This document shows, piece after piece, positions 1 to 64,000 of a DNA stretch of 64,000 bases. The first letter of the stretch is position 1. The number at the start of each line of letters is the position of its first letter. Under the pieces are notes generated by a model that was not told where the DNA came from, made no database searches, and saw only the letters and a list, made by a program, of their open reading frames with translations. The stretch comes from Burkholderia metallica (lineage in GTDB: Bacteria > Pseudomonadota > Gammaproteobacteria > Burkholderiales > Burkholderiaceae): NCBI RefSeq assembly GCF_902832845.1, contig NZ_CADFDB010000004.1, positions 186,001 through 250,000 on the forward strand, given 5' to 3'. A program made the position numbers and the translations under genes.

Positions 1-226
1 TCCGCTGAAAAAAGCGTACGACCTGTATTCTTTCAAAGTATTACCGTGGCTTGGCAGCAAGTTCGCGAAAGATGCCGAAAGTTACCGGTATCTTGCGGAA
101 TCTATCCGGATGCATCCCGATCAGGACACGCTGAAGACGATGATGGAACAAGCGGGTCTCGATGCGGTGAAATATTACAATTTGTCAGGTGGCGTGGTAG
201 CTTTACACATGGGAGCCAAGTATTAA
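1..226 (+). CDS. ubiE: Ubiquinone biosynthesis C-methyltransferase UbiE (3' end only)
   Basis: Only the last 74 residues and the stop are present; the first full codon begins at base 2. UbiE is the SAM-dependent C-methyltransferase of ubiquinone (and menaquinone) synthesis. The visible C-terminus contains [25 protein letters not shown] and the ending [15 protein letters not shown], typical of the UbiE/COQ5 C-terminal region. The downstream ubiJ and ubiB genes, on the same strand, support the call. The AT-richer codon use of this tail is common in ubiE and is not read as foreign. Truncated by the window edge, so the SAM-binding motifs cannot be checked. Confidence 0.93.
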
Positions 227-267
227 GGGGCTCCTCCCCTACATTTGTCTTACATCCGGAGAAGCTG

Positions 268-1296
268 ATGTCCGAATCGCGTTCGTTGTTCAACCGTAGC
301 AAGCCGTCGAAGCCGTGGGCTCGACGGGTCGGCACGCTGCTGATGGTCGGCCTGCTCACGGCCGGCACGTTCGCATCGCTCGACGCCGAAGCCAAGCGCA
401 TGGGCGGCGGGCGCAGCATCGGCCGCCAGAATTCCAGCGTCACGCAGCGCCAGGCCACGCCGCCCGCGCAGCAGCCGATGCAGCAGGCTGCACCGTCGCA
501 AGCGCAGCGTGCGAATCCGGCCGCGCCCGCACCGGCCGCGCAGCCCAACCGCTCGCGCTGGCTCGGGCCGATCGCCGGCCTGGCCGCCGGTCTCGGCATC
601 GCGGCGCTGCTGTCGCATTTCGGCCTGGGCGGTGCATTCGCGAGCATGATGGCGAACGTCATCGTGATCGCGCTGCTCGCGATGGTCGGCATCTGGCTGA
701 TCCGCAAGTTCATGAACCGCCGTCGTCCGCAGGAGCCGGCATATTCGGTTGGCGGCTCCGCGTCGTCGTCGGGCGGCTACTCGCAAAGCCCGTCGTTCCA
801 GCAGGGCAACACCGGCAGCAACTATGCGGGTAGCGGCAGCAGCTACGCGAACGAAGCGCAACGCGTATTCGACGGCGGCGCAACGGGCGCGGCAGCGACT
901 GCGGCGGCAGCGCCGCTCCAGGTGCCGGCCGGTTTCGACACCGAAGCGTTCCTGCGCAGCTCGAAGGTCTATTTCGTGCGGCTGCAGGCCGCGTGGGACC
1001 AGGGCAACCTGGCCGACATCCGCGAGTTCACGACGCCTGAAATGTTCGCCGAGATCAAGATCGACCTCGATTCGCGCGGCAACGAGGCGAACCAGACCGA
1101 CGTCGTGCAGCTCGACGCGGAGCTGGTCGCGATCGAGGATCGCGGCATCGAGCAGTCGGCGAGCGTGCGCTTCCACGGCCTGATCCGCGAATCGGCGAGC
1201 GCGTCGGCCGCGCCGTTCGACGAGGTGTGGAACCTGTCGAAGTCGGGCGGTCAGGGCTGGCTGCTCGCGGGCATCCAGCAGATCAACACGCACTGA
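268..1296 (+). CDS. Tim44-like domain membrane protein
   Basis: A 342-residue protein. The start at 268 is chosen because GGAG lies just upstream and because an earlier in-frame start would overlap ubiE. A hydrophobic stretch at about residues 21-37 looks like an uncleaved signal or signal anchor. It is followed by a Gln/Ala/Pro-rich linker (55-95), two further hydrophobic segments (about 102-120 and 128-147), a Ser/Gly-rich stretch, and a C-terminal alpha/beta domain (about 205-342) of the Tim44/bacterial Tim44-like type. It sits 41 bp after ubiE and before ubiJ-ubiB, so it may be co-transcribed with ubiquinone genes. Its function in bacteria is not established; a membrane-associated role is inferred. 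Confidence 0.8.
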   Translation: MSESRSLFNRSKPSKPWARRVGTLLMVGLLTAGTFASLDAEAKRMGGGRSIGRQNSSVTQRQATPPAQQPMQQAAPSQAQRANPAAPAPAAQPNRSRWLGPIAGLAAGLGIAALLSHFGLGGAFASMMANVIVIALLAMVGIWLIRKFMNRRRPQEPAYSVGGSASSSGGYSQSPSFQQGNTGSNYAGSGSSYANEAQRVFDGGATGAAATAAAAPLQVPAGFDTEAFLRSSKVYFVRLQAAWDQGNLADIREFTTPEMFAEIKIDLDSRGNEANQTDVVQLDAELVAIEDRGIEQSASVRFHGLIRESASASAAPFDEVWNLSKSGGQGWLLAGIQQINTH

Positions 1297-1412
1297 GCGT
1301 GACCGGCGGCCCGCGCCGCCGGGCACCCGGGCGACGGCCGCCGCACTGCGACCGCTTGCCGCCCGGGTGTGCGGTGAGGCACGGTCTGCCGACGATCCGA
1401 CGTTACAATAGA

Positions 1413-1448
1413 AACCCGCGTGGGCGCCCGGCCTGCGCGGGTTTTTTC
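1413..1448 (+). terminator. Rho-independent terminator or attenuator between the Tim44 gene and ubiJ
   Basis: The arm AACCCGCG (1413-1420) pairs perfectly with CGCGGGTT (1436-1443), and the second arm runs into six T residues (1442-1447). It lies 13 bp before the ubiJ start codon. A TACAAT box at 1403-1408 just upstream could be a -10 element, which would place the hairpin at the very 5' end of a ubiJ transcript. Confidence 0.6.
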
Positions 1449-1460
1449 TTTCCCAGCCCG

Positions 1461-2087
1461 ATGACCTTTGCCGCCAAGCCTTTTGCTGCTGCCGTCAATC
1501 ACTTGCTCGCCCGCGAATCGTGGGCGCGCGACCGCCTGATTCCGTATGCGGGCAAGACCGCCCGGATCGACGTGCCTCCCGTTTCGCTCACGCTGCTCGT
1601 GCAGCCCGACGGCTATCTGTCGGCCGTCGAAGCGCACGACGCGCAACAGGTCGACGTGTCGATCGCGCTGGCTGGCGACACGGTCGCCGCGTTCCTGCAG
1701 GGCGGCCAGGCGGCCGTGATGAAGCACGTGAAGATCGAGGGCGACGCGGAGTTCGCGACGCAGATCGCGAAGCTGGCCGAGCACCTGCGCTGGGAGCCGG
1801 AGGAAGATCTCGCGAAGCTGGTCGGCGACGCGGCCGCATACCGGATCGCGACGGTCGTGCGCGACGCCGGCGCGCGCGCGCGCCGCACCGGCCGCAACGT
1901 GCTCGATGCCGTCGCCGAATACTGGCTCGACGAGAATCCGCAAGTCGTCCGGCGCGCGTCGCTCGGCGGCTTCGACGCCGAACTGGCGCGCGCACGCGAT
2001 GCGCTCGCGCGGGTCGAAAAGCGGGTCGAGCGACTCGAACAAAAAATCGGCGCGCGCACGGGCTCCGGCCCGCGCGGCGCGCACTGA
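1461..2087 (+). CDS. ubiJ: Ubiquinone biosynthesis accessory factor UbiJ (SCP2 domain)
   Basis: A 208-residue protein with an SCP2 lipid-binding fold at roughly residues 20-115 (MKHVKIEGDAEFATQIAKLA is typical) and a C-terminal helix of heptads (DALARVEKRVERLEQKI) that should form a coiled coil. UbiJ is a lipid-binding factor of the Ubi complex that hydroxylates and methylates ubiquinone precursors. The identification rests on the SCP2 domain plus position: it ends 12 bp before ubiB, downstream of ubiE, the usual proteobacterial order. The start codon has only a weak ribosome-binding site; no better in-frame start is seen. Confidence 0.9.
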   Translation: MTFAAKPFAAAVNHLLARESWARDRLIPYAGKTARIDVPPVSLTLLVQPDGYLSAVEAHDAQQVDVSIALAGDTVAAFLQGGQAAVMKHVKIEGDAEFATQIAKLAEHLRWEPEEDLAKLVGDAAAYRIATVVRDAGARARRTGRNVLDAVAEYWLDENPQVVRRASLGGFDAELARARDALARVEKRVERLEQKIGARTGSGPRGAH

Positions 2088-2099
2088 GGGCCGCAGGGC

Positions 2100-3677
2100 A
2101 TGCGCATTTTCCGTTTCATCAAGATTGTCTACACCGTCATCCGCTTTGGTCTCGACGAAGTGATGCTGTCCCGGATCGACGACCGGCGCGTGAAGCTGTT
2201 GCTGCGGATCACGACGATCGGCCGCCGCTATTCCGATCCGCCCGCCGTCCGGCTGCGCCACGCGCTCGAAAGCCTCGGCCCGATCTTCGTGAAGTTCGGC
2301 CAGGTGCTGTCGACGCGCCGCGACCTGCTGTCGGTCGATTTCGCGAACGAGCTCGCGAAGCTGCAGGACCAGGTGCCGCCGTTCGATTCGGCGGTCGCGA
2401 TCGGGATCATCGAGAAGTCGCTCGGTGCGCCGGTCGACGAGCTGTTCGACGAATTCGAGCGCGAGCCGGTCGCGAGCGCGTCGATCGCCCAGGTGCATTT
2501 CGCGAAGCTGAAGCAGGGCCAGCACGCGGGCAAGGCCGTCGCCGTCAAGGTGCTGCGCCCGAACATGCTGTCCGTGATCGATTCCGACCTCGCGCTGATG
2601 CGCGACATCGCGATCTGGACCGAGCGCATGTGGGCCGACGGCCGGCGCCTGAAGCCGCGCGAGGTCGTCGCCGAATTCGACAAGTACCTGCACGACGAGC
2701 TCGACCTGATGCGCGAGGCCGCGAACGGCAGCCAGCTGCGCCGTAATTTCGCGGGCCTCGACCTGCTGCTCGTGCCCGAGATGTTCTGGGATTTCTCGAC
2801 GTCTCAGGTGCTGGTGATGGAGCGCATGACCGGCGTGCCGATCAGCCAGGTCGAGACGCTGCGTTCGGCCGGCGTCGACATCAAGAAGCTCGCACGCGAA
2901 GGGGTCGAGATCTTCTTCACGCAGGTGTTCCGCGACGGGTTCTTCCACGCGGACATGCACCCGGGCAACATCCAGGTGAGCCTCGACCCGAACACGTTCG
3001 GTCGCTACGTCGCGCTCGATTTCGGGATCGTCGGCGCGCTGTCCGATTTCGACAAGAACTACCTCGCGCAGAACTTCCTCGCTTTCTTCAAGCGCGATTA
3101 CCACCGCGTCGCGACGCTCCATCTCGAATCGGGCTGGGTGCCGCCCGAAACGCGCGTCGAGGAGCTCGAAAGCGCGATCCGCGCGGTATGCGAGCCTTAC
3201 TTCGACCGTGCGCTGAAAGACATCTCGCTCGGCCAGGTACTGATGCGCCTGTTTTCGACGTCGCGCCGCTTCAACGTCGAGATCCAGCCGCAGCTCGTGC
3301 TGCTGCAGAAGACGATGCTGAACGTCGAGGGGCTCGGCCGCTCGCTCGACCCCGAACTCGACCTGTGGAAGACCGCGAAGCCGTACCTCGAGCGCTGGAT
3401 GACCGAACAGATCGGCCTGCGCGGCTGGTACGAGCGCTTCAAGGTCGAGGCGCCGCAGTGGAGCAAGACGCTGCCGCAACTGCCGCGCCTGATCCATCAC
3501 GCGATGGCCGCGCGGCATGACGCGCCGCGCGCCGCGAGCGAGGAGCTGATGCGCCAGATTCTCGTCGAGCAGAAGCGGACGAACCGGCTGATGCAGGCGC
3601 TGCTGATCTTCGGCCTCGCGGTCGGCGTCGGGGCGCTCGTCGCGCGCGTGCTGCTCGCGCTCGCGTACGGCGCATGA
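2100..3677 (+). CDS. ubiB: Probable ubiquinone biosynthesis protein kinase/ATPase UbiB
   Basis: A 525-residue member of the ABC1/ADCK/UbiB atypical kinase family, full length. Visible hallmarks: the family-specific KxGQ motif (K65-Q68, in [14 protein letters not shown]), the Ala-rich nucleotide loop around 124-131, the conserved lysine K150, the catalytic-loop equivalent HADMHPGN (283-290) and the metal-binding LDFG (306-309). A hydrophobic C-terminal segment (about 496-523) anchors it in the inner membrane. UbiB is required for ubiquinone synthesis, probably by using ATP to extract lipid precursors. It directly follows ubiJ and overlaps or abuts the next methyltransferase gene. Confidence 0.95.
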
Positions 3678-3694
3678 CCGAAAGGAGCAGCGCG

Positions 3695-4321
3695 ATGTCC
3701 GATCCGAAGCAACCCGCCACGACGGCCGCCGCCGATTTCGCGACACGCGATCCCGGCAACGCGTCGTTCTGGGACGAGCGTTTCGAGCGCGGCGTGACGC
3801 CGTGGGAATTCGGCGGCGTGCCCGACGGTTTTCGCGGGTTCGCGCATCGGCTCGAGCCGTGCGCGGTGCTGATTCCAGGCTGCGGCAGCGCCCGGGAGGC
3901 CGGGTGGCTGGCCGAAGCCGGCTGGCCCGTGCGCGCGATCGATTTCGCCGCGCAGGCGGTGGCTGCCGCGAAGGCGCAGCTCGGCGTGCATGCGGGCGTC
4001 GTCGAGCAGGCCGATTTCTTTACGTACCGGCCGCCGTTCGACGTGCAGTGGGTGTACGAGCGCGCGTTTCTGTGCGCGCTGCCGCCTGCGATGCGCGCCG
4101 GCTACGCGGCCCGCATGGCCGAGCTGCTGCCCACGGACGGATTGCTCGCCGGCTATTTCTTCCTGACGTCGAAACCGAAGGGGCCGCCGTTCGGAATCGA
4201 GCGCGCCGAACTCGACGCGCTGCTCGCGCCGCACTTCGAACTGATCGAGGATATGCCCGTGACCGATTCGCTGCCCGTTTTCGACGGACACGAGCGCTGG
4301 CTCACGTGGCGCCGCCGCTGA
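3695..4321 (+). CDS. SAM-dependent methyltransferase, thiopurine methyltransferase-like
   Basis: A 208-residue protein. An ATG at 3674 overlaps the ubiB stop by 4 bases, but the ATG at 3695 has AAAGGAG seven bases upstream and is preferred. The N-terminal FWDERFERGVTPWEFGGVP and the SAM-binding LIPGCGSAREAGWLAEAGW are typical of the TPMT-like class I methyltransferases common in proteobacteria. The substrate cannot be read from sequence; family members act on thiols, halides or metalloid compounds. Its place directly after ubiB suggests read-through from the ubi genes but does not prove a role in ubiquinone synthesis. Confidence 0.82.
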   Translation: MSDPKQPATTAAADFATRDPGNASFWDERFERGVTPWEFGGVPDGFRGFAHRLEPCAVLIPGCGSAREAGWLAEAGWPVRAIDFAAQAVAAAKAQLGVHAGVVEQADFFTYRPPFDVQWVYERAFLCALPPAMRAGYAARMAELLPTDGLLAGYFFLTSKPKGPPFGIERAELDALLAPHFELIEDMPVTDSLPVFDGHERWLTWRRR

Positions 4322-4340
4322 TGCGCGGGCGTCTCGGCCA

Positions 4341-4372
4341 TTGCCTGAGCGCGGCGGGGTTTCGGCTATAAT
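4341..4372 (+). promoter_or_regulatory. Candidate sigma-70 promoter for the FmdB/DUF502/aspS group
   Basis: A perfect -10 box TATAAT occurs at 4367-4372 in an otherwise GC-rich stretch. The best -35 candidate is TTGCCT at 4341-4346 (20 bp spacer, long). The first downstream start codon is at 4417. Confidence 0.5.
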
Positions 4373-4416
4373 TCAAGGTTTTGCAAGCCGTTTCCAGTTT
4401 TCGTGGGAAAAATATC

Positions 4417-4758
4417 ATGCCGATCTACGCCTATCGATGCGAAGCGTGTGGCTTCGCGAAGGATGTGCTCCAGAAGATGAGCGACGCGCCGCTGTCGCAG
4501 TGCCCGGAATGCGGGAAGGATGCATTTCGCAAGCAGGTCACGGCCGCGGGCTTCCAGCTGAAGGGCTCGGGGTGGTATGTCACCGATTTCCGCGGCGGCT
4601 CGGGCGGCACCAGCGCGCCGGCGACGGGCGACGCAGCGCCGGCCGCACCGGCGGAAGCCGCGCCTGCCGCGGCCGCGCCGGCTGCAGAGAGCAGTTCCGC
4701 AAGCACGACGACGAGCGCCGCGCCGGCCCCGGCTGCCGCGCCCGCGTCGAGCAGTTGA
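4417..4758 (+). CDS. FmdB family zinc-ribbon protein
   Basis: A 113-residue protein. The N-terminal 60 residues are the FmdB/CxxC zinc ribbon: MPIYAYRCEACGFAKDV, then CPECGKDAFRKQ, giving two CxxC pairs that bind one zinc. GSGWYVTDFRG follows and is also typical of the family. The C-terminal half is a low-complexity Ala/Pro/Ser tail. The start at 4417 gives the canonical MPIYAYRC N-terminus; the reading frame extends upstream without a better start. The function of the family is not settled (a putative regulator). It precedes the DUF502 gene and aspS, a common betaproteobacterial order. Confidence 0.88.
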   Translation: MPIYAYRCEACGFAKDVLQKMSDAPLSQCPECGKDAFRKQVTAAGFQLKGSGWYVTDFRGGSGGTSAPATGDAAPAAPAEAAPAAAAPAAESSSASTTTSAAPAPAAAPASSS

Positions 4759-4819
4759 CCGTCGCGGCCCGGCCGGGCTGCGACCAACCCGCGCCGCCGG
4801 CGCGGTTCATGGACGGCAG

Positions 4820-5470
4820 ATGATGAAAAAGACGACCCTGAAATCGGTGTTTCTGACCGGCCTGCTGGTTCTCGTCCCGCTCGCGATCACGCTGTGGGTG
4901 CTCGGCCTCATCATCGGCACGATGGATCAGACGCTGCTGCTGCTGCCCGAATCGTGGCAGCCCGAGCGGATGCTCGGTTTCCATCTGCCCGGGATCGGCG
5001 CGGTGCTGACGCTCGCGTTCATCTTCGTCGTCGGGCTGGCCACGCAGAACTTCATCGGCCAGAAGCTCGTCACGTGGTGGAACGCCGTGGTGCGTCACAT
5101 CCCGGTGGTCGGGCCGATCTACACGAGCGTCAAGCAGGTGTCGGACACGCTGCTGTCGAGCAGCGGCAACGCATTCCGCAAGGCGCTGCTGATCGAATAC
5201 CCGCGCCGTGGCTCGTATACGATCGCGTTTCTGACCGGCACGCCGGGCGGCGACGTGCTCAATCATCTGACGGAAGAATACGTGAGCGTCTATATCCCGA
5301 CGACGCCGAACCCGACGTCGGGCTTCTTCCTGATGCTGCCCAAGAGCGAAGTCATCGAACTCGACATGTCGGTCGATGCCGCGCTCAAGTACATCGTCTC
5401 GATGGGCGTGGTGGCGCCCCCGGCGCCGGTTCCGGCGCCCGCACGCCACCCCGTCGAGCCGCCGCTGTAA
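4820..5470 (+). CDS. DUF502 family inner-membrane protein
   Basis: A 216-residue protein (an alternative ATG is at 4823). Two clear membrane segments: residues about 8-32 (VFLTGLLVLVPLAITLWVLG) and 58-78. They are followed by a conserved soluble part with HIPVVGPIYTSVKQVSDTLL, TPNPTSGFFLMLPKSEV and a MSVDAALKYIVSMG signature, all typical of DUF502. The C-terminus is Pro-rich. The function is unknown. It lies between the FmdB gene and aspS, 67 bp from the latter, probably in one transcript. Confidence 0.85.
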   Translation: MMKKTTLKSVFLTGLLVLVPLAITLWVLGLIIGTMDQTLLLLPESWQPERMLGFHLPGIGAVLTLAFIFVVGLATQNFIGQKLVTWWNAVVRHIPVVGPIYTSVKQVSDTLLSSSGNAFRKALLIEYPRRGSYTIAFLTGTPGGDVLNHLTEEYVSVYIPTTPNPTSGFFLMLPKSEVIELDMSVDAALKYIVSMGVVAPPAPVPAPARHPVEPPL

Positions 5471-5537
5471 GTAAAGAATCATCGCCCGGGCCGCGCGTTG
5501 CGGCGCCCGTTGATCAAACCGAACGAAAGCAAACATC

Positions 5538-7340
5538 ATGTCGATGCGTACTGAATACTGCGGTCTCGTGACCGAACACCTGCTGGGCCAAACCGTGTCG
5601 CTGTGCGGCTGGGTGCAGCGCCGCCGCGATCACGGCGGTGTGATCTTCATCGACCTGCGCGATCGTGAAGGCCTCGTGCAAGTGGTGTGCGACCCGGATC
5701 GCGCGGAAATGTTCGCGACCGCCGAAGGCGTGCGCAACGAGTTCTGCGTGCAGATCAAGGGCCTCGTGCGCAACCGTCCGGAAGGCACGGTCAACGCCGG
5801 CCTGAAGAGCGGCAAGATCGAAGTGCTGTGCCACGAACTGAACGTGCTGAACGCGTCGGTCACGCCGCCGTTCCAGCTCGACGACGACAACCTGTCGGAA
5901 ACGACGCGCCTCACGCACCGCGTGCTCGACCTGCGCCGCCCGCAGATGCAGCACAACCTGCGCCTGCGCTACCGCGTCGCGATCGAAGCGCGCAAATACC
6001 TCGACGAGCAGGGCTTCATCGACATCGAAACGCCGATGCTGACGAAGAGCACGCCGGAAGGCGCGCGCGACTACCTCGTGCCGTCGCGCGTGAACGCGGG
6101 CCAGTTCTTCGCGCTGCCGCAGTCGCCGCAGCTGTTCAAGCAGTTGCTGATGGTCGCGAACTTCGACCGTTACTACCAGATCACCAAGTGCTTCCGCGAC
6201 GAAGATCTCCGTGCGGACCGTCAGCCGGAATTCACGCAGATCGACTGCGAGACGTCGTTCCTCGGCGAGCAGGAAATCCGTGACCTGTTCGAAGACATGA
6301 TCCGTCACATCTTCAAGACGACGATCGACGTCGAGCTCGACGCGAAATTCCCGGTGATGCCGTACTCGGAAGCGATGGCGCGTTTCGGTTCGGACAAGCC
6401 GGACCTGCGCGTGCAGCTCGAATTCACCGAGCTGACCGACGCGATGAAGGACGTCGACTTCAAGGTGTTCAGCACGCCGGCCAACGCGAAGGACGGCCGT
6501 GTCGCGGCGCTGCGCGTGCCGAAGGGCGGCGAGCTGTCGCGCGGCGACATCGACGGCTATACCGAATTCGTGCGCATCTACGGTGCGAAGGGCCTCGCAT
6601 GGATCAAGGTCAACGAGAAGGCGAAGGGCCGTGACGGCCTGCAAAGCCCGATCGTCAAGAACCTGCACGACGCATCGATCGCGGCGATCCTCGAGCGCAC
6701 CGGCGCCGAAGACGGCGACATCATCTTCTTCGCGGCCGATCGCGCGAAGGTCGTCAACGACAGCCTCGGCGCGCTGCGCCTGAAGATCGGTCATTCGGAA
6801 TTCGGCAAGGCGAACGGTCTCGTCCAGGCCGGCTGGAAGCCGCTGTGGGTCGTCGACTTCCCGATGTTCGAATACGACGACGAAGATGCGCGCTACGTCG
6901 CGGCGCACCACCCGTTCACGAGCCCGAAGGACGAGCACCTCGAGTACCTCGAGACCGATCCGGGCCGCTGTCTCGCGAAGGCGTACGACATGGTGCTGAA
7001 CGGCTGGGAAATCGGCGGCGGCTCGGTGCGTATCCACCGCGAGGACGTACAGAGCAAGGTGTTCCGCGCGCTGAAGATCGGTGCGGAAGAAGCGCAGCTG
7101 AAGTTCGGCTTCCTGCTGGACGCGCTGCAGTACGGCGCGCCGCCGCACGGCGGTATCGCATTCGGTCTCGACCGCATCGTCACGATGATGGCCGGCGCCG
7201 ATTCGATCCGCGACGTGATCGCGTTCCCGAAGACCCAGCGCGCGCAGGACCTGCTCACGCAGGCGCCGAGCCCGGTCGACGAGCGCCAACTGCGCGAACT
7301 GCACATCCGTCTGCGTCAGCCGGAACAGCCGAAGGCGTAA
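5538..7340 (+). CDS. aspS: Aspartyl-tRNA synthetase, probably non-discriminating (Asp/Asn)
   Basis: A 600-residue class II synthetase, the normal length for bacterial-type AspRS. It has an N-terminal OB anticodon-binding domain (1-105), the catalytic core with motif 2 ([18 protein letters not shown]), the bacterial insertion domain, and motif 3 ([19 protein letters not shown]). Residue H32 in RRRDHGG and G83 in RPEG match the positions that in Pseudomonas aeruginosa mark a non-discriminating enzyme charging both tRNA-Asp and tRNA-Asn. A discriminating enzyme such as that of E. coli has Leu and Lys there. nudB follows, as in many proteobacteria. Confidence 0.97.
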
Positions 7341-7390
7341 CGCGTTTCGTACCCGGTCGTGTGTGCGTTCATGCGCACACGACACACTTG

Positions 7391-7424
7391 AAAAAGGCGC
7401 AGCGATGCGCCTTTTTCGTTTTTT
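7391..7424 (+). terminator. Rho-independent terminator of aspS
   Basis: AAAAAGGCGC (7391-7400) pairs with GCGCCTTTTT (7407-7416) around a 6-base loop, followed by a T-rich tail. A second stem-loop (GTCGTGTG at 7356-7363 with CACACGAC at 7376-7383) lies just upstream, between the aspS stop and the terminator. Confidence 0.88.
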
Positions 7425-7493
7425 GCGGTACAGTCGCAGCACTTGCCGCCCGTTCGGAGCATTTGCCCGGCGCGCGGCCCCGTGCTGCATGAA

Positions 7494-7994
7494 ATGAAGA
7501 TGACGAAGCCGCCGAAAATCCCCGAATCCGTTCTCGTCGTGATCTACACGCCGGACCTCGATGTGCTCGTGATCAAGCGTGCCGACCAGCCCGATTTCTG
7601 GCAATCGGTGACCGGCTCGAAGGACGCGCTCGACGAGCCGCTCGCGCTCACCGCCGCGCGCGAAGTGGTCGAGGAAACCGGCATCGCCGTCGGCACGCCG
7701 GACGTACCGGCCAGCGCGCTCGTCGACTGGCGCCACCGGATCGAATACACGATCTATCCGCAATACCTGCATCGCTATGCACCGGGCGTCACGCGCAACG
7801 TCGAGCACTGGTTCGGCCTGTGCGTGCCGCATCGCGTCGACGTGACGCTGTCGCCGCGCGAACACGTCGACTACGCATGGCTGCCGTTCCGCGAGGCGGC
7901 CGCGCGCTGCTTCTCGCCGTCGAACGCCGAGGCGATCCTGCAGCTGCCCGCGCGCGTCGCCCTGTCGCGCACGCCGCACGGCTCGTCCGCATGA
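7494..7994 (+). CDS. nudB: Dihydroneopterin triphosphate diphosphatase (Nudix)
   Basis: A 166-residue Nudix hydrolase. The box G41-x5-E48-x7-REVVEETGI (R56 to I64) is complete. The early FWQSVTGS and the later EHWFGLCVP are typical of NudB, which removes pyrophosphate from dihydroneopterin triphosphate in folate synthesis. The frame is open upstream; the start at 7494 (or 7500) gives a family-like N-terminus. It follows aspS, as in E. coli, but behind a terminator, so it probably has its own promoter. The stop overlaps the next gene's start by 4 bases (ATGA), indicating translational coupling. Confidence 0.88.
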   Translation: MKMTKPPKIPESVLVVIYTPDLDVLVIKRADQPDFWQSVTGSKDALDEPLALTAAREVVEETGIAVGTPDVPASALVDWRHRIEYTIYPQYLHRYAPGVTRNVEHWFGLCVPHRVDVTLSPREHVDYAWLPFREAAARCFSPSNAEAILQLPARVALSRTPHGSSA

Positions 7995-9265
7995 CGGCGG
8001 AAGCCCGCAAGCGTTTCGCGCAATTGCGGCAGATGTTCCTGCAGGAACGCGGTTCCGCGTCGCGGCTCGCGTTCACGTCGGGCAACACCGTGCGGCTGTG
8101 CGAGACCGGCGGCGAATTCTTCCAGGCGCTGATCGAGCGGATCGACGCAGCTAGCGAGCAGGTGATGCTCGAAACCTACATCTTCTGCGACGACGCGGCC
8201 GGCCGCCCGGTGTCGGACGCGCTGATCCGCGCGGCGCAGCGCGGTGTGCGCGTGCGCGTGATCACCGACGGCATCGGCACCGCGCGCCTGCCGCTGTTCG
8301 ACACGTGGGCCGACGCCGGCGTCGAGCACTGCATCTACAACCGCTTCCTGTTCGGCCGCTTCGGCTTCTCGCGCACGCATCGCAAGCTCGCGGTGATCGA
8401 TCGCGCGGTCGCGTTCTGCGGCGGCATCAACATCGTCGACGACTACGCGCAGAACGGCGCGACGCTGCCGTTTCCGCGCTGGGATTTCGCGGTCGAGATG
8501 GCGGGGCCCGCGGTGTCCGACGTGCGCGCCGCGCTCGAGCTGCAGTGGCACCGGATCATGTTCGGCCACAAGCCGTACGCGCAATACGCGGCCGGGCTGC
8601 AAGGCGGCGAAGCGTTTCCCGAGATGTTCCGGCGCTGGATGCGCAGCCACCGGTGGATCAAGGCCGGCGCGCTCAGGGTCGTGACGGAGCCGAGCGTCGC
8701 GTTCGTCGCGCGCGACAACGTCGTGAACCGTCGCGCGATCGAGAAGGCGTATCTCGCGGCGATCGGCCAGGCGCGCCAGCAGATCCTGCTCGCGAACCCC
8801 TACTTCATGCCGGGGCGCAAGCTGCGCCGCGCGTTGACGGGCGCCGCGCGGCGCGGCGTCGACGTGCGGATCCTGATCGGCCGCAACGAGTTCGCGTCGC
8901 TCGATACGGCCGTGCCGTTCCTCTATCACGCGCTGCTGCGCGCGGGCGTGCGCGTCGCCGAATACGACAAGACGATGCTGCACGGCAAGGTGGCCGTGAT
9001 CGACGACAACTGGGCGACGGTCGGCTCGTCGAACCTGGACGCGCTGAGCCTGATGCTGAACAATGAGGCGAATGTCGTGCTGGTGCGCTACGATGCCGTA
9101 ACGAACGAACTGCGCGATGCGATCACGGCCGCGTTCGCCGACGGTCGGGAAATCGATCCCGCACGATTCGCCGCGCGCCCGCGCATCGAGCGCATGCTGA
9201 ACTGGCTCGCGTATACGGCGTATCGTGTCGTGATGAAGGCGCTGACGGTCGGCGGTTACGACTGA
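7991..9265 (+). CDS. Cardiolipin synthase B-like phospholipase D family protein
   Basis: A 424-residue protein with two HKD motifs of the phospholipase D superfamily: HRKLAVID (H130, K132, D137) and HGKVAVID (H331, K333, D338). Both are followed by the usual Gly/Ser residues (CGGIN, VGSSNLD). It lacks N-terminal membrane segments, so it resembles ClsB rather than ClsA. ClsB-type enzymes make cardiolipin from phosphatidylglycerol (or phosphatidylethanolamine) at the inner membrane. The start at 7991 overlaps the nudB stop; in-frame sequence upstream lies inside nudB. Substrate preference cannot be judged from sequence. Confidence 0.85.
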   Translation: MTAEARKRFAQLRQMFLQERGSASRLAFTSGNTVRLCETGGEFFQALIERIDAASEQVMLETYIFCDDAAGRPVSDALIRAAQRGVRVRVITDGIGTARLPLFDTWADAGVEHCIYNRFLFGRFGFSRTHRKLAVIDRAVAFCGGINIVDDYAQNGATLPFPRWDFAVEMAGPAVSDVRAALELQWHRIMFGHKPYAQYAAGLQGGEAFPEMFRRWMRSHRWIKAGALRVVTEPSVAFVARDNVVNRRAIEKAYLAAIGQARQQILLANPYFMPGRKLRRALTGAARRGVDVRILIGRNEFASLDTAVPFLYHALLRAGVRVAEYDKTMLHGKVAVIDDNWATVGSSNLDALSLMLNNEANVVLVRYDAVTNELRDAITAAFADGREIDPARFAARPRIERMLNWLAYTAYRVVMKALTVGGYD

Positions 9266-9385
9266 CGAATACTTAAGCGCTCGCTTCAAAAATCTGCCCG
9301 CACGTTCGTGCGGAAAAGCCGCTCCGGTCCCGCCGGAATCGCGCAAAATAGCGGCTCGGTTAGACACCGGTTTCTAATAATTTCC

Positions 9386-9414
9386 TTGTTTCGCGAGCGG
9401 CCGCACTCAATAAT
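9386..9414 (+). promoter_or_regulatory. Candidate promoter of the tetR gene
   Basis: TTGTTT (9386-9391) and AATAAT (9409-9414) are separated by exactly 17 bp in an AT-richer stretch. This predicts transcription starting near 9421, just before the inverted repeats at 9422-9451. Confidence 0.55.
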
Positions 9415-9421
9415 AGTACGG

Positions 9422-9451
9422 CCGTTCGATTTTATTCGAACCCCCGAACGG
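9422..9451 (+). promoter_or_regulatory. Nested inverted repeats, candidate TetR operator
   Basis: Two inverted repeats share one half-site: GTTCGA (9424-9429) with TCGAAC (9436-9441), and CCGTTCG (9422-9428) with CGAACGG (9445-9451). They lie between the predicted promoter and the tetR start at 9466, the usual place for an autoregulatory TetR-family operator. Confidence 0.45.
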
Positions 9452-9465
9452 TTACAGAAATTGCT

Positions 9466-10065
9466 ATGCGAAAAGGCGAACAGACGCGTGCCGCGATACT
9501 TGAAGCTGCTTTGGACCTCGCCAGCCGTGACGGGCTGGAGGGGCTGACGATCGGCCTGCTGGCCGAGCGCATGCAGATGAGCAAGAGCGGTGTGTTCGCG
9601 CACTTCGGATCGCGTGAGGACCTGCAGGTGGAGGTCGTGCGCGAGTATCACCATCGTTTCGAAAACGAGGTGTTCTTTCCGAGCCTGCGCGAGCCGCGTG
9701 GCTTGCCGCGCCTTCGGGCGATGCTGGCCCGCTGGACGGAGAAGCGCATCCAGGAGGTGACGACCGGATGCATCTACATCAGCGGTGCCGTCGAGTACGA
9801 CGACCGGCCCGACAGCCCCGTGCGCGAGCAGTTGATCGCGAGCGTGACAGCCTGGCGTGCCGCGATGCTGCGTGCCATTTCGCAGGCGAAGGAAGAAGGC
9901 CATCTGCGTGCGGATACCGATCCGGAGCTGATGCTCTTCGAGTTGTACAGCTTCACGCTCGGCCTGCATCACGACGCCCGCTTCCTGCATTCGCCGGACG
10001 CCGTGCGCCTCACGTGGGCCGCGCTGGAAAAGACGATTGTTTCGTATCAGAGCGAGAGCCGTTAG
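9466..10065 (+). CDS. TetR family regulator, probable repressor of the adjacent beta-oxidation genes
   Basis: A 199-residue protein with an N-terminal TetR helix-turn-helix (residues about 5-50; ILEAALDLASRDGLEGLTIG then MSKSGVFAHFGSREDLQ) and a C-terminal ligand domain of the type found in YfiR-like regulators (HHRFENEVFFPSL, CIYISGAVEYDD, LGLHHDARFLHSPDA). It is followed 58 bp later, on the same strand, by acyl-CoA dehydrogenase, a fused beta-oxidation enzyme and thiolase genes. By analogy with FadR/PsrA-type TetR repressors it probably senses a fatty acyl-CoA; this is inference from position. Confidence 0.85.
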   Translation: MRKGEQTRAAILEAALDLASRDGLEGLTIGLLAERMQMSKSGVFAHFGSREDLQVEVVREYHHRFENEVFFPSLREPRGLPRLRAMLARWTEKRIQEVTTGCIYISGAVEYDDRPDSPVREQLIASVTAWRAAMLRAISQAKEEGHLRADTDPELMLFELYSFTLGLHHDARFLHSPDAVRLTWAALEKTIVSYQSESR

Positions 10066-10123
10066 CGGCGCGTGACCCGCCCGCCAGGAGCTCGAGCCGT
10101 TTTGCCCACCTTTGGAGAGAGTC

Positions 10124-11911
10124 ATGGGACAGTACGCCGCGCCGCTGCGCGACATGCAATTCGTGTTGCACGAGCTTCTGAACGTCGAAGCCGAAGTCAA
10201 GCAAATGCCCAAGCATGCGGACCTCGACGCCGACACGATCAACCAGGTCCTCGAGGAAGCGGGCAAGTTCTGCTCCGAGGTACTGTTCCCGCTGAACCAG
10301 GTCGGCGACCGCGAAGGCTGCACGTATGAAGGCGACGGCGTCGTGAAGACCCCGACCGGCTTCAAGGAAGCCTACCAGCAGTACGTCGAGGCCGGCTGGC
10401 CGGCGCTCGGCTGCGATCCGGAGTACGGCGGCCAGGGGCTGCCCGCGTTCGTGAACAACGCGCTCTACGAAATGCTGAACTCGGCGAACCAGGCGTGGAC
10501 GATGTATCCGGGCCTGTCGCACGGCGCGTACGAATGCCTGCACGCGCACGGCGCGCCGGAACTGCAGCAGCGCTACCTGCCGAAGCTCGTGACGGGCGAA
10601 TGGACGGGCACGATGTGCCTGACCGAGCCGCACTGCGGCACGGACCTCGGCATCCTGCGCACCAAGGCCGAACCCAACGGCGACGGCTCGTACTCGATCA
10701 GCGGCACGAAGATCTTCATCTCGAGCGGCGAGCACGACATGTCGAAGAACATCATCCACCTCGTGCTCGCGCGCCTGCCGGACGCGCCGCAAGGCACGAA
10801 GGGGATCTCGCTGTTCATCGTGCCGAAGTTCATCCCCGACGCGGCAGGCGAGCCGGGCGAGCGCAACGGCATCAAGTGCGGCTCGATCGAACACAAGATG
10901 GGCATCCACGGCAACTCGACGTGCGTGATGAACCTCGACGGCGCGAAGGGCTGGATGGTCGGCGAGCCGAACAAGGGCTTGAACGCGATGTTCGTGATGA
11001 TGAATGCCGCGCGCCTCGGCGTCGGCATGCAGGGCCTCGGCCTCACGGAAGTCGCGTACCAGAACTCGCTCACGTATGCGAAGGAGCGCCTGCAGATGCG
11101 CTCGCTGACGGGCCCGAAGGCACCGGACAAGCCGGCCGACCCGATCATCGTGCACCCGGACGTGCGCCGCATGCTGCTCACGCAGAAGGCCTACGCGGAA
11201 GGCGCGCGCGCCTTCACGTACTGGTCGGCACTGCAGATCGACAAGGAACTGTCGCACGGCGATGAAGCGGTGCGCAAGGAAGCGGCCGACCTCGTCGCGC
11301 TGCTCACGCCGATCATCAAGGCGTTCCTGACCGACAACGCGTTCGAGTCGACCAACCACGCGATGCAGATCTACGGCGGCCACGGCTTCATCTCCGAGTG
11401 GGGCATGGAGCAGTACGTGCGCGACGCGCGGATCAACATGATCTACGAAGGCACGAACTCGATCCAGTCGCTCGACCTGCTGGGCCGCAAGGTGCTCGGC
11501 GACATGGGCGCGAAGCTGAAGAAGTTCGGCAAGCTCGTGACGGAATTCGCGGAAGCCGAAGGCGTGAAGCCGGAAATGGCCGAGTTCATCAACCCGCTCG
11601 CCGACATCGGCGACAAGGTGCAGAAGCTGACGATGGAAATCGGCATGAAGGCGATGCAGAACCCGGACGAAGTCGGCGCTGCCGCCGTGCCGTACCTGCG
11701 CACCGTCGGCCACCTGGTGTTCTCGTACTTCTGGGCGCGCATGGCGCGTCTCGCACTCGACAAGGAAGCGTCGGGCGATCCGTTCTACAAGTCGAAGCTC
11801 GCGACGGCCCGCTTCTACTTCGCGCGCCTGCTGCCCGAGACGGCGTCGACGATCCGCGCCGCGCGCGCCGGTTCGAAGACGCTGATGGAAGTCGACGAAT
11901 CGCTGTTCTGA
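10124..11911 (+). CDS. Acyl-CoA dehydrogenase, long form
   Basis: A 595-residue FAD enzyme that oxidises acyl-CoA to trans-2-enoyl-CoA, the first step of beta-oxidation. CLTEPHCGTDLG and YSISGTKIFISSGEHD are the FAD- and substrate-binding signatures. The C-terminal core has QIYGGHGFISEWGMEQYVRD followed by YEGTNSIQ, with the expected catalytic Glu. It is about 200 residues longer than ordinary acyl-CoA dehydrogenases and carries the extra C-terminal helical domain seen in AcdB/DmdC-like proteins. The start at 10124 has GGAGAG upstream. It is first in the beta-oxidation operon after tetR. Confidence 0.93.
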   Translation: MGQYAAPLRDMQFVLHELLNVEAEVKQMPKHADLDADTINQVLEEAGKFCSEVLFPLNQVGDREGCTYEGDGVVKTPTGFKEAYQQYVEAGWPALGCDPEYGGQGLPAFVNNALYEMLNSANQAWTMYPGLSHGAYECLHAHGAPELQQRYLPKLVTGEWTGTMCLTEPHCGTDLGILRTKAEPNGDGSYSISGTKIFISSGEHDMSKNIIHLVLARLPDAPQGTKGISLFIVPKFIPDAAGEPGERNGIKCGSIEHKMGIHGNSTCVMNLDGAKGWMVGEPNKGLNAMFVMMNAARLGVGMQGLGLTEVAYQNSLTYAKERLQMRSLTGPKAPDKPADPIIVHPDVRRMLLTQKAYAEGARAFTYWSALQIDKELSHGDEAVRKEAADLVALLTPIIKAFLTDNAFESTNHAMQIYGGHGFISEWGMEQYVRDARINMIYEGTNSIQSLDLLGRKVLGDMGAKLKKFGKLVTEFAEAEGVKPEMAEFINPLADIGDKVQKLTMEIGMKAMQNPDEVGAAAVPYLRTVGHLVFSYFWARMARLALDKEASGDPFYKSKLATARFYFARLLPETASTIRAARAGSKTLMEVDESLF

Positions 11912-11916
11912 CGCGA

Positions 11917-11949
11917 GTTCGGGCGGCGCGCCGCGCGCGCCGCCCGAAC
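11917..11949 (+). other. Strong intercistronic stem-loop
   Basis: The arm at 11917-11930 (GTTCGGGCGGCGCG) pairs perfectly over 14 bp with 11936-11949 around a 5-base loop. It starts 5 bases after the acyl-CoA dehydrogenase stop. No T run follows, so it is more likely an mRNA-stability element or partial attenuator than a full terminator. Confidence 0.6.
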
Positions 11950-12024
11950 GCAACGGTTCCTGGTACTCACTTCGCCGTGCAGCCCTCACTCCCCGCGCTG
12001 CACGACACTATCCGGAGACATCCC

Positions 12025-14460
12025 GTGAGCAATTTCCTGATTCGCAAGGTCGCCGTGCTGGGCGCCGGCGTGATGGGCGCGCAGATCGCCGCGCACCTCA
12101 TCAACGCGCGCGTGCCGGTGCTGCTGTTCGACCTGCCGGCCAAGGAAGGCCCGAAAAATGCGATCGCGCTGAAGGCGATCGAGAACCTGAAGAAGCTGTC
12201 GCCCGCGCCGTTCGGCGTGAAGGACGACGCGAAGTACCTCGAAGCAGCGAACTACGAGGACGACATCGCGAAGCTGGCCGAATGTGACGTCGTGATCGAG
12301 GCGATCGCCGAGCGCATGGACTGGAAGCACGACCTGTACAAGAAGGTCGCGCCGCACATCGCACCGAACGCGATCTTCGCGACCAACACGTCGGGCCTGT
12401 CGATCACGAAGCTGTCCGAAGGTTTCTCGGACGAGCTGAAGTCGCGCTTCTGCGGCGTGCACTTCTTCAACCCGCCGCGCTACATGCACCTCGTCGAACT
12501 GATCCCGACCGCGCATACGCGCCCGGAGATTCTCGACCAGCTCGAAACCTTCCTGACGAGCATCGTCGGCAAGGGCGTCGTGCGCGCGAAGGACACGCCG
12601 AACTTCATCGCGAACCGTGTCGGCATCTTCTCGATCCTCGCGGTGATCACCGAGGCCGCGAAGTTCGGCCTGCGCTTCGACGAAGTCGACGACCTGACGG
12701 GCAGCCGCCTCGGCCGCGCGAAGTCGGCGACGTTCCGCACCGCGGACGTGGTCGGCCTCGACACGATGGCGCACGTGATCAAGACGATGCAGGACAACCT
12801 CGCCGACGATCCGTTCTTCCCGGTCTACCAGACGCCTGCCGTGCTCGCCGAACTGGTGAAGCAGGGCGCGCTCGGCCAGAAGACGGGTGGCGGCTTCTAC
12901 AAGAAGGAAGGCAAGGCGATCAAGGTGCTCGACGCGAAGACGGGCACCTACGTCGATTCGGGCGCGAAGGCGGACGAAACTGTCGGCCGCATCCTGAAGC
13001 GCCCGCCGGCGGAACGCCTGAAGCTGCTGCGCGAGACGGACCATCCGCACGCGCAGTTCCTCTGGTCGATCTTCCGCGACGTGTTCCACTACATCGGCGT
13101 GCATCTCGAATCGATCGCCGACAACGCGCGCGACGTCGACCTCGCGATCCGCTGGGGCTTCGGCTGGAACGAAGGCCCGTTCGAAGGCTGGCAGGCCGCC
13201 GGCTGGAAGCAGGTCGCCGAGTGGGTGCAGGAAGACATCGCGGCCGGCAAGGCGCTCGCGAACGTGCCGCTGCCGACGTGGGTGCTCGAAGGCCCGGTCG
13301 CCGAAAAGGGCGGCGTGCACACGGCCGAAGGCTCGTGGGCGCCGGCAGCGAAGCGCTTCGTGCCGCGCTCGGACCTCACGGTCTACGACAAGCAGGTGTT
13401 CCGCGCGCCGCTCCTCGGCGAAGCCGGTGCCGATCCGAAGACGTACGGCAAGACGCTGTTCGAGACCGATGCGGTGCGCGCATGGGTCGACGACCGTGCG
13501 GGCGAGGACGACGTCGTGATCGTGTCGTTCAAGTCGAAGATGAACACGATCGGACCGAGCGTGATCGACGGTCTCGTGCAGGCGATCGAGCTCGCGGAGA
13601 AGGACTACAAGGGCGTGGTGATCTGGCAGCCGACGTCGCTGAAGCTCGGCACGCCGGGCGGCCCGTTCTCGGCCGGTGCGAACCTCGAGGAAGCGATGCC
13701 CGCGTTCATGATGGGCGGCGCGAAGGGCATCGAGCCGTTCGTGAAGAAGTTCCAGGAAGGCATGCTGCGCGTGAAGTACGCGAACGTGCCGGTGGTGGCG
13801 GCCGTGTCGGGCATCGCGCTCGGCGGCGGGTGCGAGCTGATGCTGCACAGCGCGAAGCGCGTCGTGCACGTCGAGAGCTACATCGGTCTCGTCGAAGTGG
13901 GCGTCGGCCTCGTGCCGGCGGGCGGCGGCCTGAAGGAAGCGGCGCTGCGCGCAGCGGAGGCGGCAACGGCCGCGAACGCGACCACCGACATCCTGAAGTT
14001 CGTCACGAAGTCGTTCGAGAACGCGGCGATGGCGAAGGTATCGGCGTCCGCGCACGATGCCCGCGCGATGGGCTACGTGAAGCCGTCCGACACGATCGTC
14101 TTCAACGTGTTCGAACTGCTCGACACCGCGAAGAAGGAAGCGCGCGCACTGGCCGCCGCCGGCTACCGCGCACCGCTGCGCGCGAAGGACGTGCCGGTCG
14201 CAGGCCGCTCGGCCATCGCGACGATCAAGGCATCGCTCGTCAACATGCGTGACGGCCGCTTCATCAGCGACCACGACTACCTGATCGCGAGCCGCATCGC
14301 CGAAGCCGTGTGCGGCGGCGACGTCGAAGCCGGCAGCCTCGTCGACGAGCAGTGGCTGCTCGCGCTGGAGCGCCGTGCATTCGTCGAGCTGCTCGGTACG
14401 CAGAAGACGCAGGAACGGATCATGGGCATGTTGCAGACCGGCAAGCCGGTGCGTAACTGA
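12025..14460 (+). CDS. Fused 3-hydroxyacyl-CoA dehydrogenase / enoyl-CoA hydratase (FadN-like domain order)
   Basis: An 811-residue bifunctional beta-oxidation enzyme starting at GTG 12025, with GGAG nine bases upstream. The N-terminal half is the NAD-dependent hydroxyacyl-CoA dehydrogenase: GAGVMG (13-18), the catalytic His in GVHFFNPPRYMHLVEL (H146, with E158), and the C-terminal dehydrogenase repeats. The crotonase domain lies at about 490-720, with GGPFSAGANLEEAMP and SGIALGGGCELMLHSAKR forming the oxyanion pocket. This order is the reverse of E. coli FadB and matches the FadN type. Neighbours supply the dehydrogenase and thiolase steps, so one transcript covers the spiral. Confidence 0.93.
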   Translation: MSNFLIRKVAVLGAGVMGAQIAAHLINARVPVLLFDLPAKEGPKNAIALKAIENLKKLSPAPFGVKDDAKYLEAANYEDDIAKLAECDVVIEAIAERMDWKHDLYKKVAPHIAPNAIFATNTSGLSITKLSEGFSDELKSRFCGVHFFNPPRYMHLVELIPTAHTRPEILDQLETFLTSIVGKGVVRAKDTPNFIANRVGIFSILAVITEAAKFGLRFDEVDDLTGSRLGRAKSATFRTADVVGLDTMAHVIKTMQDNLADDPFFPVYQTPAVLAELVKQGALGQKTGGGFYKKEGKAIKVLDAKTGTYVDSGAKADETVGRILKRPPAERLKLLRETDHPHAQFLWSIFRDVFHYIGVHLESIADNARDVDLAIRWGFGWNEGPFEGWQAAGWKQVAEWVQEDIAAGKALANVPLPTWVLEGPVAEKGGVHTAEGSWAPAAKRFVPRSDLTVYDKQVFRAPLLGEAGADPKTYGKTLFETDAVRAWVDDRAGEDDVVIVSFKSKMNTIGPSVIDGLVQAIELAEKDYKGVVIWQPTSLKLGTPGGPFSAGANLEEAMPAFMMGGAKGIEPFVKKFQEGMLRVKYANVPVVAAVSGIALGGGCELMLHSAKRVVHVESYIGLVEVGVGLVPAGGGLKEAALRAAEAATAANATTDILKFVTKSFENAAMAKVSASAHDARAMGYVKPSDTIVFNVFELLDTAKKEARALAAAGYRAPLRAKDVPVAGRSAIATIKASLVNMRDGRFISDHDYLIASRIAEAVCGGDVEAGSLVDEQWLLALERRAFVELLGTQKTQERIMGMLQTGKPVRN

Positions 14461-14487
14461 GCGAGCGGATAAGGCAAGGAGTCTCAA

Positions 14488-15687
14488 ATGAGCAAACAAT
14501 TGCAAGACGCATACATCGTCGCCGCCAGCCGCACGCCGATCGGCAAGGCCCCGCGCGGTGTCTTCAAGAACACGCGCCCGGACGAGCTGCTGGTCCACGC
14601 GCTCAAGTCGGCGGTCGCGCAGGTGCCCGGCTTTGACACGAAGCTGATCGAGGACGCGATCATCGGCTGCGCGATTCCGGAAGCCGAACAGGGCCTGAAC
14701 GTCGCGCGCATGGGCGCGCTGCTCGCCGGCCTGCCGCAGACGGTCGGCGGCGTGACGGTCAACCGCTTCTGCGCGTCGGGCATCACCGCGCTCGCGATGG
14801 CGGCCGACCGCATCCGCGTCGGCGAATCGGACGCGATCTTCGCGGGCGGTTGCGAATCGATGAGCATGGTGCCGATGATGGGCAACAAGCCGTCGATGTC
14901 GCCGCACATCTTCGATCGCAATGAAGACTTCGGCATCGCGTACGGGATGGGCCTGACCGCCGAACGCGTCGCCGAGCAGTGGAAGGTGAGCCGCGAAGAC
15001 CAGGACGCGTTCTCGGTCGAGTCGCACCGCAAGGCGCTCGCCGCGCAGCAGGCCGGCGAATTCAACGACGAGATCGCCGCGTACACGATCACCGAGCGTT
15101 TCCCGAATCTCGCGACCGGCGAAGTCGACGTGAAGACGCGCGAGATCAAGCTCGACGAAGGCCCGCGCGCGGATACGTCGCTCGAAGGCCTCGCGAAGCT
15201 GCGCACGGTGTTCGCGAACAAGGGCTCGGTCACGGCCGGCAACAGCTCGCAGACGTCGGACGGCGCGGGCGCGCTGCTCGTCGTGTCGGAGAAGGTGCTC
15301 AAGGAATTCAACCTGACGCCGCTCGCACGCTTCGTGAGCTTCGCGGTGCGCGGCGTGCCGCCGGAAATCATGGGCATCGGCCCGAAGGAAGCGATTCCGG
15401 CCGCGTTGAAGGCCGCCGGTCTCAAGCAGGACGATCTCGACTGGATCGAGCTGAACGAAGCGTTCGCCGCGCAATCGCTGGCGGTGATGCGCGACCTCGG
15501 CCTCGACCCGTCGAAGGTCAACCCGCTGGGCGGCGCGATCGCACTGGGCCACCCGCTCGGCGCGACCGGCGCGATCCGCGCGGCGACCGTCGTGCACGGC
15601 CTGCGCCGCCGCAACCTGAAGTACGGGATGGTCACGATGTGCGTCGGCACCGGCATGGGCGCCGCGGGCATCATCGAACGCCTGTAA
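14488..15687 (+). CDS. Acetyl-CoA acyltransferase (3-ketoacyl-CoA thiolase)
   Basis: A 399-residue thiolase of full length. The catalytic residues are all present: nucleophile C95 in NRFCASG, H355 in GHPLGATG and C385 in TMCVGTGMG. NEAFAAQSLA is the conserved substrate-loop motif. It cleaves 3-ketoacyl-CoA to acetyl-CoA and a shortened acyl-CoA, the last step of beta-oxidation. It begins 27 bp after the fused hydratase/dehydrogenase gene, with AAGGAG upstream, and ends at a strong terminator, so it is the last gene of this operon. Confidence 0.95.
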   Translation: MSKQLQDAYIVAASRTPIGKAPRGVFKNTRPDELLVHALKSAVAQVPGFDTKLIEDAIIGCAIPEAEQGLNVARMGALLAGLPQTVGGVTVNRFCASGITALAMAADRIRVGESDAIFAGGCESMSMVPMMGNKPSMSPHIFDRNEDFGIAYGMGLTAERVAEQWKVSREDQDAFSVESHRKALAAQQAGEFNDEIAAYTITERFPNLATGEVDVKTREIKLDEGPRADTSLEGLAKLRTVFANKGSVTAGNSSQTSDGAGALLVVSEKVLKEFNLTPLARFVSFAVRGVPPEIMGIGPKEAIPAALKAAGLKQDDLDWIELNEAFAAQSLAVMRDLGLDPSKVNPLGGAIALGHPLGATGAIRAATVVHGLRRRNLKYGMVTMCVGTGMGAAGIIERL

Positions 15688-15710
15688 GCGGAGCGGCACG
15701 AAAAGCGACG

Positions 15711-15746
15711 ACGGTGCGCGGGCCACGAGCTCGCGCACCGTTTTTT
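15711..15746 (+). terminator. Rho-independent terminator after the thiolase gene
   Basis: ACGGTGCGCG (15711-15720) pairs perfectly with CGCGCACCGT (15732-15741), followed by six T residues including the last stem base. The enoyl-CoA hydratase gene begins 33 bp later. Confidence 0.9.
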
Positions 15747-15779
15747 CATTCCGATAGAGGAAAGTCAAAGGAGACGGTT

Positions 15780-16547
15780 GTGGCCGAAATTCAAGTGGAA
15801 CGCGCCGACGGCGTGATGACGATCACGATCGCGCGCCCGGCGAAGAAGAACGCGCTGACGGCGGCGATGTACCAGACGATGGCGGACGCCCTCGCCGAAG
15901 CCCAGGAAGACAATGCGATTCGCGCGATCCTGCTGCGCGGTGGCGAAGGCAACTTCACGTCGGGGAACGATCTCGAGGATTTCCTGAAGTCGCCGCCGAA
16001 GGACGACACGGCGCCGGTGTTCCAGTTTCTGGCGCGGATCAGCAGCGCGAGCAAGCCGATCGTGGCCGCGGTGCCGGGCCTGGCGGTCGGCGTCGGCGTG
16101 ACGATGCTGCTGCATTGCGATCTGGTCTACGCGGCCGATACCGCGTCGTTCTCGCTGCCGTTCACGCAGCTCGGGCTGTGCCCGGAAGCCGCATCGAGCG
16201 TGCTGCTGCCGCGCCTGGCCGGCCATCAGATCGCGGCCGAGAAGCTGTTGCTCGGCGAGGCGTTCGATGCGCTGGAAGCGCACCGGATCGGCATCGTCAA
16301 CCGCGTGCTGCCGGTGGCCGAGCTCGATGCGTTCGCGGCGAAGCAGGCGGCGAAGCTCGCGGCGCTGCCGGCGGCATCGCTGCGCGTGACGAAGGCGCTG
16401 CTGAAGGATACCGGCGGCGTGGCTACCGCCGCGCGGATGGCCGAGGAGGCGGCGCACTTCTCGGCGATGCTGCGCGCGCCGGAAGCGCGCGAGGCGATGA
16501 CGGCGTTCTTCGAGAAGCGCAAGCCGGATTTCCGTCAGTTCGACTGA
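15780..16547 (+). CDS. Enoyl-CoA hydratase/isomerase family protein
   Basis: A 255-residue crotonase-fold protein. The start is GTG 15780 with AAGGAGA upstream. GNFTSGNDLEDFL and PGLAVGVGVTMLLHCDLVYA form the CoA and oxyanion sites. Only one acidic residue is seen in the catalytic region (E in LGLCPEAASS), which suits a delta3,delta2-enoyl-CoA isomerase better than a two-Glu hydratase. That would let the neighbouring beta-oxidation enzymes handle unsaturated fatty acids. It lies behind a terminator, so its transcription may be partly separate. Confidence 0.88.
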   Translation: MAEIQVERADGVMTITIARPAKKNALTAAMYQTMADALAEAQEDNAIRAILLRGGEGNFTSGNDLEDFLKSPPKDDTAPVFQFLARISSASKPIVAAVPGLAVGVGVTMLLHCDLVYAADTASFSLPFTQLGLCPEAASSVLLPRLAGHQIAAEKLLLGEAFDALEAHRIGIVNRVLPVAELDAFAAKQAAKLAALPAASLRVTKALLKDTGGVATAARMAEEAAHFSAMLRAPEAREAMTAFFEKRKPDFRQFD

Positions 16548-16598
16548 CGAAGTCGTGCGCGCTGGCAGCGCACCGCCGGCGCGCATCCGCGCGCGCGG

Positions 16599-17438
16599 TC
16601 AGGCCGTGCCGTAGTCGACGTGGCCGGTGGCGCGGCAGAAACTGACGAGCCGCAGGCCGGCCGCTTTCGCGATCTCGATCGCGAGCGACGACGGCGCGGA
16701 GATCGTCGCGACCAGCGGGATGCCGACCCGTGCCGCCTTGCGCACGAGCTCGTAGCTCGCGCGGCTCGACAGGAACACGAAGCCGTCGGTGGTATCGGCG
16801 CGCGACAGCACGAGCGAGCCGATCAGCTTGTCGAGTGCGTTGTGGCGGCCGACGTCCTCGAACGCGATCCGGATCGCCCCTGTTGCGTCGCACCACGCGG
16901 CGGCATGCAGGCCGCCGGTCAGTTGCGTGAGCGCCTGATGCGCGGGCAGCTCGTGCGCGGCGCGCGCGAGTGCGTCGGGCGCGAGGCGCGCGAGAAAGCC
17001 CGTATCGGGCACGCGTTCGGGCGCGAGGTCGAGCAGGTCGATGCTTTCGATCCCGCAGACGCCGCAGCCGGTGCGTCCGGCGAGCGCGCGGCGCCGCTCC
17101 TTCAGCGCGGCGAACGCCTGCTGGACGACCTCCAGGTGCACCTCGGCGTGCGGCAGCGGCGCGTTGGCGTGCAGGATCACGTCGATGTCCTTGATGTCGC
17201 TGCCGCGCGCGACGATCCCTTCCGAGATCGCGAAACCGACCGCGAACGCTTCGAGGTCGCACGGCGTACACATCATCACCGCATGCGAGATGCCGTTGAA
17301 GACGAGCGCGACGGGCCATTCCTGGCCCACGTAGTCGTGGGCGTTTTCGACGGCGCCGCCGCGCGTGCGGCGCACGGACAGTTCGATCGCGCCGCGCGGT
17401 TCGTCGTCGCGCATGGCGCCGGATTCGGTCGGATTCAC
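16599..17438 (-). CDS. fdhD: Formate dehydrogenase sulfurtransferase FdhD
   Basis: A 279-residue FdhD family protein that moves sulfur from a desulfurase to the molybdenum cofactor, activating formate dehydrogenase. The essential pair is present as GCGVCG (C125 and C128 from this start). FEDVGRHNALDKLIG and FLSSRASYELVRKAA are strongly conserved family segments. The start is uncertain: GTG at 17438 has CGGGA six bases upstream and is preferred over GTG 17444 or ATG 17414. No formate dehydrogenase gene is in the window; the divergent neighbour is a nitrate-reductase-associated protein, also molybdoenzyme related. Confidence 0.93.
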   Translation of the reverse strand: MNPTESGAMRDDEPRGAIELSVRRTRGGAVENAHDYVGQEWPVALVFNGISHAVMMCTPCDLEAFAVGFAISEGIVARGSDIKDIDVILHANAPLPHAEVHLEVVQQAFAALKERRRALAGRTGCGVCGIESIDLLDLAPERVPDTGFLARLAPDALARAAHELPAHQALTQLTGGLHAAAWCDATGAIRIAFEDVGRHNALDKLIGSLVLSRADTTDGFVFLSSRASYELVRKAARVGIPLVATISAPSSLAIEIAKAAGLRLVSFCRATGHVDYGTA

Positions 17439-17559
17439 GAGCACTCCCGTTGATTCGGCGCGCGGGCGGCGGCAATCGTATCCGCCGCCCGCGCGCAGAG
17501 GTTCTAAAATACCCCAGGCAAGCCGGCCGCGCCGGCACCCGCCACGTCAGGTAACGATC

Positions 17560-18042
17560 ATGGGACTCAGCGACGCTCCACTGCTATTCGCCTTCGAACA
17601 CGATTCGTCGGAAAACTTCACGTACATCCCGATGATCGTGCGCTTCAATCTGGACCGTTTCGGCCTGCGGATCTCGCTCGAGCAATGGCAGTTGCTGCCG
17701 CTCGAGGACCGCAAGCTGCTCGCGCGCTTTCCGGCCGACGACGACACCGCGATCGAACCCAACTTCGATCACGCGCTGTTCGAAATGCTGCGCACGCACG
17801 CGGATCTGGAACCCACGTGGTTCCAGCCGGACGACCAGCCGACCTGGCGCGCGACCGACGTCGTGCCGGAGTCGCTCGTGCAGCAGAGCGCGCTGGCCGG
17901 GCTGACGGCGCCCGCACTCGCGCAGTGGCAGCGGCTCGCGCCGTTCCAGCGCTACGTGCTGGTGAAGCTGTCGCGCAAGCCGACGCTGAACCACGATTTC
18001 GTGCCCGCGATGCGGGAGTTCGGGCTGACGGCCACGCACTGA
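17560..18042 (+). CDS. Nitrate reductase-associated protein (NarM-like)
   Basis: A 160-residue protein resembling the Nitr_red_assoc family, which includes cyanobacterial NarM: FAFEHDSSENFTYIPMIVRF, then LDRFGLRISLEQWQLLP and a C-terminal FVLVKL-type segment (RYVLVKLSRKPTLNHDF). NarM is needed for active assimilatory nitrate reductase in cyanobacteria, perhaps in cofactor or complex maturation. It is divergent from fdhD with about 120 bp between, suggesting shared control. No nitrate reductase gene is visible here. The family call is from memory of the motif pattern and is fairly firm; the role in this organism is inferred. Confidence 0.75.
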   Translation: MGLSDAPLLFAFEHDSSENFTYIPMIVRFNLDRFGLRISLEQWQLLPLEDRKLLARFPADDDTAIEPNFDHALFEMLRTHADLEPTWFQPDDQPTWRATDVVPESLVQQSALAGLTAPALAQWQRLAPFQRYVLVKLSRKPTLNHDFVPAMREFGLTATH

Positions 18043-18088
18043 CGTGGTCGCGGGCAGGTAGCGGGCGCCGCTGCGCGGCGCGCGCCCG

Positions 18089-18484
18089 TCAGAGCGGCGG
18101 CAGTTGCCGCGGCTTGCGGTCCGGGCCGGTCGCGACGTAGGTGAGCGTCGCTTCGGTGACCTTCACGACTTCGCCCATCAGGCGCATGCGCTGTGCGTAT
18201 ACCTCGACGTCGACCGTGATCGACGTGTTGCCGGTGCGCGTGATGGTCGCATAGAAGCTCAGCAGATCGCCGACGAACACCGGCTGCTTGAACACGAACG
18301 AGTTGACCGCGACCGTCGCGACGCGGCCGTTCGCGCGCTGGCTCGCGGGGATCGAGCCGGCGATGTCGACCTGCGACATGATCCAGCCGCCGAACACGTC
18401 GCCGTGGACGTTCGCGTCGTGCGGTTGCGGGACGACGCGCAGCGCGGGCTGCTTTTGCGGAAGTTCGAGGGTCGAATCGGTCAT
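18089..18484 (-). CDS. yciA: Acyl-CoA thioesterase, YciA type
   Basis: A 131-residue single hot-dog-fold thioesterase. NVHGDVFGGWIMSQVDIAGS is the YciA catalytic segment, with the conserved Asp and the helix-start Gly-Gly. VNSFVFKQPVFVGDLLSFYA forms the second half of the fold. YciA hydrolyses a range of acyl-CoAs in the cytoplasm. The start at 18484 is chosen by likeness to the family; an in-frame ATG at 18499 would add five residues. It is convergent with the NarM-like gene, with a GC-rich stem-loop (18065-18081) between them. Confidence 0.88.
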   Translation of the reverse strand: MTDSTLELPQKQPALRVVPQPHDANVHGDVFGGWIMSQVDIAGSIPASQRANGRVATVAVNSFVFKQPVFVGDLLSFYATITRTGNTSITVDVEVYAQRMRLMGEVVKVTEATLTYVATGPDRKPRQLPPL

Positions 18485-18658
18485 GGCGGGGGCTTTCATC
18501 CTGTAATAAATGCGCCGCCGCGCGCAGGCGGCCGGCGAGGGCGCCGGCAGCGGCGCGAGGCGGCTTCTGCGACAATACAACGTTCGCAAATTGTACGAGA
18601 AAGTGAGCGAGCCGGCCGCCGATGCACGCGCCCGGCACAGCCGTCGATCCTTCCCCCC

Positions 18659-20530
18659 ATGCGCCGATTTCCTGCTTCCGGCGAGCCCGCGCCGGCTCCG
18701 ACCGGGCCCCGCAACGACTGGCAGACCATCCGGTCGCTGCTGCCGTACCTGACCACCTACAAATGGCGCGTCGGGCTCGCGCTCGCCTGCCTGATCGGCG
18801 CGAAGGTCGCGAACCTGGGCGTGCCGGTCGTGATGAAGCGCATCGTCGACCACCTGTCCTACGTCCAGCAGATCACCGCGCTGGGCCGCGCCGAACAGTC
18901 GGCCGGCATCGTGCTCGCGGGCGGCGTGGGGCTGCTGGTGGTCGCGTATGCGCTCGTGCGGCTGTCCACTTCCCTGTTCACCGAGCTGCGCGAGATCCTG
19001 TTTTCGAAGGTCACCGAGAGCGCGGTGCGCCAGCTCGCGCTGCAGGTGTTCCGCCATCTGCACGGGCTGTCGCTGCGGTTCCATCTCGAACGCCAGACGG
19101 GCGGCATGTCGCGCGACATCGAGCGCGGTACGCGCGGCATCCAGCAGCTGATTTCGTATTCGCTGTACAGCATCCTGCCGACGCTCGTCGAGGTCGGGCT
19201 CGTGCTCGGCTTCTTCGTGGTCAAGTACGAGGCCTATTACGCGTACGTGACGTTCGCGGCGCTGGTCACGTACATCGTGTTCACGGTGAAGGTCACCAAC
19301 TGGCGCACGCATTTCCGCCGCACGATGAACGAACTTGATTCGCGCGCCAATTCGCGGGCGATCGATTCGCTGATCAACTACGAGACGGTCAAGTATTTCG
19401 GCAACGAGGAGTGGGAGGCGCAGCGCTACGACGAGAACCTGAAGCGCTACCGGAAGGCCGCGATCCGTTCGCAGAATTCGCTGTCGGTGCTGAACTTCGG
19501 CCAGCAGGCGATCATCGGCACCGGGCTCGTGTTCATCCTGTGGCGCGCGACGCAGGGCGTGCTCGCGGGCAAGCTGACGCTCGGCGATCTGGTGCTGATC
19601 AACACGTTCATGCTGCAGCTGTACATTCCGCTGAACTTCCTCGGCGTGGTGTACCGCGAGCTGAAGCAGAGCCTCACCGACATGGACCGGATGTTCGGGC
19701 TGCTGTCGGCCGCGAAGGAAGTGGCCGACCTGCCCGATGCGCGGCCGCTCGCGGTCGCCGGTGCGCAGGTGCGTTTCGAGCACGTGAATTTCGCGTACGA
19801 ACCGGCACGGCCGATCCTGCACGACGTGTCGTTTACGATCGAAGCCGGCACGACGACCGCGGTGGTCGGCCACAGCGGCTCCGGGAAGTCGACGCTGTCG
19901 CGCCTGCTGTTCCGCTTCTACGACCTTGACCGGCAGGCGGGCGGCGCGATCCGGATCGACGGCCAGGACATCCGCGACGTCACGCAGGATTCGCTGCGCG
20001 CATCGATCGGGATCGTGCCGCAGGACACCGTGCTGTTCAACGACTCGATCTACTACAACATCGCGTACGGCCGGCCGAGCGCGACCCGCGACGAGGTGAT
20101 CGCGGCCGCGCGCGCCGCGCACATCCACGATTTCATCGAGAGCTTGCCGAAGGGGTACGACACGCCGGTCGGCGAGCGCGGGCTGAAGCTGTCGGGCGGC
20201 GAGAAGCAGCGCGTCGCGATCGCGCGCACGCTGCTGAAGGATCCGCCGGTGCTGCTGTTCGACGAGGCGACGTCGGCGCTCGATTCGCGCTCGGAGCGCG
20301 CGATCCAGCACGAACTCGACCAGATCGCGCGGCATCGCACGACGCTCGTGATCGCGCACCGGCTGTCGACGGTCGTGCACGCGCAGCAGATTCTGGTGAT
20401 GGACCACGGGCGGATCGTCGAGCGCGGCACGCACGATGAACTCGTGCGCGCGGACGGCCTGTATGCGCAGATGTGGGCGCTGCAGCAACAGCGCGCGGCG
20501 GCCGGCGGGGAAGAGGCCGAGGCCGCGTAA
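18659..20530 (+). CDS. ATM1-type ABC exporter (fused permease and ATPase)
   Basis: A 623-residue half-transporter. About six membrane helices in residues 20-330 are followed by an ATPase domain with Walker A GHSGSGKS, Q-loop IGIVPQDTVLF, signature LSGGEKQRVAIA, Walker B VLLFDEATSALD and H-loop IAHRLS. NSRAIDSLINYETVKYFGNE in the membrane domain is typical of the ATM1/HMT1 group, which exports glutathione-linked sulfur or metal compounds. It probably works as an inner-membrane homodimer. The frame is open far upstream, but 18659 gives the family-like N-terminus. The substrate is not determined. Confidence 0.9.
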   Translation: MRRFPASGEPAPAPTGPRNDWQTIRSLLPYLTTYKWRVGLALACLIGAKVANLGVPVVMKRIVDHLSYVQQITALGRAEQSAGIVLAGGVGLLVVAYALVRLSTSLFTELREILFSKVTESAVRQLALQVFRHLHGLSLRFHLERQTGGMSRDIERGTRGIQQLISYSLYSILPTLVEVGLVLGFFVVKYEAYYAYVTFAALVTYIVFTVKVTNWRTHFRRTMNELDSRANSRAIDSLINYETVKYFGNEEWEAQRYDENLKRYRKAAIRSQNSLSVLNFGQQAIIGTGLVFILWRATQGVLAGKLTLGDLVLINTFMLQLYIPLNFLGVVYRELKQSLTDMDRMFGLLSAAKEVADLPDARPLAVAGAQVRFEHVNFAYEPARPILHDVSFTIEAGTTTAVVGHSGSGKSTLSRLLFRFYDLDRQAGGAIRIDGQDIRDVTQDSLRASIGIVPQDTVLFNDSIYYNIAYGRPSATRDEVIAAARAAHIHDFIESLPKGYDTPVGERGLKLSGGEKQRVAIARTLLKDPPVLLFDEATSALDSRSERAIQHELDQIARHRTTLVIAHRLSTVVHAQQILVMDHGRIVERGTHDELVRADGLYAQMWALQQQRAAAGGEEAEAA

Positions 20531-20605
20531 GCGGCGGTGCGGTGCGCGGCGGAAAGGGACGTATTCGATGCGCGGGAGTCGGGCCGGCAGGATGGTCCGG
20601 CGGGT

Positions 20606-20699
20606 GCTTGGCGTGTCGATCGGCCAAGCCGGAGAACCCGGCCCGCTCGCCGATCAGCCAACTCGCCAACCGGTCGGCGGGTCAATCAGCCCGCCGACC
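20606..20699. terminator. Two stem-loops between convergent ABC exporter and murU genes
   Basis: GCTTGGC (20606-20612) pairs with GCCAAGC (20623-20629), and a 10-bp perfect stem joins 20672-20681 and 20690-20699 around TCAATCAG. Neither has a T run. They fill the 180-bp gap between the two stop codons and may act as inefficient or Rho-assisted terminators. Confidence 0.4.
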
Positions 20700-20710
20700 C
20701 CATCAGCCGG

Positions 20711-21430
20711 TCACTGCGCGGCATGCAGCCGCGCGTCGAGCTCGCCGAGCTGCGCGGGCGTACCGACGTTCTCCCAGATACCTTCGTACAGTTCCCCGCT
20801 CGCGCGGCCGGCTTCGATCGCCGCGCGATAGTACGGCGTCAGCGCGCGGCGCGTGCCGGGCGCAAGATCGCGGAACATCCGCGTGTCGTACAGGCCGATG
20901 TTGCCGAACGTGAAGCGCGCGGCGCCGTCGAGCGCGAGGCGACCGTCGTCGCCGAGCGCGAAGTCGCCGGCCGGGTGGAACGGCGGGTTCGGCACCATCA
21001 CGAGGTGCATCGCCGGTGCTTCGAGCGCGGCCATCCGGCCGGCGCGCGGTGCGAGCGTCCGGTAGTCGAACGCGCAGTACACGTCGCCGCTGACGGCCGC
21101 GAACACGGCCGGCTGCCCGTCGCGTTCGATGAGCGGCAACGCCTGCGCGATGCCGCCGGCCGTTTCCAGCGCGTCGCCCTCGGCCGAATACGCGAGCCGC
21201 ACGCCCCAGCGCGAACCGTTGCCGAGCGCGGCCTCGATCTGCTCGCCGAGCCATGCATGGTTGATCACGATCGTCTCGATGCCCGCGCGCGCGAGCGCCT
21301 CGATCTGCCACACGATCAGCGGCTTGCCGCCCGCTTCGAGCAGCGGCTTTGGGCGGGTGTCGGTGAGCGGGCGCATCCGTTCGCCGCGCCCGGCGGCGAA
21401 GATCATCGCCGTGGTCAGGGTATTGCTCAT
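20711..21430 (-). CDS. murU: N-acetylmuramate alpha-1-phosphate uridylyltransferase MurU
   Basis: A 239-residue nucleotidyltransferase. The N-terminal AMIFAAGRGERMRPLTDT followed by RPKPLLEAGGKPLI is the nucleotide-binding signature; SGDVYCAFDY holds the metal-binding Asp. ENVGTPAQLGELDARL closes the fold. MurU makes UDP-MurNAc from MurNAc-1-phosphate in the peptidoglycan recycling route that bypasses de novo MurA and gives intrinsic fosfomycin tolerance. The paired kinase gene (amgK) lies just upstream on the same strand, 31 bp away, which distinguishes this from other sugar nucleotidyltransferases. Confidence 0.9.
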   Translation of the reverse strand: MSNTLTTAMIFAAGRGERMRPLTDTRPKPLLEAGGKPLIVWQIEALARAGIETIVINHAWLGEQIEAALGNGSRWGVRLAYSAEGDALETAGGIAQALPLIERDGQPAVFAAVSGDVYCAFDYRTLAPRAGRMAALEAPAMHLVMVPNPPFHPAGDFALGDDGRLALDGAARFTFGNIGLYDTRMFRDLAPGTRRALTPYYRAAIEAGRASGELYEGIWENVGTPAQLGELDARLHAAQ

Positions 21431-21461
21431 GTTCGGCCGGGTGTCAGGAGAGTCGCAACGA

Positions 21462-22511
21462 TCAGAACGTATAGCCGACGTCGGCCGGTGCGTTGCCCTC
21501 GAGTTCGTCGAGCAGCTTCGCGAACGGCACGAGCGGGCGGTAGCGCAGTGCGACCTTGCGTGCGTACGCAATGAAGCGCGGCAGGTCGTTCAGGTAATGC
21601 GGCTTGCCGTCGCGGTAGTTGATGCGCGGGAACAGGCCGAGCACCTTGATGTGACGCTGCAGCCCCATCCATTCGAGCTGGCGGTAGAACTCGCCGAAAT
21701 CCGGGTCGACCGGCAGGCCGGCCTTTTTCGCCTTTTCCCAGTAGTACGCGAAGCAGTCGAGCTCGAATTCCTCGTCCCAGCTGATGAACGCGTCGCGCAG
21801 CAGCGACACGACGTCGTACGTCAGCGGCCCGTAGACGGCGTCCTGGAAGTCGAGGATGCCCGGGTTCGGCTCGCACACCATCAGGTTGCGCGGCATGAAA
21901 TCGCGCAGCATGAAACCCTGCGGCTGCGCGTGCGCGCTGGCGACCAGCAGCGCGAACGTGCGGTCGAGCGTGCCGCGCATCGCGTCGGTGACGGGTTTGC
22001 CGAGGTGGCGGCCGACGAACCATTCGGGCATCAGCTCCATCTCGCGGCGCAGGAATGCCTCGTCGAACGGCGGCAGCACGTCGGGCTTTGACGCGAGCTG
22101 AAAGCGGATCAGCGCGTCGAGCGCGGCGCGCATCAGCGGCCGCGCGGCGGCCGGGTCGGCCGGATCGAGCACCGAGATGTACGACGTGCGGCCCAGATCG
22201 GTCACGAGCATGAAGCCCGCGTCGAAATCGTGGGCCAGCACGTCCGGCACGTGGTCGCCGGCCGCGGCGAGCAACTGCGCGACCTGCACGAATTCACGGC
22301 ACTTCTCGGGCGGCGGCGCGTCGACGGCGATCAGCGTGCCGCCGGCGCTCGTGGCCGTTGCGACCCGGAAGTAGCGGCGGAAGCTGGCGTCCGACGACGC
22401 GGGCGCGAGGGTCGACAGATCGAGCGCGAAGCGCTCGGCGAGCGGGTGCAGCCACGCGGTGAGCGCGTCGAGGCGGGCGTCGGGCTGGGATGCGGCGGAT
22501 GGGAGCGTCAT
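21462..22511 (-). CDS. amgK: Anomeric N-acetylmuramate/N-acetylglucosamine kinase AmgK
   Basis: A 349-residue aminoglycoside-phosphotransferase-fold kinase that phosphorylates recycled MurNAc or GlcNAc at C1, feeding MurU. SSDASFRRYFRV is the family nucleotide loop. The catalytic loop reads MLRDFMPRNLM (D204, N209), where most AmgK proteins have His-Arg-Asp; here the His position is L202. The metal-binding segment ILDFQDAVYGPLTYD (D221) is intact. It is followed by murU on the same strand and diverges from lptD, so cell-wall recycling and outer-membrane assembly genes share one intergenic region. Confidence 0.9.
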   Translation of the reverse strand: MTLPSAASQPDARLDALTAWLHPLAERFALDLSTLAPASSDASFRRYFRVATATSAGGTLIAVDAPPPEKCREFVQVAQLLAAAGDHVPDVLAHDFDAGFMLVTDLGRTSYISVLDPADPAAARPLMRAALDALIRFQLASKPDVLPPFDEAFLRREMELMPEWFVGRHLGKPVTDAMRGTLDRTFALLVASAHAQPQGFMLRDFMPRNLMVCEPNPGILDFQDAVYGPLTYDVVSLLRDAFISWDEEFELDCFAYYWEKAKKAGLPVDPDFGEFYRQLEWMGLQRHIKVLGLFPRINYRDGKPHYLNDLPRFIAYARKVALRYRPLVPFAKLLDELEGNAPADVGYTF

Positions 22512-22542
22512 GAAACTCGGAGGAGGGGGGAACGTCTTGCCA

Positions 22543-22580
22543 TATAATACCCCACGACTTTTTTGACGCGCCCCGCGTCA
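22543..22580 (+). promoter_or_regulatory. Candidate lptD promoter -10 box and leader hairpin
   Basis: A perfect TATAAT occurs at 22543-22548 in the amgK-lptD divergent gap, without a clear -35. Sixteen bases later a perfect hairpin TGACGC / GCGTCA (22564-22569 with 22575-22580) would lie at the start of an lptD leader of about 180 nt. A TTGACA at 22706-22711 lacks a good -10 partner. Confidence 0.4.
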
Positions 22581-22734
22581 GCTTTGCGCCGAGCAGGCCC
22601 GCCGCCTGTCGCGCCGTCGCCCGATCGCCTCCCCGGTTTGCGCTCAGCCGCAGTCGCGGTGCGACGGCGCGGCCCGCCGCGCGCGAATGTGCCGCGACGG
22701 CGCGGTTGACAAGGGGCGATTCGCCAAACGATAG

Positions 22735-25095
22735 ATGCCGCCCAAACCGCTATTCCCGAATGTTTTCCCCGGTGACGGGGCGCCGCGCAAACGGCGACTC
22801 GCGCTCGCGCTCCTGGCCGTGCCCGGCCTCGTGCCGGCCGTGTCGTACGCGCAGCTGTCGGGCGCGGCCGCGCAACCGCAGCCGCTCGACTCGCCGTGGG
22901 ATCTGCGCCTCGCGCCCCAGCTCGAGGATCATCCGCTGAAGGACGGCGCGAAGCCGGCCGCCTTCGTGATCGCCGACCACACGAGCGGGACGGCCGAGCA
23001 GGATCTCGCCGCGAAGGGTTCGGCCGAGCTGCGGCGCGGTGACGCCGTCGTGAAGGCCGACGCGATCCACTACGATCAGGATACCGACATGGCCGATGCG
23101 TACGGCCAGGTCCGGGTGATCAATTCCGGCACGTCGTTCGCGGGCCCCGAGGCGCACCTGAAGATCGAGGCGAACCAGGGTTTCATGACCGCGCCGAAGT
23201 ATCACTTCAACGTGACGGGCGGCTCGGGCAGCGCGGAGCGCGTCGACATGGTCGACAACGAGCGCTCGGTGTTCATCAACGGCACCTACACCGCGTGCCA
23301 GTGCTCGACGAACCCCGCGTGGTACATCAAGGGCAGCCGCTTCGACTTCGATACGGGCGCCGACGAAGGCACCGCGCGCAACGGCGTGCTGTTCTTCCAG
23401 GGCGTGCCGATCTTCGCGAGCCCGTGGATGACGTTCCCGCTGTCGGGCGAACGGCGCAGCGGCCTGCTGCCGCCGACGTTCTCGATGAACTCGAGCAACG
23501 GCTTCGAGCTGACGCTGCCGTACTACTTCAACATCGCACCGAACCGCGACCTGACGCTCACGCCGCGCATCATCTCGCGGCGCGGCGTGATGGCCGAGGC
23601 GACGTTCCGCTACCTGTCGCCGTCGTATTCGGGCACGTTTACGGCCAATTACCTGCCGGATGACCGGCTCGCGCACCGCAACCGCTACGCGATCTACTGG
23701 CAGCACCAGCAGAACTTCGGCGGCGGCTTCGGCGGCTACGTCTACTTCAACAAGGTCTCGGACAACACCTATCCCGAGGATCTCGGTTCGTCGAACCAGT
23801 TCATCAACGGGACGCAGACGCTGTACCAGCAGGAAGCGGGCCTCACGTACAACAACGGCCCGTGGTCGGTGCTCGCGCGCTACCAGCACTGGCAGACGCT
23901 GCCGCCGTCGATCGCGCCGTACAGCCGCGAGCCGCAGTTGAACGTGAAGTACACGAAGTACAACGTCGGCGGCTTCGACTTCGGCGCGGAAGCCGACTAT
24001 TCGCGGTTCCGCATCACGACCGCCGATGCGACTCAGGGTGACCGGATCGTCTTCAATCCGTACATCTCGTACGGCGTGTACGGCCCCGGCTACTTCGCCG
24101 TGCCGAAGGTCCAGTATCACTTCGCGTCGTACGACCTGAACTACCTGTCGTCGACCACGCCGAACAGCCCGAAGCGCTTCACCGAGTCGATCCCGACCGT
24201 GAGCTTCGACTCGGGGCTGATCTTCGACCGCTCGGTGCGCCTGTTCGGCCAGGACTTCATCCAGACCCTCGAGCCGCGCCTGTACTACGTGTACACGCCG
24301 TATCGCAACCAGTCGAACGCCCCGCTGTTCGACACCGCGGAATCGGACTTCGGCCTCGCGGAGATCTACCAGCCGAACACGTTCGTCGGCAACGACCGGA
24401 TCGCCGATGCGAACCGGATCACGGCCGGCCTCACGTCGCGCTTCATCGATCCGCGCACCGGCGACGAGCGTGCGCGCTTCGTGGTCGCGCAGCAGTATTA
24501 CTTCGCCGATCAGCGCGTTACGCTGAATTCCGGGCAGAGCGCCGTACTGGCGCGCCACTCGGACCTGATCGTCGGCGCCGCGCTGAAGCTCGGCTCGGGC
24601 TTCATGTCGGAGACGGCGTTCCAGTACAACCAGAACAACAACCAGCTCGTGAAGTCGAGCGTCGGTTTCGGCTACAGCCCGGGCGAGCGCCGCGTGATCA
24701 ACGTCGGCTACCGCTATACGCGATCGAACACCACGCTCGACAACCAGCCGATCAACCAGTTCCTGGTGTCCGCGCAATGGCCGCTCACGCGCCGCCTGTA
24801 TGCGATCGGCCGCTTCAACTACGACCTCGCCGGCGATCGCGTGGTCGACGGTCTCGTCGGCTTACAATACGACGCGGACTGCTGGGCGCTCGGGGTCGGG
24901 GTGCAACGGGCTGCGAACGGCATCAATTCGTCGGGACAGCAGAACTCGTCGACGCGATTCATGATGCAGCTGACGCTCAAGGGCCTGTCGACCGTCGACA
25001 ACGGCCTCGTGTCCGCGTTCCGTGCCGGGGTGCCGGGCTATACGCCGCTGCCGCCGCCGGCGCCGCCGATGTCCCGCTTCAGCAACTACGAGTAA
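22735..25095 (+). CDS. lptD: LPS-assembly outer-membrane protein LptD
   Basis: A 786-residue protein: signal peptide (about 1-39, ending VSYA), a periplasmic OstA/LptA-like beta-jellyroll (about 75-250, with [20 protein letters not shown]) and a C-terminal beta-barrel of about 26 strands. LptD with LptE inserts lipopolysaccharide into the outer leaflet. Only three cysteines are present (C188 and C190 in TACQCSTN, and C716 in YDADCWALG), whereas E. coli LptD uses four in two disulfides. It heads the lptD-surA-pdxA-rsmA group, the same order as in E. coli, which supports the call. Confidence 0.95.
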
Positions 25096-25140
25096 CGCCG
25101 GCTTGTCTGCACCGGTCAGCACGATTTCAATGGAGTTCCA

Positions 25141-26505
25141 GTGGCAATGAAGAAAACCCTTCGTTTCGCGGCAGTCGTGTCCAGCCTCGCTGCGGCCGCC
25201 GCGCTGCTCGCCGCCGCGCCGGCCGCGGCACAGGCGCTCGGTTCGCAAGGTGCGCGGCTCGCCGACGAAGTCGTCGCCGTCGTCAACAACGACGTGATCA
25301 CGGGCCGCGAACTCGACCAGCGTGCGGGCCTGATCGCGCGCCGGCTGCAGCAGCAGAACGCGCCCGTGCCGCCGACCGACCAGTTGCGCGCGCAGGTGCT
25401 GAACCAGATGGTGCTCGAGCGCATCCAGGTGCAGAAGGCCAAGGACGACGGGATCCGCATCGACGACGCGACCGTGCAGGCCACGCTGCAGCGTCTCGCG
25501 CAGGCGAACGGCATGACGCTCGACCAGTACCGCGCGCGTCTCGAAGCGCAAGGCGTGCCCTGGAGTGTGTTCACGGGCGACGCGCGTACCGAGCTGATGC
25601 TGTCGAAGCTGCGCGAGCGCGAGGTCGACGGCAAGATCACCGTGTCGGACGCCGAGGTCGCGAACTACATCGCGAGCCAGCGCGGGCCGAACGCGTCGCA
25701 GCAGCAGGACCTGCGCTTCCAGCACATCTTCATCAAGGCGCCGACCAACGCGCCGCAGGCCGACATCGAAGCCGCGCAGAAGAAGGCGGACGCGTTGCTG
25801 CAGCAGGCGAAGTCGGGTGCCGATTTCGAAAAGCTCGCGAAGAACAATTCGGAAGCGAACGACGCGAAGAAGGGCGGCGACCTCGGCTTCAAGGCGCCGA
25901 GCGCGCTGCCGGCCGACGTCGTCGAGGCCGCATCGAAGCTGCGTCCGGGCGAGGTCAACCCGACGCTGATCCGCGTGCCGGACGGCTTCGAGATCGTGCG
26001 TCTCGTCGATCGCCGCCAGAGCCAGGGCGCGAGCGCCGCCGCACCGAAGATCGTCCAGACGCACGTGCGCCACATCCTGCTGCGCGTGGGCGAAGGCAAG
26101 TCGGAAGGCCAGGCGCGCCAGCAACTGGCCGACATCCGCAACCAGGTCGAGGCCGGCGGCGATTTCGCGAAGTTCGCGCGCACTTACTCGCAGGACGGGT
26201 CGGCGTCGCAGGGCGGCGATCTCGGCTGGATCAGCCCGGGCGAGACCGTGCCGGAATTCGAGCGTGCGATGAACAACCTGCAGGATGGCCAGATCAGCCA
26301 GCCGATCCGTACCGAATACGGCTATCACCTGATCCAGGTGCTGAGCCGCCGCGAGGCGGAAGGTTCGGTGCAGCAGCAGATGGATATCGCGCGTCAGGCG
26401 ATCGGCCAGCGCAAGGCCGAGCAGGCATATGCCGACTGGCTGCGCGAACTGCGCGACTCGTCGTACGTGCAGTACAAGATCGGCGGCGTCGGCCCGGCGA
26501 ACTGA
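25141..26505 (+). CDS. surA: Periplasmic chaperone/peptidyl-prolyl isomerase SurA
   Basis: A 454-residue periplasmic chaperone for outer-membrane proteins such as LptD. The start is GTG 25141 (GGAG five bases before); ATG 25147 is an alternative. A signal peptide ends near [10 protein letters not shown] SurA N-terminal domain ([18 protein letters not shown]) is followed by two parvulin PpiC domains: a first at about 185-290 ([13 protein letters not shown]) and a second at about 305-405 ([14 protein letters not shown] ... [17 protein letters not shown]). The C-terminal helix [17 protein letters not shown] completes the core. It follows lptD by 45 bp. Confidence 0.95.
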
Positions 26506-26516
26506 GCGAGCGTTCG

Positions 26517-27506
26517 ATGACCACGCCCGCGCTGCAGATCGCGATCACGACCGGCGAACCCGCGGGGGTCGGCCCCGAGCTGACCGTGCAGGCGCTGCGT
26601 GAAGCCGCGCAGCGCTGGCCCGACGCGCATTTCACCGTGCTCGGCGATGCGGCGCTGCTCGATGCGCGTGCGGCGGCCGTCGGCGCCGAGTGGGGCACGC
26701 CGGCCGGCGGCGGGCCGGTGTCGGTCGCGCATCATCCGCTCGCGGTGCCCGCGCGGGCGGGCACGCTGGACGCGGCGAACGGCCCTTATGTCCTCGGGCT
26801 GCTCGACGCGGCGATCGACGGTGCGCTGGCCGGCCGGTACGATGCGATCGTCACCGCGCCGTTGCAGAAGAGCACGATCAACGATGCGGGCGTGCCGTTT
26901 ACCGGCCATACCGAATATCTGGCGGAGCGCACGCATACGCCGCGTGTCGTGATGATGCTGGCCGGAACCGGCCCGCAGCCGCTGCGCGTCGCGCTCGCAA
27001 CCACCCATCTGCCGCTGAAGGACGTATCGGCCGCACTGTCGATCGACGGGCTCGTCGAGACGCTCGCGATCATCGATCGCGACCTGCGGCGCGACTTCGG
27101 CCTGGCCGCGCCGCGCATCCTCGTGACGGGCCTGAACCCGCACGCGGGCGAGAACGGTTATCTCGGCCGCGAAGAGATCGACGTGATCTCGCCGGCGCTG
27201 GCCCGCGCGAACGCGCAGGGCATTGATGCGCGCGGCCCGTATCCGGCCGACACGTTGTTCCAGCCGCGCCATCTCGCCAGCGCAGATTGCGTGCTCGCGA
27301 TGTTCCATGACCAGGGTCTGCCCGTGCTGAAGTACGCGACGTTCGGCGAGGGCATCAACGTGACGCTCGGGCTGCCGATCATCCGCACGTCGGTCGATCA
27401 CGGCACGGCACTCGATCTGGCCGGCACGGGCCGCGCGGACCCGGGCAGCATGATCGCCGCGCTCGACACGGCTGTCACGATGGCGCGCCATCGTCGCACG
27501 GCCTGA
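26517..27506 (+). CDS. pdxA: 4-hydroxythreonine-4-phosphate dehydrogenase
   Basis: A 329-residue PdxA, which oxidises 4-phosphohydroxythreonine in the deoxyxylulose-5-phosphate-dependent route to pyridoxal phosphate. Recognised by [14 protein letters not shown] at the N-terminus, the substrate segment [20 protein letters not shown], and the metal-binding His residues in [19 protein letters not shown] and [12 protein letters not shown]. Full family length. It begins 11 bp after surA and precedes rsmA, the classical order. The short gap suggests translation coupled to surA. Confidence 0.95.
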
Positions 27507-27555
27507 CACGGCCCGGCTTCACCTCATTCGTCGTATTTTTCGTTTTACTGAGTCG

Positions 27556-28383
27556 ATGTCGAACAGCAGACAGCACCAAGGCCATTTCGCGCGCAAGCGC
27601 TTCGGGCAGAACTTCCTCGTCGATCACGGCGTGATCGATTCGATCGTTTCGACGATCGGCCCCGCGCGCGGCCAGCGCATGGTCGAGATCGGCCCCGGGC
27701 TCGGCGCGCTGACCGAGCCGCTGATCGCGCGCCTCGCGACGCCCGAGTCGCCGCTGCATGCGGTCGAACTCGACCGCGACCTGATCGGGCGGCTGCAGCA
27801 ACGTTTCGGCGCGCTGCTCGAACTGCATGCGGGCGATGCGCTCGCGTTCGACTTCCGTTCGCTCGCGGCGCCGGGCGACAAGCCGTCGCTGCGGATCGTC
27901 GGCAACCTGCCGTACAACATTTCCAGCCCGCTGCTGTTTCACCTGATGACGTTCGCCGATGCGGTCATCGACCAGCACTTCATGCTGCAAAACGAGGTCG
28001 TCGAACGGATGGTCGCGGAGCCGGGCACGAAGGCGTTTTCGCGGCTGTCGGTGATGCTGCAGTACCGCTACGTGATGGAGAAGATGCTCGACGTGCCGCC
28101 GGAGTCGTTCCAGCCGCCGCCGAAGGTCGATTCGGCGATCGTCCGGATGATTCCGTATGAACCGCACGAACTGCCGGACGTCGATCCCGTGCTGCTCGGC
28201 GAAATCGTCACCGCCGCGTTCTCGCAGCGCCGCAAGATGCTGCGCAATACGCTCGGCGACTATCGCGAGACGATCGATTTCGACGCGCTCGGCTTCGATC
28301 TCGCACGCCGCGCGGAAGACGTGAGCGTGGCCGAATACGTGGGCGTCGCGCAGGCGCTCGCGGCGGTGCGCAAGGCCGGCTGA
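27556..28383 (+). CDS. rsmA: 16S rRNA dimethyladenosine transferase (A1518/A1519)
   Basis: A 275-residue RsmA/KsgA. The N-terminal [17 protein letters not shown] is the family signature; motif I is [14 protein letters not shown], and motif [13 protein letters not shown] is the adenine-N6 catalytic motif. The C-terminal rRNA-binding domain includes [14 protein letters not shown]. It dimethylates two adjacent adenines near the 3' end of 16S rRNA late in 30S assembly; loss gives kasugamycin resistance. It is the last gene of the lptD operon, closed by a strong terminator. Confidence 0.96.
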
Positions 28384-28417
28384 CGCCGGTTACGCGAGCT
28401 GGACCGGATGTGTGCCG

Positions 28418-28448
28418 AAACGGCTGCCCTGCGAGGCAGCCGTTTTTT
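28418..28448 (+). terminator. Rho-independent terminator of the lptD-surA-pdxA-rsmA operon
   Basis: AAACGGCTGCC (28418-28428) pairs perfectly with GGCAGCCGTTT (28435-28445) around CTGCGA, ending in six T residues. It can also serve the convergent DMT gene, since the opposite strand of the stem is flanked by AAA/TTT. Confidence 0.92.
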
Positions 28449-28481
28449 ATTGCGTGGGCCCGCGCGGATTGCGCGTGGGCG

Positions 28482-29417
28482 TCATGCGCGCCGCCGCGGC
28501 GGCGCGTTGACGAGCGCGATGCCGGCCAGCACGAGCGCGGCCGCGGACATGAAGCGCCAGCCGACCGATTCGCCGAGCAGCAGCACGCCGAACGCGACGC
28601 CGAACAGCGGCGACAGGAACGTGAAGACGGACAGCCGCGACGCGCTGTAGCGCGTGAGCAGCCAGAACCACGACAGGTAGCTGACGAACGCGACGATCAC
28701 CGACTGGTACGCGAGGCTCGCCACCGCGACCGGCGTGACGTGCGCGAACGACACCTGGCCGAACAGCGCGGCAAGCGCGACCAGCACGAGCGCCGATACC
28801 GCGAGCTGATAGAACAGCGTCTTGCTCGCGCTCGCCCGTGCGAGCGCTGTTGAGCGCACGACGACGGTCGTCGCGGCCCACATCGCGCCGCCGAGGATCC
28901 CGAGCGCGTCGCCGGCAAGCCCCGCCAGCACGGAGGCGCCGGGCGCGCGCGGCTTCAGGAAGCCGTCCGCGAAGGCGAGCGCGATGCCGGCGAAAGCGAG
29001 GCCGACACCGGCCCACTGCGTGCGCTGCAGGCGCTCGCCGGGCGCGAACAGGTGCAGGCCGAGCGCGGTGAAGCACGGCGCCGTGTACAGGAAGATCGCC
29101 ATGTGCGACGCGCTCGTCAGCGTCAGCCCGAAGAACACGCAGACGAATTCACCGGCGAACAGCGCACCGGCCGCGAGGCCCGCGCCGAACGTGCCGTCCG
29201 CCTGGAACAGCGGCGTCCCGCGCGAACGGGCCCAGCCCCACAGCAGCAGCGCCGCGATCACCGAGCGCAGCCCGGCCTGGAACATCGGCGCGATCGCGGC
29301 GTTCGTGCTCTTGATCGCGACCTGCTGGAAGCCCCAGATCGCGCATAGCAGCAGCATCAGGCCGACGGCGCGGGTGTCGAGCGCGCGGCGCGCGGGGGCG
29401 GCGGCGCGTGCGGTCAT
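28482..29417 (-). CDS. DMT/EamA family transporter
   Basis: A 311-residue inner-membrane protein with about ten hydrophobic helices in two EamA repeats (about 15-155 and 165-305). LCAIWGFQQVAIKSTNAAIAP in the first repeat and SFVSYLSWFWLLTRYSASRLS-like sequence in the second are typical of the EamA/RhaT drug/metabolite transporter family. Members export amino acids or other metabolites; the substrate is not predictable. It is alone on the minus strand, convergent with rsmA, and followed upstream by the repeat-bearing gap before gloA. Confidence 0.85.
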   Translation of the reverse strand: MTARAAAPARRALDTRAVGLMLLLCAIWGFQQVAIKSTNAAIAPMFQAGLRSVIAALLLWGWARSRGTPLFQADGTFGAGLAAGALFAGEFVCVFFGLTLTSASHMAIFLYTAPCFTALGLHLFAPGERLQRTQWAGVGLAFAGIALAFADGFLKPRAPGASVLAGLAGDALGILGGAMWAATTVVVRSTALARASASKTLFYQLAVSALVLVALAALFGQVSFAHVTPVAVASLAYQSVIVAFVSYLSWFWLLTRYSASRLSVFTFLSPLFGVAFGVLLLGESVGWRFMSAAALVLAGIALVNAPPRRRA

Positions 29418-29816
29418 TGGCGAACCTCACCGGTTCGGTACGGCGGCTGCGGGATCGGGAGGGCGGCGCATCCGGCGCGCTCGAATCGGCGGTTTCGCAC
29501 GGCAGTGTGGCGGTAGGGAAGGGTAAGGGGTCGCGTTCGGGCGATGGGCCGCATGCCCGTTTTTGGTGCGAGGTGGACGGATGTTACCCGATCGGCGCGG
29601 TTTTCCGGTGTGGTGCGCGGAGCGGCCGGCGAGGATGGGGCGTATCGAGTGCGCACCGGCTTTGCGCGTCGGGCCGGACGCGCCGCCAGCGCCCGCAACT
29701 CGGCGCCCCCGGCTGGGCGCCCCCGGCTGGGCGCCCCCGGCTGGGCGCCCCCGGCGAATTTCACCCGACTCTGGTAGAGTTCCCGGTTCTGGAAAGTCCC
29801 CACAGGAGTACAACAC
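29418..29816. other. Gene-free gap between the DMT gene and gloA
   Basis: About 400 bases between divergent genes with no convincing reading frame of its own. It holds a 14-bp tandem repeat (29702-29756) and, just before gloA, the dyad ACTCT-GGT-AGAGT (29768-29780) with AGGAG at 29804-29808 as the gloA ribosome-binding site. Long open frames here run through the repeat on the minus strand and look like GC-driven artefacts. Confidence 0.6.
29702..29756. repeat. 14-bp tandem repeat upstream of gloA
   Basis: The unit GGCTGGGCGCCCCC is repeated exactly three times (29711-29724, 29725-29738, 29739-29752) with partial copies on both sides. Each unit contains the palindrome GGGCGCCC, so the array can fold into several alternative hairpins. 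It ends about 60 bases before the gloA start, in the promoter or 5' leader. Confidence 0.9.
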
Positions 29817-30206
29817 ATGCGATTGCTGCATACGATGCTGCGAGTCGGCGATCTCGACCGCTCGATCAAGTTCTACACCGAATTGCTCGGCATGAAGGTG
29901 CTGCGCCGCGACGACTATCCGGAAGGCAGGTTCACGCTCGCATTCGTCGGCTACGAGGACGAAAGCACGGGCACCGTGATCGAGTTGACCCACAACTGGG
30001 ATACGCCGGCTTACGATCTCGGCAACGGCTTCGGCCACCTCGCAGTGGAAGTCGACGACGCGTACGCGGCCTGCGACAGGATCAAGGCGCAAGGCGGCAA
30101 GGTCACGCGCGAAGCGGGCCCGATGAAGCACGGCACGACCGTGATCGCGTTCGTCGAGGATCCGGACGGCTACAAGATCGAATTCATCCAGAAGAAGGCG
30201 CACTGA
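29817..30206 (+). CDS. gloA: Lactoylglutathione lyase (glyoxalase I)
   Basis: A 129-residue enzyme that converts the hemithioacetal of methylglyoxal and glutathione to lactoylglutathione. All four metal ligands of the Ni-dependent bacterial enzyme are at the E. coli positions: H5, E56, H74 and E122. [13 protein letters not shown] and [12 protein letters not shown] are the two glyoxalase signature segments. The length matches the short Ni-type class and lacks the inserts of the Zn type. Monocistronic: preceded by a repeat-bearing leader and followed by a bidirectional terminator. Confidence 0.96.
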
Positions 30207-30253
30207 GCGCCGGGTGAACCGGGCCGCGGCGCGCGACGTGCGCCGCGGCCGCA

Positions 30254-30292
30254 AAAAAGGGCGCTGCGGGGGTAACCCGCGGCGCCCTTTTT
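30254..30292. terminator. Bidirectional terminator between gloA and the YgjP-like gene
   Basis: AAAAAGGGCGC (30254-30264) pairs with GCGCCCTTTTT (30282-30292), with an inner GCGGG/CCCGC stem (30266-30270 with 30276-30280). Flanking A and T runs allow function on both strands, matching the two convergent genes. Confidence 0.88.
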
Positions 30293-30313
30293 CGTGGGCG
30301 GCGAAGCCGCGCG

Positions 30314-31201
30314 TCAAAGCGACGGCAGCAGCTCGGGCGGATGATGCTTGAGCGTGTGCCGCGCCTCGCGGAACTCGGGGAAGATCGATTCGACGGTCTG
30401 CCAGAAGGCCGGGCTGTGGTTCATCTCGCGCAGGTGCGACAGCTCGTGCGCGACGACGTAGTCGATGATCGACATCGGGAAATGGATCAGCCGCCAGTTC
30501 AGGCGAATCTTGCCGTCGCTCGAGCAGCTGCCCCAGCGCGTCGCAGCCGACGACAGCGCGTACATCGAATACGTGACGCCGAGCTTCTCCGCATAGACCG
30601 CGAGGCGTTCGCCGAAGATCCGCTTCGCTTCGCCCTGCAGCCAGCCCTGCACGCGATCCTTGATCTGCTGCATGTCGGCCTGCACGGACAGCGGCAGCGA
30701 CAGCCGCAGCGCATCGGCATCGAACGCGACGGCGCCCGCGCCGAGCGCGATCGTCACCGTCTTGCCGAGATACGGAAGCTGCGCGCCGTCGCGCCAGTCG
30801 ATCTGCGGCAGCGCGCGCTGCTCGGTGCGCGTCTTCCACTCCGCGAGTTTCGCGAAGATCCAGCGTTGTTTCTCGGAAATCGCGGCTTCGATGTCGGCGA
30901 GCGTGACCCAGCGCGGTGCGGTGATCGACAGCCCGCTGCCGTCGATCGTGAAGCCGATCGTGCGGCGCGCGGAGCGCTTCAGCCGGTATTCGAGCACGCG
31001 GCTGTCGAGTGCGAACGTACGCACGCGTGAGCGATCGGGCGCCGGGCGCGGATCGAGCGGCGCGGCGGGAGCAGCGTCGGGCGGCGCCGGCGGCGTGGCG
31101 GGCGCCGACGGTGCGGCGGCCGGCCCGTCGAAGAGCGGCAGATCCATCTGGCGATGATCGAGGGCCACGACGGCAGGCCGTGGCCGCGGACGCTGTTTCA
31201 T
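30314..31201 (-). CDS. YgjP-like (DUF45/M48 type) zinc metallopeptidase
   Basis: A 295-residue protein. After a Pro/Ala-rich N-terminal 55 residues comes the YgjP-like domain: SAATRWGSCSSDGKIRLNWRL, then the zinc motif HELSHLREMNHSPAFW (HExxH plus a third His) and FPEFREARHTLK. YgjP-like proteins (DUF45) are predicted cytoplasmic metallopeptidases of unknown substrate. The start at 31201 gives MKQRPRPRP; longer in-frame starts run into the plsC region. It is last in the minus-strand glyQ-glyS-gmhB-plsC series, 46 bp after plsC. Confidence 0.85.
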   Translation of the reverse strand: MKQRPRPRPAVVALDHRQMDLPLFDGPAAAPSAPATPPAPPDAAPAAPLDPRPAPDRSRVRTFALDSRVLEYRLKRSARRTIGFTIDGSGLSITAPRWVTLADIEAAISEKQRWIFAKLAEWKTRTEQRALPQIDWRDGAQLPYLGKTVTIALGAGAVAFDADALRLSLPLSVQADMQQIKDRVQGWLQGEAKRIFGERLAVYAEKLGVTYSMYALSSAATRWGSCSSDGKIRLNWRLIHFPMSIIDYVVAHELSHLREMNHSPAFWQTVESIFPEFREARHTLKHHPPELLPSL

Positions 31202-31247
31202 CAGTTCGCTTCTTTTTGTCGTACGCAACGGCTGCAACCCGGGAACG

Positions 31248-32012
31248 TCAGGCACGCGCGGCATCGCGCGTGCCGGCATTGCCCGCCTGGCGATACGAAT
31301 CCGGATCGATCCGGCGCATCTCCGCTTCGATCCATGCTTCGACCTGCGAGTTCAACGCATCGGGCGTCAGCCCTTCGCTCGGAATCGGCTTGCCGATCGA
31401 CACGGTGACGACGCCCGGGAATTTCGTGAACGAGTTGCGCGGCCACACCCGACCTGCATTGTGCGCGATCGGCACGACGGGCGCACCGGTTTCGATCGCG
31501 AAGCGCGCGCCGCCCGTCTTGTACTTGCCCTGCTTGCCGACCGGCGTGCGCGTGCCTTCCGGGAACATGATCATCCATGCGCCTTCCGACAGGCGCTTCT
31601 TGCCCTGGCGGATCACCGACGTGAACGCGTTCTTGCCTTCCTTGCGGTTGATGTTGACCATGTGCAGCATCCCGAGCGCCCAGCCGAAGAACGGCACGTA
31701 CAGCAGCTCGCGCTTGAACACGTAGCAGAGCGGCTTCGGCATCAGCGCCGGAAACGCGAGCGTTTCCCACGCGGACTGGTGCTTCGACAGCAGCACGGCC
31801 GGGCCGTCGGGCAGGTTCTCCATCCCTTCGATGCGGTAGCGGATGCCGTTCAGCCAGCGCACGACCCACAGCGTCGACTTGCACCAGCCGGCCGCCATCC
31901 AGTAGCGCGCATCGGGGCGCATGAACGGAAAGGCGATGAAGCACGCGGTGGCGTACGGCACCGTGTACACGATGAAGTAGATCAGCAGCAGCAGGGAGCG
32001 GATGAAGCGCAT
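31248..32012 (-). CDS. plsC: 1-acyl-sn-glycerol-3-phosphate acyltransferase
   Basis: A 254-residue lysophosphatidic acid acyltransferase making phosphatidic acid at the inner membrane. An N-terminal hydrophobic anchor (about 4-30) precedes the acyltransferase domain. Motif III is the usual FPEGTRTP. Motif I reads KHQSAWE (H78 to E83), so the normal HX4D catalytic pair is HX4E here. VVPIAHNAGRVWPR is motif IV. The start at 32012 is chosen over upstream in-frame codons by family length. It lies between gmhB and the YgjP-like gene in a minus-strand operon. Confidence 0.9.
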   Translation of the reverse strand: MRFIRSLLLLIYFIVYTVPYATACFIAFPFMRPDARYWMAAGWCKSTLWVVRWLNGIRYRIEGMENLPDGPAVLLSKHQSAWETLAFPALMPKPLCYVFKRELLYVPFFGWALGMLHMVNINRKEGKNAFTSVIRQGKKRLSEGAWMIMFPEGTRTPVGKQGKYKTGGARFAIETGAPVVPIAHNAGRVWPRNSFTKFPGVVTVSIGKPIPSEGLTPDALNSQVEAWIEAEMRRIDPDSYRQAGNAGTRDAARA

Positions 32013-32055
32013 CGGCGGAAGTCTGGCGTTGGGGAGAATGCGCGCGGCGGCTGCA

Positions 32056-32619
32056 TCACTCGTGTTCGTGTGAAAGGAAATCGAGCGCAAATGCGCGCAG
32101 GTCGTCGTGGACCTTCGTGCCCGGCGGCAGGTTGCCGCCGGCGAGCGTCTTCTTGCCCTTGCCGGTGAGCACGAGGTGCGGCTGGAAGCCGACCGCGACG
32201 CCGGCCTGCAGGTCGCGCAGCGAATCGCCGACGACCGGCGTGTGATCGGGATCGAGCTCGAAGCGCTCGGCGATCATCTGCATCATGCCGGGTTTCGGCT
32301 TGCGGCAGTCGCAGTGATCCTCGGCCGTGTGCGGGCAGAAGAACACCGCGTCGATGCGCGCGCCGACCGCGGCCGCCGCGCGATGCATCTTCAGATGCAT
32401 CGCGTTGAGCGCGGCCATGTCGAACAGCCCGCGACCGATGCCGGACTGGTTGGTCGCGACGACCACGCGATAACCGGCGTGGTTGAGCCGGGCGATCGCC
32501 TCGAGGGCGCCGGGCAGCGCGATCCATTCGTCGGGCGTCTTGATGAACGCATCCGAATCGACGTTGATCACGCCGTCCCGGTCGAGGACGACGAGCTTTC
32601 GGTTGGGGCTGGTCGGCAT
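32056..32619 (-). CDS. gmhB: D-glycero-beta-D-manno-heptose 1,7-bisphosphate 7-phosphatase
   Basis: A 187-residue HAD phosphatase of LPS heptose synthesis, removing the 7-phosphate of heptose bisphosphate. The catalytic DxD is in VVLDRDGVIN (D13, D15). The zinc-binding insert is visible as CPHTAEDHCDCRKPKP, the mark of GmhB against other HAD enzymes. VGDSLRDLQAG holds the magnesium-binding Asp. It lies 10 bp after glyS and 43 bp before plsC, in an operon that links tRNA charging with envelope genes. Confidence 0.93.
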   Translation of the reverse strand: MPTSPNRKLVVLDRDGVINVDSDAFIKTPDEWIALPGALEAIARLNHAGYRVVVATNQSGIGRGLFDMAALNAMHLKMHRAAAAVGARIDAVFFCPHTAEDHCDCRKPKPGMMQMIAERFELDPDHTPVVGDSLRDLQAGVAVGFQPHLVLTGKGKKTLAGGNLPPGTKVHDDLRAFALDFLSHEHE

Positions 32620-32629
32620 CGTTCGGCCC

Positions 32630-34729
32630 TTACGCAGCGAGCTTCGAGATGTCGGCGACGCAGTTCATCTGCTGATGCAGCGCGGACAGCAGCGCGAGAC
32701 GGTTCGCGCGCAGCGCCGGATCGTCCGCGTTGACCATCACGTCGTTGAAGAACGTGTCGACCGGCGCGCGCAGCGCGGCGAGCGCCGACAGCGCGCCCGT
32801 GTATGCACGCGCCTCGAGCTGCGACTGCACGTGCGGCGTCACGGCGGCGAGCTGTTCGTGCAGCGCCTTCTCGGCGGCCTCGACGAGCAGCGCCGGCTGC
32901 ACCGCGCCGTTCGCGCCGCCTTCCGACTTCTTCAGGATGTTCGAGATCCGCTTGTTCGCGGCCGCGAGCGCTTCCGCTTCCACAAGATGCGTGAATTCGC
33001 GCACCGCGTCGAGGCGTGCGACGAGATCGTCGATGCGCGTCGGGTTCAGGCTCAGCACCGCGTCGACTTCGCCGGCCGAGTAGCCGCGCTCGCGCAGCAG
33101 GCCGCGCAGGCGGTCCATGAAGAACGCGAGAATCGCATCGGTCGATTCGGCGACGCCCGGCATGCCCTCGAAGCGCGCGTGGGCCGTGCGCAGCAGCGAC
33201 ACGAGGTCGAGCGGCAACTGCTTCTCGAGCAGCAGGCGCAGCACGCCGAGCGCGTGGCGGCGCAGCGCGAACGGGTCCTTCTCGCCGGTCGGCGCGAGGC
33301 CGATGCCCCAGATGCCGACGATCGTCTCGAGCTTGTCGGCGAGCGCGACGGCGGTCGACACGGGTGTGGTCGGCAGTGCGTCGCCGGAGAAGCGCGGCTG
33401 GTAGTGCTCGGCGCACGCGAGCGCGACGTCGTCGGCTTCGCCGTCGTGGCGCGCGTAGTACGTGCCCATCGTGCCCTGCAGTTCCGGGAATTCGCCGACC
33501 ATGTCGGTCAGCAGGTCGGCCTTCGCGAGGCGCGCGGCGCGCTTCGCGTGCGCGGCGTCGGCGCCGATCGCGGGCGCGATCTCGCCGGCCAGCGCCTCGA
33601 GGCGCTCGACGCGCGCGAGCGCCGAACCGAGCTTGTTGTGATACACGACGTTCGCGAGCAGCGGCACGCGCTCCGCGAGCGGCTTCTTCTTGTCCTGCTC
33701 GAAGAAGAACTTCGCATCGGCGAGGCGCGGGCGCACGACGCGCTCGTTGCCTTCGATGATCTCGCCCGGCGTCTTCGTGTCGATGTTCGACACGATCAGG
33801 AAGCGCGAGCGCAGCTTGCCGCCGACGTCGGTCAGCGCGAAATACTTCTGGTTCGTCTGCATCGTGAGGATCAGGCATTCCTGCGGCACCTGCAGGAATT
33901 CGTCCTCGAAGCGGCACGGATAGACGACCGGCCATTCGACCAGCGACGTCACTTCGTCGAGCAGTGCTTCGGGCATCACGACCGTGTCGCCGTCCGCATG
34001 CTCGTTCAGCTGCGTGCGGATCGTTTCGCGGCGGTCGGCGAAGTGCGCAATCACGCGGCCCTTGTCGCGCAGCGTGTCGGCGTACGCGTGCGCATGCTGG
34101 ATCGCGACGAGGCCGTCGGACAGGAAGCGGTGGCCGAGCGTCGTGTCGCCGGCGTCGATGCCGAACGCGGTCACGGGCACGATGCGATCGTCGTGCAGCA
34201 CGGTCAGGCGATGCACGGGGCGCACGAACTTCACGTCGGAGCCGTCCGGGCGCTGGTAGGTCATGAACTTCGGGATCGGCAGCTTCGCGAGCGTTTCGTC
34301 GAGCGCGGCCTGCAGGCCGTCGGCGAGCGTCGCGCCGGCCGCCGAATAATTGACGAAGAACGCTTCGGCCTTGCCGTCCTGCGCGCGCTCGAGATCGGCG
34401 ATCGACAGGTTCGGGTGGCCGAGCGCCGCGAGCTTCTTCGCGAGCGGCGCGGTGGGCTTGCCTTCGGCGTCGAGCGCCACCGATACGGGCAGGACCTTTT
34501 CGCGGACCTGCTTTTCCGGTGCGACGGCGCGCACGTTCTGCACGACGACGGCGAGGCGGCGCGGCGTCGCGTAGCGTTCGAACACGAGTTCGCCGTCGAC
34601 GAGGTCGCGCGCGGCGAGGCGTTGCGCGAGGCCTTCGGCGAATGCGTCGCCGAGGCGCGCGAGGGCCTTCGGCGGCAGCTCTTCGGTCAGCAGTTCGACG
34701 AGCAGGGGGGCGGGATGATTGTGCGTCAT
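32630..34729 (-). CDS. glyS: Glycyl-tRNA synthetase beta subunit
   Basis: A 699-residue beta chain of the alpha2beta2 bacterial GlyRS, close to the usual length. The N-terminus [21 protein letters not shown]-like and [15 protein letters not shown] motifs are characteristic, and the C-terminal DALR-like anticodon region is present. The beta subunit binds tRNA-Gly and helps catalysis by the alpha subunit. The start at 34729 gives the family N-terminus. It begins 22 bp after glyQ and is followed 10 bp later by gmhB. Confidence 0.96.
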
Positions 34730-34751
34730 GTTTGGATGAAATCTCGTCTCG

Positions 34752-35756
34752 TCAGACCTGATCGATGTTGCGTTCGACCTTGAGCGGCGGCACCCATGCC
34801 GGCTGTGCGGCGTCCTGGGCGTCGGTGGTGAGGCCCGGCACGCCCGGCGGGTTGCCGAGCATCGGGAAGCCGAGCTTCTCGCGCGAGTCGTAGTAAGCCT
34901 GGGCGACGAGACGCGACAGCGCGCGGATGCGGCCGATGTATGCCGCGCGCTCGGTGACCGAGATCGCGCCGCGCGCATCGAGCAGGTTGAACGTGTGGCC
35001 GGCCTTCAGCACGAGTTCGTACGCGGGCAGCGCGAGCTGCGCGTCGATCATCTTCTTCGCTTCCGCCTCGTAGCTGTTGAAGAACGTGAACAGCAGGTCG
35101 ACGTTCGCGTGCTCGAAGTTGTAGGTCGACTGCTCGACCTCGTTCTGGTGGTAGACGTCGCCGTACGACAGGCGGCGCAGCTCGGGGCCGTTCGGGCCGT
35201 GCTCTTCCCACTCGGTCCACACGAGGTCGTACACGTTCTCGACCTTCTGCAGGTACATCGCGAGGCGCTCGAGGCCGTACGTGATTTCGCCGAGCACGGG
35301 CTTGCATTCGAGGCCGCCGACTTCCTGGAAGTACGTGAACTGCGTGACTTCCATTCCGTTCAGCCACACTTCCCAGCCGAGGCCCCACGCGCCGAGCGTC
35401 GGGTTTTCCCAGTCGTCCTCGACGAAGCGCACGTCGTTCTGCTTCAGGTCGAAGCCGAGTGCCTCGAGCGAGCCGAGGTACAGGTCGAGGATGTTTTCCG
35501 GCGCCGGCTTGAGCACGACCTGGTACTGGTAGTAGTGCTGCAGGCGGTTCGGGTTCTCGCCGTAGCGGCCGTCCTTCGGGCGGCGCGACGGCTGCACGTA
35601 CGCGGCGCGCCACGGCTCGGGGCCGACCGCGCGCAGGAACGTGTGGACGTGCGACGTGCCCGCGCCGACTTCCATGTCGATGGGCTGGAGCAGGGCGCAA
35701 CCCTGCTTGTCCCAGTAGGACTGCAGCGTCAGGATGATTTGCTGAAACGTAAGCAT
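34752..35756 (-). CDS. glyQ: Glycyl-tRNA synthetase alpha subunit
   Basis: A 334-residue alpha subunit carrying the class II catalytic site. The sequence is highly conserved: [14 protein letters not shown] at the N-terminus, [44 protein letters not shown]-type motif 2 region, and a [10 protein letters not shown] motif near the Gly-AMP site. The C-terminus is slightly extended ([16 protein letters not shown]). It is the first gene of the operon glyQ-glyS-gmhB-plsC-ygjP-like. No T-box leader is seen upstream, as expected outside Gram-positives. Confidence 0.97.
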
Positions 35757-36088
35757 GAAGAGCCTTCGTGGCGCGGGCGCTCCGTTGCGGGCGGCGCTCC
35801 GGGCGGGGCCCGGAGGGTCGGCTCGCGCGGCGGCGCGGCTTGTTAGTGTGCTGAAACGCGTAATTTTACCGGATCGGCGGGCGGATGCGGCCGGAACGCG
35901 GGCGGGTGCACCGCCCGCCTCGTTCGAGCGGCGTGCGCGGGCGCGGCCGACGCACGCCGGGCAGCCCGCGCGCGGCACGTCGCGACGCGGCGGCCGCACG
36001 GTGTCGCACGGTTTCGCGCGGGCGTTAAGATGCGCGTATTGCGGTGCGCGCGACGCGTGCCGCGCCACCGCTTGCCGAACCCGACCGC
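35757..36088. other. Divergent intergenic region between glyQ and the TPR gene
   Basis: About 330 very GC-rich bases. On the minus strand TAAAAT at 35868-35863 could be the -10 of glyQ, without a good -35. I see no gene, repeat or riboswitch here. Confidence 0.4.
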
Positions 36089-37762
36089 ATGGACGATCCG
36101 ACCGACATCCTCATTCCGCTGCTTCCGCCTTTCCTCGCGCTGCTCGGGCAGGCCGCCGACGCGCAGGCGCGCGGCGAGCACGCCACGCACGACGTGTGGC
36201 TCGCCGCCGCCGCGCACCTGCATGCGGTCGATGACGATGCGCTCGCGCAGCTCACCGGCGTGCTCGTCGCGCGGCAGCGCACGGCCGACGCGGTTGCGCT
36301 CGCCGAATGCGCGGCGCGCGTGCGGCCTGGCGCGCCCGCGTATTTCAATCTCGGCTACGCGCTGCAGATGGCCGGCCGTCACGCGGATGCCGTGGCGCCC
36401 TATCGCGCGGCGCTGGCGCTCGATGCCGGGCGGCCGTCGCTGCGCAACAACCTCGCGATCGCGCTGCGGCTGTCGGGCGGTGATCGTGCCGAAGAGGTCG
36501 CGCTGCTCGACGCGGCGGTACAGGCCGATCCGCGCGACGTGCAGGCGTGGATCAACCTCGTCGTCGCGCGGATCGCGATGCACGACCTGGACGGCGCGCT
36601 CGCGTGCGCGGCGCGGCTCGTCGAGCTCGCGCCCGACAACGCGCTCGCGATGAACAACGTCGCGATGGCGATGAAGGAGGCGCAGCGGTGGGACGATGCC
36701 GAGCGTTATGCGGCGCGCGCGTGCGAGCTGGCGCCCGACGACGCGTCGTACCGTTTCAACCTGGCGATCATCCAGCTCGTGCGCGGCAATTTCGCGGCCG
36801 GCTGGCAGGGCCACGAGGCGCGCTGGGACGGCGCGGGCGAGTTGCGCGGCCGCCGGCCGGCGCTGCCGGGCCCGCGCTGGCAGGGCGAGCCGCTCGCCGG
36901 CAAGACGCTGCTGGTGTGGGGCGAGCAGGGGCTCGGCGACGTGCTGCAGTTCTGCCGCTACGTCGTGCCGCTCGCCGAACGCGTGCATCGCGAAGGCGGC
37001 CGGCTCGCGTGGAATACGTTTCCGGCGGTCGGCTCGTTGATGCAGCGCAGCCTCGGCGCGCATGCGGACGTGTTCGGCGCGGGGGGCGGCGTCGACGTGC
37101 TGCCCGCCTTCGATTACGAAGTCCCGCTGATCGGCCTGCCGCTGATGCTCGGCATGGAGGCGTCGACGCTCGCGTCGTCGGTGCCGTATCTGCGGGCCGA
37201 TCCGCACGCGCGCGACGCGTGGCGCGCGCGGCTCGCGGGCGAGCGCCGGCTGAAGGTCGGGCTCGTGTGGACGGGCAGCGCGGGGCACCAGCGCAATCCG
37301 TTCCGGCGCGTCGGGCTCGAGCGCTATGCCGACGCGTTCCGCGGAATCGACGGCGCCGCGTTCTATTCGCTGCAGCCGGGCGCGGAAGCCGATGTCGAGG
37401 CCGCGCGTGCGGCCGGCTTCGCGATTGAGGATTTCACGGGGGAACTGACGAGCTTCGACGAGACGGCCGCGTTCATCGGCGCGCTGGATCTCGTGATCAC
37501 CGTGTGCACGTCGGTCGCGCACCTGGCGGGCGCGCTCGGCGCGCGCACGTGGGTGCTGCTCGACGTGAATCCGCACTGGCCGTGGCAGCTCGAACGCACG
37601 GACAGCCCGTGGTATCCGAGCGCGACGCTGTACCGGCAGGCGGCGTTCGGCGCGTGGGCGCCGGTGATGGAGGCGGTGAGTCGCGACCTGCGGCGTCTGG
37701 CCGCGCAGCCGCTTCAGTCGGCAGTGTCGGGCGAGTCGGCCGACTTGTCCCCGCGGGCCTGA
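36089..37762 (+). CDS. TPR-repeat protein with a glycosyltransferase-like C-terminal domain
   Basis: A 557-residue protein. Residues about 75-265 form five or so tetratricopeptide repeats ([27 protein letters not shown]-type units followed by NNLAIAL, NNVAMAM and RFNLAIIQL). The C-terminal half has [48 protein letters not shown] and [20 protein letters not shown]. This is a pattern known from TPR-glycosyltransferase proteins with a GT-B/GT9-like fold, such as those related to O-GlcNAc transferase. No signal peptide. It is isolated between two minus-strand operons, so its acceptor is unknown. Confidence 0.78.
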
Positions 37763-37838
37763 GCGCCCGGCCGGCTCGCGACGGCCGTGCCGCTGCATGC
37801 AACAGCGGCCGCGCATTGCGCGGCGGCCTCGCGTTGCG

Positions 37839-39527
37839 TCATTCCGGCTGGTCGTCGCCGTTCTTGCGGCCGTTGCGGCGGCGCAGCCCGGGCCCGAACG
37901 TGAAGCCGAACGCGAGCAGCACGAACGACACCGCGAGCACGACGACGTTGCCGCTCGTCACGTAAGGCGTGAACCCGCTCGTGCCTTCGATCCGCACGTC
38001 GAGCGAGCCGATCGTGAACGGCTTCAACTGGCCGAGCACGCGGCCGCGCGCATCGATCGCGGCGGTCATCCCCGTGTTGGTCGAGCGCAGCATCGGCCGG
38101 CCCGTTTCGAGCGAGCGCATCCGCGCGATCTGCAGATGCTGGTCGAGCGCGATCGTGTCGCCGAACCACGCGAGGTTCGTCACGTTGACGAGCACACCCG
38201 GCGGCTGCGGATTGTCGCGGATCGTCGCGGCGATTTCCTCGCCGAACAGGTCCTCGTAGCAGATGTCGGCCATCACCGGCTGGTTGTGCACGAGGAACGG
38301 CTTCTGCACGGGCGCGCCGCGCGCGAAGTCGCCGAGCGGCATCTTCATCAGGTTGACGAACCACCGGAATCCCCACGGGATGAATTCGCCGAAGGGCACG
38401 AGGTGGTGCTTGTCGTAGTGATAGATGTCGCGCGAATTCGGCGTCACGCCGTACAGGCTGTTCGTGTAGTCGACGTAGTGGCCGTCCTCGGTCACCGATG
38501 CGCCGACCGCGCCGAACAGCACGGCCGAGCCCGTCGTGTCGCTGAACTTGCGGATCGCGACGGCGAACGGTTCGGGCAGCTCCTGGATCATCACCGCGAT
38601 CGCGGTTTCCGGCGTGACGATCAGGTCGGCCGGCTTCTCGATGATCATCTGCGTGTACATCTTGATCGCCGCGTCGATGCCCGCTTCCTCGAACTTGATG
38701 TCCTGCTTCACGTTGCCCTGCAGCAGCCGCACGGTGAGCGGCGCGTTCGCGGGCACGGTCCACGTGACCTGCGACAGCCCGAGACCGGCCGCGATCAGCG
38801 CGAGCGCGATGCCGGCCGGCGCGGCGATGCGCACGCGTGCAGGCGCGCTGCGGGGTTCGGCAAGCGGCGACGGCCGCGCGGCGGCGAGCGCCTGCACGAC
38901 GAGCGCGGCGAACAGCGCGAGCACCCACGCAATCCCGTACACGCCGGCGACCGGCGCGAAGCCCGCGAACGGGCCGTCGACCTGTGGATAGCCGCTGGCG
39001 AGCCACGGAAAGCCGGTGAACACGGTGCCGCGCAGCCATTCGCCGAGCGCCCATGCGCTCGCGAACGCGAATGCGCCATGCCAGGTCGGCGAGAACGGCC
39101 GCGGGTCGGGCGTGCGGCGATGCCACGCATGGCCCGCGCAGAACGACCACAGCCCGGCGGAGAACGCCGGGTACAGCGACAGGTACAGCGCGAACAGCAC
39201 GAGCGCGCCGCCCGCGAGCGGCGCGGCCATCTCGCCGTACACGTGCATGCTGATGTAGAGCCACCAGATGCCGGTGATGAAGTTGCCGAAGCCGAACGCG
39301 CCGCCGGTGAGCGCTGCGCTGCGCCAGCTCGCGGTGCGCGTGAGCTGCGCGAAAAACCAGACGAATACGACGAGTTGCAGCCAGCCGCCATGCGGCGTCG
39401 GTGCGAAGCTGAGCGTATTGGCGGCGCCGGCGAGCAGCGCGGCCGGGTAGTGCCAGCGCGGCAGCGCGCGGCCGGGTGTCGGCGCGAGAAGACCGCCAGC
39501 CGGGCGGGACAGGATCGGATCGTCCAT
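37839..39527 (-). CDS. lnt: Apolipoprotein N-acyltransferase
   Basis: A 562-residue inner-membrane enzyme adding the third acyl chain to lipoproteins. About six to seven N-terminal membrane helices (30-255) precede a periplasmic nitrilase-like domain. The catalytic triad is visible: E307 in IVTPETAI, K373 in DKHHLVPFGEFIPWG and C423 in DICYEDLFG. A final helix (about 525-545) ends in a basic tail. The start at 39527 is followed by a family-like N-terminus. It is the last gene of the miaB-to-lnt minus-strand series, as in E. coli. Confidence 0.95.
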   Translation of the reverse strand: MDDPILSRPAGGLLAPTPGRALPRWHYPAALLAGAANTLSFAPTPHGGWLQLVVFVWFFAQLTRTASWRSAALTGGAFGFGNFITGIWWLYISMHVYGEMAAPLAGGALVLFALYLSLYPAFSAGLWSFCAGHAWHRRTPDPRPFSPTWHGAFAFASAWALGEWLRGTVFTGFPWLASGYPQVDGPFAGFAPVAGVYGIAWVLALFAALVVQALAAARPSPLAEPRSAPARVRIAAPAGIALALIAAGLGLSQVTWTVPANAPLTVRLLQGNVKQDIKFEEAGIDAAIKMYTQMIIEKPADLIVTPETAIAVMIQELPEPFAVAIRKFSDTTGSAVLFGAVGASVTEDGHYVDYTNSLYGVTPNSRDIYHYDKHHLVPFGEFIPWGFRWFVNLMKMPLGDFARGAPVQKPFLVHNQPVMADICYEDLFGEEIAATIRDNPQPPGVLVNVTNLAWFGDTIALDQHLQIARMRSLETGRPMLRSTNTGMTAAIDARGRVLGQLKPFTIGSLDVRIEGTSGFTPYVTSGNVVVLAVSFVLLAFGFTFGPGLRRRNGRKNGDDQPE

Positions 39528-39579
39528 GTGAAGCGAAAGTGGGCGAGCGGTTGTGGAACGCGCGGCTGGCGCGCGGGGG

Positions 39580-40467
39580 TCAGTCTTCGTGCGAGGTTTC
39601 GGCGCGACGGCTGGCGAGCGGGTTGCGGCGCACCAGCAGCACGTGGACCTGGCGCGCATCGCCGCGCTGGATCTCGAACACGAGGTTGCCGAGCTGCAGC
39701 TTCTCGCCGCGATGCGGGACGCGGCCGAAGTGATGCGTGATCAGCCCGCCGATCGTGTCGACTTCGTCGTCGGGGAAATCGGTGCCGAACGTCTCGTTGA
39801 ACTGTTCGATCTCGGTGAGCGCGCGCACGCGGTAGCGGCCGTCGGGCCCCGAGATGATGTTGCCGGCTTCCTCGTCGAAATCGTATTCGTCCTCGATGTC
39901 GCCGACGATCTGCTCGAGCACGTCCTCGATCGTGATCAGGCCCGCGACGCCGCCGTATTCGTCGACGACGATCGCGAGGTGGTTGCGGTTCACGCGGAAG
40001 TCGTGCAGCAGCACGTTCAGGCGCTTCGATTCGGGGATGAACACGGCCGGGCGCAGCATCCCGCGCACGTCGAATTCCTCTTCGGCATAGAAACGCAGCA
40101 GATCCTTCGCGAGCAGCACGCCGATCACGTTGTCGCGGTTCTCCTCGAACACGGGGTAGCGCGAGTGCGCTTTTTCGAGGACGAACGGGATGAAATCCTC
40201 GGGCTTGTCGGCGATGTTGATCGCGTCCATCTGGGCCCGCGGCACCATGATGTCGCGCGCGCACAGATCGGATACCTGGAACACGCCTTCGATCATCGAC
40301 AGCGAATCGGCGTCGATCAGGTTGCGTTCGTGGGCGTCCTGGAGGATTTCCAGCAGCTCGCCGCGGGATTCGGGCTCGGGCGAGATGAAGTCGGTCAGGC
40401 GCTCGAGCAGCGAGCGCTTTTCTTGCGGTTTGTCGGTTGGCTTACGACTGGGATACGAATCGTTCAT
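39580..40467 (-). CDS. corC: CorC/HlyC family CBS-domain protein
   Basis: A 295-residue cytoplasmic protein: N-terminal SLLERLTDFISPEPESRGEL, two CBS domains (about 65-190; IMVPRAQMDAINIADK, then VVDEYGGVAGLITIEDVLEQIVG) and a C-terminal CorC_HlyC transporter-associated domain (about 205-285; DGRYRVRALTEIEQFNETFG). CorC is linked to magnesium and cobalt efflux, but the link is indirect. It precedes lnt by 52 bp in the conserved miaB-ybeZ-ybeY-corC-lnt order; here chaC and a small lipoprotein gene sit between ybeY and corC. Confidence 0.93.
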   Translation of the reverse strand: MNDSYPSRKPTDKPQEKRSLLERLTDFISPEPESRGELLEILQDAHERNLIDADSLSMIEGVFQVSDLCARDIMVPRAQMDAINIADKPEDFIPFVLEKAHSRYPVFEENRDNVIGVLLAKDLLRFYAEEEFDVRGMLRPAVFIPESKRLNVLLHDFRVNRNHLAIVVDEYGGVAGLITIEDVLEQIVGDIEDEYDFDEEAGNIISGPDGRYRVRALTEIEQFNETFGTDFPDDEVDTIGGLITHHFGRVPHRGEKLQLGNLVFEIQRGDARQVHVLLVRRNPLASRRAETSHED

Positions 40468-40705
40468 GGTGGTGCGCCCGGGTCATGCCGGGGCGCGCGG
40501 TCACGGAGTAGGCAAGGATACACCAAGGGCACGACGCGACCGTGTCACGCCGGCCGCTCGGCCAGGGTGAGCAGCTCGCGCGGGCCTGCTCGCGGACGGC
40601 CGCGCCGGGCACGACGTCGTCCTCGTGCCCATCCTATCCCAGAAAGGGTCGGCGGGGCAGCGGCGGAAAAAAACGGGCGCGCGAGGGGCGGGAAGGGGTG
40701 ACGCG

Positions 40706-40730
40706 GGAAAACGCCCGGCCGACGCGGGCG
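40706..40730 (-). terminator. Probable terminator downstream of the small lipoprotein gene
   Basis: On the minus strand CGCCCG (40730-40725) pairs with CGGGCG (40717-40712) around a 7-base loop and runs into TTTT (40711-40708). It lies about 45 bases after the lipoprotein stop. It would partly separate corC-lnt from the upstream genes. The rest of the 40468-40774 gap holds only a possible minus-strand promoter element near 40526-40515. Confidence 0.55.
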
Positions 40731-40774
40731 GCGGCGGCATTCTGCCGCACGCGGGTTGCGCAGCCAGGCCGCGT

Positions 40775-40924
40775 TCAGAACCGCATGCCGGCCGAGCAGC
40801 CGCCGGCGGCCGCGCCGTTGGTCGCGGCGCCGCCGCAGCCGAGGATCCCGCAGCCGGACAGTGCGACGCTCGCGGCGACGAGCAGCGCGGCAACCCTGCA
40901 ACGCGACCAGCGTGACGGTTTCAT
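40775..40924 (-). CDS. Small Cys/Gly-rich lipoprotein (49 aa)
   Basis: A 49-residue protein with a positively charged start, a hydrophobic segment (VAALLVAASVAL) and a lipobox LSGC, giving a predicted lipidated Cys25. The mature part is only 25 residues, rich in Gly, Ala and Cys (GCGILGCGGAATNGAAAGG with a third Cys before the end). GAGGAG lies eight bases before the ATG, a strong ribosome-binding site that makes translation credible. It sits 71 bp after chaC on the same strand, inside the miaB-to-lnt series. I do not recognise a family; the function is unknown. Confidence 0.72.
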   Translation of the reverse strand: MKPSRWSRCRVAALLVAASVALSGCGILGCGGAATNGAAAGGCSAGMRF

Positions 40925-40995
40925 CGGCGATGCTCCTCGTTCGAATGCGCGCATGGCGCGACAGTGCATGGCGGCAAGCCGGGCGCCGTGACGCG

Positions 40996-41628
40996 TCACC
41001 GGCATCGCGCGAGCAGCCCTTCGAGTGCGCGATCGGGGATGCCGCTCGCACGCAGCGCGTCGACCGTGCGGCTCACGTAGTCGAGCGTCGTCCCGTAGCG
41101 GCCGGCCGCGCAGTCGAACACGGCCTTCACGACAGCATCGGACAGCTTGCCCGTATAGGTCGGCGCGTCGCGGCGCATCACGAACGCGAGCGCGTTCACC
41201 CGCTCGCCGTTTTCCAGCGAGCACGGCAGCCACGCGGGCCGGTACGAACCCATCGGCATCTCGCGTTTCCACAACGTTTCGAGGTGCGGCTGCGCGGTCG
41301 GGCCGGCTAGCCGGAACGCGATGCCCGAGCACGAGCCGCCGCGATCGAGCGCGAGCACGAGGCCCGGCTGTTCGGGCGTGCCGCGGTTCACGCGCGACCA
41401 CAGGTAGAGCCCGCGATGATAGCCGTGCACCTTGCCGCGCACGGCGGCGACGGTCGGCAACCCCGGGTTCCAGATCAGCGAGCCATAGCCGAACAGCCAG
41501 AGATCCTGCCGGCCGTCCCAGTCGCGCATCGTGTGCGCGAGCGACGCCGCGAGCTCGTCTTCGGTCAGCAGGCGCCCGGCGCCGATCGACGGCGGGTAGG
41601 CGGGCGGGAGCGTCGCGGCGTTGCGCAT
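40996..41628 (-). CDS. Glutathione-specific gamma-glutamylcyclotransferase, ChaC type
   Basis: A 210-residue ChaC-like enzyme that cleaves glutathione to 5-oxoproline and Cys-Gly. LWLFGYGSLIWNPG is the substrate-loop signature, and the catalytic Glu is E123 in LWKREMPMGSY. ALAFVMRRDAPTYTGKLS follows the family pattern. It starts 12 bp after ybeY ends. ChaC is not part of the canonical miaB-ybeZ-ybeY-corC-lnt cluster, so its presence here is a lineage-specific insertion into an otherwise conserved operon. A role in glutathione turnover is inferred from the family. Confidence 0.88.
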   Translation of the reverse strand: MRNAATLPPAYPPSIGAGRLLTEDELAASLAHTMRDWDGRQDLWLFGYGSLIWNPGLPTVAAVRGKVHGYHRGLYLWSRVNRGTPEQPGLVLALDRGGSCSGIAFRLAGPTAQPHLETLWKREMPMGSYRPAWLPCSLENGERVNALAFVMRRDAPTYTGKLSDAVVKAVFDCAAGRYGTTLDYVSRTVDALRASGIPDRALEGLLARCR

Positions 41629-41640
41629 CGTGCGGACGGC

Positions 41641-42423
41641 TTACTGGTACGGGTTCGGGAAGCCCAGCTTCGCGAGGATGTCGACTTCGAGCGCTTCCAT
41701 TTCGGCCGCGTCCTCGTCGCTCGTCTCGTGGTCGTAGCCCTGCGCGTGCAGCACGCCGTGCACCAGCAGGTGCGCGTAGTGGGCCGCGAGCGGCTTGCCC
41801 TGGTCGTGCGCTTCCTTCTCGACGACCGGGCAGCACAGCACGAGGTCGCCGATCACGGTGCCGTCGGGCGCCGCGTCGTACGCGAAGGTCAGCACGTTGG
41901 TCGGGTAGTCCTTGTGGCGGTAGCCGCCGTTCAGCGCGCGGCCTTCGTCCTCGCCGACGAAACGCACGGTGAGCTGCGCGCTCGCGAACAGCGCCGGCTC
42001 GATCCATTCGGCGATCAGCTTGCGCTTGGGCAGCGTCTTGCGCACGTCGCTCGTGATTTCGTCGCCGTACTGCACGGACAGGTCGAGCACCGGTTCGCGC
42101 CGCGCGTCTTCGGTGTCGTCCTCGTCCTCGCGCGGGGCCGGCTCGGCGCCCACGTGCAGCGTCACGCTGTCGTAGTGCTCGGGCTGCAGCGCGAGCTTCG
42201 CGCGCATCGCCGGATCGTTGTGCTGCGCGACGATCGCAACGGCGGCTTCCCCCGAACTGCCCGACAGGTCGAACATCAGGCTGCGGCCGTCCGGGAAGTC
42301 GATTCGCAGCCCTTGCGCGTCGACGGTCCGGGCCTTGCCCTTCGCATCGAACAGCGACAGGCGGGGGGAGGCGGGCGCGGCGGACTGGGCGCGCCCGGAC
42401 TTGCGAGAACGGGAGGATTTCAT
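41641..42423 (-). CDS. ybeY: Endoribonuclease YbeY with an N-terminal extension
   Basis: A 260-residue protein from the start at 42423. Residues 111-260 are a complete Ybe[27 protein letters not shown], then the zinc motif [11 protein letters not shown] (H222, H226, H232). YbeY is a metal-dependent RNase acting in 16S rRNA 3'-end maturation and ribosome quality control. The first 110 residues are an extra segment ([20 protein letters not shown], then an acidic linker [12 protein letters not shown]) with normal coding composition but no clear ribosome-binding site at 42423, so the true start is uncertain. It follows phoH. Confidence 0.9.
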
Positions 42424-42567
42424 GACGCGTGCGGCGATTGGAACGCGTTGAGGATACACCAAACGGCCGATCGCACCCGAATTCACACGGGCGAAAAAAA
42501 GCCCGGCGCGCCGTCTGGCGGGCCGGGCCGGGCTGTCTGGCCGGGGCGGCGTGCGGCCGCCTGCCGG

Positions 42568-43614
42568 TCAGCCGTCCTGGTGCTGCGCGTGGAATTCGTC
42601 GTACGCCTCGACGATGCGCGCGACGAGCGGATGGCGCACGACGTCCGCGCTCGTGAAGCGCGTGAGCGCGATGCCGCGCACGCCGCCGAGCACCTGCTGC
42701 GCTTCGACGAGGCCGCTCTTGTGGCCGCGCGGCAGGTCGACCTGGCTCGTGTCGCCGGTCACGACCGCCTTCGAGCCGAAGCCGATCCGCGTGAGGAACA
42801 TCTTCATCTGCTCGGGCGTCGTGTTCTGCGCTTCGTCGAGGATGATGAACGCGTGGTTCAGCGTGCGGCCGCGCATGTACGCGAGCGGCGCGATCTCGAT
42901 CATCTGTCGCTCGAACATCTTCGCCGTCTTGTCGAAGCCGAGCAGGTCGTACAGCGCGTCGTACAGCGGACGCAGGTACGGGTCGACCTTCTGCGCGAGA
43001 TCGCCCGGCAGGAAGCCGAGCCGCTCGCCGGCCTCGACGGCCGGGCGCGTCAGCACGATCCGCTTGACCTGGTCGCGCTCGAGCGCGTCGACCGCGCACG
43101 CGACTGCGAGGTAGGTCTTGCCGGTGCCGGCCGGCCCGATGCCGAACGTCACGTCGTGCGACAGGATCTGCTTCAGGTATTCGCGCTGCGCGGGCGTGCG
43201 GCCGCGCAGGTCGGCGCGCCGCGTGTACAGCTTCGGCGCGGGCTCCTCGTCCGGCTCGCCGGCGTCGAGCTGCACTACGGGCTCGTCGAACGGGTGGTCG
43301 GGATCGCCGCGAAAGCGCACGTCGAGCGTGTCCTGGCGGCCGTTGCCGGACGTGTGGCGCACTTCGACCAGCGCGAGCTGGATGTCGTCGACCGACAGCG
43401 CATCGCGCGCGCGGTTGTAGAAGTTCTCGAGCGCGGCGAGCGCGAGCTTGGCGCCGCGCCCGCGGATCGCGATCCGGTGGCCGCGGCGCGACAGCGTGAC
43501 GTCGAGCGCCTGTTCGATCTGCCGCAGGTTCTCGTCGAGCGGGCCGCAGAGGTTGGCGAGGCGCGCGTTGTCGTCGCGCGGCGCGACGAATTCCAGTGCT
43601 TGGGTCGGCTTCAA
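42568..43614 (-). CDS. ybeZ: PhoH family ATPase (YbeZ/PhoL)
   Basis: A 348-residue PhoH-like protein. Walker A is GPAGTGKTYLA and the Walker B-like segment is HAFIILDEAQNTTPEQMKMFLTR; VVTGDTSQVDLP is the sensor-like motif. An N-terminal KH-like region (residues about 10-95) is present. YbeZ is an ATPase working with YbeY in RNA metabolism. The start is TTG at 43614 with CAGGAG 12 bases upstream; no ATG or GTG fits better. It lies 30 bp after miaB and about 145 bp before ybeY. Confidence 0.92.
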   Translation of the reverse strand: MKPTQALEFVAPRDDNARLANLCGPLDENLRQIEQALDVTLSRRGHRIAIRGRGAKLALAALENFYNRARDALSVDDIQLALVEVRHTSGNGRQDTLDVRFRGDPDHPFDEPVVQLDAGEPDEEPAPKLYTRRADLRGRTPAQREYLKQILSHDVTFGIGPAGTGKTYLAVACAVDALERDQVKRIVLTRPAVEAGERLGFLPGDLAQKVDPYLRPLYDALYDLLGFDKTAKMFERQMIEIAPLAYMRGRTLNHAFIILDEAQNTTPEQMKMFLTRIGFGSKAVVTGDTSQVDLPRGHKSGLVEAQQVLGGVRGIALTRFTSADVVRHPLVARIVEAYDEFHAQHQDG

Positions 43615-43643
43615 AGTGGCGTCGGGCTCCTGTTGAGCATCGG

Positions 43644-45017
43644 TCAGTGGGTGGCCGCGCTCGCGTCGTCGCTCACGAGCACGAGCTCGCCGCGCAGCGA
43701 ATGCGGGTACGCATGGTTGATCTTCACGTCGATCATCTGGCCGATCAGGCGCGGGTGCGATGCGAGCGGCGCCGGGAAATTCACGACCCGGTTGTTCTCG
43801 GTGCGGCCGGCGAGTTCGTTCGGGTCCTTGCGCGACGGGCCTTCGACGAGAATCCGCTCGACCTTGCCGACCATCGACTGGCTGATGCGTGCGACGTTTT
43901 CCTCGATGGTCGCCTGCAGATGTTGCAGGCGTTTGAGCTTCACCTCGCGCGGCGTGTCGTCGTGCAGGTTCGCGGCCGGCGTGCCGGGACGCGGGCTGTA
44001 GATGAACGAGAAGCTCGTGTCGTAGCCCATCTCGTGCACCAGTGCCATCATCTTGTCGAAGTCGTCCTCGGTCTCGCCGGGGAAGCCGACGATCATGTCG
44101 GTCGACAGCGACAGGTCCGGGCGGATCGCGCGCAGCTTGCGGATCACCGATTTGTATTCGAGTACCGTGTAGCCGCGCTTCATCGCCATCAGGATGCGGT
44201 CGGAGCCGTGCTGGACCGGCAGGTGCAGGTGGCTCACGAGCTTCGGCACCTTCGCGTAGGTGTCGATCAGGCGCTGCGTGAATTCCTTCGGATGCGACGT
44301 CGTGTAGCGGATCCGCTCGATGCCGGGGATGTCGGCCACGTATTCGATCAGCGTCGCGAAATCGGCGATGTCCGGCGAGCCGGCCGTCAGCGCGCCGCGG
44401 TACGCGTTCACGTTCTGGCCGAGCAGCGTCACTTCGCGCACGCCCTGGTCGGCGAGGCCGGCCACTTCGGTCAGCACGTCGTCGAGCGGGCGCGACACTT
44501 CATCGCCGCGCGTGTACGGCACCACGCAGTAGCTGCAGTACTTCGAGCAGCCTTCCATGATCGACACGAACGCGCTCGGCCCCTCGACGCGCGCGGGCGG
44601 CAGGTGGTCGAACTTCTCGATTTCGGGGAACGTGATGTCGACCTGCGCGCGGCCGCTCGCGCGGCGCGCGTCGATCATCTGCGGCAGGCGGTGCAGGGTC
44701 TGCGGGCCGAACACGAGGTCGACGTACGGCGCGCGCGACACGATCGATGCGCCTTCCTGGCTCGCGACGCAGCCGCCGACGCCGATCAGCAGGCCGGGCT
44801 TCGCTTCCTTCAGCTCGCGCACGCGGCCGAGATCGGAGAACACCTTCTCCTGCGCCTTTTCACGCACCGAACACGTGTTGAACAGGATGATGTCCGCGTC
44901 TTCCGGCGTGTCGGTCTTTTCGAGGCCTTCGGCCGCATTCAGCACGTCCACCATCTTGTCCGAGTCGTACTCGTTCATCTGGCAGCCGAAGGTCTTTACG
45001 TAAACTTTCTTGGTCAT
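43644..45017 (-). CDS. miaB: tRNA-2-methylthio-N6-dimethylallyladenosine synthase
   Basis: A 457-residue radical-SAM methylthiotransferase modifying A37 of tRNAs that read U-starting codons. Three N-terminal cysteines (C12, C49, C83) bind the auxiliary iron-sulfur cluster and C157-x3-C161-x2-C164 ([16 protein letters not shown]) the radical-SAM cluster. A TRAM domain closes the protein (about 380-445). The start at 45017 gives the usual [15 protein letters not shown]. It is the first gene of the conserved miaB-ybeZ-ybeY-...-corC-lnt series on the minus strand. Confidence 0.97.
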
Positions 45018-45233
45018 GGGGGTTCGCCGTTCGCAGTGGTTGACCTGGGGGCGTCTCGTCAAGAGTGAATCGGGACGGCCGTGCGCGGCGCGCAAGTTGC
45101 GCGCGCGAAGCATGAAAAGCCGTCGGGAAAGCCTTCCATTATAGCTTTTCGCGCTGCACCGGGCGGCCGGCGGGTTGCGGCCGCGCGACGTCGGCTGTGA
45201 GGTTCGGACCCCCGAATGCCGGCGCGTCGGCCG

Positions 45234-46166
45234 TCAGCGGCATGCGTTGAGCAGGTCGTCGTGGGCGGCTTCCTCGCGCGCGAAGCGCTCGACGAGGAAG
45301 TCGAGCAGCACGCGCACGCGCGGCGCCATGTAGCGCTTGCCGGGATAGATCGCGTGCAGCGCCGGACCCTGGTGCCGCCAGTCGGGCAGCAGGACCTGGA
45401 GCCGCCCGGTGCGAATGTCGTCGGCGACGTCCCAGATCGAATTCAGCACGATGCCGCGCCCGCGCAGCGCCCATTCGCGGGCGAGCCCGCCGTCGTTGGT
45501 CTCGAACGCGGTGGCGAGCGGCACCGTGAACGTCTGCGTGTCGTCGCCGCGCGTAAAGCGCCACGTGTTCATCGGCCCGGATGCCACCGTGATCACGTTG
45601 CACGGAAAGCGGGCCAGATCGTGCGGATCGCGCGGCAGGCCGTGGCGTTCGACAAACGACGGCGACGCGCACGGCACGCGCCGGTCCGCGGCGAGCCGGC
45701 GGGCGATCAGCGCGCCGTCGGGCGGGGCGGCGAAGCGGATCGCGAGGTCGATCTCGTCTTGCCACAGGTTGACCGTCGAATCGGACGCCGTCAGCGAGAA
45801 CGTCACGTCCGGGTAGCGCGCGGTGAATTCGTCGAGCCAGTCGAGCAGCCGGCGGCGGCCGAAATCGGACGTCGCCGACAGCCGCACGCGGCCGCCGACG
45901 ACGTTGCGTCCGGCCTGCAGCAGCGCGTTTGCGTCGTCGAGCGCCTGCAACGCCTGCCGACAGCCGTTCAGGTACAGGCGGCCCTCGTCGGTGAGCCGCA
46001 ACTGCCGGGTCGACCGGTCGAACAGCCGCGTGGCGACCGCCGCCTCGAGCTTCGCGAGGCGCGCGCTCGCGGCGGCCGGCGTGAGGTTCAGCTTGCGCCC
46101 GGCGGCGGACAGGCTGCCCAGTTCCGCCGCCTCGACGAACAGCCGGATGTCGCCCAGTCGATCCAT
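45234..46166 (-). CDS. LysR family transcriptional regulator
   Basis: A 310-residue LysR-type regulator. An N-terminal winged helix (DIRLFVEAAELGSLSAAGRKL, then AAASARLAKLEA) is followed by the effector-binding domain from about residue 90 (VGGRVRLSATSDFGRRRLLDWL, IDLAIRFAAPPDGALIAR). It diverges from an MFS transporter gene with a perfect dyad between the two start codons, the usual sign that it controls both genes. The effector is unknown; related regulators often respond to drugs or aromatic compounds. Confidence 0.92.
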   Translation of the reverse strand: MDRLGDIRLFVEAAELGSLSAAGRKLNLTPAAASARLAKLEAAVATRLFDRSTRQLRLTDEGRLYLNGCRQALQALDDANALLQAGRNVVGGRVRLSATSDFGRRRLLDWLDEFTARYPDVTFSLTASDSTVNLWQDEIDLAIRFAAPPDGALIARRLAADRRVPCASPSFVERHGLPRDPHDLARFPCNVITVASGPMNTWRFTRGDDTQTFTVPLATAFETNDGGLAREWALRGRGIVLNSIWDVADDIRTGRLQVLLPDWRHQGPALHAIYPGKRYMAPRVRVLLDFLVERFAREEAAHDDLLNACR

Positions 46167-46183
46167 GCGATTTTCCAGAATTA

Positions 46184-46200
46184 TTTGAAAATGGTTCAAA
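46184..46200. promoter_or_regulatory. Candidate LysR operator between the regulator and MFS genes
   Basis: TTTGAA-N5-TTCAAA is a perfect 17-bp dyad in an AT-rich stretch starting 18 bases from the lysR start codon and 114 bases from the MFS start. Its geometry fits the T-N11-A type of LysR-box. It overlaps where the divergent promoters should lie. Confidence 0.6.
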
Positions 46201-46313
46201 TGCCACGCCAATTATCAAATATAGGCGTCTTCGGGACAATGCGCGCACATCCCGCTTTCTTGTGCGGTGCGGCACCGACCGGGCGCCGCGTCCGCCGCCT
46301 TCCGGAGAACGTC

Positions 46314-47489
46314 ATGCCCCTTCCGTTACTGGCGCTCGCGATCAGCGCCTTCGCCATCGGCACCACCGAATTCATCATCATGGGCCTGTTGCCCGAAGTC
46401 GCGCACGATCTCGCCGTGTCGCTGCCGTCGGCAGGTCTCCTTGTCACCGGCTACGCGCTCGGCGTCGCGGTCGGCGCGCCGCTGCTCGCGGTGCTGACGA
46501 GCCGCATGCCGCGCAAGGCCGCGCTGCTGTTGCTGATGGCGATCTTCATCGTCGGCAACGTGCTGTGCGCGAGTGCGTCCGGCTACACGATGCTGATGGT
46601 CGCGCGTGTCGTCACGTCGTTCGCGCACGGGTCGTTCTTCGGGATCGGCGCGGTGGTCGCCGCGTCGCTCGTGCCGGCCGACAAGCGCGCCAGCGCGATC
46701 GCGCTGATGTTCACGGGGCTCACGCTGTCGAACGTGCTCGGCGTGCCGTTCGGCACGTTCGTCGGGCAGATGCTCGGCTGGCGCGCGTCGTTCTGGATCG
46801 TCGCCGCGCTCGGCGCGCTGGCGCTCGGCGGCGTCGCCGCGCTGGTGCCGAACCGCCACGACAGCGGGCCGGTGGGCCTTGGCCACGAAGTGCGCGTGCT
46901 GAAGGAGCCGCAGGTGTGGCTCGCGCTGCTGATGACCGTGCTCGGCTTCGGCGGCGTGTTCGTCGTGTTCACGTACATCGCGCCGATTCTCGAGACGGTG
47001 TCGGGCTTCTCGCCGCGTTCGGTCGCGCTGATCCTCGTGCTGTTCGGCGCGGGCCTCACGATCGGCAACACGCTCGGCGGCAAGTTCGCCGACCGCGCGC
47101 TGATGCCGTCGCTGATCGCGATCCTCGTCGCGCTGATGGCCGTGATGGCCGTGTTCGCGAAGACGAGCCACCTGCCGGTCGCGGCGGCCGTCACCGTGTT
47201 CGTATGGGGCATCGCCGCGTTCGCGACGGTGCCGCCGCTGCAGGCGCGCGTGGTCGAGAAGGCCGAGAGCGCGCCGCATCTCGCGTCGACGCTGAACATC
47301 GGCGCGTTCAACGTCGGCAACGCGGGCGGCGCGTGGCTCGGCGGGCTCGCGCTGGAACACGGCCTCGCGCTCGATGCGCTGCCGTGGGTGGCCGTCGCGG
47401 TCACGTTCGCGGCGCTCGTCGTCACGGGGTTCGCGATGCGGCTCGACGCGCGCGGGCCGGCCCGCGGGGCAGCGCCGGCGGCGCAATGA
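46314..47489 (+). CDS. MFS efflux transporter (AraJ/YdhP-like)
   Basis: A 391-residue inner-membrane transporter with about twelve helices. LALAISAFAIGTTEFIIMGLLPEVAHDL at the N-terminus (shown in part) and GNTLGGKFADRALM mark the DHA1 subfamily of AraJ/YdhP-like exporters; RMPRKAALLL is the loop 2-3 motif. The start at 46314 has GGAG upstream and gives the exact family N-terminus. Members export sugars, drugs or arabinose-like compounds; the substrate is not predictable. Divergent from the LysR gene. Confidence 0.9.
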   Translation: MPLPLLALAISAFAIGTTEFIIMGLLPEVAHDLAVSLPSAGLLVTGYALGVAVGAPLLAVLTSRMPRKAALLLLMAIFIVGNVLCASASGYTMLMVARVVTSFAHGSFFGIGAVVAASLVPADKRASAIALMFTGLTLSNVLGVPFGTFVGQMLGWRASFWIVAALGALALGGVAALVPNRHDSGPVGLGHEVRVLKEPQVWLALLMTVLGFGGVFVVFTYIAPILETVSGFSPRSVALILVLFGAGLTIGNTLGGKFADRALMPSLIAILVALMAVMAVFAKTSHLPVAAAVTVFVWGIAAFATVPPLQARVVEKAESAPHLASTLNIGAFNVGNAGGAWLGGLALEHGLALDALPWVAVAVTFAALVVTGFAMRLDARGPARGAAPAAQ

Positions 47490-47743
47490 GCGGCGACGCA
47501 GTCAGCGAAACCGGCAGCGAAACAAAGAGCGAAGCAAGCGACGCCCGCACGACGCGATAGCGGCAGGAAAGCGTTCGCGAGGAACGCATTCCTCCGCGAT
47601 GCTGATAACGGTGTGAAGATAACTTCGTTTGCCCGCGCAATGCCGGGTGATAGCGTCTCGATACGCGCCGTGGCTGGCGCAACCCGATTCCGATCCCGGC
47701 TTACCCCATATGCAGGGCTGCGCAGCGGCCCGGAGGCAATGCT

Positions 47744-48445
47744 ATGTCTTCATCCCTGGCGCTCGTGCGCGACGTGTCTTCCTTCGAGTCCGGCGACGCC
47801 GCCGATGCGCGGGCGTCCGCGTCGCTCGACGTTCTCGAGCAGGTCGTCGGCGTGAACCTCGCGCGCTTGCGCGCCGAGCGGCAACTGTCGCTCGATGCGC
47901 TCGCGCGGCTGTCCGGCGTGTCGCGCGCGATGCTCGCGCAGATCGAGTCGGCGCGCAGCGTGCCGTCGATCAAGGTGCTCTGCAAGATCGCGGCGGCACT
48001 GAAGGTGTCGGTCGCGGCGTTCCTGCGCCGCCATGCGGTGAACGGCTTCGAGCACCTGGCGGCCGAGCGCGCGTCGCGCGTCGTCAGCTCGAACGGCCGC
48101 TTCTCGGCACGCGCGCTGTACCCGGAAGGCGAGCCGGCCGCGGCCGAGTTCCACGAACTGCGGATCGCGCCGCTGCATACCGAGCCCGGCGTACGCCGCG
48201 CGCCCGGCACGACGGTCAATCTCGTGGTGAGCGAGGGCACGCTGGAAGTCAGCGTGCACGACCGCCGCCAGTTGCTCGCGACCGGCGACGCGATCGTGTT
48301 CGATGCCGACCAGCCGTACAGCCTGCGCAACCCGGGCGACAGCGAGGCGCGCGCGTTCCGCGTGACGGTGAGCCCCGAGGTGCCGCCGCGCTGGCTCGTG
48401 CCCGATGCCGCGCACGCGGCTCATGCGGCACACGCGGCCGGCTGA
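47744..48445 (+). CDS. XRE family regulator with cupin domain
   Basis: A 233-residue protein with an N-terminal Cro/CI-type helix-turn-helix (about 36-92; LSLDALARLSGVSRAMLAQIE) and a C-terminal cupin sensor domain (about 125-215; APGTTVNLVVSEGTLEVSVHD). It ends in a short repeat AAHAAHAAHAAG coded by a 9-bp DNA repeat. Regulators of this design control small-molecule uptake or amino-acid and polyamine use. GGAGG precedes the ATG at a good distance. It lies alone between the MFS gene and the ribB riboswitch; the target is unknown. Confidence 0.87.
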   Translation: MSSSLALVRDVSSFESGDAADARASASLDVLEQVVGVNLARLRAERQLSLDALARLSGVSRAMLAQIESARSVPSIKVLCKIAAALKVSVAAFLRRHAVNGFEHLAAERASRVVSSNGRFSARALYPEGEPAAAEFHELRIAPLHTEPGVRRAPGTTVNLVVSEGTLEVSVHDRRQLLATGDAIVFDADQPYSLRNPGDSEARAFRVTVSPEVPPRWLVPDAAHAAHAAHAAG

Positions 48446-48638
48446 GCGCGCAGGCCGCACGTACGCGCTTCGCGCACCCGCCGTCCGGACGGGATCGCGC
48501 GGCGTGCGTCGGCCGTTCGGACGATGCCGTTAGACAGGGTCGTCAGTAAGGTTTTAGAGGATGTTCGCTGCGCCGCGCGCGCAGCTGTTGTATGCTTGGC
48601 CCGCCGCTGACGGGGGTGTCCCGTCCGGCAATCAGTGC

Positions 48639-48780
48639 GTCTTCAGGGCGGGGCGAAATTCCCCACCGGCGGTAGGCTGGCGTTGAGCCGGCGAGCCCGC
48701 GAGCGCCCGCGCATCCGCGCGGGGTCAGCAGATCTGGTCGAATGCCAGAGCCGACGGTCACAGTCCGGATGAGAGAAGAT
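48639..48780 (+). ncRNA. FMN riboswitch (RFN element) upstream of ribB
   Basis: The conserved RFN core is recognisable in order: TCTTCAGGGCGGGGCGAAAT, TCCCCACCGGCGGTA, the variable arm, AGCCCGCGAGCG, GGTCAGCAGATCTGGTC, and CCGACGGTCACAGTCCGGAT with GAGAGAAGATG closing P1. It senses flavin mononucleotide and represses riboflavin genes when FMN is plentiful. It lies about 120 bases before the ribB start. A possible -10 (TATGCT, 48591-48596) lies upstream. Confidence 0.97.
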
Positions 48781-48805
48781 GTGCAGATAGTCATGTCCGC
48801 CAGGG

Positions 48806-48850
48806 CCGCTTCGCGATGCGTGCGAAGCGGGTTGTCGTTCTGTCTGTTTG
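48806..48850 (+). terminator. Riboswitch expression-platform hairpin
   Basis: CCGCTTCGC (48806-48814) pairs perfectly with GCGAAGCGG (48822-48830), followed by a T-rich tail GTTGTCGTTCTGTCTGTTTG. Placed between the FMN aptamer and ribB, it is the likely ligand-controlled terminator. The T tract is interrupted, so it may be moderately efficient. Confidence 0.75.
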
Positions 48851-48902
48851 CAATGCCCTGAAACGTTTTTCGCCCAAATCGTATTTGCGAGGAGCGTTTC
48901 AC

Positions 48903-49613
48903 ATGTCCTTGATGTCCGTTTCGTCGGCGCCCGCCGACGCCTTTGCCGATCTCCCGTTGCTGGATTCCGAACCGGTGCCGCCGCGCATCGCCGCCGCGCT
49001 CGACGCGATGCGCGCAGGCCGCGCGGTCGTGCTGCAGGACGACCACGACCGCGAGAACGAAGCCGACCTGATCGTGGCCGCCGAGCGCATCACGCCCGAG
49101 ACGATGGCGCTGCTGATCCGCGAATGCAGCGGCATCGTGTGCCTGTGCCTGACCGACGATACCGTGCGCGCGCTCGAGCTGCCGCCGATGGTGCAGACCA
49201 ACGAGAGCCGCAACGGCACCGCGTTCACCGTGTCGATCGAGGCGCGCGAAGGCGTGCATACCGGCGTGTCGGCGGCCGATCGCGTGACGACGATCCGCGC
49301 GGCGATCGCCGACGGCGCGAAGCCGCACGACATCGTGCGCCCCGGCCACGTCTTTCCGCTGCGCGCGCAACCGGGCGGCGTGCTGGCGCGCCGCGGTCAT
49401 ACCGAAGGCACGGTCGACCTGTCGATCCTCGCGGGCCTGAAGCCGGCCGGCGTGCTGTGCGAACTGATGAATCCGGACGGGACGATGACGCGCGGCGACG
49501 ATGTCGAGCGTTTTGCGCAGCGACACGGGCTGCCGATGCTGACGATCGCGGAACTCGTCGAGTTTCGCGAGGCGCTGGCCGCCGCGCGCGAGCGCTGCTG
49601 CGAACCGGCCTGA
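48903..49613 (+). CDS. ribB: 3,4-dihydroxy-2-butanone-4-phosphate synthase
   Basis: A 236-residue single-domain enzyme converting ribulose 5-phosphate to dihydroxybutanone phosphate and formate for riboflavin synthesis. [19 protein letters not shown] (D46-N52 region) holds the acidic metal-binding residues; [32 protein letters not shown] and HTEGTVDL complete the active site. There is no GTP cyclohydrolase II (RibA) half, unlike the common fused RibBA. The start at 48903 has GGAG nine bases upstream. It is directly controlled by the upstream FMN riboswitch. Confidence 0.96.
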
Positions 49614-49740
49614 GAAAACGGAGGGCGGGCCGGAACGCGGGCCCGCGCAAGGCGGGCGCGTTCGCGCGCCCGTGGCGCGGCGTGCGTGAACCGGCGCACG
49701 CCGGATCGGCCCGATCGGCCTGACCGGGCCGGCGTGCCCG

Positions 49741-50427
49741 TCAGGACTGTACGTCGCCGAACTCGCCGCGCATGCCGGCTTCGACGAGTGCCGGCAGTTC
49801 GTCCATCCCGCGCATGATCCGCGTGATGCCCATCGCGCGCAGCGCGTCCGCGTAGTTGTCGGGGATGTGGCTCGCACCGACGAACGCGATCGTCTTCATG
49901 CCCGCCGCGCGCGCCGCATTCAGGCCGGACACGCTGTCCTCGACGACGATGCAGCGCTCCGGCGCGACGCCGAGCGTGCGCGCCGCATGCAGGTAGACGT
50001 CGGGGTAGGGCTTCGGCCGCGCCACCTGCTCGGAGCTGAACACGCGATCGCCGAAGATTTCGGTGAGCGACGCGCGCTTCAGCGAACTGCGCACGCGCGC
50101 GAGCCGGCTGTTCGACACGACGGCCGCCGGCAGCGTGACCTTCAGCAGTGCGTCGCGCACGCCGGTGATCGGCGCGAGCGATTGCGCGAGCGCGCTCTCG
50201 ATGTTGTGCTCGATGGTCTCGATGAAGTTGGCCGGCATCTCGATCCCGAAGCGGGACTCGATGCCCGCCAGGAAGCGCGACGTCTGCTGGCCGAACGCCG
50301 ACTTCGCGGCGGCTTCGAAATCGAGATTCGGGAACGTGGCGGACAGCGTGTCGAGCAGCACGCGGTCGGCGATGACTTCGCTGTCGACGAGCACGCCGTC
50401 GCAGTCGCAGATGAGGTGATCGAGCAT
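49741..50427 (-). CDS. HAD superfamily hydrolase (beta-phosphoglucomutase/YieH-like)
   Basis: A 228-residue HAD-IA phosphatase. Motif I is LICDCDGVLVDSE (nucleophile Asp in DCDG), motif II is AVVSNS, motif III includes the Lys in ARPKPYPDVYL, and motif IV is VVEDSVSGLNAARAAGM. A helical cap (about 20-85) fits phosphosugar phosphatases and mutases such as YieH. The substrate is unknown. It follows the Gfo/Idh/MocA dehydrogenase gene on the same strand by about 190 bp, so it could belong to the sugar/inositol cluster, but the gap suggests its own promoter. Confidence 0.87.
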   Translation of the reverse strand: MLDHLICDCDGVLVDSEVIADRVLLDTLSATFPNLDFEAAAKSAFGQQTSRFLAGIESRFGIEMPANFIETIEHNIESALAQSLAPITGVRDALLKVTLPAAVVSNSRLARVRSSLKRASLTEIFGDRVFSSEQVARPKPYPDVYLHAARTLGVAPERCIVVEDSVSGLNAARAAGMKTIAFVGASHIPDNYADALRAMGITRIMRGMDELPALVEAGMRGEFGDVQS

Positions 50428-50619
50428 GGTGGTGAAAAAGCGGAATGTCGGCGATGCAGATCAATTCGCCATCATACGTGCTTTCACGTGGATGCCGTGC
50501 GACGCTTCGGCAAATTTTCCCGATGCGGCGGCGTGCTTGCTGCGTGTCGCCCGGGCGTGCCGCCGATCGGCCGGCGGCGGCCCGCTTGCGGGGTTCGCCG
50601 CCGCTTGCCGCCGCTCCCG

Positions 50620-51606
50620 CTACAGCTCGATCACGCGCCCCGTTTGCCACGACGTCGTCGCGGCCTCGGCCAGTTCGAGCGCGGCGAGCCCGTCGTCGAT
50701 CGTCGTGCGCACTCGCGTGCCGTCGCGCAGCGCGTCGACGAAGTGCGCGATCTCGGCCGCATACGCATGCCGGTAGCGCTCGAGGAAGAACGGCTCCGGC
50801 ACGTCCGTCGCGATGCCGCCCGCGAGCCATGCGCTCACCTCGGTCGGCCGCACGTTGCCGGCCTGCAGCATGCCGTTGCTGCCGAGCAGCTCGAAGCGCT
50901 GGTCGTAGCCGTAGGCGGCGCGTCGCGACGTGTTGATCTGGCACAGCAAGCCGCGCCGCGTGCGGATGGTCACTGCGGTCGAGTCGATGTCGCCCGCGGC
51001 CAGCACGGCCGGATCGGTCAGGCAGCTGCCGGTCGCGTGCAGCGTCTGCGCTTCGTCGCCGAGGATCCAGCGGAACACGTCGAAGTCGTGGATCAGCATG
51101 TCCTTGAAGATGCCGCCCGAGCTGCGGAGGTAGTCGACGGGCGGCGCGCCCGGGTCGCGGCTCGTGACGACCAGCATTTCCGGCGCGCCGATCTCGCCGC
51201 GCTCGACACGCGCCTTCAGCGCCGCGAACGTCGGGTCGAAGCGGCGCTGGAAGCCGATCATGCACGTCACGCCGCTGCGCCGGACGACCTCCGCGCACGC
51301 ACGCGCGCGCTCGACGCTCAGGTCGACGGGCTTCTCGCAGAACACGGCCTTGCCCGCATTCGCCGCCGCGACGATCAGGTCCGCATGCGTGTCGGTGCTC
51401 GAGGCGATCACCACAGCCTGCACCGACGGGTCGCCGAGCGCGCGCTCGACATCGGCCACCTGCGCGCCGTGCGCGTGCGCCAGCGCGTCGGCCGACGGCG
51501 CATGCCGGTCGACCACATACTTCAGCTTCGCGCCCGGATGGCGCGCGAGATTCGCCGCGTGGATCTTGCCGATCCGGCCCGCGCCGAACAACGCGAATTC
51601 GATCAT
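50620..51606 (-). CDS. Gfo/Idh/MocA family dehydrogenase (inositol 2-dehydrogenase-like)
   Basis: A 328-residue NAD-dependent oxidoreductase. The N-terminal Rossmann motif is FGAGRIGKIHAANLARHPGA, and CEKPVDLS carries the conserved catalytic Lys. GGIFKDMLIHDFDVFRWIL contains the Asp and His that bind the sugar in inositol dehydrogenase (IolG). The length is typical. It is the last of three genes on the minus strand: two TIM-barrel isomerase-like proteins then this dehydrogenase. It probably oxidises an inositol or inosamine-type ring. MocA of the rhizobial rhizopine pathway belongs to the same family. Confidence 0.9.
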   Translation of the reverse strand: MIEFALFGAGRIGKIHAANLARHPGAKLKYVVDRHAPSADALAHAHGAQVADVERALGDPSVQAVVIASSTDTHADLIVAAANAGKAVFCEKPVDLSVERARACAEVVRRSGVTCMIGFQRRFDPTFAALKARVERGEIGAPEMLVVTSRDPGAPPVDYLRSSGGIFKDMLIHDFDVFRWILGDEAQTLHATGSCLTDPAVLAAGDIDSTAVTIRTRRGLLCQINTSRRAAYGYDQRFELLGSNGMLQAGNVRPTEVSAWLAGGIATDVPEPFFLERYRHAYAAEIAHFVDALRDGTRVRTTIDDGLAALELAEAATTSWQTGRVIEL

Positions 51607-51676
51607 TCCGTTCTCCTGTTGATTGTGTGATGTTGCGCCGGCACGCGGCGCGGGTGGCCGCGCACTGTGGCGGCGA

Positions 51677-52504
51677 TCATCGATCTGCCAGTTCGTCGCG
51701 TACGTAGTCGATGCTCGCGCGCAGCCGGTCTTCGATGTCGTCGGCTTCGGCGATTTCGTTCGCGAACGGCTCGAACGAGAGCGCGCCCCGGTAGCCGCGC
51801 GCGAGCAGTTCGCGCAGTTGCCGGATATTGCCGAGCCGGTCGGCGCCGCCGACCAGCACGCGATGGCCGTCGCGCATCCGGTCGACCGGCAGGTCGCCTT
51901 CTTCGACGCCCGAGATGTGCACGAGGCCCGTCAGGTTCGGGAAGAAGATGTCCTCGCCCGACAGGTGATGGTGGAACGTGTCGTGCACGAGCCGGAACAC
52001 CTGTTCGCCCGCGGCGTCGTAGATGCCCTTCACCGCATCGGACTTGCGGCGCAGCGCGCATTCCTCGAAGCCGAGCGGCTCGATGAAGCCGAGCAGGTTG
52101 CGTGCTTCGAGGATCGGCTTCAGCGCCTTCAATGCGCGTACGAGATCGGCATGACGGGCGTCGGCGCTGCGCGTGTCGCCGCGGCTGTTGGTCGGGCACA
52201 GCACGAGCGCACGTGCGCCGCATTGCGCCGCGTAGTCGGCCAGCGCGGTTGCCTCGTCCGCGCGCTCGGCACTCCATTGCTCGAAGCGCTGCAGCGCGTT
52301 GATCGTCAGGATCGTCACGCCGCCGGCTTCGGCCGTCGCGCGCACGGCGGCGGCCGGCGTGCCGTCGGTGATCTCGACGCCGTCGAGATCGTTGCGGATC
52401 TCGATCGTGTCGACACCGAGGCGCCGGCACAGCGCGACGTAACGGTCGAGCGGCAAGCGCGGTGCGCTCATCCGGTTCAGCGAAAAATGAAAGGCCTGCG
52501 TCAT
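51677..52504 (-). CDS. Sugar phosphate isomerase/epimerase, IolI-like TIM barrel
   Basis: A 275-residue xylose-isomerase-like TIM-barrel protein. Likely metal-binding residues lie in GFIEPLGFEEC, LVHDTFHHHLSGED and LVHISGVEEGDLP, and a late Glu in ALSFEPFANEI; this matches IolI/IolH-type inosose isomerases. GAGGAC precedes the ATG at 52504. It lies between the second TIM-barrel gene (38 bp upstream) and the dehydrogenase (70 bp downstream). A ketose or inosose isomerase reaction is inferred from family and neighbours; the exact substrate is not known. Confidence 0.85.
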   Translation of the reverse strand: MTQAFHFSLNRMSAPRLPLDRYVALCRRLGVDTIEIRNDLDGVEITDGTPAAAVRATAEAGGVTILTINALQRFEQWSAERADEATALADYAAQCGARALVLCPTNSRGDTRSADARHADLVRALKALKPILEARNLLGFIEPLGFEECALRRKSDAVKGIYDAAGEQVFRLVHDTFHHHLSGEDIFFPNLTGLVHISGVEEGDLPVDRMRDGHRVLVGGADRLGNIRQLRELLARGYRGALSFEPFANEIAEADDIEDRLRASIDYVRDELADR

Positions 52505-52542
52505 CGTTCTGTCCTCGGGTTTCGAGTGGGGCGGGGGGCGAA

Positions 52543-53577
52543 TCAGGTGCCGGTGTGCGCGACGTCCGCCGCCGGCCCGTTCGCCGGCGCCGTGGCGAGC
52601 GCGTGCCACGTGTCGCGCAGCCAGCGGGCGCACGCGACGTTGTTGTCGAAGATCGAATAGCGTGCGCCGCCGCCGTAGTCGGGAAACGGAATGAACTCGC
52701 AACTGATCTGTTCGAGCCGTGCGGGCCGGGTATGGACCTGCGATTGCAGCAACCGGTGCAGCGCGGCTTTCCACGTGTCGAGTTCCGCCGCATCCCATGC
52801 GCGGTGATAGGTGCCCGGCGCGGGGGCGACGAACGGATACTGGATGCCGCGCCCGGGCCGGCCGTCGGCGCGTCGCATCCACGGGTTGGCCGGATTGTTC
52901 GGCGTCACGCTGCGCGCATGCGCATGCGCGACCCAGCCGCGCGCGATCCAGTCGGCGTAGACGGCGTCGGGAGACGCCGGGTCGAGCATCCGGCGGCCGC
53001 CGTCGGTCGCGTCGTGCAGGCCCGATGCGGCGAGTTCGGCGCGATTGCCGAGCTTGAACAGCAGATGCGAATGATCGAGCGTGATCCGGAACGGCACGCC
53101 GGCCTGTTCGACATGCCGCGCGACGCATGCGACGCGCGCGAAATCCTCGCTCCACATGTCGACGTGCACTTCCAGGCTCGGCAGGCAGCCGGCCGGCTCG
53201 CCGCGCTCGTAGGCACGCAGGTAGAAATCGGCGACCTCGCGGTCGGACAGCGGATGGCCGTCGGCATGATGCGCGTCGAGCTGGCAGTTGAGCACCGTGC
53301 TGCCGAAGCGCGCGCCCGCGGCGACGATCTCGGCGACGTGCGCTTCGTCGCGGCCCGCGCGCCAGATGCCGCCGATTACGCGAATCGGCAGCGCATGGCG
53401 CTCGACCAGCGCGAAATACGGCGACAGGTCCTCGCCGCGCACCGGGTTCTTTTCGACGTAGTCGAACACGCCGGCGCCGGCGACCATGCGGAAGCGTTCG
53501 GCAGGCGCGGGCAACGGCAGGCCGTCGTGTTCGAGCACGCCGTCGAGGTTCACGCCGATGAGGATCGGTTCAGCCAT
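52543..53577 (-). CDS. TIM-barrel (xylose isomerase-like) protein, substrate unknown
   Basis: A 344-residue protein preceded by CAGGAG six bases before ATG 53577. Segments such as VFDYVEKNPVRGEDL, LPSLEVHVDMWSEDF, FRITLDHSHLLFKLGN and CEFIPFPDYGGGARYSI are placed like the metal- and sugar-binding strand ends of an AP endonuclease-2/xylose isomerase-type barrel. I do not recognise a characterised family. It heads the minus-strand set with the IolI-like and dehydrogenase genes. A motif shared with the lacI-mocD gap lies 70 bases upstream of its start, so it is probably the first gene of a LacI-controlled operon. Confidence 0.78.
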   Translation of the reverse strand: MAEPILIGVNLDGVLEHDGLPLPAPAERFRMVAGAGVFDYVEKNPVRGEDLSPYFALVERHALPIRVIGGIWRAGRDEAHVAEIVAAGARFGSTVLNCQLDAHHADGHPLSDREVADFYLRAYERGEPAGCLPSLEVHVDMWSEDFARVACVARHVEQAGVPFRITLDHSHLLFKLGNRAELAASGLHDATDGGRRMLDPASPDAVYADWIARGWVAHAHARSVTPNNPANPWMRRADGRPGRGIQYPFVAPAPGTYHRAWDAAELDTWKAALHRLLQSQVHTRPARLEQISCEFIPFPDYGGGARYSIFDNNVACARWLRDTWHALATAPANGPAADVAHTGT

Positions 53578-53646
53578 CGTCTCCTGTCCGCCGTTGTCAT
53601 GGGAATGGCTGCCCAATGTACGGATGCGCGGCGCGCGCCGCATGAC

Positions 53647-53667
53647 AAACGTTGACGAAAAATCGCC
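53647..53667 (-). promoter_or_regulatory. Candidate LacI-type operator upstream of the TIM-barrel operon
   Basis: Read on the minus strand this 21-bp site contains TTTCGTCAACGTTT preceded by GGCGATT. It matches a site at 54871-54891 in 19 of 21 positions, and both are oriented alike toward the structural genes they precede. The 3' edge is 70 bases from the start at 53577. The core CGT-CA-ACG is a short dyad, as expected for a LacI-family operator. Confidence 0.6.
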
Positions 53668-53745
53668 AATGCGGCGATCGATTTTTTCGCGATGCGCATG
53701 CGGCGCGGCGGACGGTGCTCCGGATGGCGCGCCGGGCGGCGGGAC

Positions 53746-54810
53746 TCAGGCCGGCAGGTAGGCGCTCGTCCTCACGTTGGCCGGACAGAACACGCGGAAT
53801 TCGACCGGGTCGGCCGGCGGCGGCTGCTCCACGATCCCGCACGCATGCAGCACGTGCTGCAGCGCGGAAATTGCCTGGCCGTCCGGGTCCTGGTCGATCG
53901 CGAGATCCATCGCGCCGGCTTCGATGAACGCGCGGTGCTCGTCGAGCATCTCGTGGCCGATCCACACGACGCGGCCGGTCGCGCCGGCCTTGCGCAGCGC
54001 TGCTTCGATGCCGGCCGAGCCGGCGCCGCTGTTGTAGATCGCGACCACGTCGTCGTGCGCCTGCAGCGCCTTCGTCACCGCGCGGTAGCAGCGGTCGTCC
54101 TGGTCGAGCGTCTCGACCGGCGCGTCGTCGCAGCGGACGGCGGCGAACGCGTCGGCGAGCTGGTCGCGGCAGCCGGCCATCCGGTCCGCGTGCGCACGGT
54201 AGCCCATGCGTCCGCCGAGCAGCAGCACGCGCCCCGGGCGTGCCGCGAGGCGGCCGATGTAGTAGCCGGCCGTGCGGCCGGCGCGATAGTTGTCGATGCC
54301 CGCGAAGTGCGCGCGGTCGATGCCGCCGATGTCGGTGACCATCGTGACGACGGTCTCGCCGCGCGCGATCGCGCCGGCCAGCGCGTCGCGCACGCGGGCC
54401 GTGTCGCGCGCGGTGACGATCAGCGCCGCGCGCCGGTACGCGGGCCGTTCGATCAGCGCGGCGGCCCGCTCGTCGTCCGCGGCGGGCAGGATCGTCCGAT
54501 GCACGACCACGCGCCGGTCGAGCATCTGCAGCGAGCGCTGCAGCGCCTGCTGCAGCCGCCGGAAGAACGGTGCGTCGGTGTCCGGCAGCAGCACGTCGAC
54601 GTGGATCAGCCCGTGCCGCGTGTCGGGCAACTGGCGCGGCACGCCGAGCTGCCGCGCGGCCGCGACCACGCGCTCGCGGGCCTGCGCCGATACGCTGCCG
54701 CGCTCGTTCAGCACGCGGTCGACGGTGGTCGTGCTGACCCCGGCGAGCGCCGCGATCTCGTCGAAGCGCGCGGTGCGCTTGCGCCAGCGCGGCCCGGATT
54801 CGCCTGCCAT
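53746..54810 (-). CDS. LacI family transcriptional regulator
   Basis: A 354-residue regulator. The N-terminal headpiece is RFDEIAALAGVSTTTVDRVL followed by NERGSVS, then a periplasmic-binding-protein-like effector domain (about 65-345; LIHVDVLLPDTDAPFFRRLQ, VVTMVTDIGGIDRAHFAGID, RVLLLGGRMGYRAHADRM, YNSGAGSAGI). The headpiece lacks the exact hinge helix of LacI, resembling sugar-specific regulators that bind inositol-like ligands. It lies between the TIM-barrel operon and the divergent mocDEF-like operon, with a shared motif in each adjoining promoter region, so it probably controls both. Confidence 0.9.
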   Translation of the reverse strand: MAGESGPRWRKRTARFDEIAALAGVSTTTVDRVLNERGSVSAQARERVVAAARQLGVPRQLPDTRHGLIHVDVLLPDTDAPFFRRLQQALQRSLQMLDRRVVVHRTILPAADDERAAALIERPAYRRAALIVTARDTARVRDALAGAIARGETVVTMVTDIGGIDRAHFAGIDNYRAGRTAGYYIGRLAARPGRVLLLGGRMGYRAHADRMAGCRDQLADAFAAVRCDDAPVETLDQDDRCYRAVTKALQAHDDVVAIYNSGAGSAGIEAALRKAGATGRVVWIGHEMLDEHRAFIEAGAMDLAIDQDPDGQAISALQHVLHACGIVEQPPPADPVEFRVFCPANVRTSAYLPA

Positions 54811-54870
54811 GGTCGTCTCCTGGAGGATGTCGCCCTCTGCACGGGGCGATGCGACGAACGCTAAAGCGAT

Positions 54871-54891
54871 GGCGAAATTTCGTCAACGTTT
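54871..54891 (+). promoter_or_regulatory. Candidate LacI-type operator in the lacI-mocD divergent gap
   Basis: The 21-bp site contains TTTCGTCAACGTTT preceded by GGCGAAA and matches the site at 53647-53667 (minus strand) in 19 of 21 positions. It lies 92 bases before the desaturase-like gene start and 61 bases from the lacI start, so it could serve both. Confidence 0.6.
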
Positions 54892-54982
54892 CGATTGAGC
54901 GGGGGAGGCCGCGGGCCTAATTTCGAGTCCATGCCGGAGCGCGTGCCGCGCTTCTCACGCAGCCAGAACCAGGGAGACACGA

Positions 54983-56065
54983 GTGGCCTTTACCGACGAC
55001 CAGGCGCACGACCGCACGGCGGCGCGCCGTCACGAATACCGGATGATCGGCGGCGCCGGCGAGCGTGCGCACGCGGCCGGGCTCGTCAACGCCGCGTGGT
55101 ACCGGTGCGCGGTGCCGCGGCCGCTGATGAAGCAGTTGATGCAGCGCGGCGATGCGCGCGCGATCCGCGACACGCTGATCTGGTACGCGGCGATCGCGGC
55201 GAGCGGTGTGCTCGCATGGCTGGCGTGGCATGCGCATTCGGCGTGGGCGATTCCCGCGTTCTTCGTGTACGGCACCCTCTACTGCAGCCCGGCCGATTCG
55301 CGCTGGCACGAATGCGGGCACGGCACCGCGTTCCGCACGCGCTGGATGAACGACGTGCTGTATCAGGTCGCGTCGTTTCAGGTGTTCCGCCGCGCGACCG
55401 CATGGCGCTGGAGCCATGCGCGCCATCACACCGATACGCTGGTCGTCGGGCGCGATCCTGAAATTGCCGCGCCGAAGCCGACCGACTGGCTCTCGCTCGC
55501 GCTGAACGTCGTCGCGCTGAAGCATGTGGCCGGCGAGCTGCGCAAGATGCTTGCGATCGCGTTCACCGGCCGGCTCGACGACGAGGAGCGTACCTACGTG
55601 CCCGAATCGGAACGGCCGAAGGTCGTGCGCGAAGCGCGCATCCATCTCGCGGTGTATGCGGTCGTGGCCGGTGCGTCGCTCTACTGGCGCACGATCCTGC
55701 CACTGCTCTACATCGGGCTGCCGAGCCTCTACGGCGCGTGGCTGTACCTGTATTTCGGCCTGACCCAGCATGCGGGCATGCCCGAGAACGTGCTCGACCA
55801 CCGGCGCAACTGCCGGACCGTGATGATGAATCCCGTGTTCCGCTTCCTGTACTGGAACATGAACTACCACGTCGAGCACCACATGTTCCCGATGGTGCCG
55901 TTCCACGCGCTGCCGAAGCTGCACGAGGCCGTGAAGGCCGACATGCCGCCGCCGTACCGCAGCACGCTGGCCGCGTATGCGGAGATCGTGCCGGCGCTGA
56001 TCCGGCAGACGCGCGACCCGTCCGACTACGTCGTGCGGCCCGTGCCGGATGCCGTGCGCGCCTGA
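54983..56065 (+). CDS. Fatty acid desaturase-family hydroxylase, MocD-like
   Basis: A 360-residue membrane di-iron oxygenase starting at GTG 54983 with AGGGAG upstream. The three histidine boxes are present: HECGHG (H109, H113), HARHH (H145, H148, H149) and HVEHH (H296, H299, H300). Hydrophobic pairs of segments lie at about 63-100 and 222-258. Desaturase/hydroxylase proteins of this type use O2 and a ferredoxin for hydroxylation or desaturation. Here the next two genes supply exactly a Rieske ferredoxin and a ferredoxin reductase. The set matches rhizobial MocD-MocE-MocF of rhizopine breakdown; a demethylating or ring-hydroxylating role is inferred. Confidence 0.85.
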   Translation: MAFTDDQAHDRTAARRHEYRMIGGAGERAHAAGLVNAAWYRCAVPRPLMKQLMQRGDARAIRDTLIWYAAIAASGVLAWLAWHAHSAWAIPAFFVYGTLYCSPADSRWHECGHGTAFRTRWMNDVLYQVASFQVFRRATAWRWSHARHHTDTLVVGRDPEIAAPKPTDWLSLALNVVALKHVAGELRKMLAIAFTGRLDDEERTYVPESERPKVVREARIHLAVYAVVAGASLYWRTILPLLYIGLPSLYGAWLYLYFGLTQHAGMPENVLDHRRNCRTVMMNPVFRFLYWNMNYHVEHHMFPMVPFHALPKLHEAVKADMPPPYRSTLAAYAEIVPALIRQTRDPSDYVVRPVPDAVRA

Positions 56066-56101
56066 CCGACACCGAACCTTCCCACCCAGGAGACACCCAA
56101 C

Positions 56102-56410
56102 ATGACGCAATGGATCGACACCGGCGCGCTCGACGACATCGACGACGAAGACGTCGCGCGCTTCGACCATGCCGGCCGCACGTACGCGATCTACCGCATC
56201 GACGGCGAAGTCTTCGCGAGCGACGGCCTGTGCACGCACGAGCACGTGCATCTCGCGGACGGGCTCGTGATCGACCACGTGATCGAATGTCCGAAGCACA
56301 ACGGGCGCTTCGACGTGCGCGACGGCCGGCCGCTGTCCGCGCCCGCCTGCGAGAAGCTGCGCACGTACCGCGCGAAGATCGAGGGCGGCCGCATTCTGAT
56401 CGAGGTGTGA
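56102..56410 (+). CDS. mocE: MocE-type Rieske [2Fe-2S] ferredoxin
   Basis: A 102-residue Rieske ferredoxin. The cluster ligands are C44-x-H46 (CTHEH) and C63-x2-H66 (CPKHNGRFD), the CxH-x16-CxxH pattern. LCTHEHVHLADGLVIDHVIE closely follows the MocE type. It should pass electrons from the reductase encoded next to the desaturase-like hydroxylase encoded before. Gaps are 36 bp upstream and 4 bp downstream, so the three genes form one operon. AGGAGA precedes the ATG. Confidence 0.88.
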   Translation: MTQWIDTGALDDIDDEDVARFDHAGRTYAIYRIDGEVFASDGLCTHEHVHLADGLVIDHVIECPKHNGRFDVRDGRPLSAPACEKLRTYRAKIEGGRILIEV

Positions 56411-56414
56411 CGCG

Positions 56415-57665
56415 ATGACGAACGACCGGGTGATGGCGATCGTCGGCGCGGGCCATGCGGGCGGCCGCGCGGCGCAGGTGCTGCGCGAATCCGGCTGGGG
56501 CGGGCGGATCGTGCTGATCGGCGCGGAGGCCCACCTGCCGTACGAGCGGCCGCCGTTGTCGAAAGGAGTGCTGACCGGCGAACGCAGCGCCGCGCAGTGC
56601 CGGTTGCGCGAGCCGCACGCGTGGACGGCCGATCGCATCGAGCCGGTCGTCGCGACGGTCGAGTGTATCGATCCGTTCGCACGCGAAGTGCGCGTGTCGG
56701 GTGGGCGCGTGTTCGGCTACGACGCGCTGCTGCTCGCCACCGGTGGCCGCGCGCGTCGCCTCGCGATTCCGGGCGCGACGCTCGACGGCGTCTTTGCGTT
56801 GCGCACGCTCGACGATGCGGCGGTGCTCGGCACGCGGCTCGTGCCCGATACGCGGGTCGTGCTGATCGGCGGCGGCTTCATCGGTCTCGAAGTCGCCGCA
56901 TCGGCGCGCCAACGCGGCTGCCGCGTGACGGTGCTCGACGCGGCCCCGCGCCTGCTCGGGCGCGCGGTGCCGGAAGCGATCGCGGCGCGCGTGCACGCGC
57001 TGCACGAACGGCGGGGCGTGGCCGTTCGCGTGAACCGCAAGCCGGTGGCGATCGAGCGCACGGCGGGCGGCGCGCTGGCCGTCGTGCTCGACGACGGCGA
57101 CACGCTGATCGCCGACACGGTCGTGGCCGGCATCGGCATCGACCCGGCCGACGAACTGGCGCGCGAGGCCGGCCTCGCGGTCGGGCGCGGCATCGTCGTG
57201 AATGCGCGGCTCGAGACGTCGGCGCGCGGCATCTATGCGGCCGGCGACGTCGCGGTGTTCCCGAGCGCGTTGTCGGGGCGACCGGTGCGGCAGGAGACGT
57301 GGCACGGCGCCGAGACCCAGGCGCGCGTCGCCGCGCGCAACATGCTCGGCGCCGACGAGCTGTATTGCGAGATGCCGTGGTTCTGGTCGGATCAATACGA
57401 CGCGCAGTTGCAGGTGGCCGGAGAGCCGGCGCTCGGCGAGCGGTCGGTCGCGCGCGTGTTCGGCGACGATGCGGAAATCCATTTCCATTTCGACGCCGGT
57501 GCGCGGCTCGTCGCCGCGAGCGGCTTCGGCCGCACGTCGGCGTTCGTCAAGGACATGCGCGTGGCGAGAATGCTGGTCGAGCGCGGGATCGACGTGGACC
57601 CGGCGGCCGTGGCGGATACGGACGTGAAGCTGAAGTCGCTGGTCTCGGCCGCGAGCGACCGGTAG
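56415..57665 (+). CDS. FAD-dependent ferredoxin reductase, MocF-like
   Basis: A 416-residue NAD(P)H:ferredoxin reductase of the putidaredoxin-reductase class. The FAD-binding motif is AIVGAGHAGGRAAQVLR near the N-terminus, the NAD(P)H motif VVLIGGGFIGLEVAASARQRG in the middle, and GIYAAGDVAVFPSALSG the second FAD contact; PYERPPLSKGVL is also typical. The C-terminal reductase domain is present. It is the last gene of the three-gene oxygenase operon and supplies electrons to the Rieske ferredoxin. A hairpin follows at 57702. Confidence 0.9.
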   Translation: MTNDRVMAIVGAGHAGGRAAQVLRESGWGGRIVLIGAEAHLPYERPPLSKGVLTGERSAAQCRLREPHAWTADRIEPVVATVECIDPFAREVRVSGGRVFGYDALLLATGGRARRLAIPGATLDGVFALRTLDDAAVLGTRLVPDTRVVLIGGGFIGLEVAASARQRGCRVTVLDAAPRLLGRAVPEAIAARVHALHERRGVAVRVNRKPVAIERTAGGALAVVLDDGDTLIADTVVAGIGIDPADELAREAGLAVGRGIVVNARLETSARGIYAAGDVAVFPSALSGRPVRQETWHGAETQARVAARNMLGADELYCEMPWFWSDQYDAQLQVAGEPALGERSVARVFGDDAEIHFHFDAGARLVAASGFGRTSAFVKDMRVARMLVERGIDVDPAAVADTDVKLKSLVSAASDR

Positions 57666-57701
57666 CGAAAACGAAGCGGCGGGGGAGCGAAGGAAGGAAA
57701 G

Positions 57702-57734
57702 CGAAACGCGCGGCGATGCGTGCCGCGCGTTTCG
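57702..57734. terminator. Terminator hairpin between the mocDEF-like operon and glpF
   Basis: A perfect 13-bp stem joins CGAAACGCGCGGC (57702-57714) and GCCGCGCGTTTCG (57722-57734) around a 7-base loop. On the minus strand it is followed by CTTTCCTTCCTTCG, moderately T-rich, so it probably ends the glp transcript; the plus strand lacks a T run. Confidence 0.7.
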
Positions 57735-57746
57735 GTCAGGCCGCGA

Positions 57747-58463
57747 TCAGATCGTCGCGTGCAGGTGCAGGTACAGGCCGGCTGCCGCGGCGCCGCCGAG
57801 CAGCGGGCCGACGACGGGCACCCATGCATAGCGCCAGTCGCTGTCGCGCTTGCCCGGGATCGGCAGCAGCGCGTGCATGATGCGCGGCGACAGGTCGCGC
57901 GCGGGGCTCATCGCATAGCCGGTCGGGCCGCCGAGCGAGATGCCGATGCCGAGCACGAGCAGGCCGACGGGCAGTGCGTCGAGCGCGCCGAGGCCGACTT
58001 GCGGCGACGCGAGGTACAGCACGCCGAGGATCAGCACGAACGTGCAGATCGCTTCGGTCAGCACGTTGTGCGTGACGCTGCGGATCGCGGGCGCGGTGCA
58101 GAACACCGCGAGCTTCAGGTCCGCGTCGGCTTCCTTCGCGAAGTGCTGGCGATACGCGAGCCACACGAGCAGTGCGCCCGCCATCCCGCCGAGCATTTGC
58201 GCGAGGACGTAGCCGCCGACTTTCGACCACGCGAACTTGCCCGCGAGCGCGAGACTGATGGTGACGATCGGGTTCAGGTGCGCGCCGCTGAACGACGCGG
58301 TCACGTAGACGGCGACGAAGACGGCCATCGCCCAGCCCATCACGATCACGATCAGGTCCGCGCCTTTGCCCTTGGTCTTTGCAAGCAGCACGTTTGCGAC
58401 CGCGCCGTTGCCGAGCAGCACGAGGATCGCGGTGCCGATGAACTCTGCAATATAAGGTGACAT
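57747..58463 (-). CDS. glpF: Glycerol facilitator (MIP/aquaporin family)
   Basis: A 238-residue inner-membrane channel with six helices and two half-helix loops. The first loop motif is HLNPIVT (N64-P65-I66), in place of NPA, and the second is MSPARD (S186-P187-A188), in place of NPA. The conserved arginine (R189) and the following LSPR remain. TAPAIRSVTHNVLTEAICTF matches the GlpF subgroup. Its place after glpK on the same strand supports glycerol uptake. Both pore motifs deviate from the classical sequence; whether this alters selectivity is unknown. Confidence 0.92.
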   Translation of the reverse strand: MSPYIAEFIGTAILVLLGNGAVANVLLAKTKGKGADLIVIVMGWAMAVFVAVYVTASFSGAHLNPIVTISLALAGKFAWSKVGGYVLAQMLGGMAGALLVWLAYRQHFAKEADADLKLAVFCTAPAIRSVTHNVLTEAICTFVLILGVLYLASPQVGLGALDALPVGLLVLGIGISLGGPTGYAMSPARDLSPRIMHALLPIPGKRDSDWRYAWVPVVGPLLGGAAAAGLYLHLHATI

Positions 58464-58484
58464 GGTTGTCTCTCGTATGTCATC

Positions 58485-58510
58485 GCGGACTCGCGCGTTG
58501 CGCGGTCCGC
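58485..58510 (-). other. Intercistronic stem-loop between glpK and glpF
   Basis: GCGGAC (58485-58490) pairs with GTCCGC (58505-58510), with an inner CGCG/CGCG stem and one bulged base. It lies in the 81-bp gap before glpF and may modulate processing or relative glpF expression. Confidence 0.45.
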
Positions 58511-58544
58511 CGGTGTTGTTGTATTTCGTATGGATTGCTTGGGA

Positions 58545-60047
58545 TTACTGGGCGTCGTCGGCCCATGCCTTCGCCGCGCGTACCGCACGCTGCCAGCCCG
58601 ACATGCAGCGCTCGACCTGTTCCTTCGCCATCGACGGCGCGAAGCGGCGATCGAGCTGCCACTGGCTGCGCACTTCGTCGAGGTTCTTCCAGTAGCCGAT
58701 CGCGAGGCCCGCGAGGTAGGCCGCGCCGAGCGCGGTCGTCTCGGTGATCTGCGGACGCACCGCGTCGACGCCGAGCAGGTCCGCCTGGAACTGCATCAGC
58801 AGGTCGTTCGCGCTCGCGCCGCCGTCCACCCGCAGCTCGCCGATGCTGATGCCCGAATCGGCTTCCATCGCGGCCAGCACGTCGAGCGACTGGTATGCGA
58901 TCGAATCGAGCGCCGCGCGCGCGAGGTGCGCGGAGGTCGTGCCGCGGGTGACGCCGAACACCGAGCCGCGCGCCCGCGCGTTCCAGTGCGGTGCGCCGAG
59001 GCCGGCGAAGGCCGGGACGAGATAGACGCCGTCGGTGTGCGGCACGCTCGCGGCGAGCGCTTCGATTTCGGCGGCCGACTTGATGATGCCGACGCCGTCG
59101 CGCAGCCACTGCACGACCGCGCCCGCGATGAAGATGCTGCCTTCCAGCGCGTACTGCACGTTGTCGCCGATCTGCCACGCGATCGTCGTGACGAGGTTGT
59201 TCTTCGATTCGATCGGCTTGTCGCCGGTGTTCATCATCAGGAAGCAGCCGGTGCCGTAGGTGTTCTTCACCATGCCGGACTGCGTGCACATCTGGCCGAA
59301 CAGCGCCGCCTGCTGGTCGCCGGCGATGCCCGCGAGCGGGATCTTCGACGCGAACACGGTGGTCTTCGTGTGGCCGTAGATCTCCGACGACGCCTTTACT
59401 TCCGGCAGCATGCTGCGCGGAATGTCGAGCATCTCGAGCAGCTCGCTGTCCCACTCGCGCGTGTGGATGTTGAACAGCATCGTGCGCGATGCGTTCGTCA
59501 CGTCGGTCACGTGCAGTTCGTGCTTCGTGAAATTCCATACGAGCCAGCTGTCGACGGTGCCGAACGCGAGCTTGCCTTGTTTGGCCTTCTCGCGGGCGCC
59601 CGGCACGTTGTCGAGAATCCAGCGGATCTTGGTTCCCGAGAAGTACGAATCGATCGGCAGGCCGGTCTTCGCGCGCACCTTCGCCTCGAAGCCCTGCGCT
59701 TTCAGCGAATCGCAGAAGTCGGCCGTGCGGCGATCCTGCCAGACGATCGCGTTGTAGACGGGCTGGCCCGTCTCGCGATCCCACACGATCGTGGTTTCAC
59801 GCTGGTTGGTGATGCCGATCGCGGCGATCGACGTGCCGTTCAGGCCCGTGCGCGTGACGGCCTCGGCGGCGACGCCGGCTTGCGTCGACCAGATTTCCTG
59901 CGGGTCGTGCTCGACCCAGCCGGGTTGCGGGTAGATCTGTTCGAATTCCTTCTGGGCGATCGATACGATATTGCCCTGGCGATCGAACAGCATCGCGCGG
60001 GAACTCGTGGTGCCCTGGTCAAGCGCGAGGATGTACTGGTCCTGCAT
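58545..60047 (-). CDS. glpK: Glycerol kinase
   Basis: A 500-residue FGGY-family kinase phosphorylating glycerol to sn-glycerol 3-phosphate, close to the E. coli length. [16 protein letters not shown] is the N-terminal ATP site, [30 protein letters not shown] (in part) the substrate region, and [11 protein letters not shown]-like ([20 protein letters not shown]) the second FGGY signature. The start at 60047 has GGAG nine bases upstream. It lies between glpD (105 bp upstream) and glpF on the minus strand. Confidence 0.96.
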
Positions 60048-60152
60048 GTCTCTCATCTCCATCCGTGGATCTGGCTTAGTTGTGATGCGCGCCGCATGTG
60101 GGCGGCGCGTCGGTGAATCAACGTCGGTCAAGCAACTTCAACTGCATTCGGT

Positions 60153-61676
60153 TCAGGCGTGCGGCGCGTGCGCGGCGGCGAACCACGCGTCGACCGCGGC
60201 CGTCACGGCGTCGAGCGTGCCCGGCGCGACGTGCAGGCCGAGCTTCGAGCGGCGCCACAGCACGTCCTGTGCGCAGGTCGCCCATTCGGCGTCGCGCAGG
60301 TAGCGCAGTTCGGCGTCGTGGATGCCCGGCGCGACTTCGGCGCCGAGGTCGGCGAGCGACGTCGCGCCGTCGATCACGCGCTCCACGCGCGTGCCGTACG
60401 CACGTGCATAGCGGCGGGCGAGCGCGGCGGGCAGCCACGGATAACGCTTCGCGAACGTATCGGCGAACGCGTCGAACTTTGCGTTCGCGATGTCGCCGCC
60501 CGGCAGCGCGACGCCGGCCGTCCAGGTCTTCGCGTCGTGGCCGAGCGCGCGGCACAGCATGTCGCCGGCTTCTTCCGCGAGCTTGCGGAAGGTCGTGATC
60601 TTGCCGCCGAACACCGACAGCAGCGGCGCGCCCGCGCCGTCGTCCAGCTCGAGGCGGTAGTCGCGCGTGACGGCCGACGCATTCGCGGCGTTCTCGTCTT
60701 CCAGCAGCGGGCGCACGCCCGAGTAGGTCCAGTGCACGTCGGCCGGCGAGATCTTGCGCTTGAAGTAGCGGTTGATCGAATCGCACAGATACTGCGTCTC
60801 GTCGCGATCGATCGCGACCTTCGCGGGATCGTTCGTGTATTCGACGTCGGTCGTGCCGATCAGCGTGAAATCGTGTTCGTACGGAATCGCGAAGATGATC
60901 CGCTTGTCCGGGTTCTGGAAGATGTACGCGTGATCGTGATCGAACAGGCGGCGCGTGATGATGTGGCTGCCCTTCACGAGCCGCACGCTGTGCTGCGCGC
61001 CGCGCCCGAGCGCGCCGTGCAGCACTTCGCCGACCCACGGGCCGGCCGCGTTCGCGATCGCGCGTGCATGCACGACGCGGATCGAACCGTCGGCGTGCTG
61101 CAGTCGCGCTTCCCATTCGTCGCCGCGGCGTTCGGCACTGACGAGCTTCGTGCGCGTCAGGATCTCGGCGCCGCGCTCCTTCGCATCCATCGCGTTCAGC
61201 ACGACGAGGCGCGCATCGTCGACCCAGCCGTCGGAGTACACGAAGCCGCGCTTGATCGAATCGATCAGCGGCGCGCCGGCCGCATGGCGGCGCATGTCGA
61301 TGCCGCGCGAGCCGGGCAGCAGCTCGCGTTTCGCGAGGTGATCGTAGAGGAACAGGCCGATGCGGATCAGCCAGGCCGGACGCAGGTTCGGCATGTGCGG
61401 CATCACGAAGCGCAGCGGCCACATGATGTGCGGCGCCGCGCGCAGCAGCGTCTCGCGCTCCTGCAGCGCCTTGCGCACGAGCCCGAACTCGTTGTACTCG
61501 AGGTAGCGCAGCCCGCCGTGAATCAGCTTCGTGCTGGACGACGACGTATGCGACGCGAGATCGTCCTGCTCGCAGAGCATGACCGACAGGCCGCGGCCGG
61601 CCGCATCGCGCGCGATGCCCGCGCCGTTGATGCCGCCGCCGACGACGAGCAGATCGTAGCGATTCGGTTGGGTCAC
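60153..61676 (-). CDS. glpD: Aerobic glycerol-3-phosphate dehydrogenase
   Basis: A 507-residue FAD enzyme that oxidises glycerol 3-phosphate to dihydroxyacetone phosphate and reduces ubiquinone at the inner membrane. The N-terminal FAD motif is LLVVGGGINGAGIARDAAGR, followed by SSSSTKLIHGGLRYLE, a strong family signature. LLSVFGGKITTFRKLAE completes the FAD site. GTG 61676 is the start with AAGGA six bases before. It is first in the glpD-glpK-glpF series and is preceded by an AT-rich operator-like region. Confidence 0.96.
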   Translation of the reverse strand: MTQPNRYDLLVVGGGINGAGIARDAAGRGLSVMLCEQDDLASHTSSSSTKLIHGGLRYLEYNEFGLVRKALQERETLLRAAPHIMWPLRFVMPHMPNLRPAWLIRIGLFLYDHLAKRELLPGSRGIDMRRHAAGAPLIDSIKRGFVYSDGWVDDARLVVLNAMDAKERGAEILTRTKLVSAERRGDEWEARLQHADGSIRVVHARAIANAAGPWVGEVLHGALGRGAQHSVRLVKGSHIITRRLFDHDHAYIFQNPDKRIIFAIPYEHDFTLIGTTDVEYTNDPAKVAIDRDETQYLCDSINRYFKRKISPADVHWTYSGVRPLLEDENAANASAVTRDYRLELDDGAGAPLLSVFGGKITTFRKLAEEAGDMLCRALGHDAKTWTAGVALPGGDIANAKFDAFADTFAKRYPWLPAALARRYARAYGTRVERVIDGATSLADLGAEVAPGIHDAELRYLRDAEWATCAQDVLWRRSKLGLHVAPGTLDAVTAAVDAWFAAAHAPHA

Positions 61677-61707
61677 CTGCTGTCCTTATCGTCTGGTGGA
61701 AATGGGC

Positions 61708-61768
61708 GAACAGAAAATGTTCGAATTCGAAATTTAACGAACGAAATCGAAAAAGTAAAGTTCGAAAA
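61708..61768 (-). promoter_or_regulatory. Candidate GlpR operator cluster upstream of glpD
   Basis: A 60-base AT-rich island with repeated TTCG/CGAA half-sites: the perfect palindrome TTCGAATTCGAA (61720-61731), AACGAACGAAATCGAAA (61737-61753) and GTTCGAA (61760-61766). GlpR operators in other bacteria are built from such TTCG...CGAA half-sites. The region begins about 30 bases before the glpD start. Confidence 0.65.
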
Positions 61769-61838
61769 AGCGGGGCCAGTAGCGCGTCGCACGATCCCGG
61801 ACGATACTGACGGAATCGACCGTTTCGCGAGGTGAATC

Positions 61839-62207
61839 ATGCGTATTGGGATGTGGGCCGGCGTGTGCGCCGTCCTTCTGGCGGGGTGCAGCGCGGGCAT
61901 GCCGCCGCTGGCCGGAAACTGGCGGGCGCCGTCGTTCGTCGACCTGCAGACGTCGTGCGGCGGCACCGCGCGCGACTGGGGCGCGGACGCGCAGCCGGTC
62001 TATTCGGCGCTGTACGACGCGTACGTGGCGAAACGGTATCGCGGGCTGACCGAAGCGAACTATTGTGCGTTCGTAAACGAACTTTCGACGCACTACGCGG
62101 CACCCGACGCGGCGACGCGGGCGGGCTGGATCCAGTATTTCAACGGCGCGCGGGCGCAGGCCATCAGCTGGCGGGCGGCGGTCGATCCGACGCTGCGCGG
62201 CGGTTGA
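61839..62207 (+). CDS. Predicted lipoprotein of unknown function
   Basis: A 122-residue protein with a short signal and lipobox VLLAGC (Cys17), so probably lipidated and membrane attached. The mature part includes PSFVDLQTSCGGTARDWG, YSALYDAYVAKRYRGLTE and a Trp-rich C-terminus; I recognise no family. GAGGTG precedes the ATG. It diverges from glpD across the GlpR-type operator region and is convergent with the small gene at 62293-62490, with a perfect hairpin between. Confidence 0.7.
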   Translation: MRIGMWAGVCAVLLAGCSAGMPPLAGNWRAPSFVDLQTSCGGTARDWGADAQPVYSALYDAYVAKRYRGLTEANYCAFVNELSTHYAAPDAATRAGWIQYFNGARAQAISWRAAVDPTLRGG

Positions 62208-62242
62208 CGCCGGCCGTGGTGAACGGGCGGGAAAGCGGAAAC

Positions 62243-62272
62243 GACCGCGCGGCCGGAAGCGGCCGCGCGGTC
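62243..62272. terminator. Convergent-gene terminator hairpin
   Basis: GACCGCGCGGCC (62243-62254) and GGCCGCGCGGTC (62261-62272) form a perfect 12-bp stem with a 6-base loop. The minus side is followed by GTTTCCGCTTTCCC, weakly T-rich. It separates the lipoprotein gene and the small minus-strand gene. Confidence 0.6.
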
Positions 62273-62292
62273 AGGTCAGGAACAGCGGAATT

Positions 62293-62490
62293 TCACGAAT
62301 AGCGGTATTTGATGGATCGCAGCGCGGCGTCGCCGGTCTCGGTCACACAGTATTTGCGCCCGGAGCCGAGCCCTTCCAGGCGTACGAGCTGCTGTTCGAG
62401 CAGGGTGTCCAGTTCATCCCTGTCCATATCGCGCTGATCAGGCGCGTCCTTCACAAGCAATAGCGTGGCGAATTCATGCGGACTCAGCAT
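62293..62490 (-). CDS. Small protein resembling a winged-helix domain (65 aa)
   Basis: A 65-residue protein. GGAGAG lies six bases before the ATG at 62490, favouring this start over 62502. The pattern LDTLLEQQLVRLEGLGSGRKYCVTETGDAALRSI resembles the last two helices and wing of a MarR/PadR-type DNA-binding domain, here without a full HTH or effector part. It could be a small DNA-binding protein or a protein-protein adaptor. No close family is recognised. It lies between the glpD-side lipoprotein and glpR, convergent with the former. Confidence 0.6.
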   Translation of the reverse strand: MLSPHEFATLLLVKDAPDQRDMDRDELDTLLEQQLVRLEGLGSGRKYCVTETGDAALRSIKYRYS

Positions 62491-62791
62491 CGTTCTCTCC
62501 ATGGCAATCGGGCTGCCCGCGCGGCCGGCGCAACCGCCGACGCGCGATACCCCACGGGGTATGGCTTGGGGGGAAAAGCTGTATTCGCCGGCCTGCGGTT
62601 CGCTCCGCCCTGGCACAGGCGGATCAGGCGAACGGGCCGGGGAACTGGAGTCTAGTCGAGCGCGCGGGCAACGACAAATCGTGCCCCGTTAATTTTCCGT
62701 TTGACAGCCGGGCCGCGCGCAAGCGGTTTGCTCGCGCCGCCAACTTCTTGATTTCACTTGAAGTTCGGGTTGCGATGCAGCATCGCAACCG
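62491..62791. other. Intergenic region between the small winged-helix-like gene and glpR
   Basis: About 300 bases without a convincing gene. It holds a near-perfect inverted repeat GGTTGCGATGC / GCATCGCAACC (62768-62790) directly after the glpR stop on the minus strand, which may act as its terminator although no T run follows. Confidence 0.45.
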
Positions 62792-63571
62792 TCATTCCGC
62801 AACGTACACCTGAGTGCCGGCGGCCGCCACGGTATCGGCCATCTCGGGCGGCAGCGGCTTGTCGGTGAAGAGCGCGTGCACCTGGCTCAGATGACCCTGG
62901 CGTACCAGCGCGGGGCGGCCGACCTTCGAGTGGTCGGCTACGAGATAGACCGTGCGCGCATGCTGCATGATGGCCTCGGCCACGCGCACCTCGCGCGTGT
63001 CGAAGTCGCGCAGCGTGCCGTCGGCCTCGATCGCCGACGTGCCGATGATCGCGTAGTCGACCTTGAACTGGCGGATGAAGTCGATCGCGAGTTCGCCGAC
63101 GATCCCCTTGTCCCACGGCCGCACGATGCCGCCCGTGATCAGCACTTCGCAGTCGGGGTAGCCGCTCATCATCGACGCGACGTTCAGGTTGTTCGTGATC
63201 ACGTGCAGCCCGTGATGGCGGTTCAGCGCGCGCGCGACTTCCTCGGTGGTCGTGCCGAGGTTGATGAACAGCGACGCCTGATCCGGGATGTGCGACGCCG
63301 CGAGCGCCGCGATGCGCCGCTTCTCGTCGTGGAACATCCGCTGGCGCGCGGTGTACGACACGTTCTCCGAGCTGGTCGGCAGGCTCGCGCCGCCATGGTA
63401 GCGGCGCAGCAGGTTCAGGTCGGCGAGCCAGTTCACGTCGCGGCGGATCGTCTGCGGCGTCACCGCGAAGTGCGCGGCGAGATCGTCGACGGTCACGAAG
63501 CCGTCGCGCTGCACCCATTCGAGCAGTTCCTGCTGGCGCGCGTTGAGGGTGAGGCGGGGATCTCGGGTCAT
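62792..63571 (-). CDS. glpR: DeoR family regulator, probable glycerol-3-phosphate repressor GlpR
   Basis: A 259-residue DeoR-type regulator. The HTH region is LTLNARQQELLEWVQRDGFV, then VDDLAAHFAVTPQTIRRDVN and the wing LRRYHGGA. The effector domain includes LFINLGTTTEEVARAL, VITNNLNVASMMSGYPDCEV, LITGGIVRPWDKGIVGEL and YLVADHSKVGRPALVR, close to E. coli GlpR. It probably binds glycerol 3-phosphate and represses glpD-glpK-glpF, whose operator region lies about 1.1 kb away. The start at 63571 gives the family N-terminus MTRDPRLTLNARQ. Confidence 0.92.
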   Translation of the reverse strand: MTRDPRLTLNARQQELLEWVQRDGFVTVDDLAAHFAVTPQTIRRDVNWLADLNLLRRYHGGASLPTSSENVSYTARQRMFHDEKRRIAALAASHIPDQASLFINLGTTTEEVARALNRHHGLHVITNNLNVASMMSGYPDCEVLITGGIVRPWDKGIVGELAIDFIRQFKVDYAIIGTSAIEADGTLRDFDTREVRVAEAIMQHARTVYLVADHSKVGRPALVRQGHLSQVHALFTDKPLPPEMADTVAAAGTQVYVAE

Positions 63572-63792
63572 GGCTCGGTGGTCGTGTCGTGAGACGGAGC
63601 GGGTATTGTAAGGGCGCAAACCGCGTTCGGCCGGCCTGACCGGCAGCCTCGCGCGCCATTCATGCGGAATTCGCATGGATTCATGTAACAAATGAACTTG
63701 TACGATCTCTCCGATCGCGCTGCAATGGCGGATTGCCCGCGCACGCGGTGCGCGCCCGGCACGTTCATTCAGCTTTCGACGAGGTGGAACCG

Positions 63793-64000
63793 ATGACTGG
63801 CTTCAACTGGCACAACCCGTATCCGACGACCCGCATTCCGGTATTCGCGCGCAACGTCGTGTCGACGTCGCACCCGCTTGCCGCGCAGGCCGGGCTGCGG
63901 ATGCTGTGGAAGGGCGGCAACGCGGTCGACGCGGCGCTGGCCGCCGCGGCCGCGATCACGGTCGTCGAGCCCGTGTCGTGCGGGCTCGGCGGCGACGCCT
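63793..64000 (+). CDS. Gamma-glutamyltransferase family protein (5' end only)
   Basis: The first 69 codons are present. [20 protein letters not shown], then [20 protein letters not shown] and [25 protein letters not shown] are the N-terminal signature of the gamma-glutamyltranspeptidase large subunit. The catalytic Thr lies beyond the window. GAGGTGG precedes the ATG. The enzyme hydrolyses or transfers gamma-glutamyl groups; with no signal peptide visible, a cytoplasmic member is likely. It is divergent from glpR. Confidence 0.9.

Follow-up and report, generated by a model that had tools for sequence, protein, structure and literature searches.

INTRODUCTION

Rhizopine (scyllo-inosamine or its 3-O-methyl ether) is degraded by the rhizobial moc locus, mocCABRDEF (S. 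meliloti and R. leguminosarum; L091, L148, and L149 in our numbering), and O-demethylation by MocDEF is itself a proposal. The moc model traces back to Bahar 1998, as cited in passages of PMC10107442 and PMC5789663. In passages of the latter, mocDEF homologues of R. mesoamericanum rose 1.53- to 2.11-fold with Mimosa root exudate, which its authors read as rhizopine catabolism; these expression data concern the rhizobial homologue, not the Burkholderia cluster described below. Pinitol was the most concentrated listed component of that exudate (145 µM; same passages of PMC5789663), and according to PMC5020614 it predominates among the soluble carbohydrates of a pine. The moc literature aside, genes for bacterial methyl-inositol demethylation are named in none of the titles and opening parts of abstracts that our literature searches listed. 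Here, we analyzed a gene cluster in a 64,000-nucleotide stretch of the Burkholderia metallica genome (the window).

RESULTS

Seven genes around one LacI regulator

Gene calls and Pfam/NCBIfam scans confirmed the observation made in a preliminary description, since all seven genes are present around one LacI gene at the positions and on the strands given here; the interpretation that accompanied it was partly supported. On the minus strand lie IolG, an inositol 2-dehydrogenase of the Gfo/Idh/MocA superfamily (50620..51606; TIGR04380, 414 bits against a cut-off of 355); TIM2, an IolI-like xylose-isomerase-type TIM barrel and putative keto-inositol isomerase (51677..52504; PF01261); TIM1, an isomerase-like, demethylase-associated TIM barrel by predicted fold (52543..53577); and the LacI-family regulator with its sugar-binding domain (53746..54810; PF00356 and PF13407). 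On the plus strand lie a MocD-like membrane diiron oxygenase of the FA_desaturase superfamily (54983..56065; PF00487, above the cut-off), a MocE-family Rieske [2Fe-2S] ferredoxin (56102..56410; TIGR02377), and a MocF-like FAD-dependent ferredoxin reductase (56415..57665; PF07992 and PF14759), which together we abbreviate DEF.

Since its score exceeds the curated TIGR04380 cut-off, IolG is an equivalog; its best PDB relative was the inositol 2-dehydrogenase 4hkt (E = 8.7e-90). TIM2 matched its domain (AP_endonuc_2) with 80 bits (cut-off, 31), and its profile retrieved 2q02/4hgx (E = 1.8e-59) and IolI (1i60; E = 7.5e-12) from the PDB; as judged from these sequence matches, TIM2 is kin of the IolI-type inosose isomerase, with a putative isomerase role. 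On their own, IolG and TIM2 would also suit plain inositol isomers. A porin-like gene, named by eye, lies between TIM2 and IolG in some related Burkholderia. The cluster had been described as having no transporter, which is true of the window locus, but some relatives carry ABC importer genes within the cluster, and the same genome carries them in its main iol cluster. This genome has IolA-type, IolB, IolC, IolD, IolE, and IolG genes (IolB to IolE on contig C9) and a glutathione formaldehyde dehydrogenase, FrmA (626.7 bits); the window cluster itself contains no one-carbon genes.

A 21-bp pattern, TGGCGAWWTTTCGYCAACGTT, had two exact matches in the 7.55-Mb genome, one in each arm's promoter: TGGCGATTTTTCGTCAACGTT upstream of TIM1 (53648..53668, minus strand) and TGGCGAAATTTCGTCAACGTT between LacI and the MocD-like gene (54870..54890, plus strand). 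The backwards control of this search gave 0 matches in the same genome. Both copies are putative operators, and we infer that LacI may bind them.

The oxygenase trio is of the MocDEF type

The earlier assignment of the trio to the MocDEF type was upheld by 51, 57, and 45% identity of its D, E, and F members to those of moc locus L091, as well as by the tree described below. The MocD-like protein has three His boxes, as in desaturases (HECGH-109, HARHH-145, and HVEHH-296), and a PDB sequence search with its profile found nothing. The ferredoxin carries the motif C-x-H...C-x2-H at residue 44 and exceeded the TIGR02377 cut-off by a narrow margin (138.2 against 136.15 bits).

In the MocD tree, which has a midpoint root only, three MocDs of moc loci and nine of LacI-linked clusters formed one 12-row set (support, 100/100). 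The MocD-like protein was 49 to 52% identical to the alphaproteobacterial and moc MocD rows and 31 to 33% identical to desaturases found in the class. When seven desaturase-family proteins of its own genome were compared with it, three showed 22 to 25% identity over 226 to 300 residues, one matched over 56 residues only, and three had no match. The tree took seven of the eight such proteins (L152 was dropped, as the ORF filter found no frame), and L067 was left out of the alignment because of an internal stop after coordinate extension. Two of the no-match rows, L157 and L158, were placed within the beta set on a branch 8.7 long, which we take for an artefact, and the MocD-like row of L122 fell outside that set. 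A fatty-acid desaturase system was rejected, since the MocD-like protein resembles MocD much more strongly than it does the desaturases encoded in the same genome; a closer relationship of the oxygenase genes to fatty-acid desaturases, named beforehand as the result that would count against the cyclitol reading, was not seen, own-genome desaturases with a long match reaching at most 25%.

Conservation of the cluster

Gene order is kept in 22 Burkholderia loci of the window's own type (L039 to L060), including one whose contig ends before DEF (L041) and two with partial matches (IolG over 55 residues only in L049; the reductase over 50 only in L039). Nine further Burkholderiales loci contain the genes in different arrangements, with TIM1 54 to 58% identical. 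Given this conserved order and recurrence, the linkage of the cluster is more than chance. In the alphaproteobacterial locus L139, LacI, DEF, TIM2, ABC genes, and IolG occur together, as they do in L140 without an adjacent reductase.

Outside Burkholderia and its TIM1-bearing kin, PanB-like and/or PurU genes were present in 11 of 14 DEF loci, a hand-picked, nonrandom set (12 chosen among 60 listed out of 288 records, the other 2 among MocR matches); L145, L146, and L147 had neither. Release of a one-carbon unit would lead one to expect such recurrence. TIM2 was found in only seven of these loci and TIM1 in none.

TIM1 homologues commonly neighbor oxygenase genes

TIM1 matched nothing in Pfam or NCBIfam at E ≤ 0.001, so the statement that the first TIM-barrel protein belongs to no recognized family holds. 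Pfam AP_endonuc_2 was likewise not matched by the window TIM1, with sub-threshold matches in two of four homologues scanned (L069 and L090), and a PDB sequence search with the TIM1 profile gave nothing meaningful. The predicted structure was nearest to sugar isomerases/epimerases and IolE, and the fold is predicted to be that of the xylose-isomerase-like TIM barrel superfamily.

In an alignment of 23 rows covering both groups of homologues (A1; L065 was left out owing to an internal stop after coordinate extension), E136, H138, D140, W142, D168, H171, and R222 were invariant, and all 11 caffeine-type rows had Gln at H220 and Asp at E294. A wider set showed Asn or Tyr at D140 in 6 of 12 homologues, Ser at this position in L127, and Ala at E136 in L134. 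D168 was kept in every row of both alignments, whereas E136, H220, and E294 varied between groups. These four residues lie in or beside predicted strands 132-136, 165-168, 216-221, and 290-293; by analogy and from their sequence positions, they may be Glu/Asp/His/Glu metal ligands at the barrel mouth. The L127 protein lacked most of the putative metal-site residues in one alignment, in which it is possibly misaligned. Given these residue differences, function may differ between the groups.

A MocD-like protein, Rieske oxygenase, or NdmC-like protein was encoded within 6 kb of TIM1 homologues in 52 of 58 loci (4-kb loci and L088 left out), and these neighbors included caffeine-type N-demethylase clusters. 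The other six comprise two contig ends (L041 and L085), two loci with a ferredoxin reductase only (L065 and L134), one with a formaldehyde dehydrogenase only (L089), and L127, with TIM2, ABC, and IolG genes, no adjoining DEF, and three MocD-like genes elsewhere in its genome (G531). These six loci weaken the idea of an adjacent demethylase at every TIM1. Only 6 of 14 TIM1-bearing genomes had a MocD-like gene; a Rieske oxygenase lay near TIM1 in all six examined of the eight others (L123 to L126, L128, and L129; G339 and G497 left out). Genes on relatives' loci were called with a simple script, and NdmA to NdmE were named by similarity and context, with NCBIfam backing only for FrmA, FrmB, and xanthine permease. 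Part of PMC8055839 backs this naming for strains S31 and S37; a TIM1-like gene is unmentioned in the portions of text covered from PMC4408171 and PMC8055839.

Single-protein searches found TIM1 in 1 of 274 genomes of the class sample, namely, the window's own, and in 32 of 65 genomes of the genus. Profile searches found it in 40 of 349 genomes of the family sample at 1e-20, caffeine-type copies included, and in 3 of 398 of the phylum sample at 1e-10. Since so few genomes match in the class, family, and phylum samples, TIM1 is rare overall.

DISCUSSION

A probable entry module for methylated inositols

We infer the substrate and reactions of the cluster, which probably serves, under LacI control, as the entry module through which an O-methylated inositol is taken into catabolism, be it D-pinitol, D-ononitol, or a plant cyclitol of similar kind. 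The preliminary description had proposed a methylated or aminated inositol. A cyclitol is indicated, but the aminated option fits poorly with the absence of MocR, MocB, and aminotransferase genes among the nine genes scanned (49741-58463), an interval over which the reported lack of a mocB-like gene also stands; an inositol that is methylated but bears no amino group is the better fit. LacI would repress both arms via one common operator until an inositol-type effector arrives. Electrons from NADH would then reach the membrane diiron protein by way of the FAD reductase and the Rieske ferredoxin; the diiron protein would hydroxylate the O-methyl group, and the resulting hemiacetal would yield formaldehyde and free inositol. 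IolG would oxidize the latter to keto-inositol, TIM2 would shift the keto group to give an isomer accepted by IolE, and the remaining breakdown would fall to the main iol pathway, whose genes lie elsewhere in the genome. TIM1, a candidate demethylation-partner enzyme, would most likely act on the one-carbon product or a hydroxymethyl intermediate.

Degradation of rhizopine, as by the rhizobial moc locus, is very improbable here and was rejected as the main reading: although the kinship of DEF with MocDEF (identities and tree) and the adjoining cyclitol dehydrogenase fit it, no MocR (a PLP-type regulator), MocB, or MocC-like gene was among those scanned. Moreover, the dehydrogenase, earlier taken for a MocA type, is an IolG equivalog only 31% identical to MocA, and the supposedly MocC-like TIM2 did not match MocC of L091 at 1e-5 (nor did TIM1), MocC being an IolE equivalog. 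Plasmid records with MocR at ≥80% identity numbered 14, whereas 264 of 288 had a MocD-like match over at least 80% of the query and, in a sample of 60 rows spread evenly over the 288, 54 were at least 49% identical, counts that give presence per record and not adjacency. We likewise consider it unlikely that the diiron protein carries out an oxidation other than O-demethylation (ring hydroxylation, desaturation, or lipid/glycoside oxidation). Its broad superfamily would allow for this, as would weak NCBIfam matches, among them desaturases and an arginine hydroxylase, that all score far under their cut-offs, but its closeness to MocD, the one-carbon genes that recur near such trios, and the demethylase-type genes near TIM1 argue against it.

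That the two arms are unrelated neighbors merely flanking a regulator gene is scarcely credible, given that one 21-bp pattern has its only two exact genomic matches in the promoters of the two arms, that the ferredoxin reductase and TIM1 genes overlap by 4 bp in L061, L063, L064, and L068, and that LacI is followed by DEF-TIM1-TIM2-ABC in one run in the beta relative L122. On the other side, the arms are split in genome G531 (L127 versus L130 to L132), and L133 and L135 have MocD-like and Rieske genes with TIM1 not nearby. The role of TIM1 is a more evenly balanced matter: it could well be just a second keto-inositol isomerase or dehydratase, with caffeine-cluster kin in unrelated roles, a possibility that we place a little short of even. 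The nearest predicted structures and the variation at H220, E294, D140, and E136 are compatible with this possibility, whereas the seven residues invariant across both groups in A1 speak against it, as does caffeine demethylation, in which, to our knowledge, no sugar takes part.

If the methyl-inositol reading is true, it would account for the greater frequency of MocD-like genes relative to rhizopine loci, and the cluster would offer a concrete, regulated gene set for methyl-inositol demethylation. TIM1 points to an unnamed enzyme family that is also represented in demethylation clusters of the caffeine type; the reaction of this family could supply a one-carbon step that is missing so far. 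As a tentative extension, possible but not probable, TIM1 may found a family whose substrate is the product shared by oxidative demethylations, either formaldehyde or an O-/N-hydroxymethyl intermediate. Its members would have been recruited next to demethylases of unrelated kinds, namely, MocDEF-type diiron systems, Rieske oxygenases of the NdmA/VanA type, and NdmCDE complexes. In that case, the window cluster would constitute an entire methyl-inositol catabolic regulon not described before, and rhizobial rhizopine catabolism would be a later offshoot of LacI-linked methyl-inositol modules.

Comparison with known systems

The cluster shares with the moc locus a MocDEF-type trio in the same order, a link to inositol breakdown, and a Gfo/Idh/MocA-superfamily dehydrogenase. 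It differs in having LacI for MocR, IolG for MocA, and IolI-like TIM2 where moc has IolE-type MocC, in possessing TIM1, and in lacking MocB and PanB-like/PurU genes. Like the window cluster, alphaproteobacterial DEF clusters such as those of R. ruizarguesonis pRL11, Nitratireductor, and Marivivens, whose annotations read desaturase, MocE family ferredoxin, and TIM barrel, combine LacI with MocD/MocE-like genes, and TIM2 (7 of 14 loci) and, in L139/L140, IolG plus ABC importer genes add to the likeness. However, their LacI proteins are only 26 to 29% identical to that of the window, most carry PanB-like and/or PurU genes, none of the 14 has TIM1, and L140 and L147 have no adjacent reductase match. 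Caffeine/methylxanthine ndmABCDE-frmAB clusters employ Rieske N-demethylases on a purine, in contrast to DEF and a putative cyclitol in the window, and their TIM1 homologues of the 32 to 35% group carry H220Q and E294D; nevertheless, a TIM1 homologue of 32 to 41% identity adjoins their demethylase genes. Canonical iol clusters (IolA to IolE, IolG, and IolI) include IolB to IolE, which the window cluster lacks, and have no counterpart of its added DEF and TIM1; they share with it the IolG equivalog and an IolI-like protein, TIM2.

Gene content and shared putative operator sites

Every gene named in the preliminary description was found in the window (C4:186001-250000 of the 7.55-Mb genome). Named Burkholderia records contain almost identical loci, and the genome is accordingly assumed to belong to this genus. 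One arm comprises the inositol 2-dehydrogenase IolG (50620-51606; TIGR04380, 414 bits against a cut-off of 355), the xylose-isomerase-like TIM barrel TIM2 (51677-52504), and TIM1, a TIM-barrel protein that matched no Pfam or NCBIfam model (52543-53577). Beyond the LacI regulator (53746-54810) lies DEF, which consists of a MocD-like protein of the FA_desaturase superfamily (54983-56065), a MocE-family ferredoxin (56102-56410; 138.2 bits against a cut-off of 136.15), and a ferredoxin reductase (56415-57665); TIM2, LacI, the MocD-like protein, and the reductase were assigned by family scan. A HAD hydrolase gene (49741-50427) and a MIP-family channel gene (57747-58463) are also present. The individual parts are ordinary and their combination is new; the cluster is predicted to be a methyl-inositol demethylation regulon outside the rhizobia.

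The clearest evidence that the two arms would act jointly is their shared sites. An inverted 14-bp word, common to the divergent promoter of the LacI and MocD-like genes and to the gap before TIM1, sits within the near-palindromic pattern TGGCGAWWTTTCGYCAACGTT. Searching the whole genome with up to three mismatches yielded five matches. The two exact ones are at window positions 53648-53668 and 54870-54890; the others each differ at three positions, and one of these lies across the second exact site on the opposite strand. The same pattern read backwards gave no matches genome-wide. Comparable, slightly altered sites are readable in both gaps of seven related loci. We infer that LacI binds these putative operators.

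Conservation in the Burkholderiales

Among the named Burkholderia genomes (L039-L060), gene order was the same as in the window, with some exceptions, and a B. cenocepacia plasmid classed as conjugative also keeps it. There, the complete cluster of LacI, TIM1, TIM2, IolG, and DEF (L088; NZ_CP091015.1, 22483-43556) adjoins other catabolic genes. Some related Burkholderia have a gene judged porin-like by eye between TIM2 and IolG (L050, 10959-12137; L055, 11063-12184), and IolG of B. ambifaria RZ2MS16 (L049, 10700-11460) matched over 55 residues only, the remainder being missing or diverged.

Nine other Burkholderiales loci (L061-L068 and L085) contain the cluster genes in different orders, with TIM1 54-58% identical and the MocD-like protein, where present, 56-64% identical. 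They have additional LacI genes, and several carry an RpiR regulator, IolG-type dehydrogenases, an IolC-type kinase, and ABC importer genes. The reductase and TIM1 genes overlap by 4 bp in L061, L063, L064, and L068. In the betaproteobacterial relative L122, LacI stands opposite a run encoding the MocD-like protein, Rieske ferredoxin, reductase, TIM1, TIM2, and an ABC binding protein, ATPase, and permease.

A candidate route for D-pinitol

D-Pinitol is 3-O-methyl-D-chiro-inositol, and B. subtilis biochemistry leads one to expect demethylation, oxidation to a keto-chiro-inositol, and IolI-type isomerization. These steps match the cluster's enzymes: DEF would demethylate, IolG would oxidize, and TIM2 would isomerize. 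The TIM2 profile matches 2q02 and 4hgx (E 1.8e-59), as well as IolI (1i60). We take 2q02 to be Salmonella STM4435, iolI2. One published list gives iolI2 as uncharacterized (PMC10783015). Contig C9 of the same genome encodes an IolA-type methylmalonate-semialdehyde dehydrogenase, IolC/aldolase, IolD, IolE, IolB, a bifunctional myo/D-chiro-inositol dehydrogenase (556 bits against a cut-off of 540), and an ABC importer. One copy of FrmA, the glutathione formaldehyde dehydrogenase, exceeded its cut-off in the genome (626.7 bits).

Fourteen DEF-type loci were picked by hand outside the TIM1-bearing group. Within the stretches analyzed, 11 of the 14 carry one or both of two one-carbon genes, a PanB-like gene and PurU (formyltetrahydrofolate deformylase); TIM2 occurs in seven and TIM1 in none. 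The Nitratireductor locus (L139) has LacI, TIM2, a MocB-like binding protein, ABC genes, and IolG alongside DEF and PurU. The Marivivens locus (L140) has the same kinds of genes, together with a PanB-like gene and genes of the MocD and MocE types that have no reductase beside them. One-carbon genes adjoining the oxygenase are consistent with release of a one-carbon unit. According to PMC5789663, mocDEF homologues of R. mesoamericanum rose 1.53- to 2.11-fold with Mimosa exudate containing 145 uM pinitol and 0.73 uM inositol; its authors suggested rhizopine, although pinitol seems the simpler inducer.

PanB-like proteins are encoded near DEF in L148 (13421-14263) and L087 (11684-12499). The L087 copy exceeds the Pfam Pantoate_transf cut-off (146 bits). 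On the NCBIfam models for PanB, whose cut-offs are 207-272 bits, it reaches 105-133 bits; because it falls below these, it may represent a separate hydroxymethyltransferase-like family.

Possible roles of TIM1

Since the cyclitol and purine pathways offer TIM1 no obvious common substrate except demethylation products, and since PanB-like or PurU genes occur where TIM1 is absent in the alphaproteobacterial loci examined, we think that a role on a one-carbon or hydroxymethyl intermediate is about as likely as one as a second inosose isomerase. Several observations argue against a one-carbon role: H220 and E294 are changed in all 11 caffeine-type rows of the TIM1 alignment, and among 12 homologues of a wider set, six have Asn or Tyr in place of D140 and one has Ala in place of E136. 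In locus L127 of a Burkholderiaceae genome, TIM1 lies among inositol genes with DEF not nearby, and this copy has lost most putative metal residues. This unnamed enzyme family ties the predicted methyl-inositol regulon to caffeine-type demethylation.

TIM1 relatives of about 32-36% identity occur in 53 plasmid records (Acinetobacter, 38; Pseudomonas, 6; Klebsiella, 4). One, on an Acinetobacter plasmid (L090, 6932-8008), lies amid IS elements, adjoined by a Rieske oxygenase and a 2-oxoglutarate oxygenase. The MocE-like genes of L061 and L130 adjoin a gene for a small TIM-barrel-like protein of a third kind, which barely exceeds the AP_endonuc_2 cut-off in L061 (8301-9218) and has no Pfam match in L130 (7649-8500).

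Comparison with rhizobial moc loci

The rhizopine catabolism locus moc is described in PMC10107442 as MocB, MocA, MocR, MocDEF, and MocC. Three moc loci (L091 of S. meliloti BL225C, L148, and L149) carry MocB, MocA, MocR, and MocDEF, and MocC is visible in L091 and L148. Compared with L091, the window trio is 51% (MocD), 57% (MocE), and 45% (MocF) identical, whereas IolG and MocA share 31% identity. MocC of L091 is an IolE equivalog, and neither TIM1 nor TIM2 matched it at 1e-5.

One Burkholderiaceae genome has two more MocD-like paralogues of about 40% identity (L131, 7411-8418; L132, 6625-7671), each with its own LacI-like gene. Together with the MocD-like protein of a Paraburkholderia plasmid (L147), they form a second MocD-like subfamily. 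In L133 (8770-11058) and L135 (8114-9536), LacI stands opposite a MocD-like and Rieske pair with no adjoining reductase match; an SDR dehydrogenase follows the pair in L133.

In a 42-row MocD tree, the three moc MocDs nest within a 12-row alphaproteobacterial set (support, 100/100); LacI-linked clusters supply the remaining nine rows of this set. The window protein falls in a separate betaproteobacterial set (95/96), which also includes two long-branch rows. Among plasmid records, 14 have MocR at at least 80% identity, against 264 with a MocD-like match over at least 80% of the query; by these counts, most MocD-like proteins appear to lie outside rhizopine loci.
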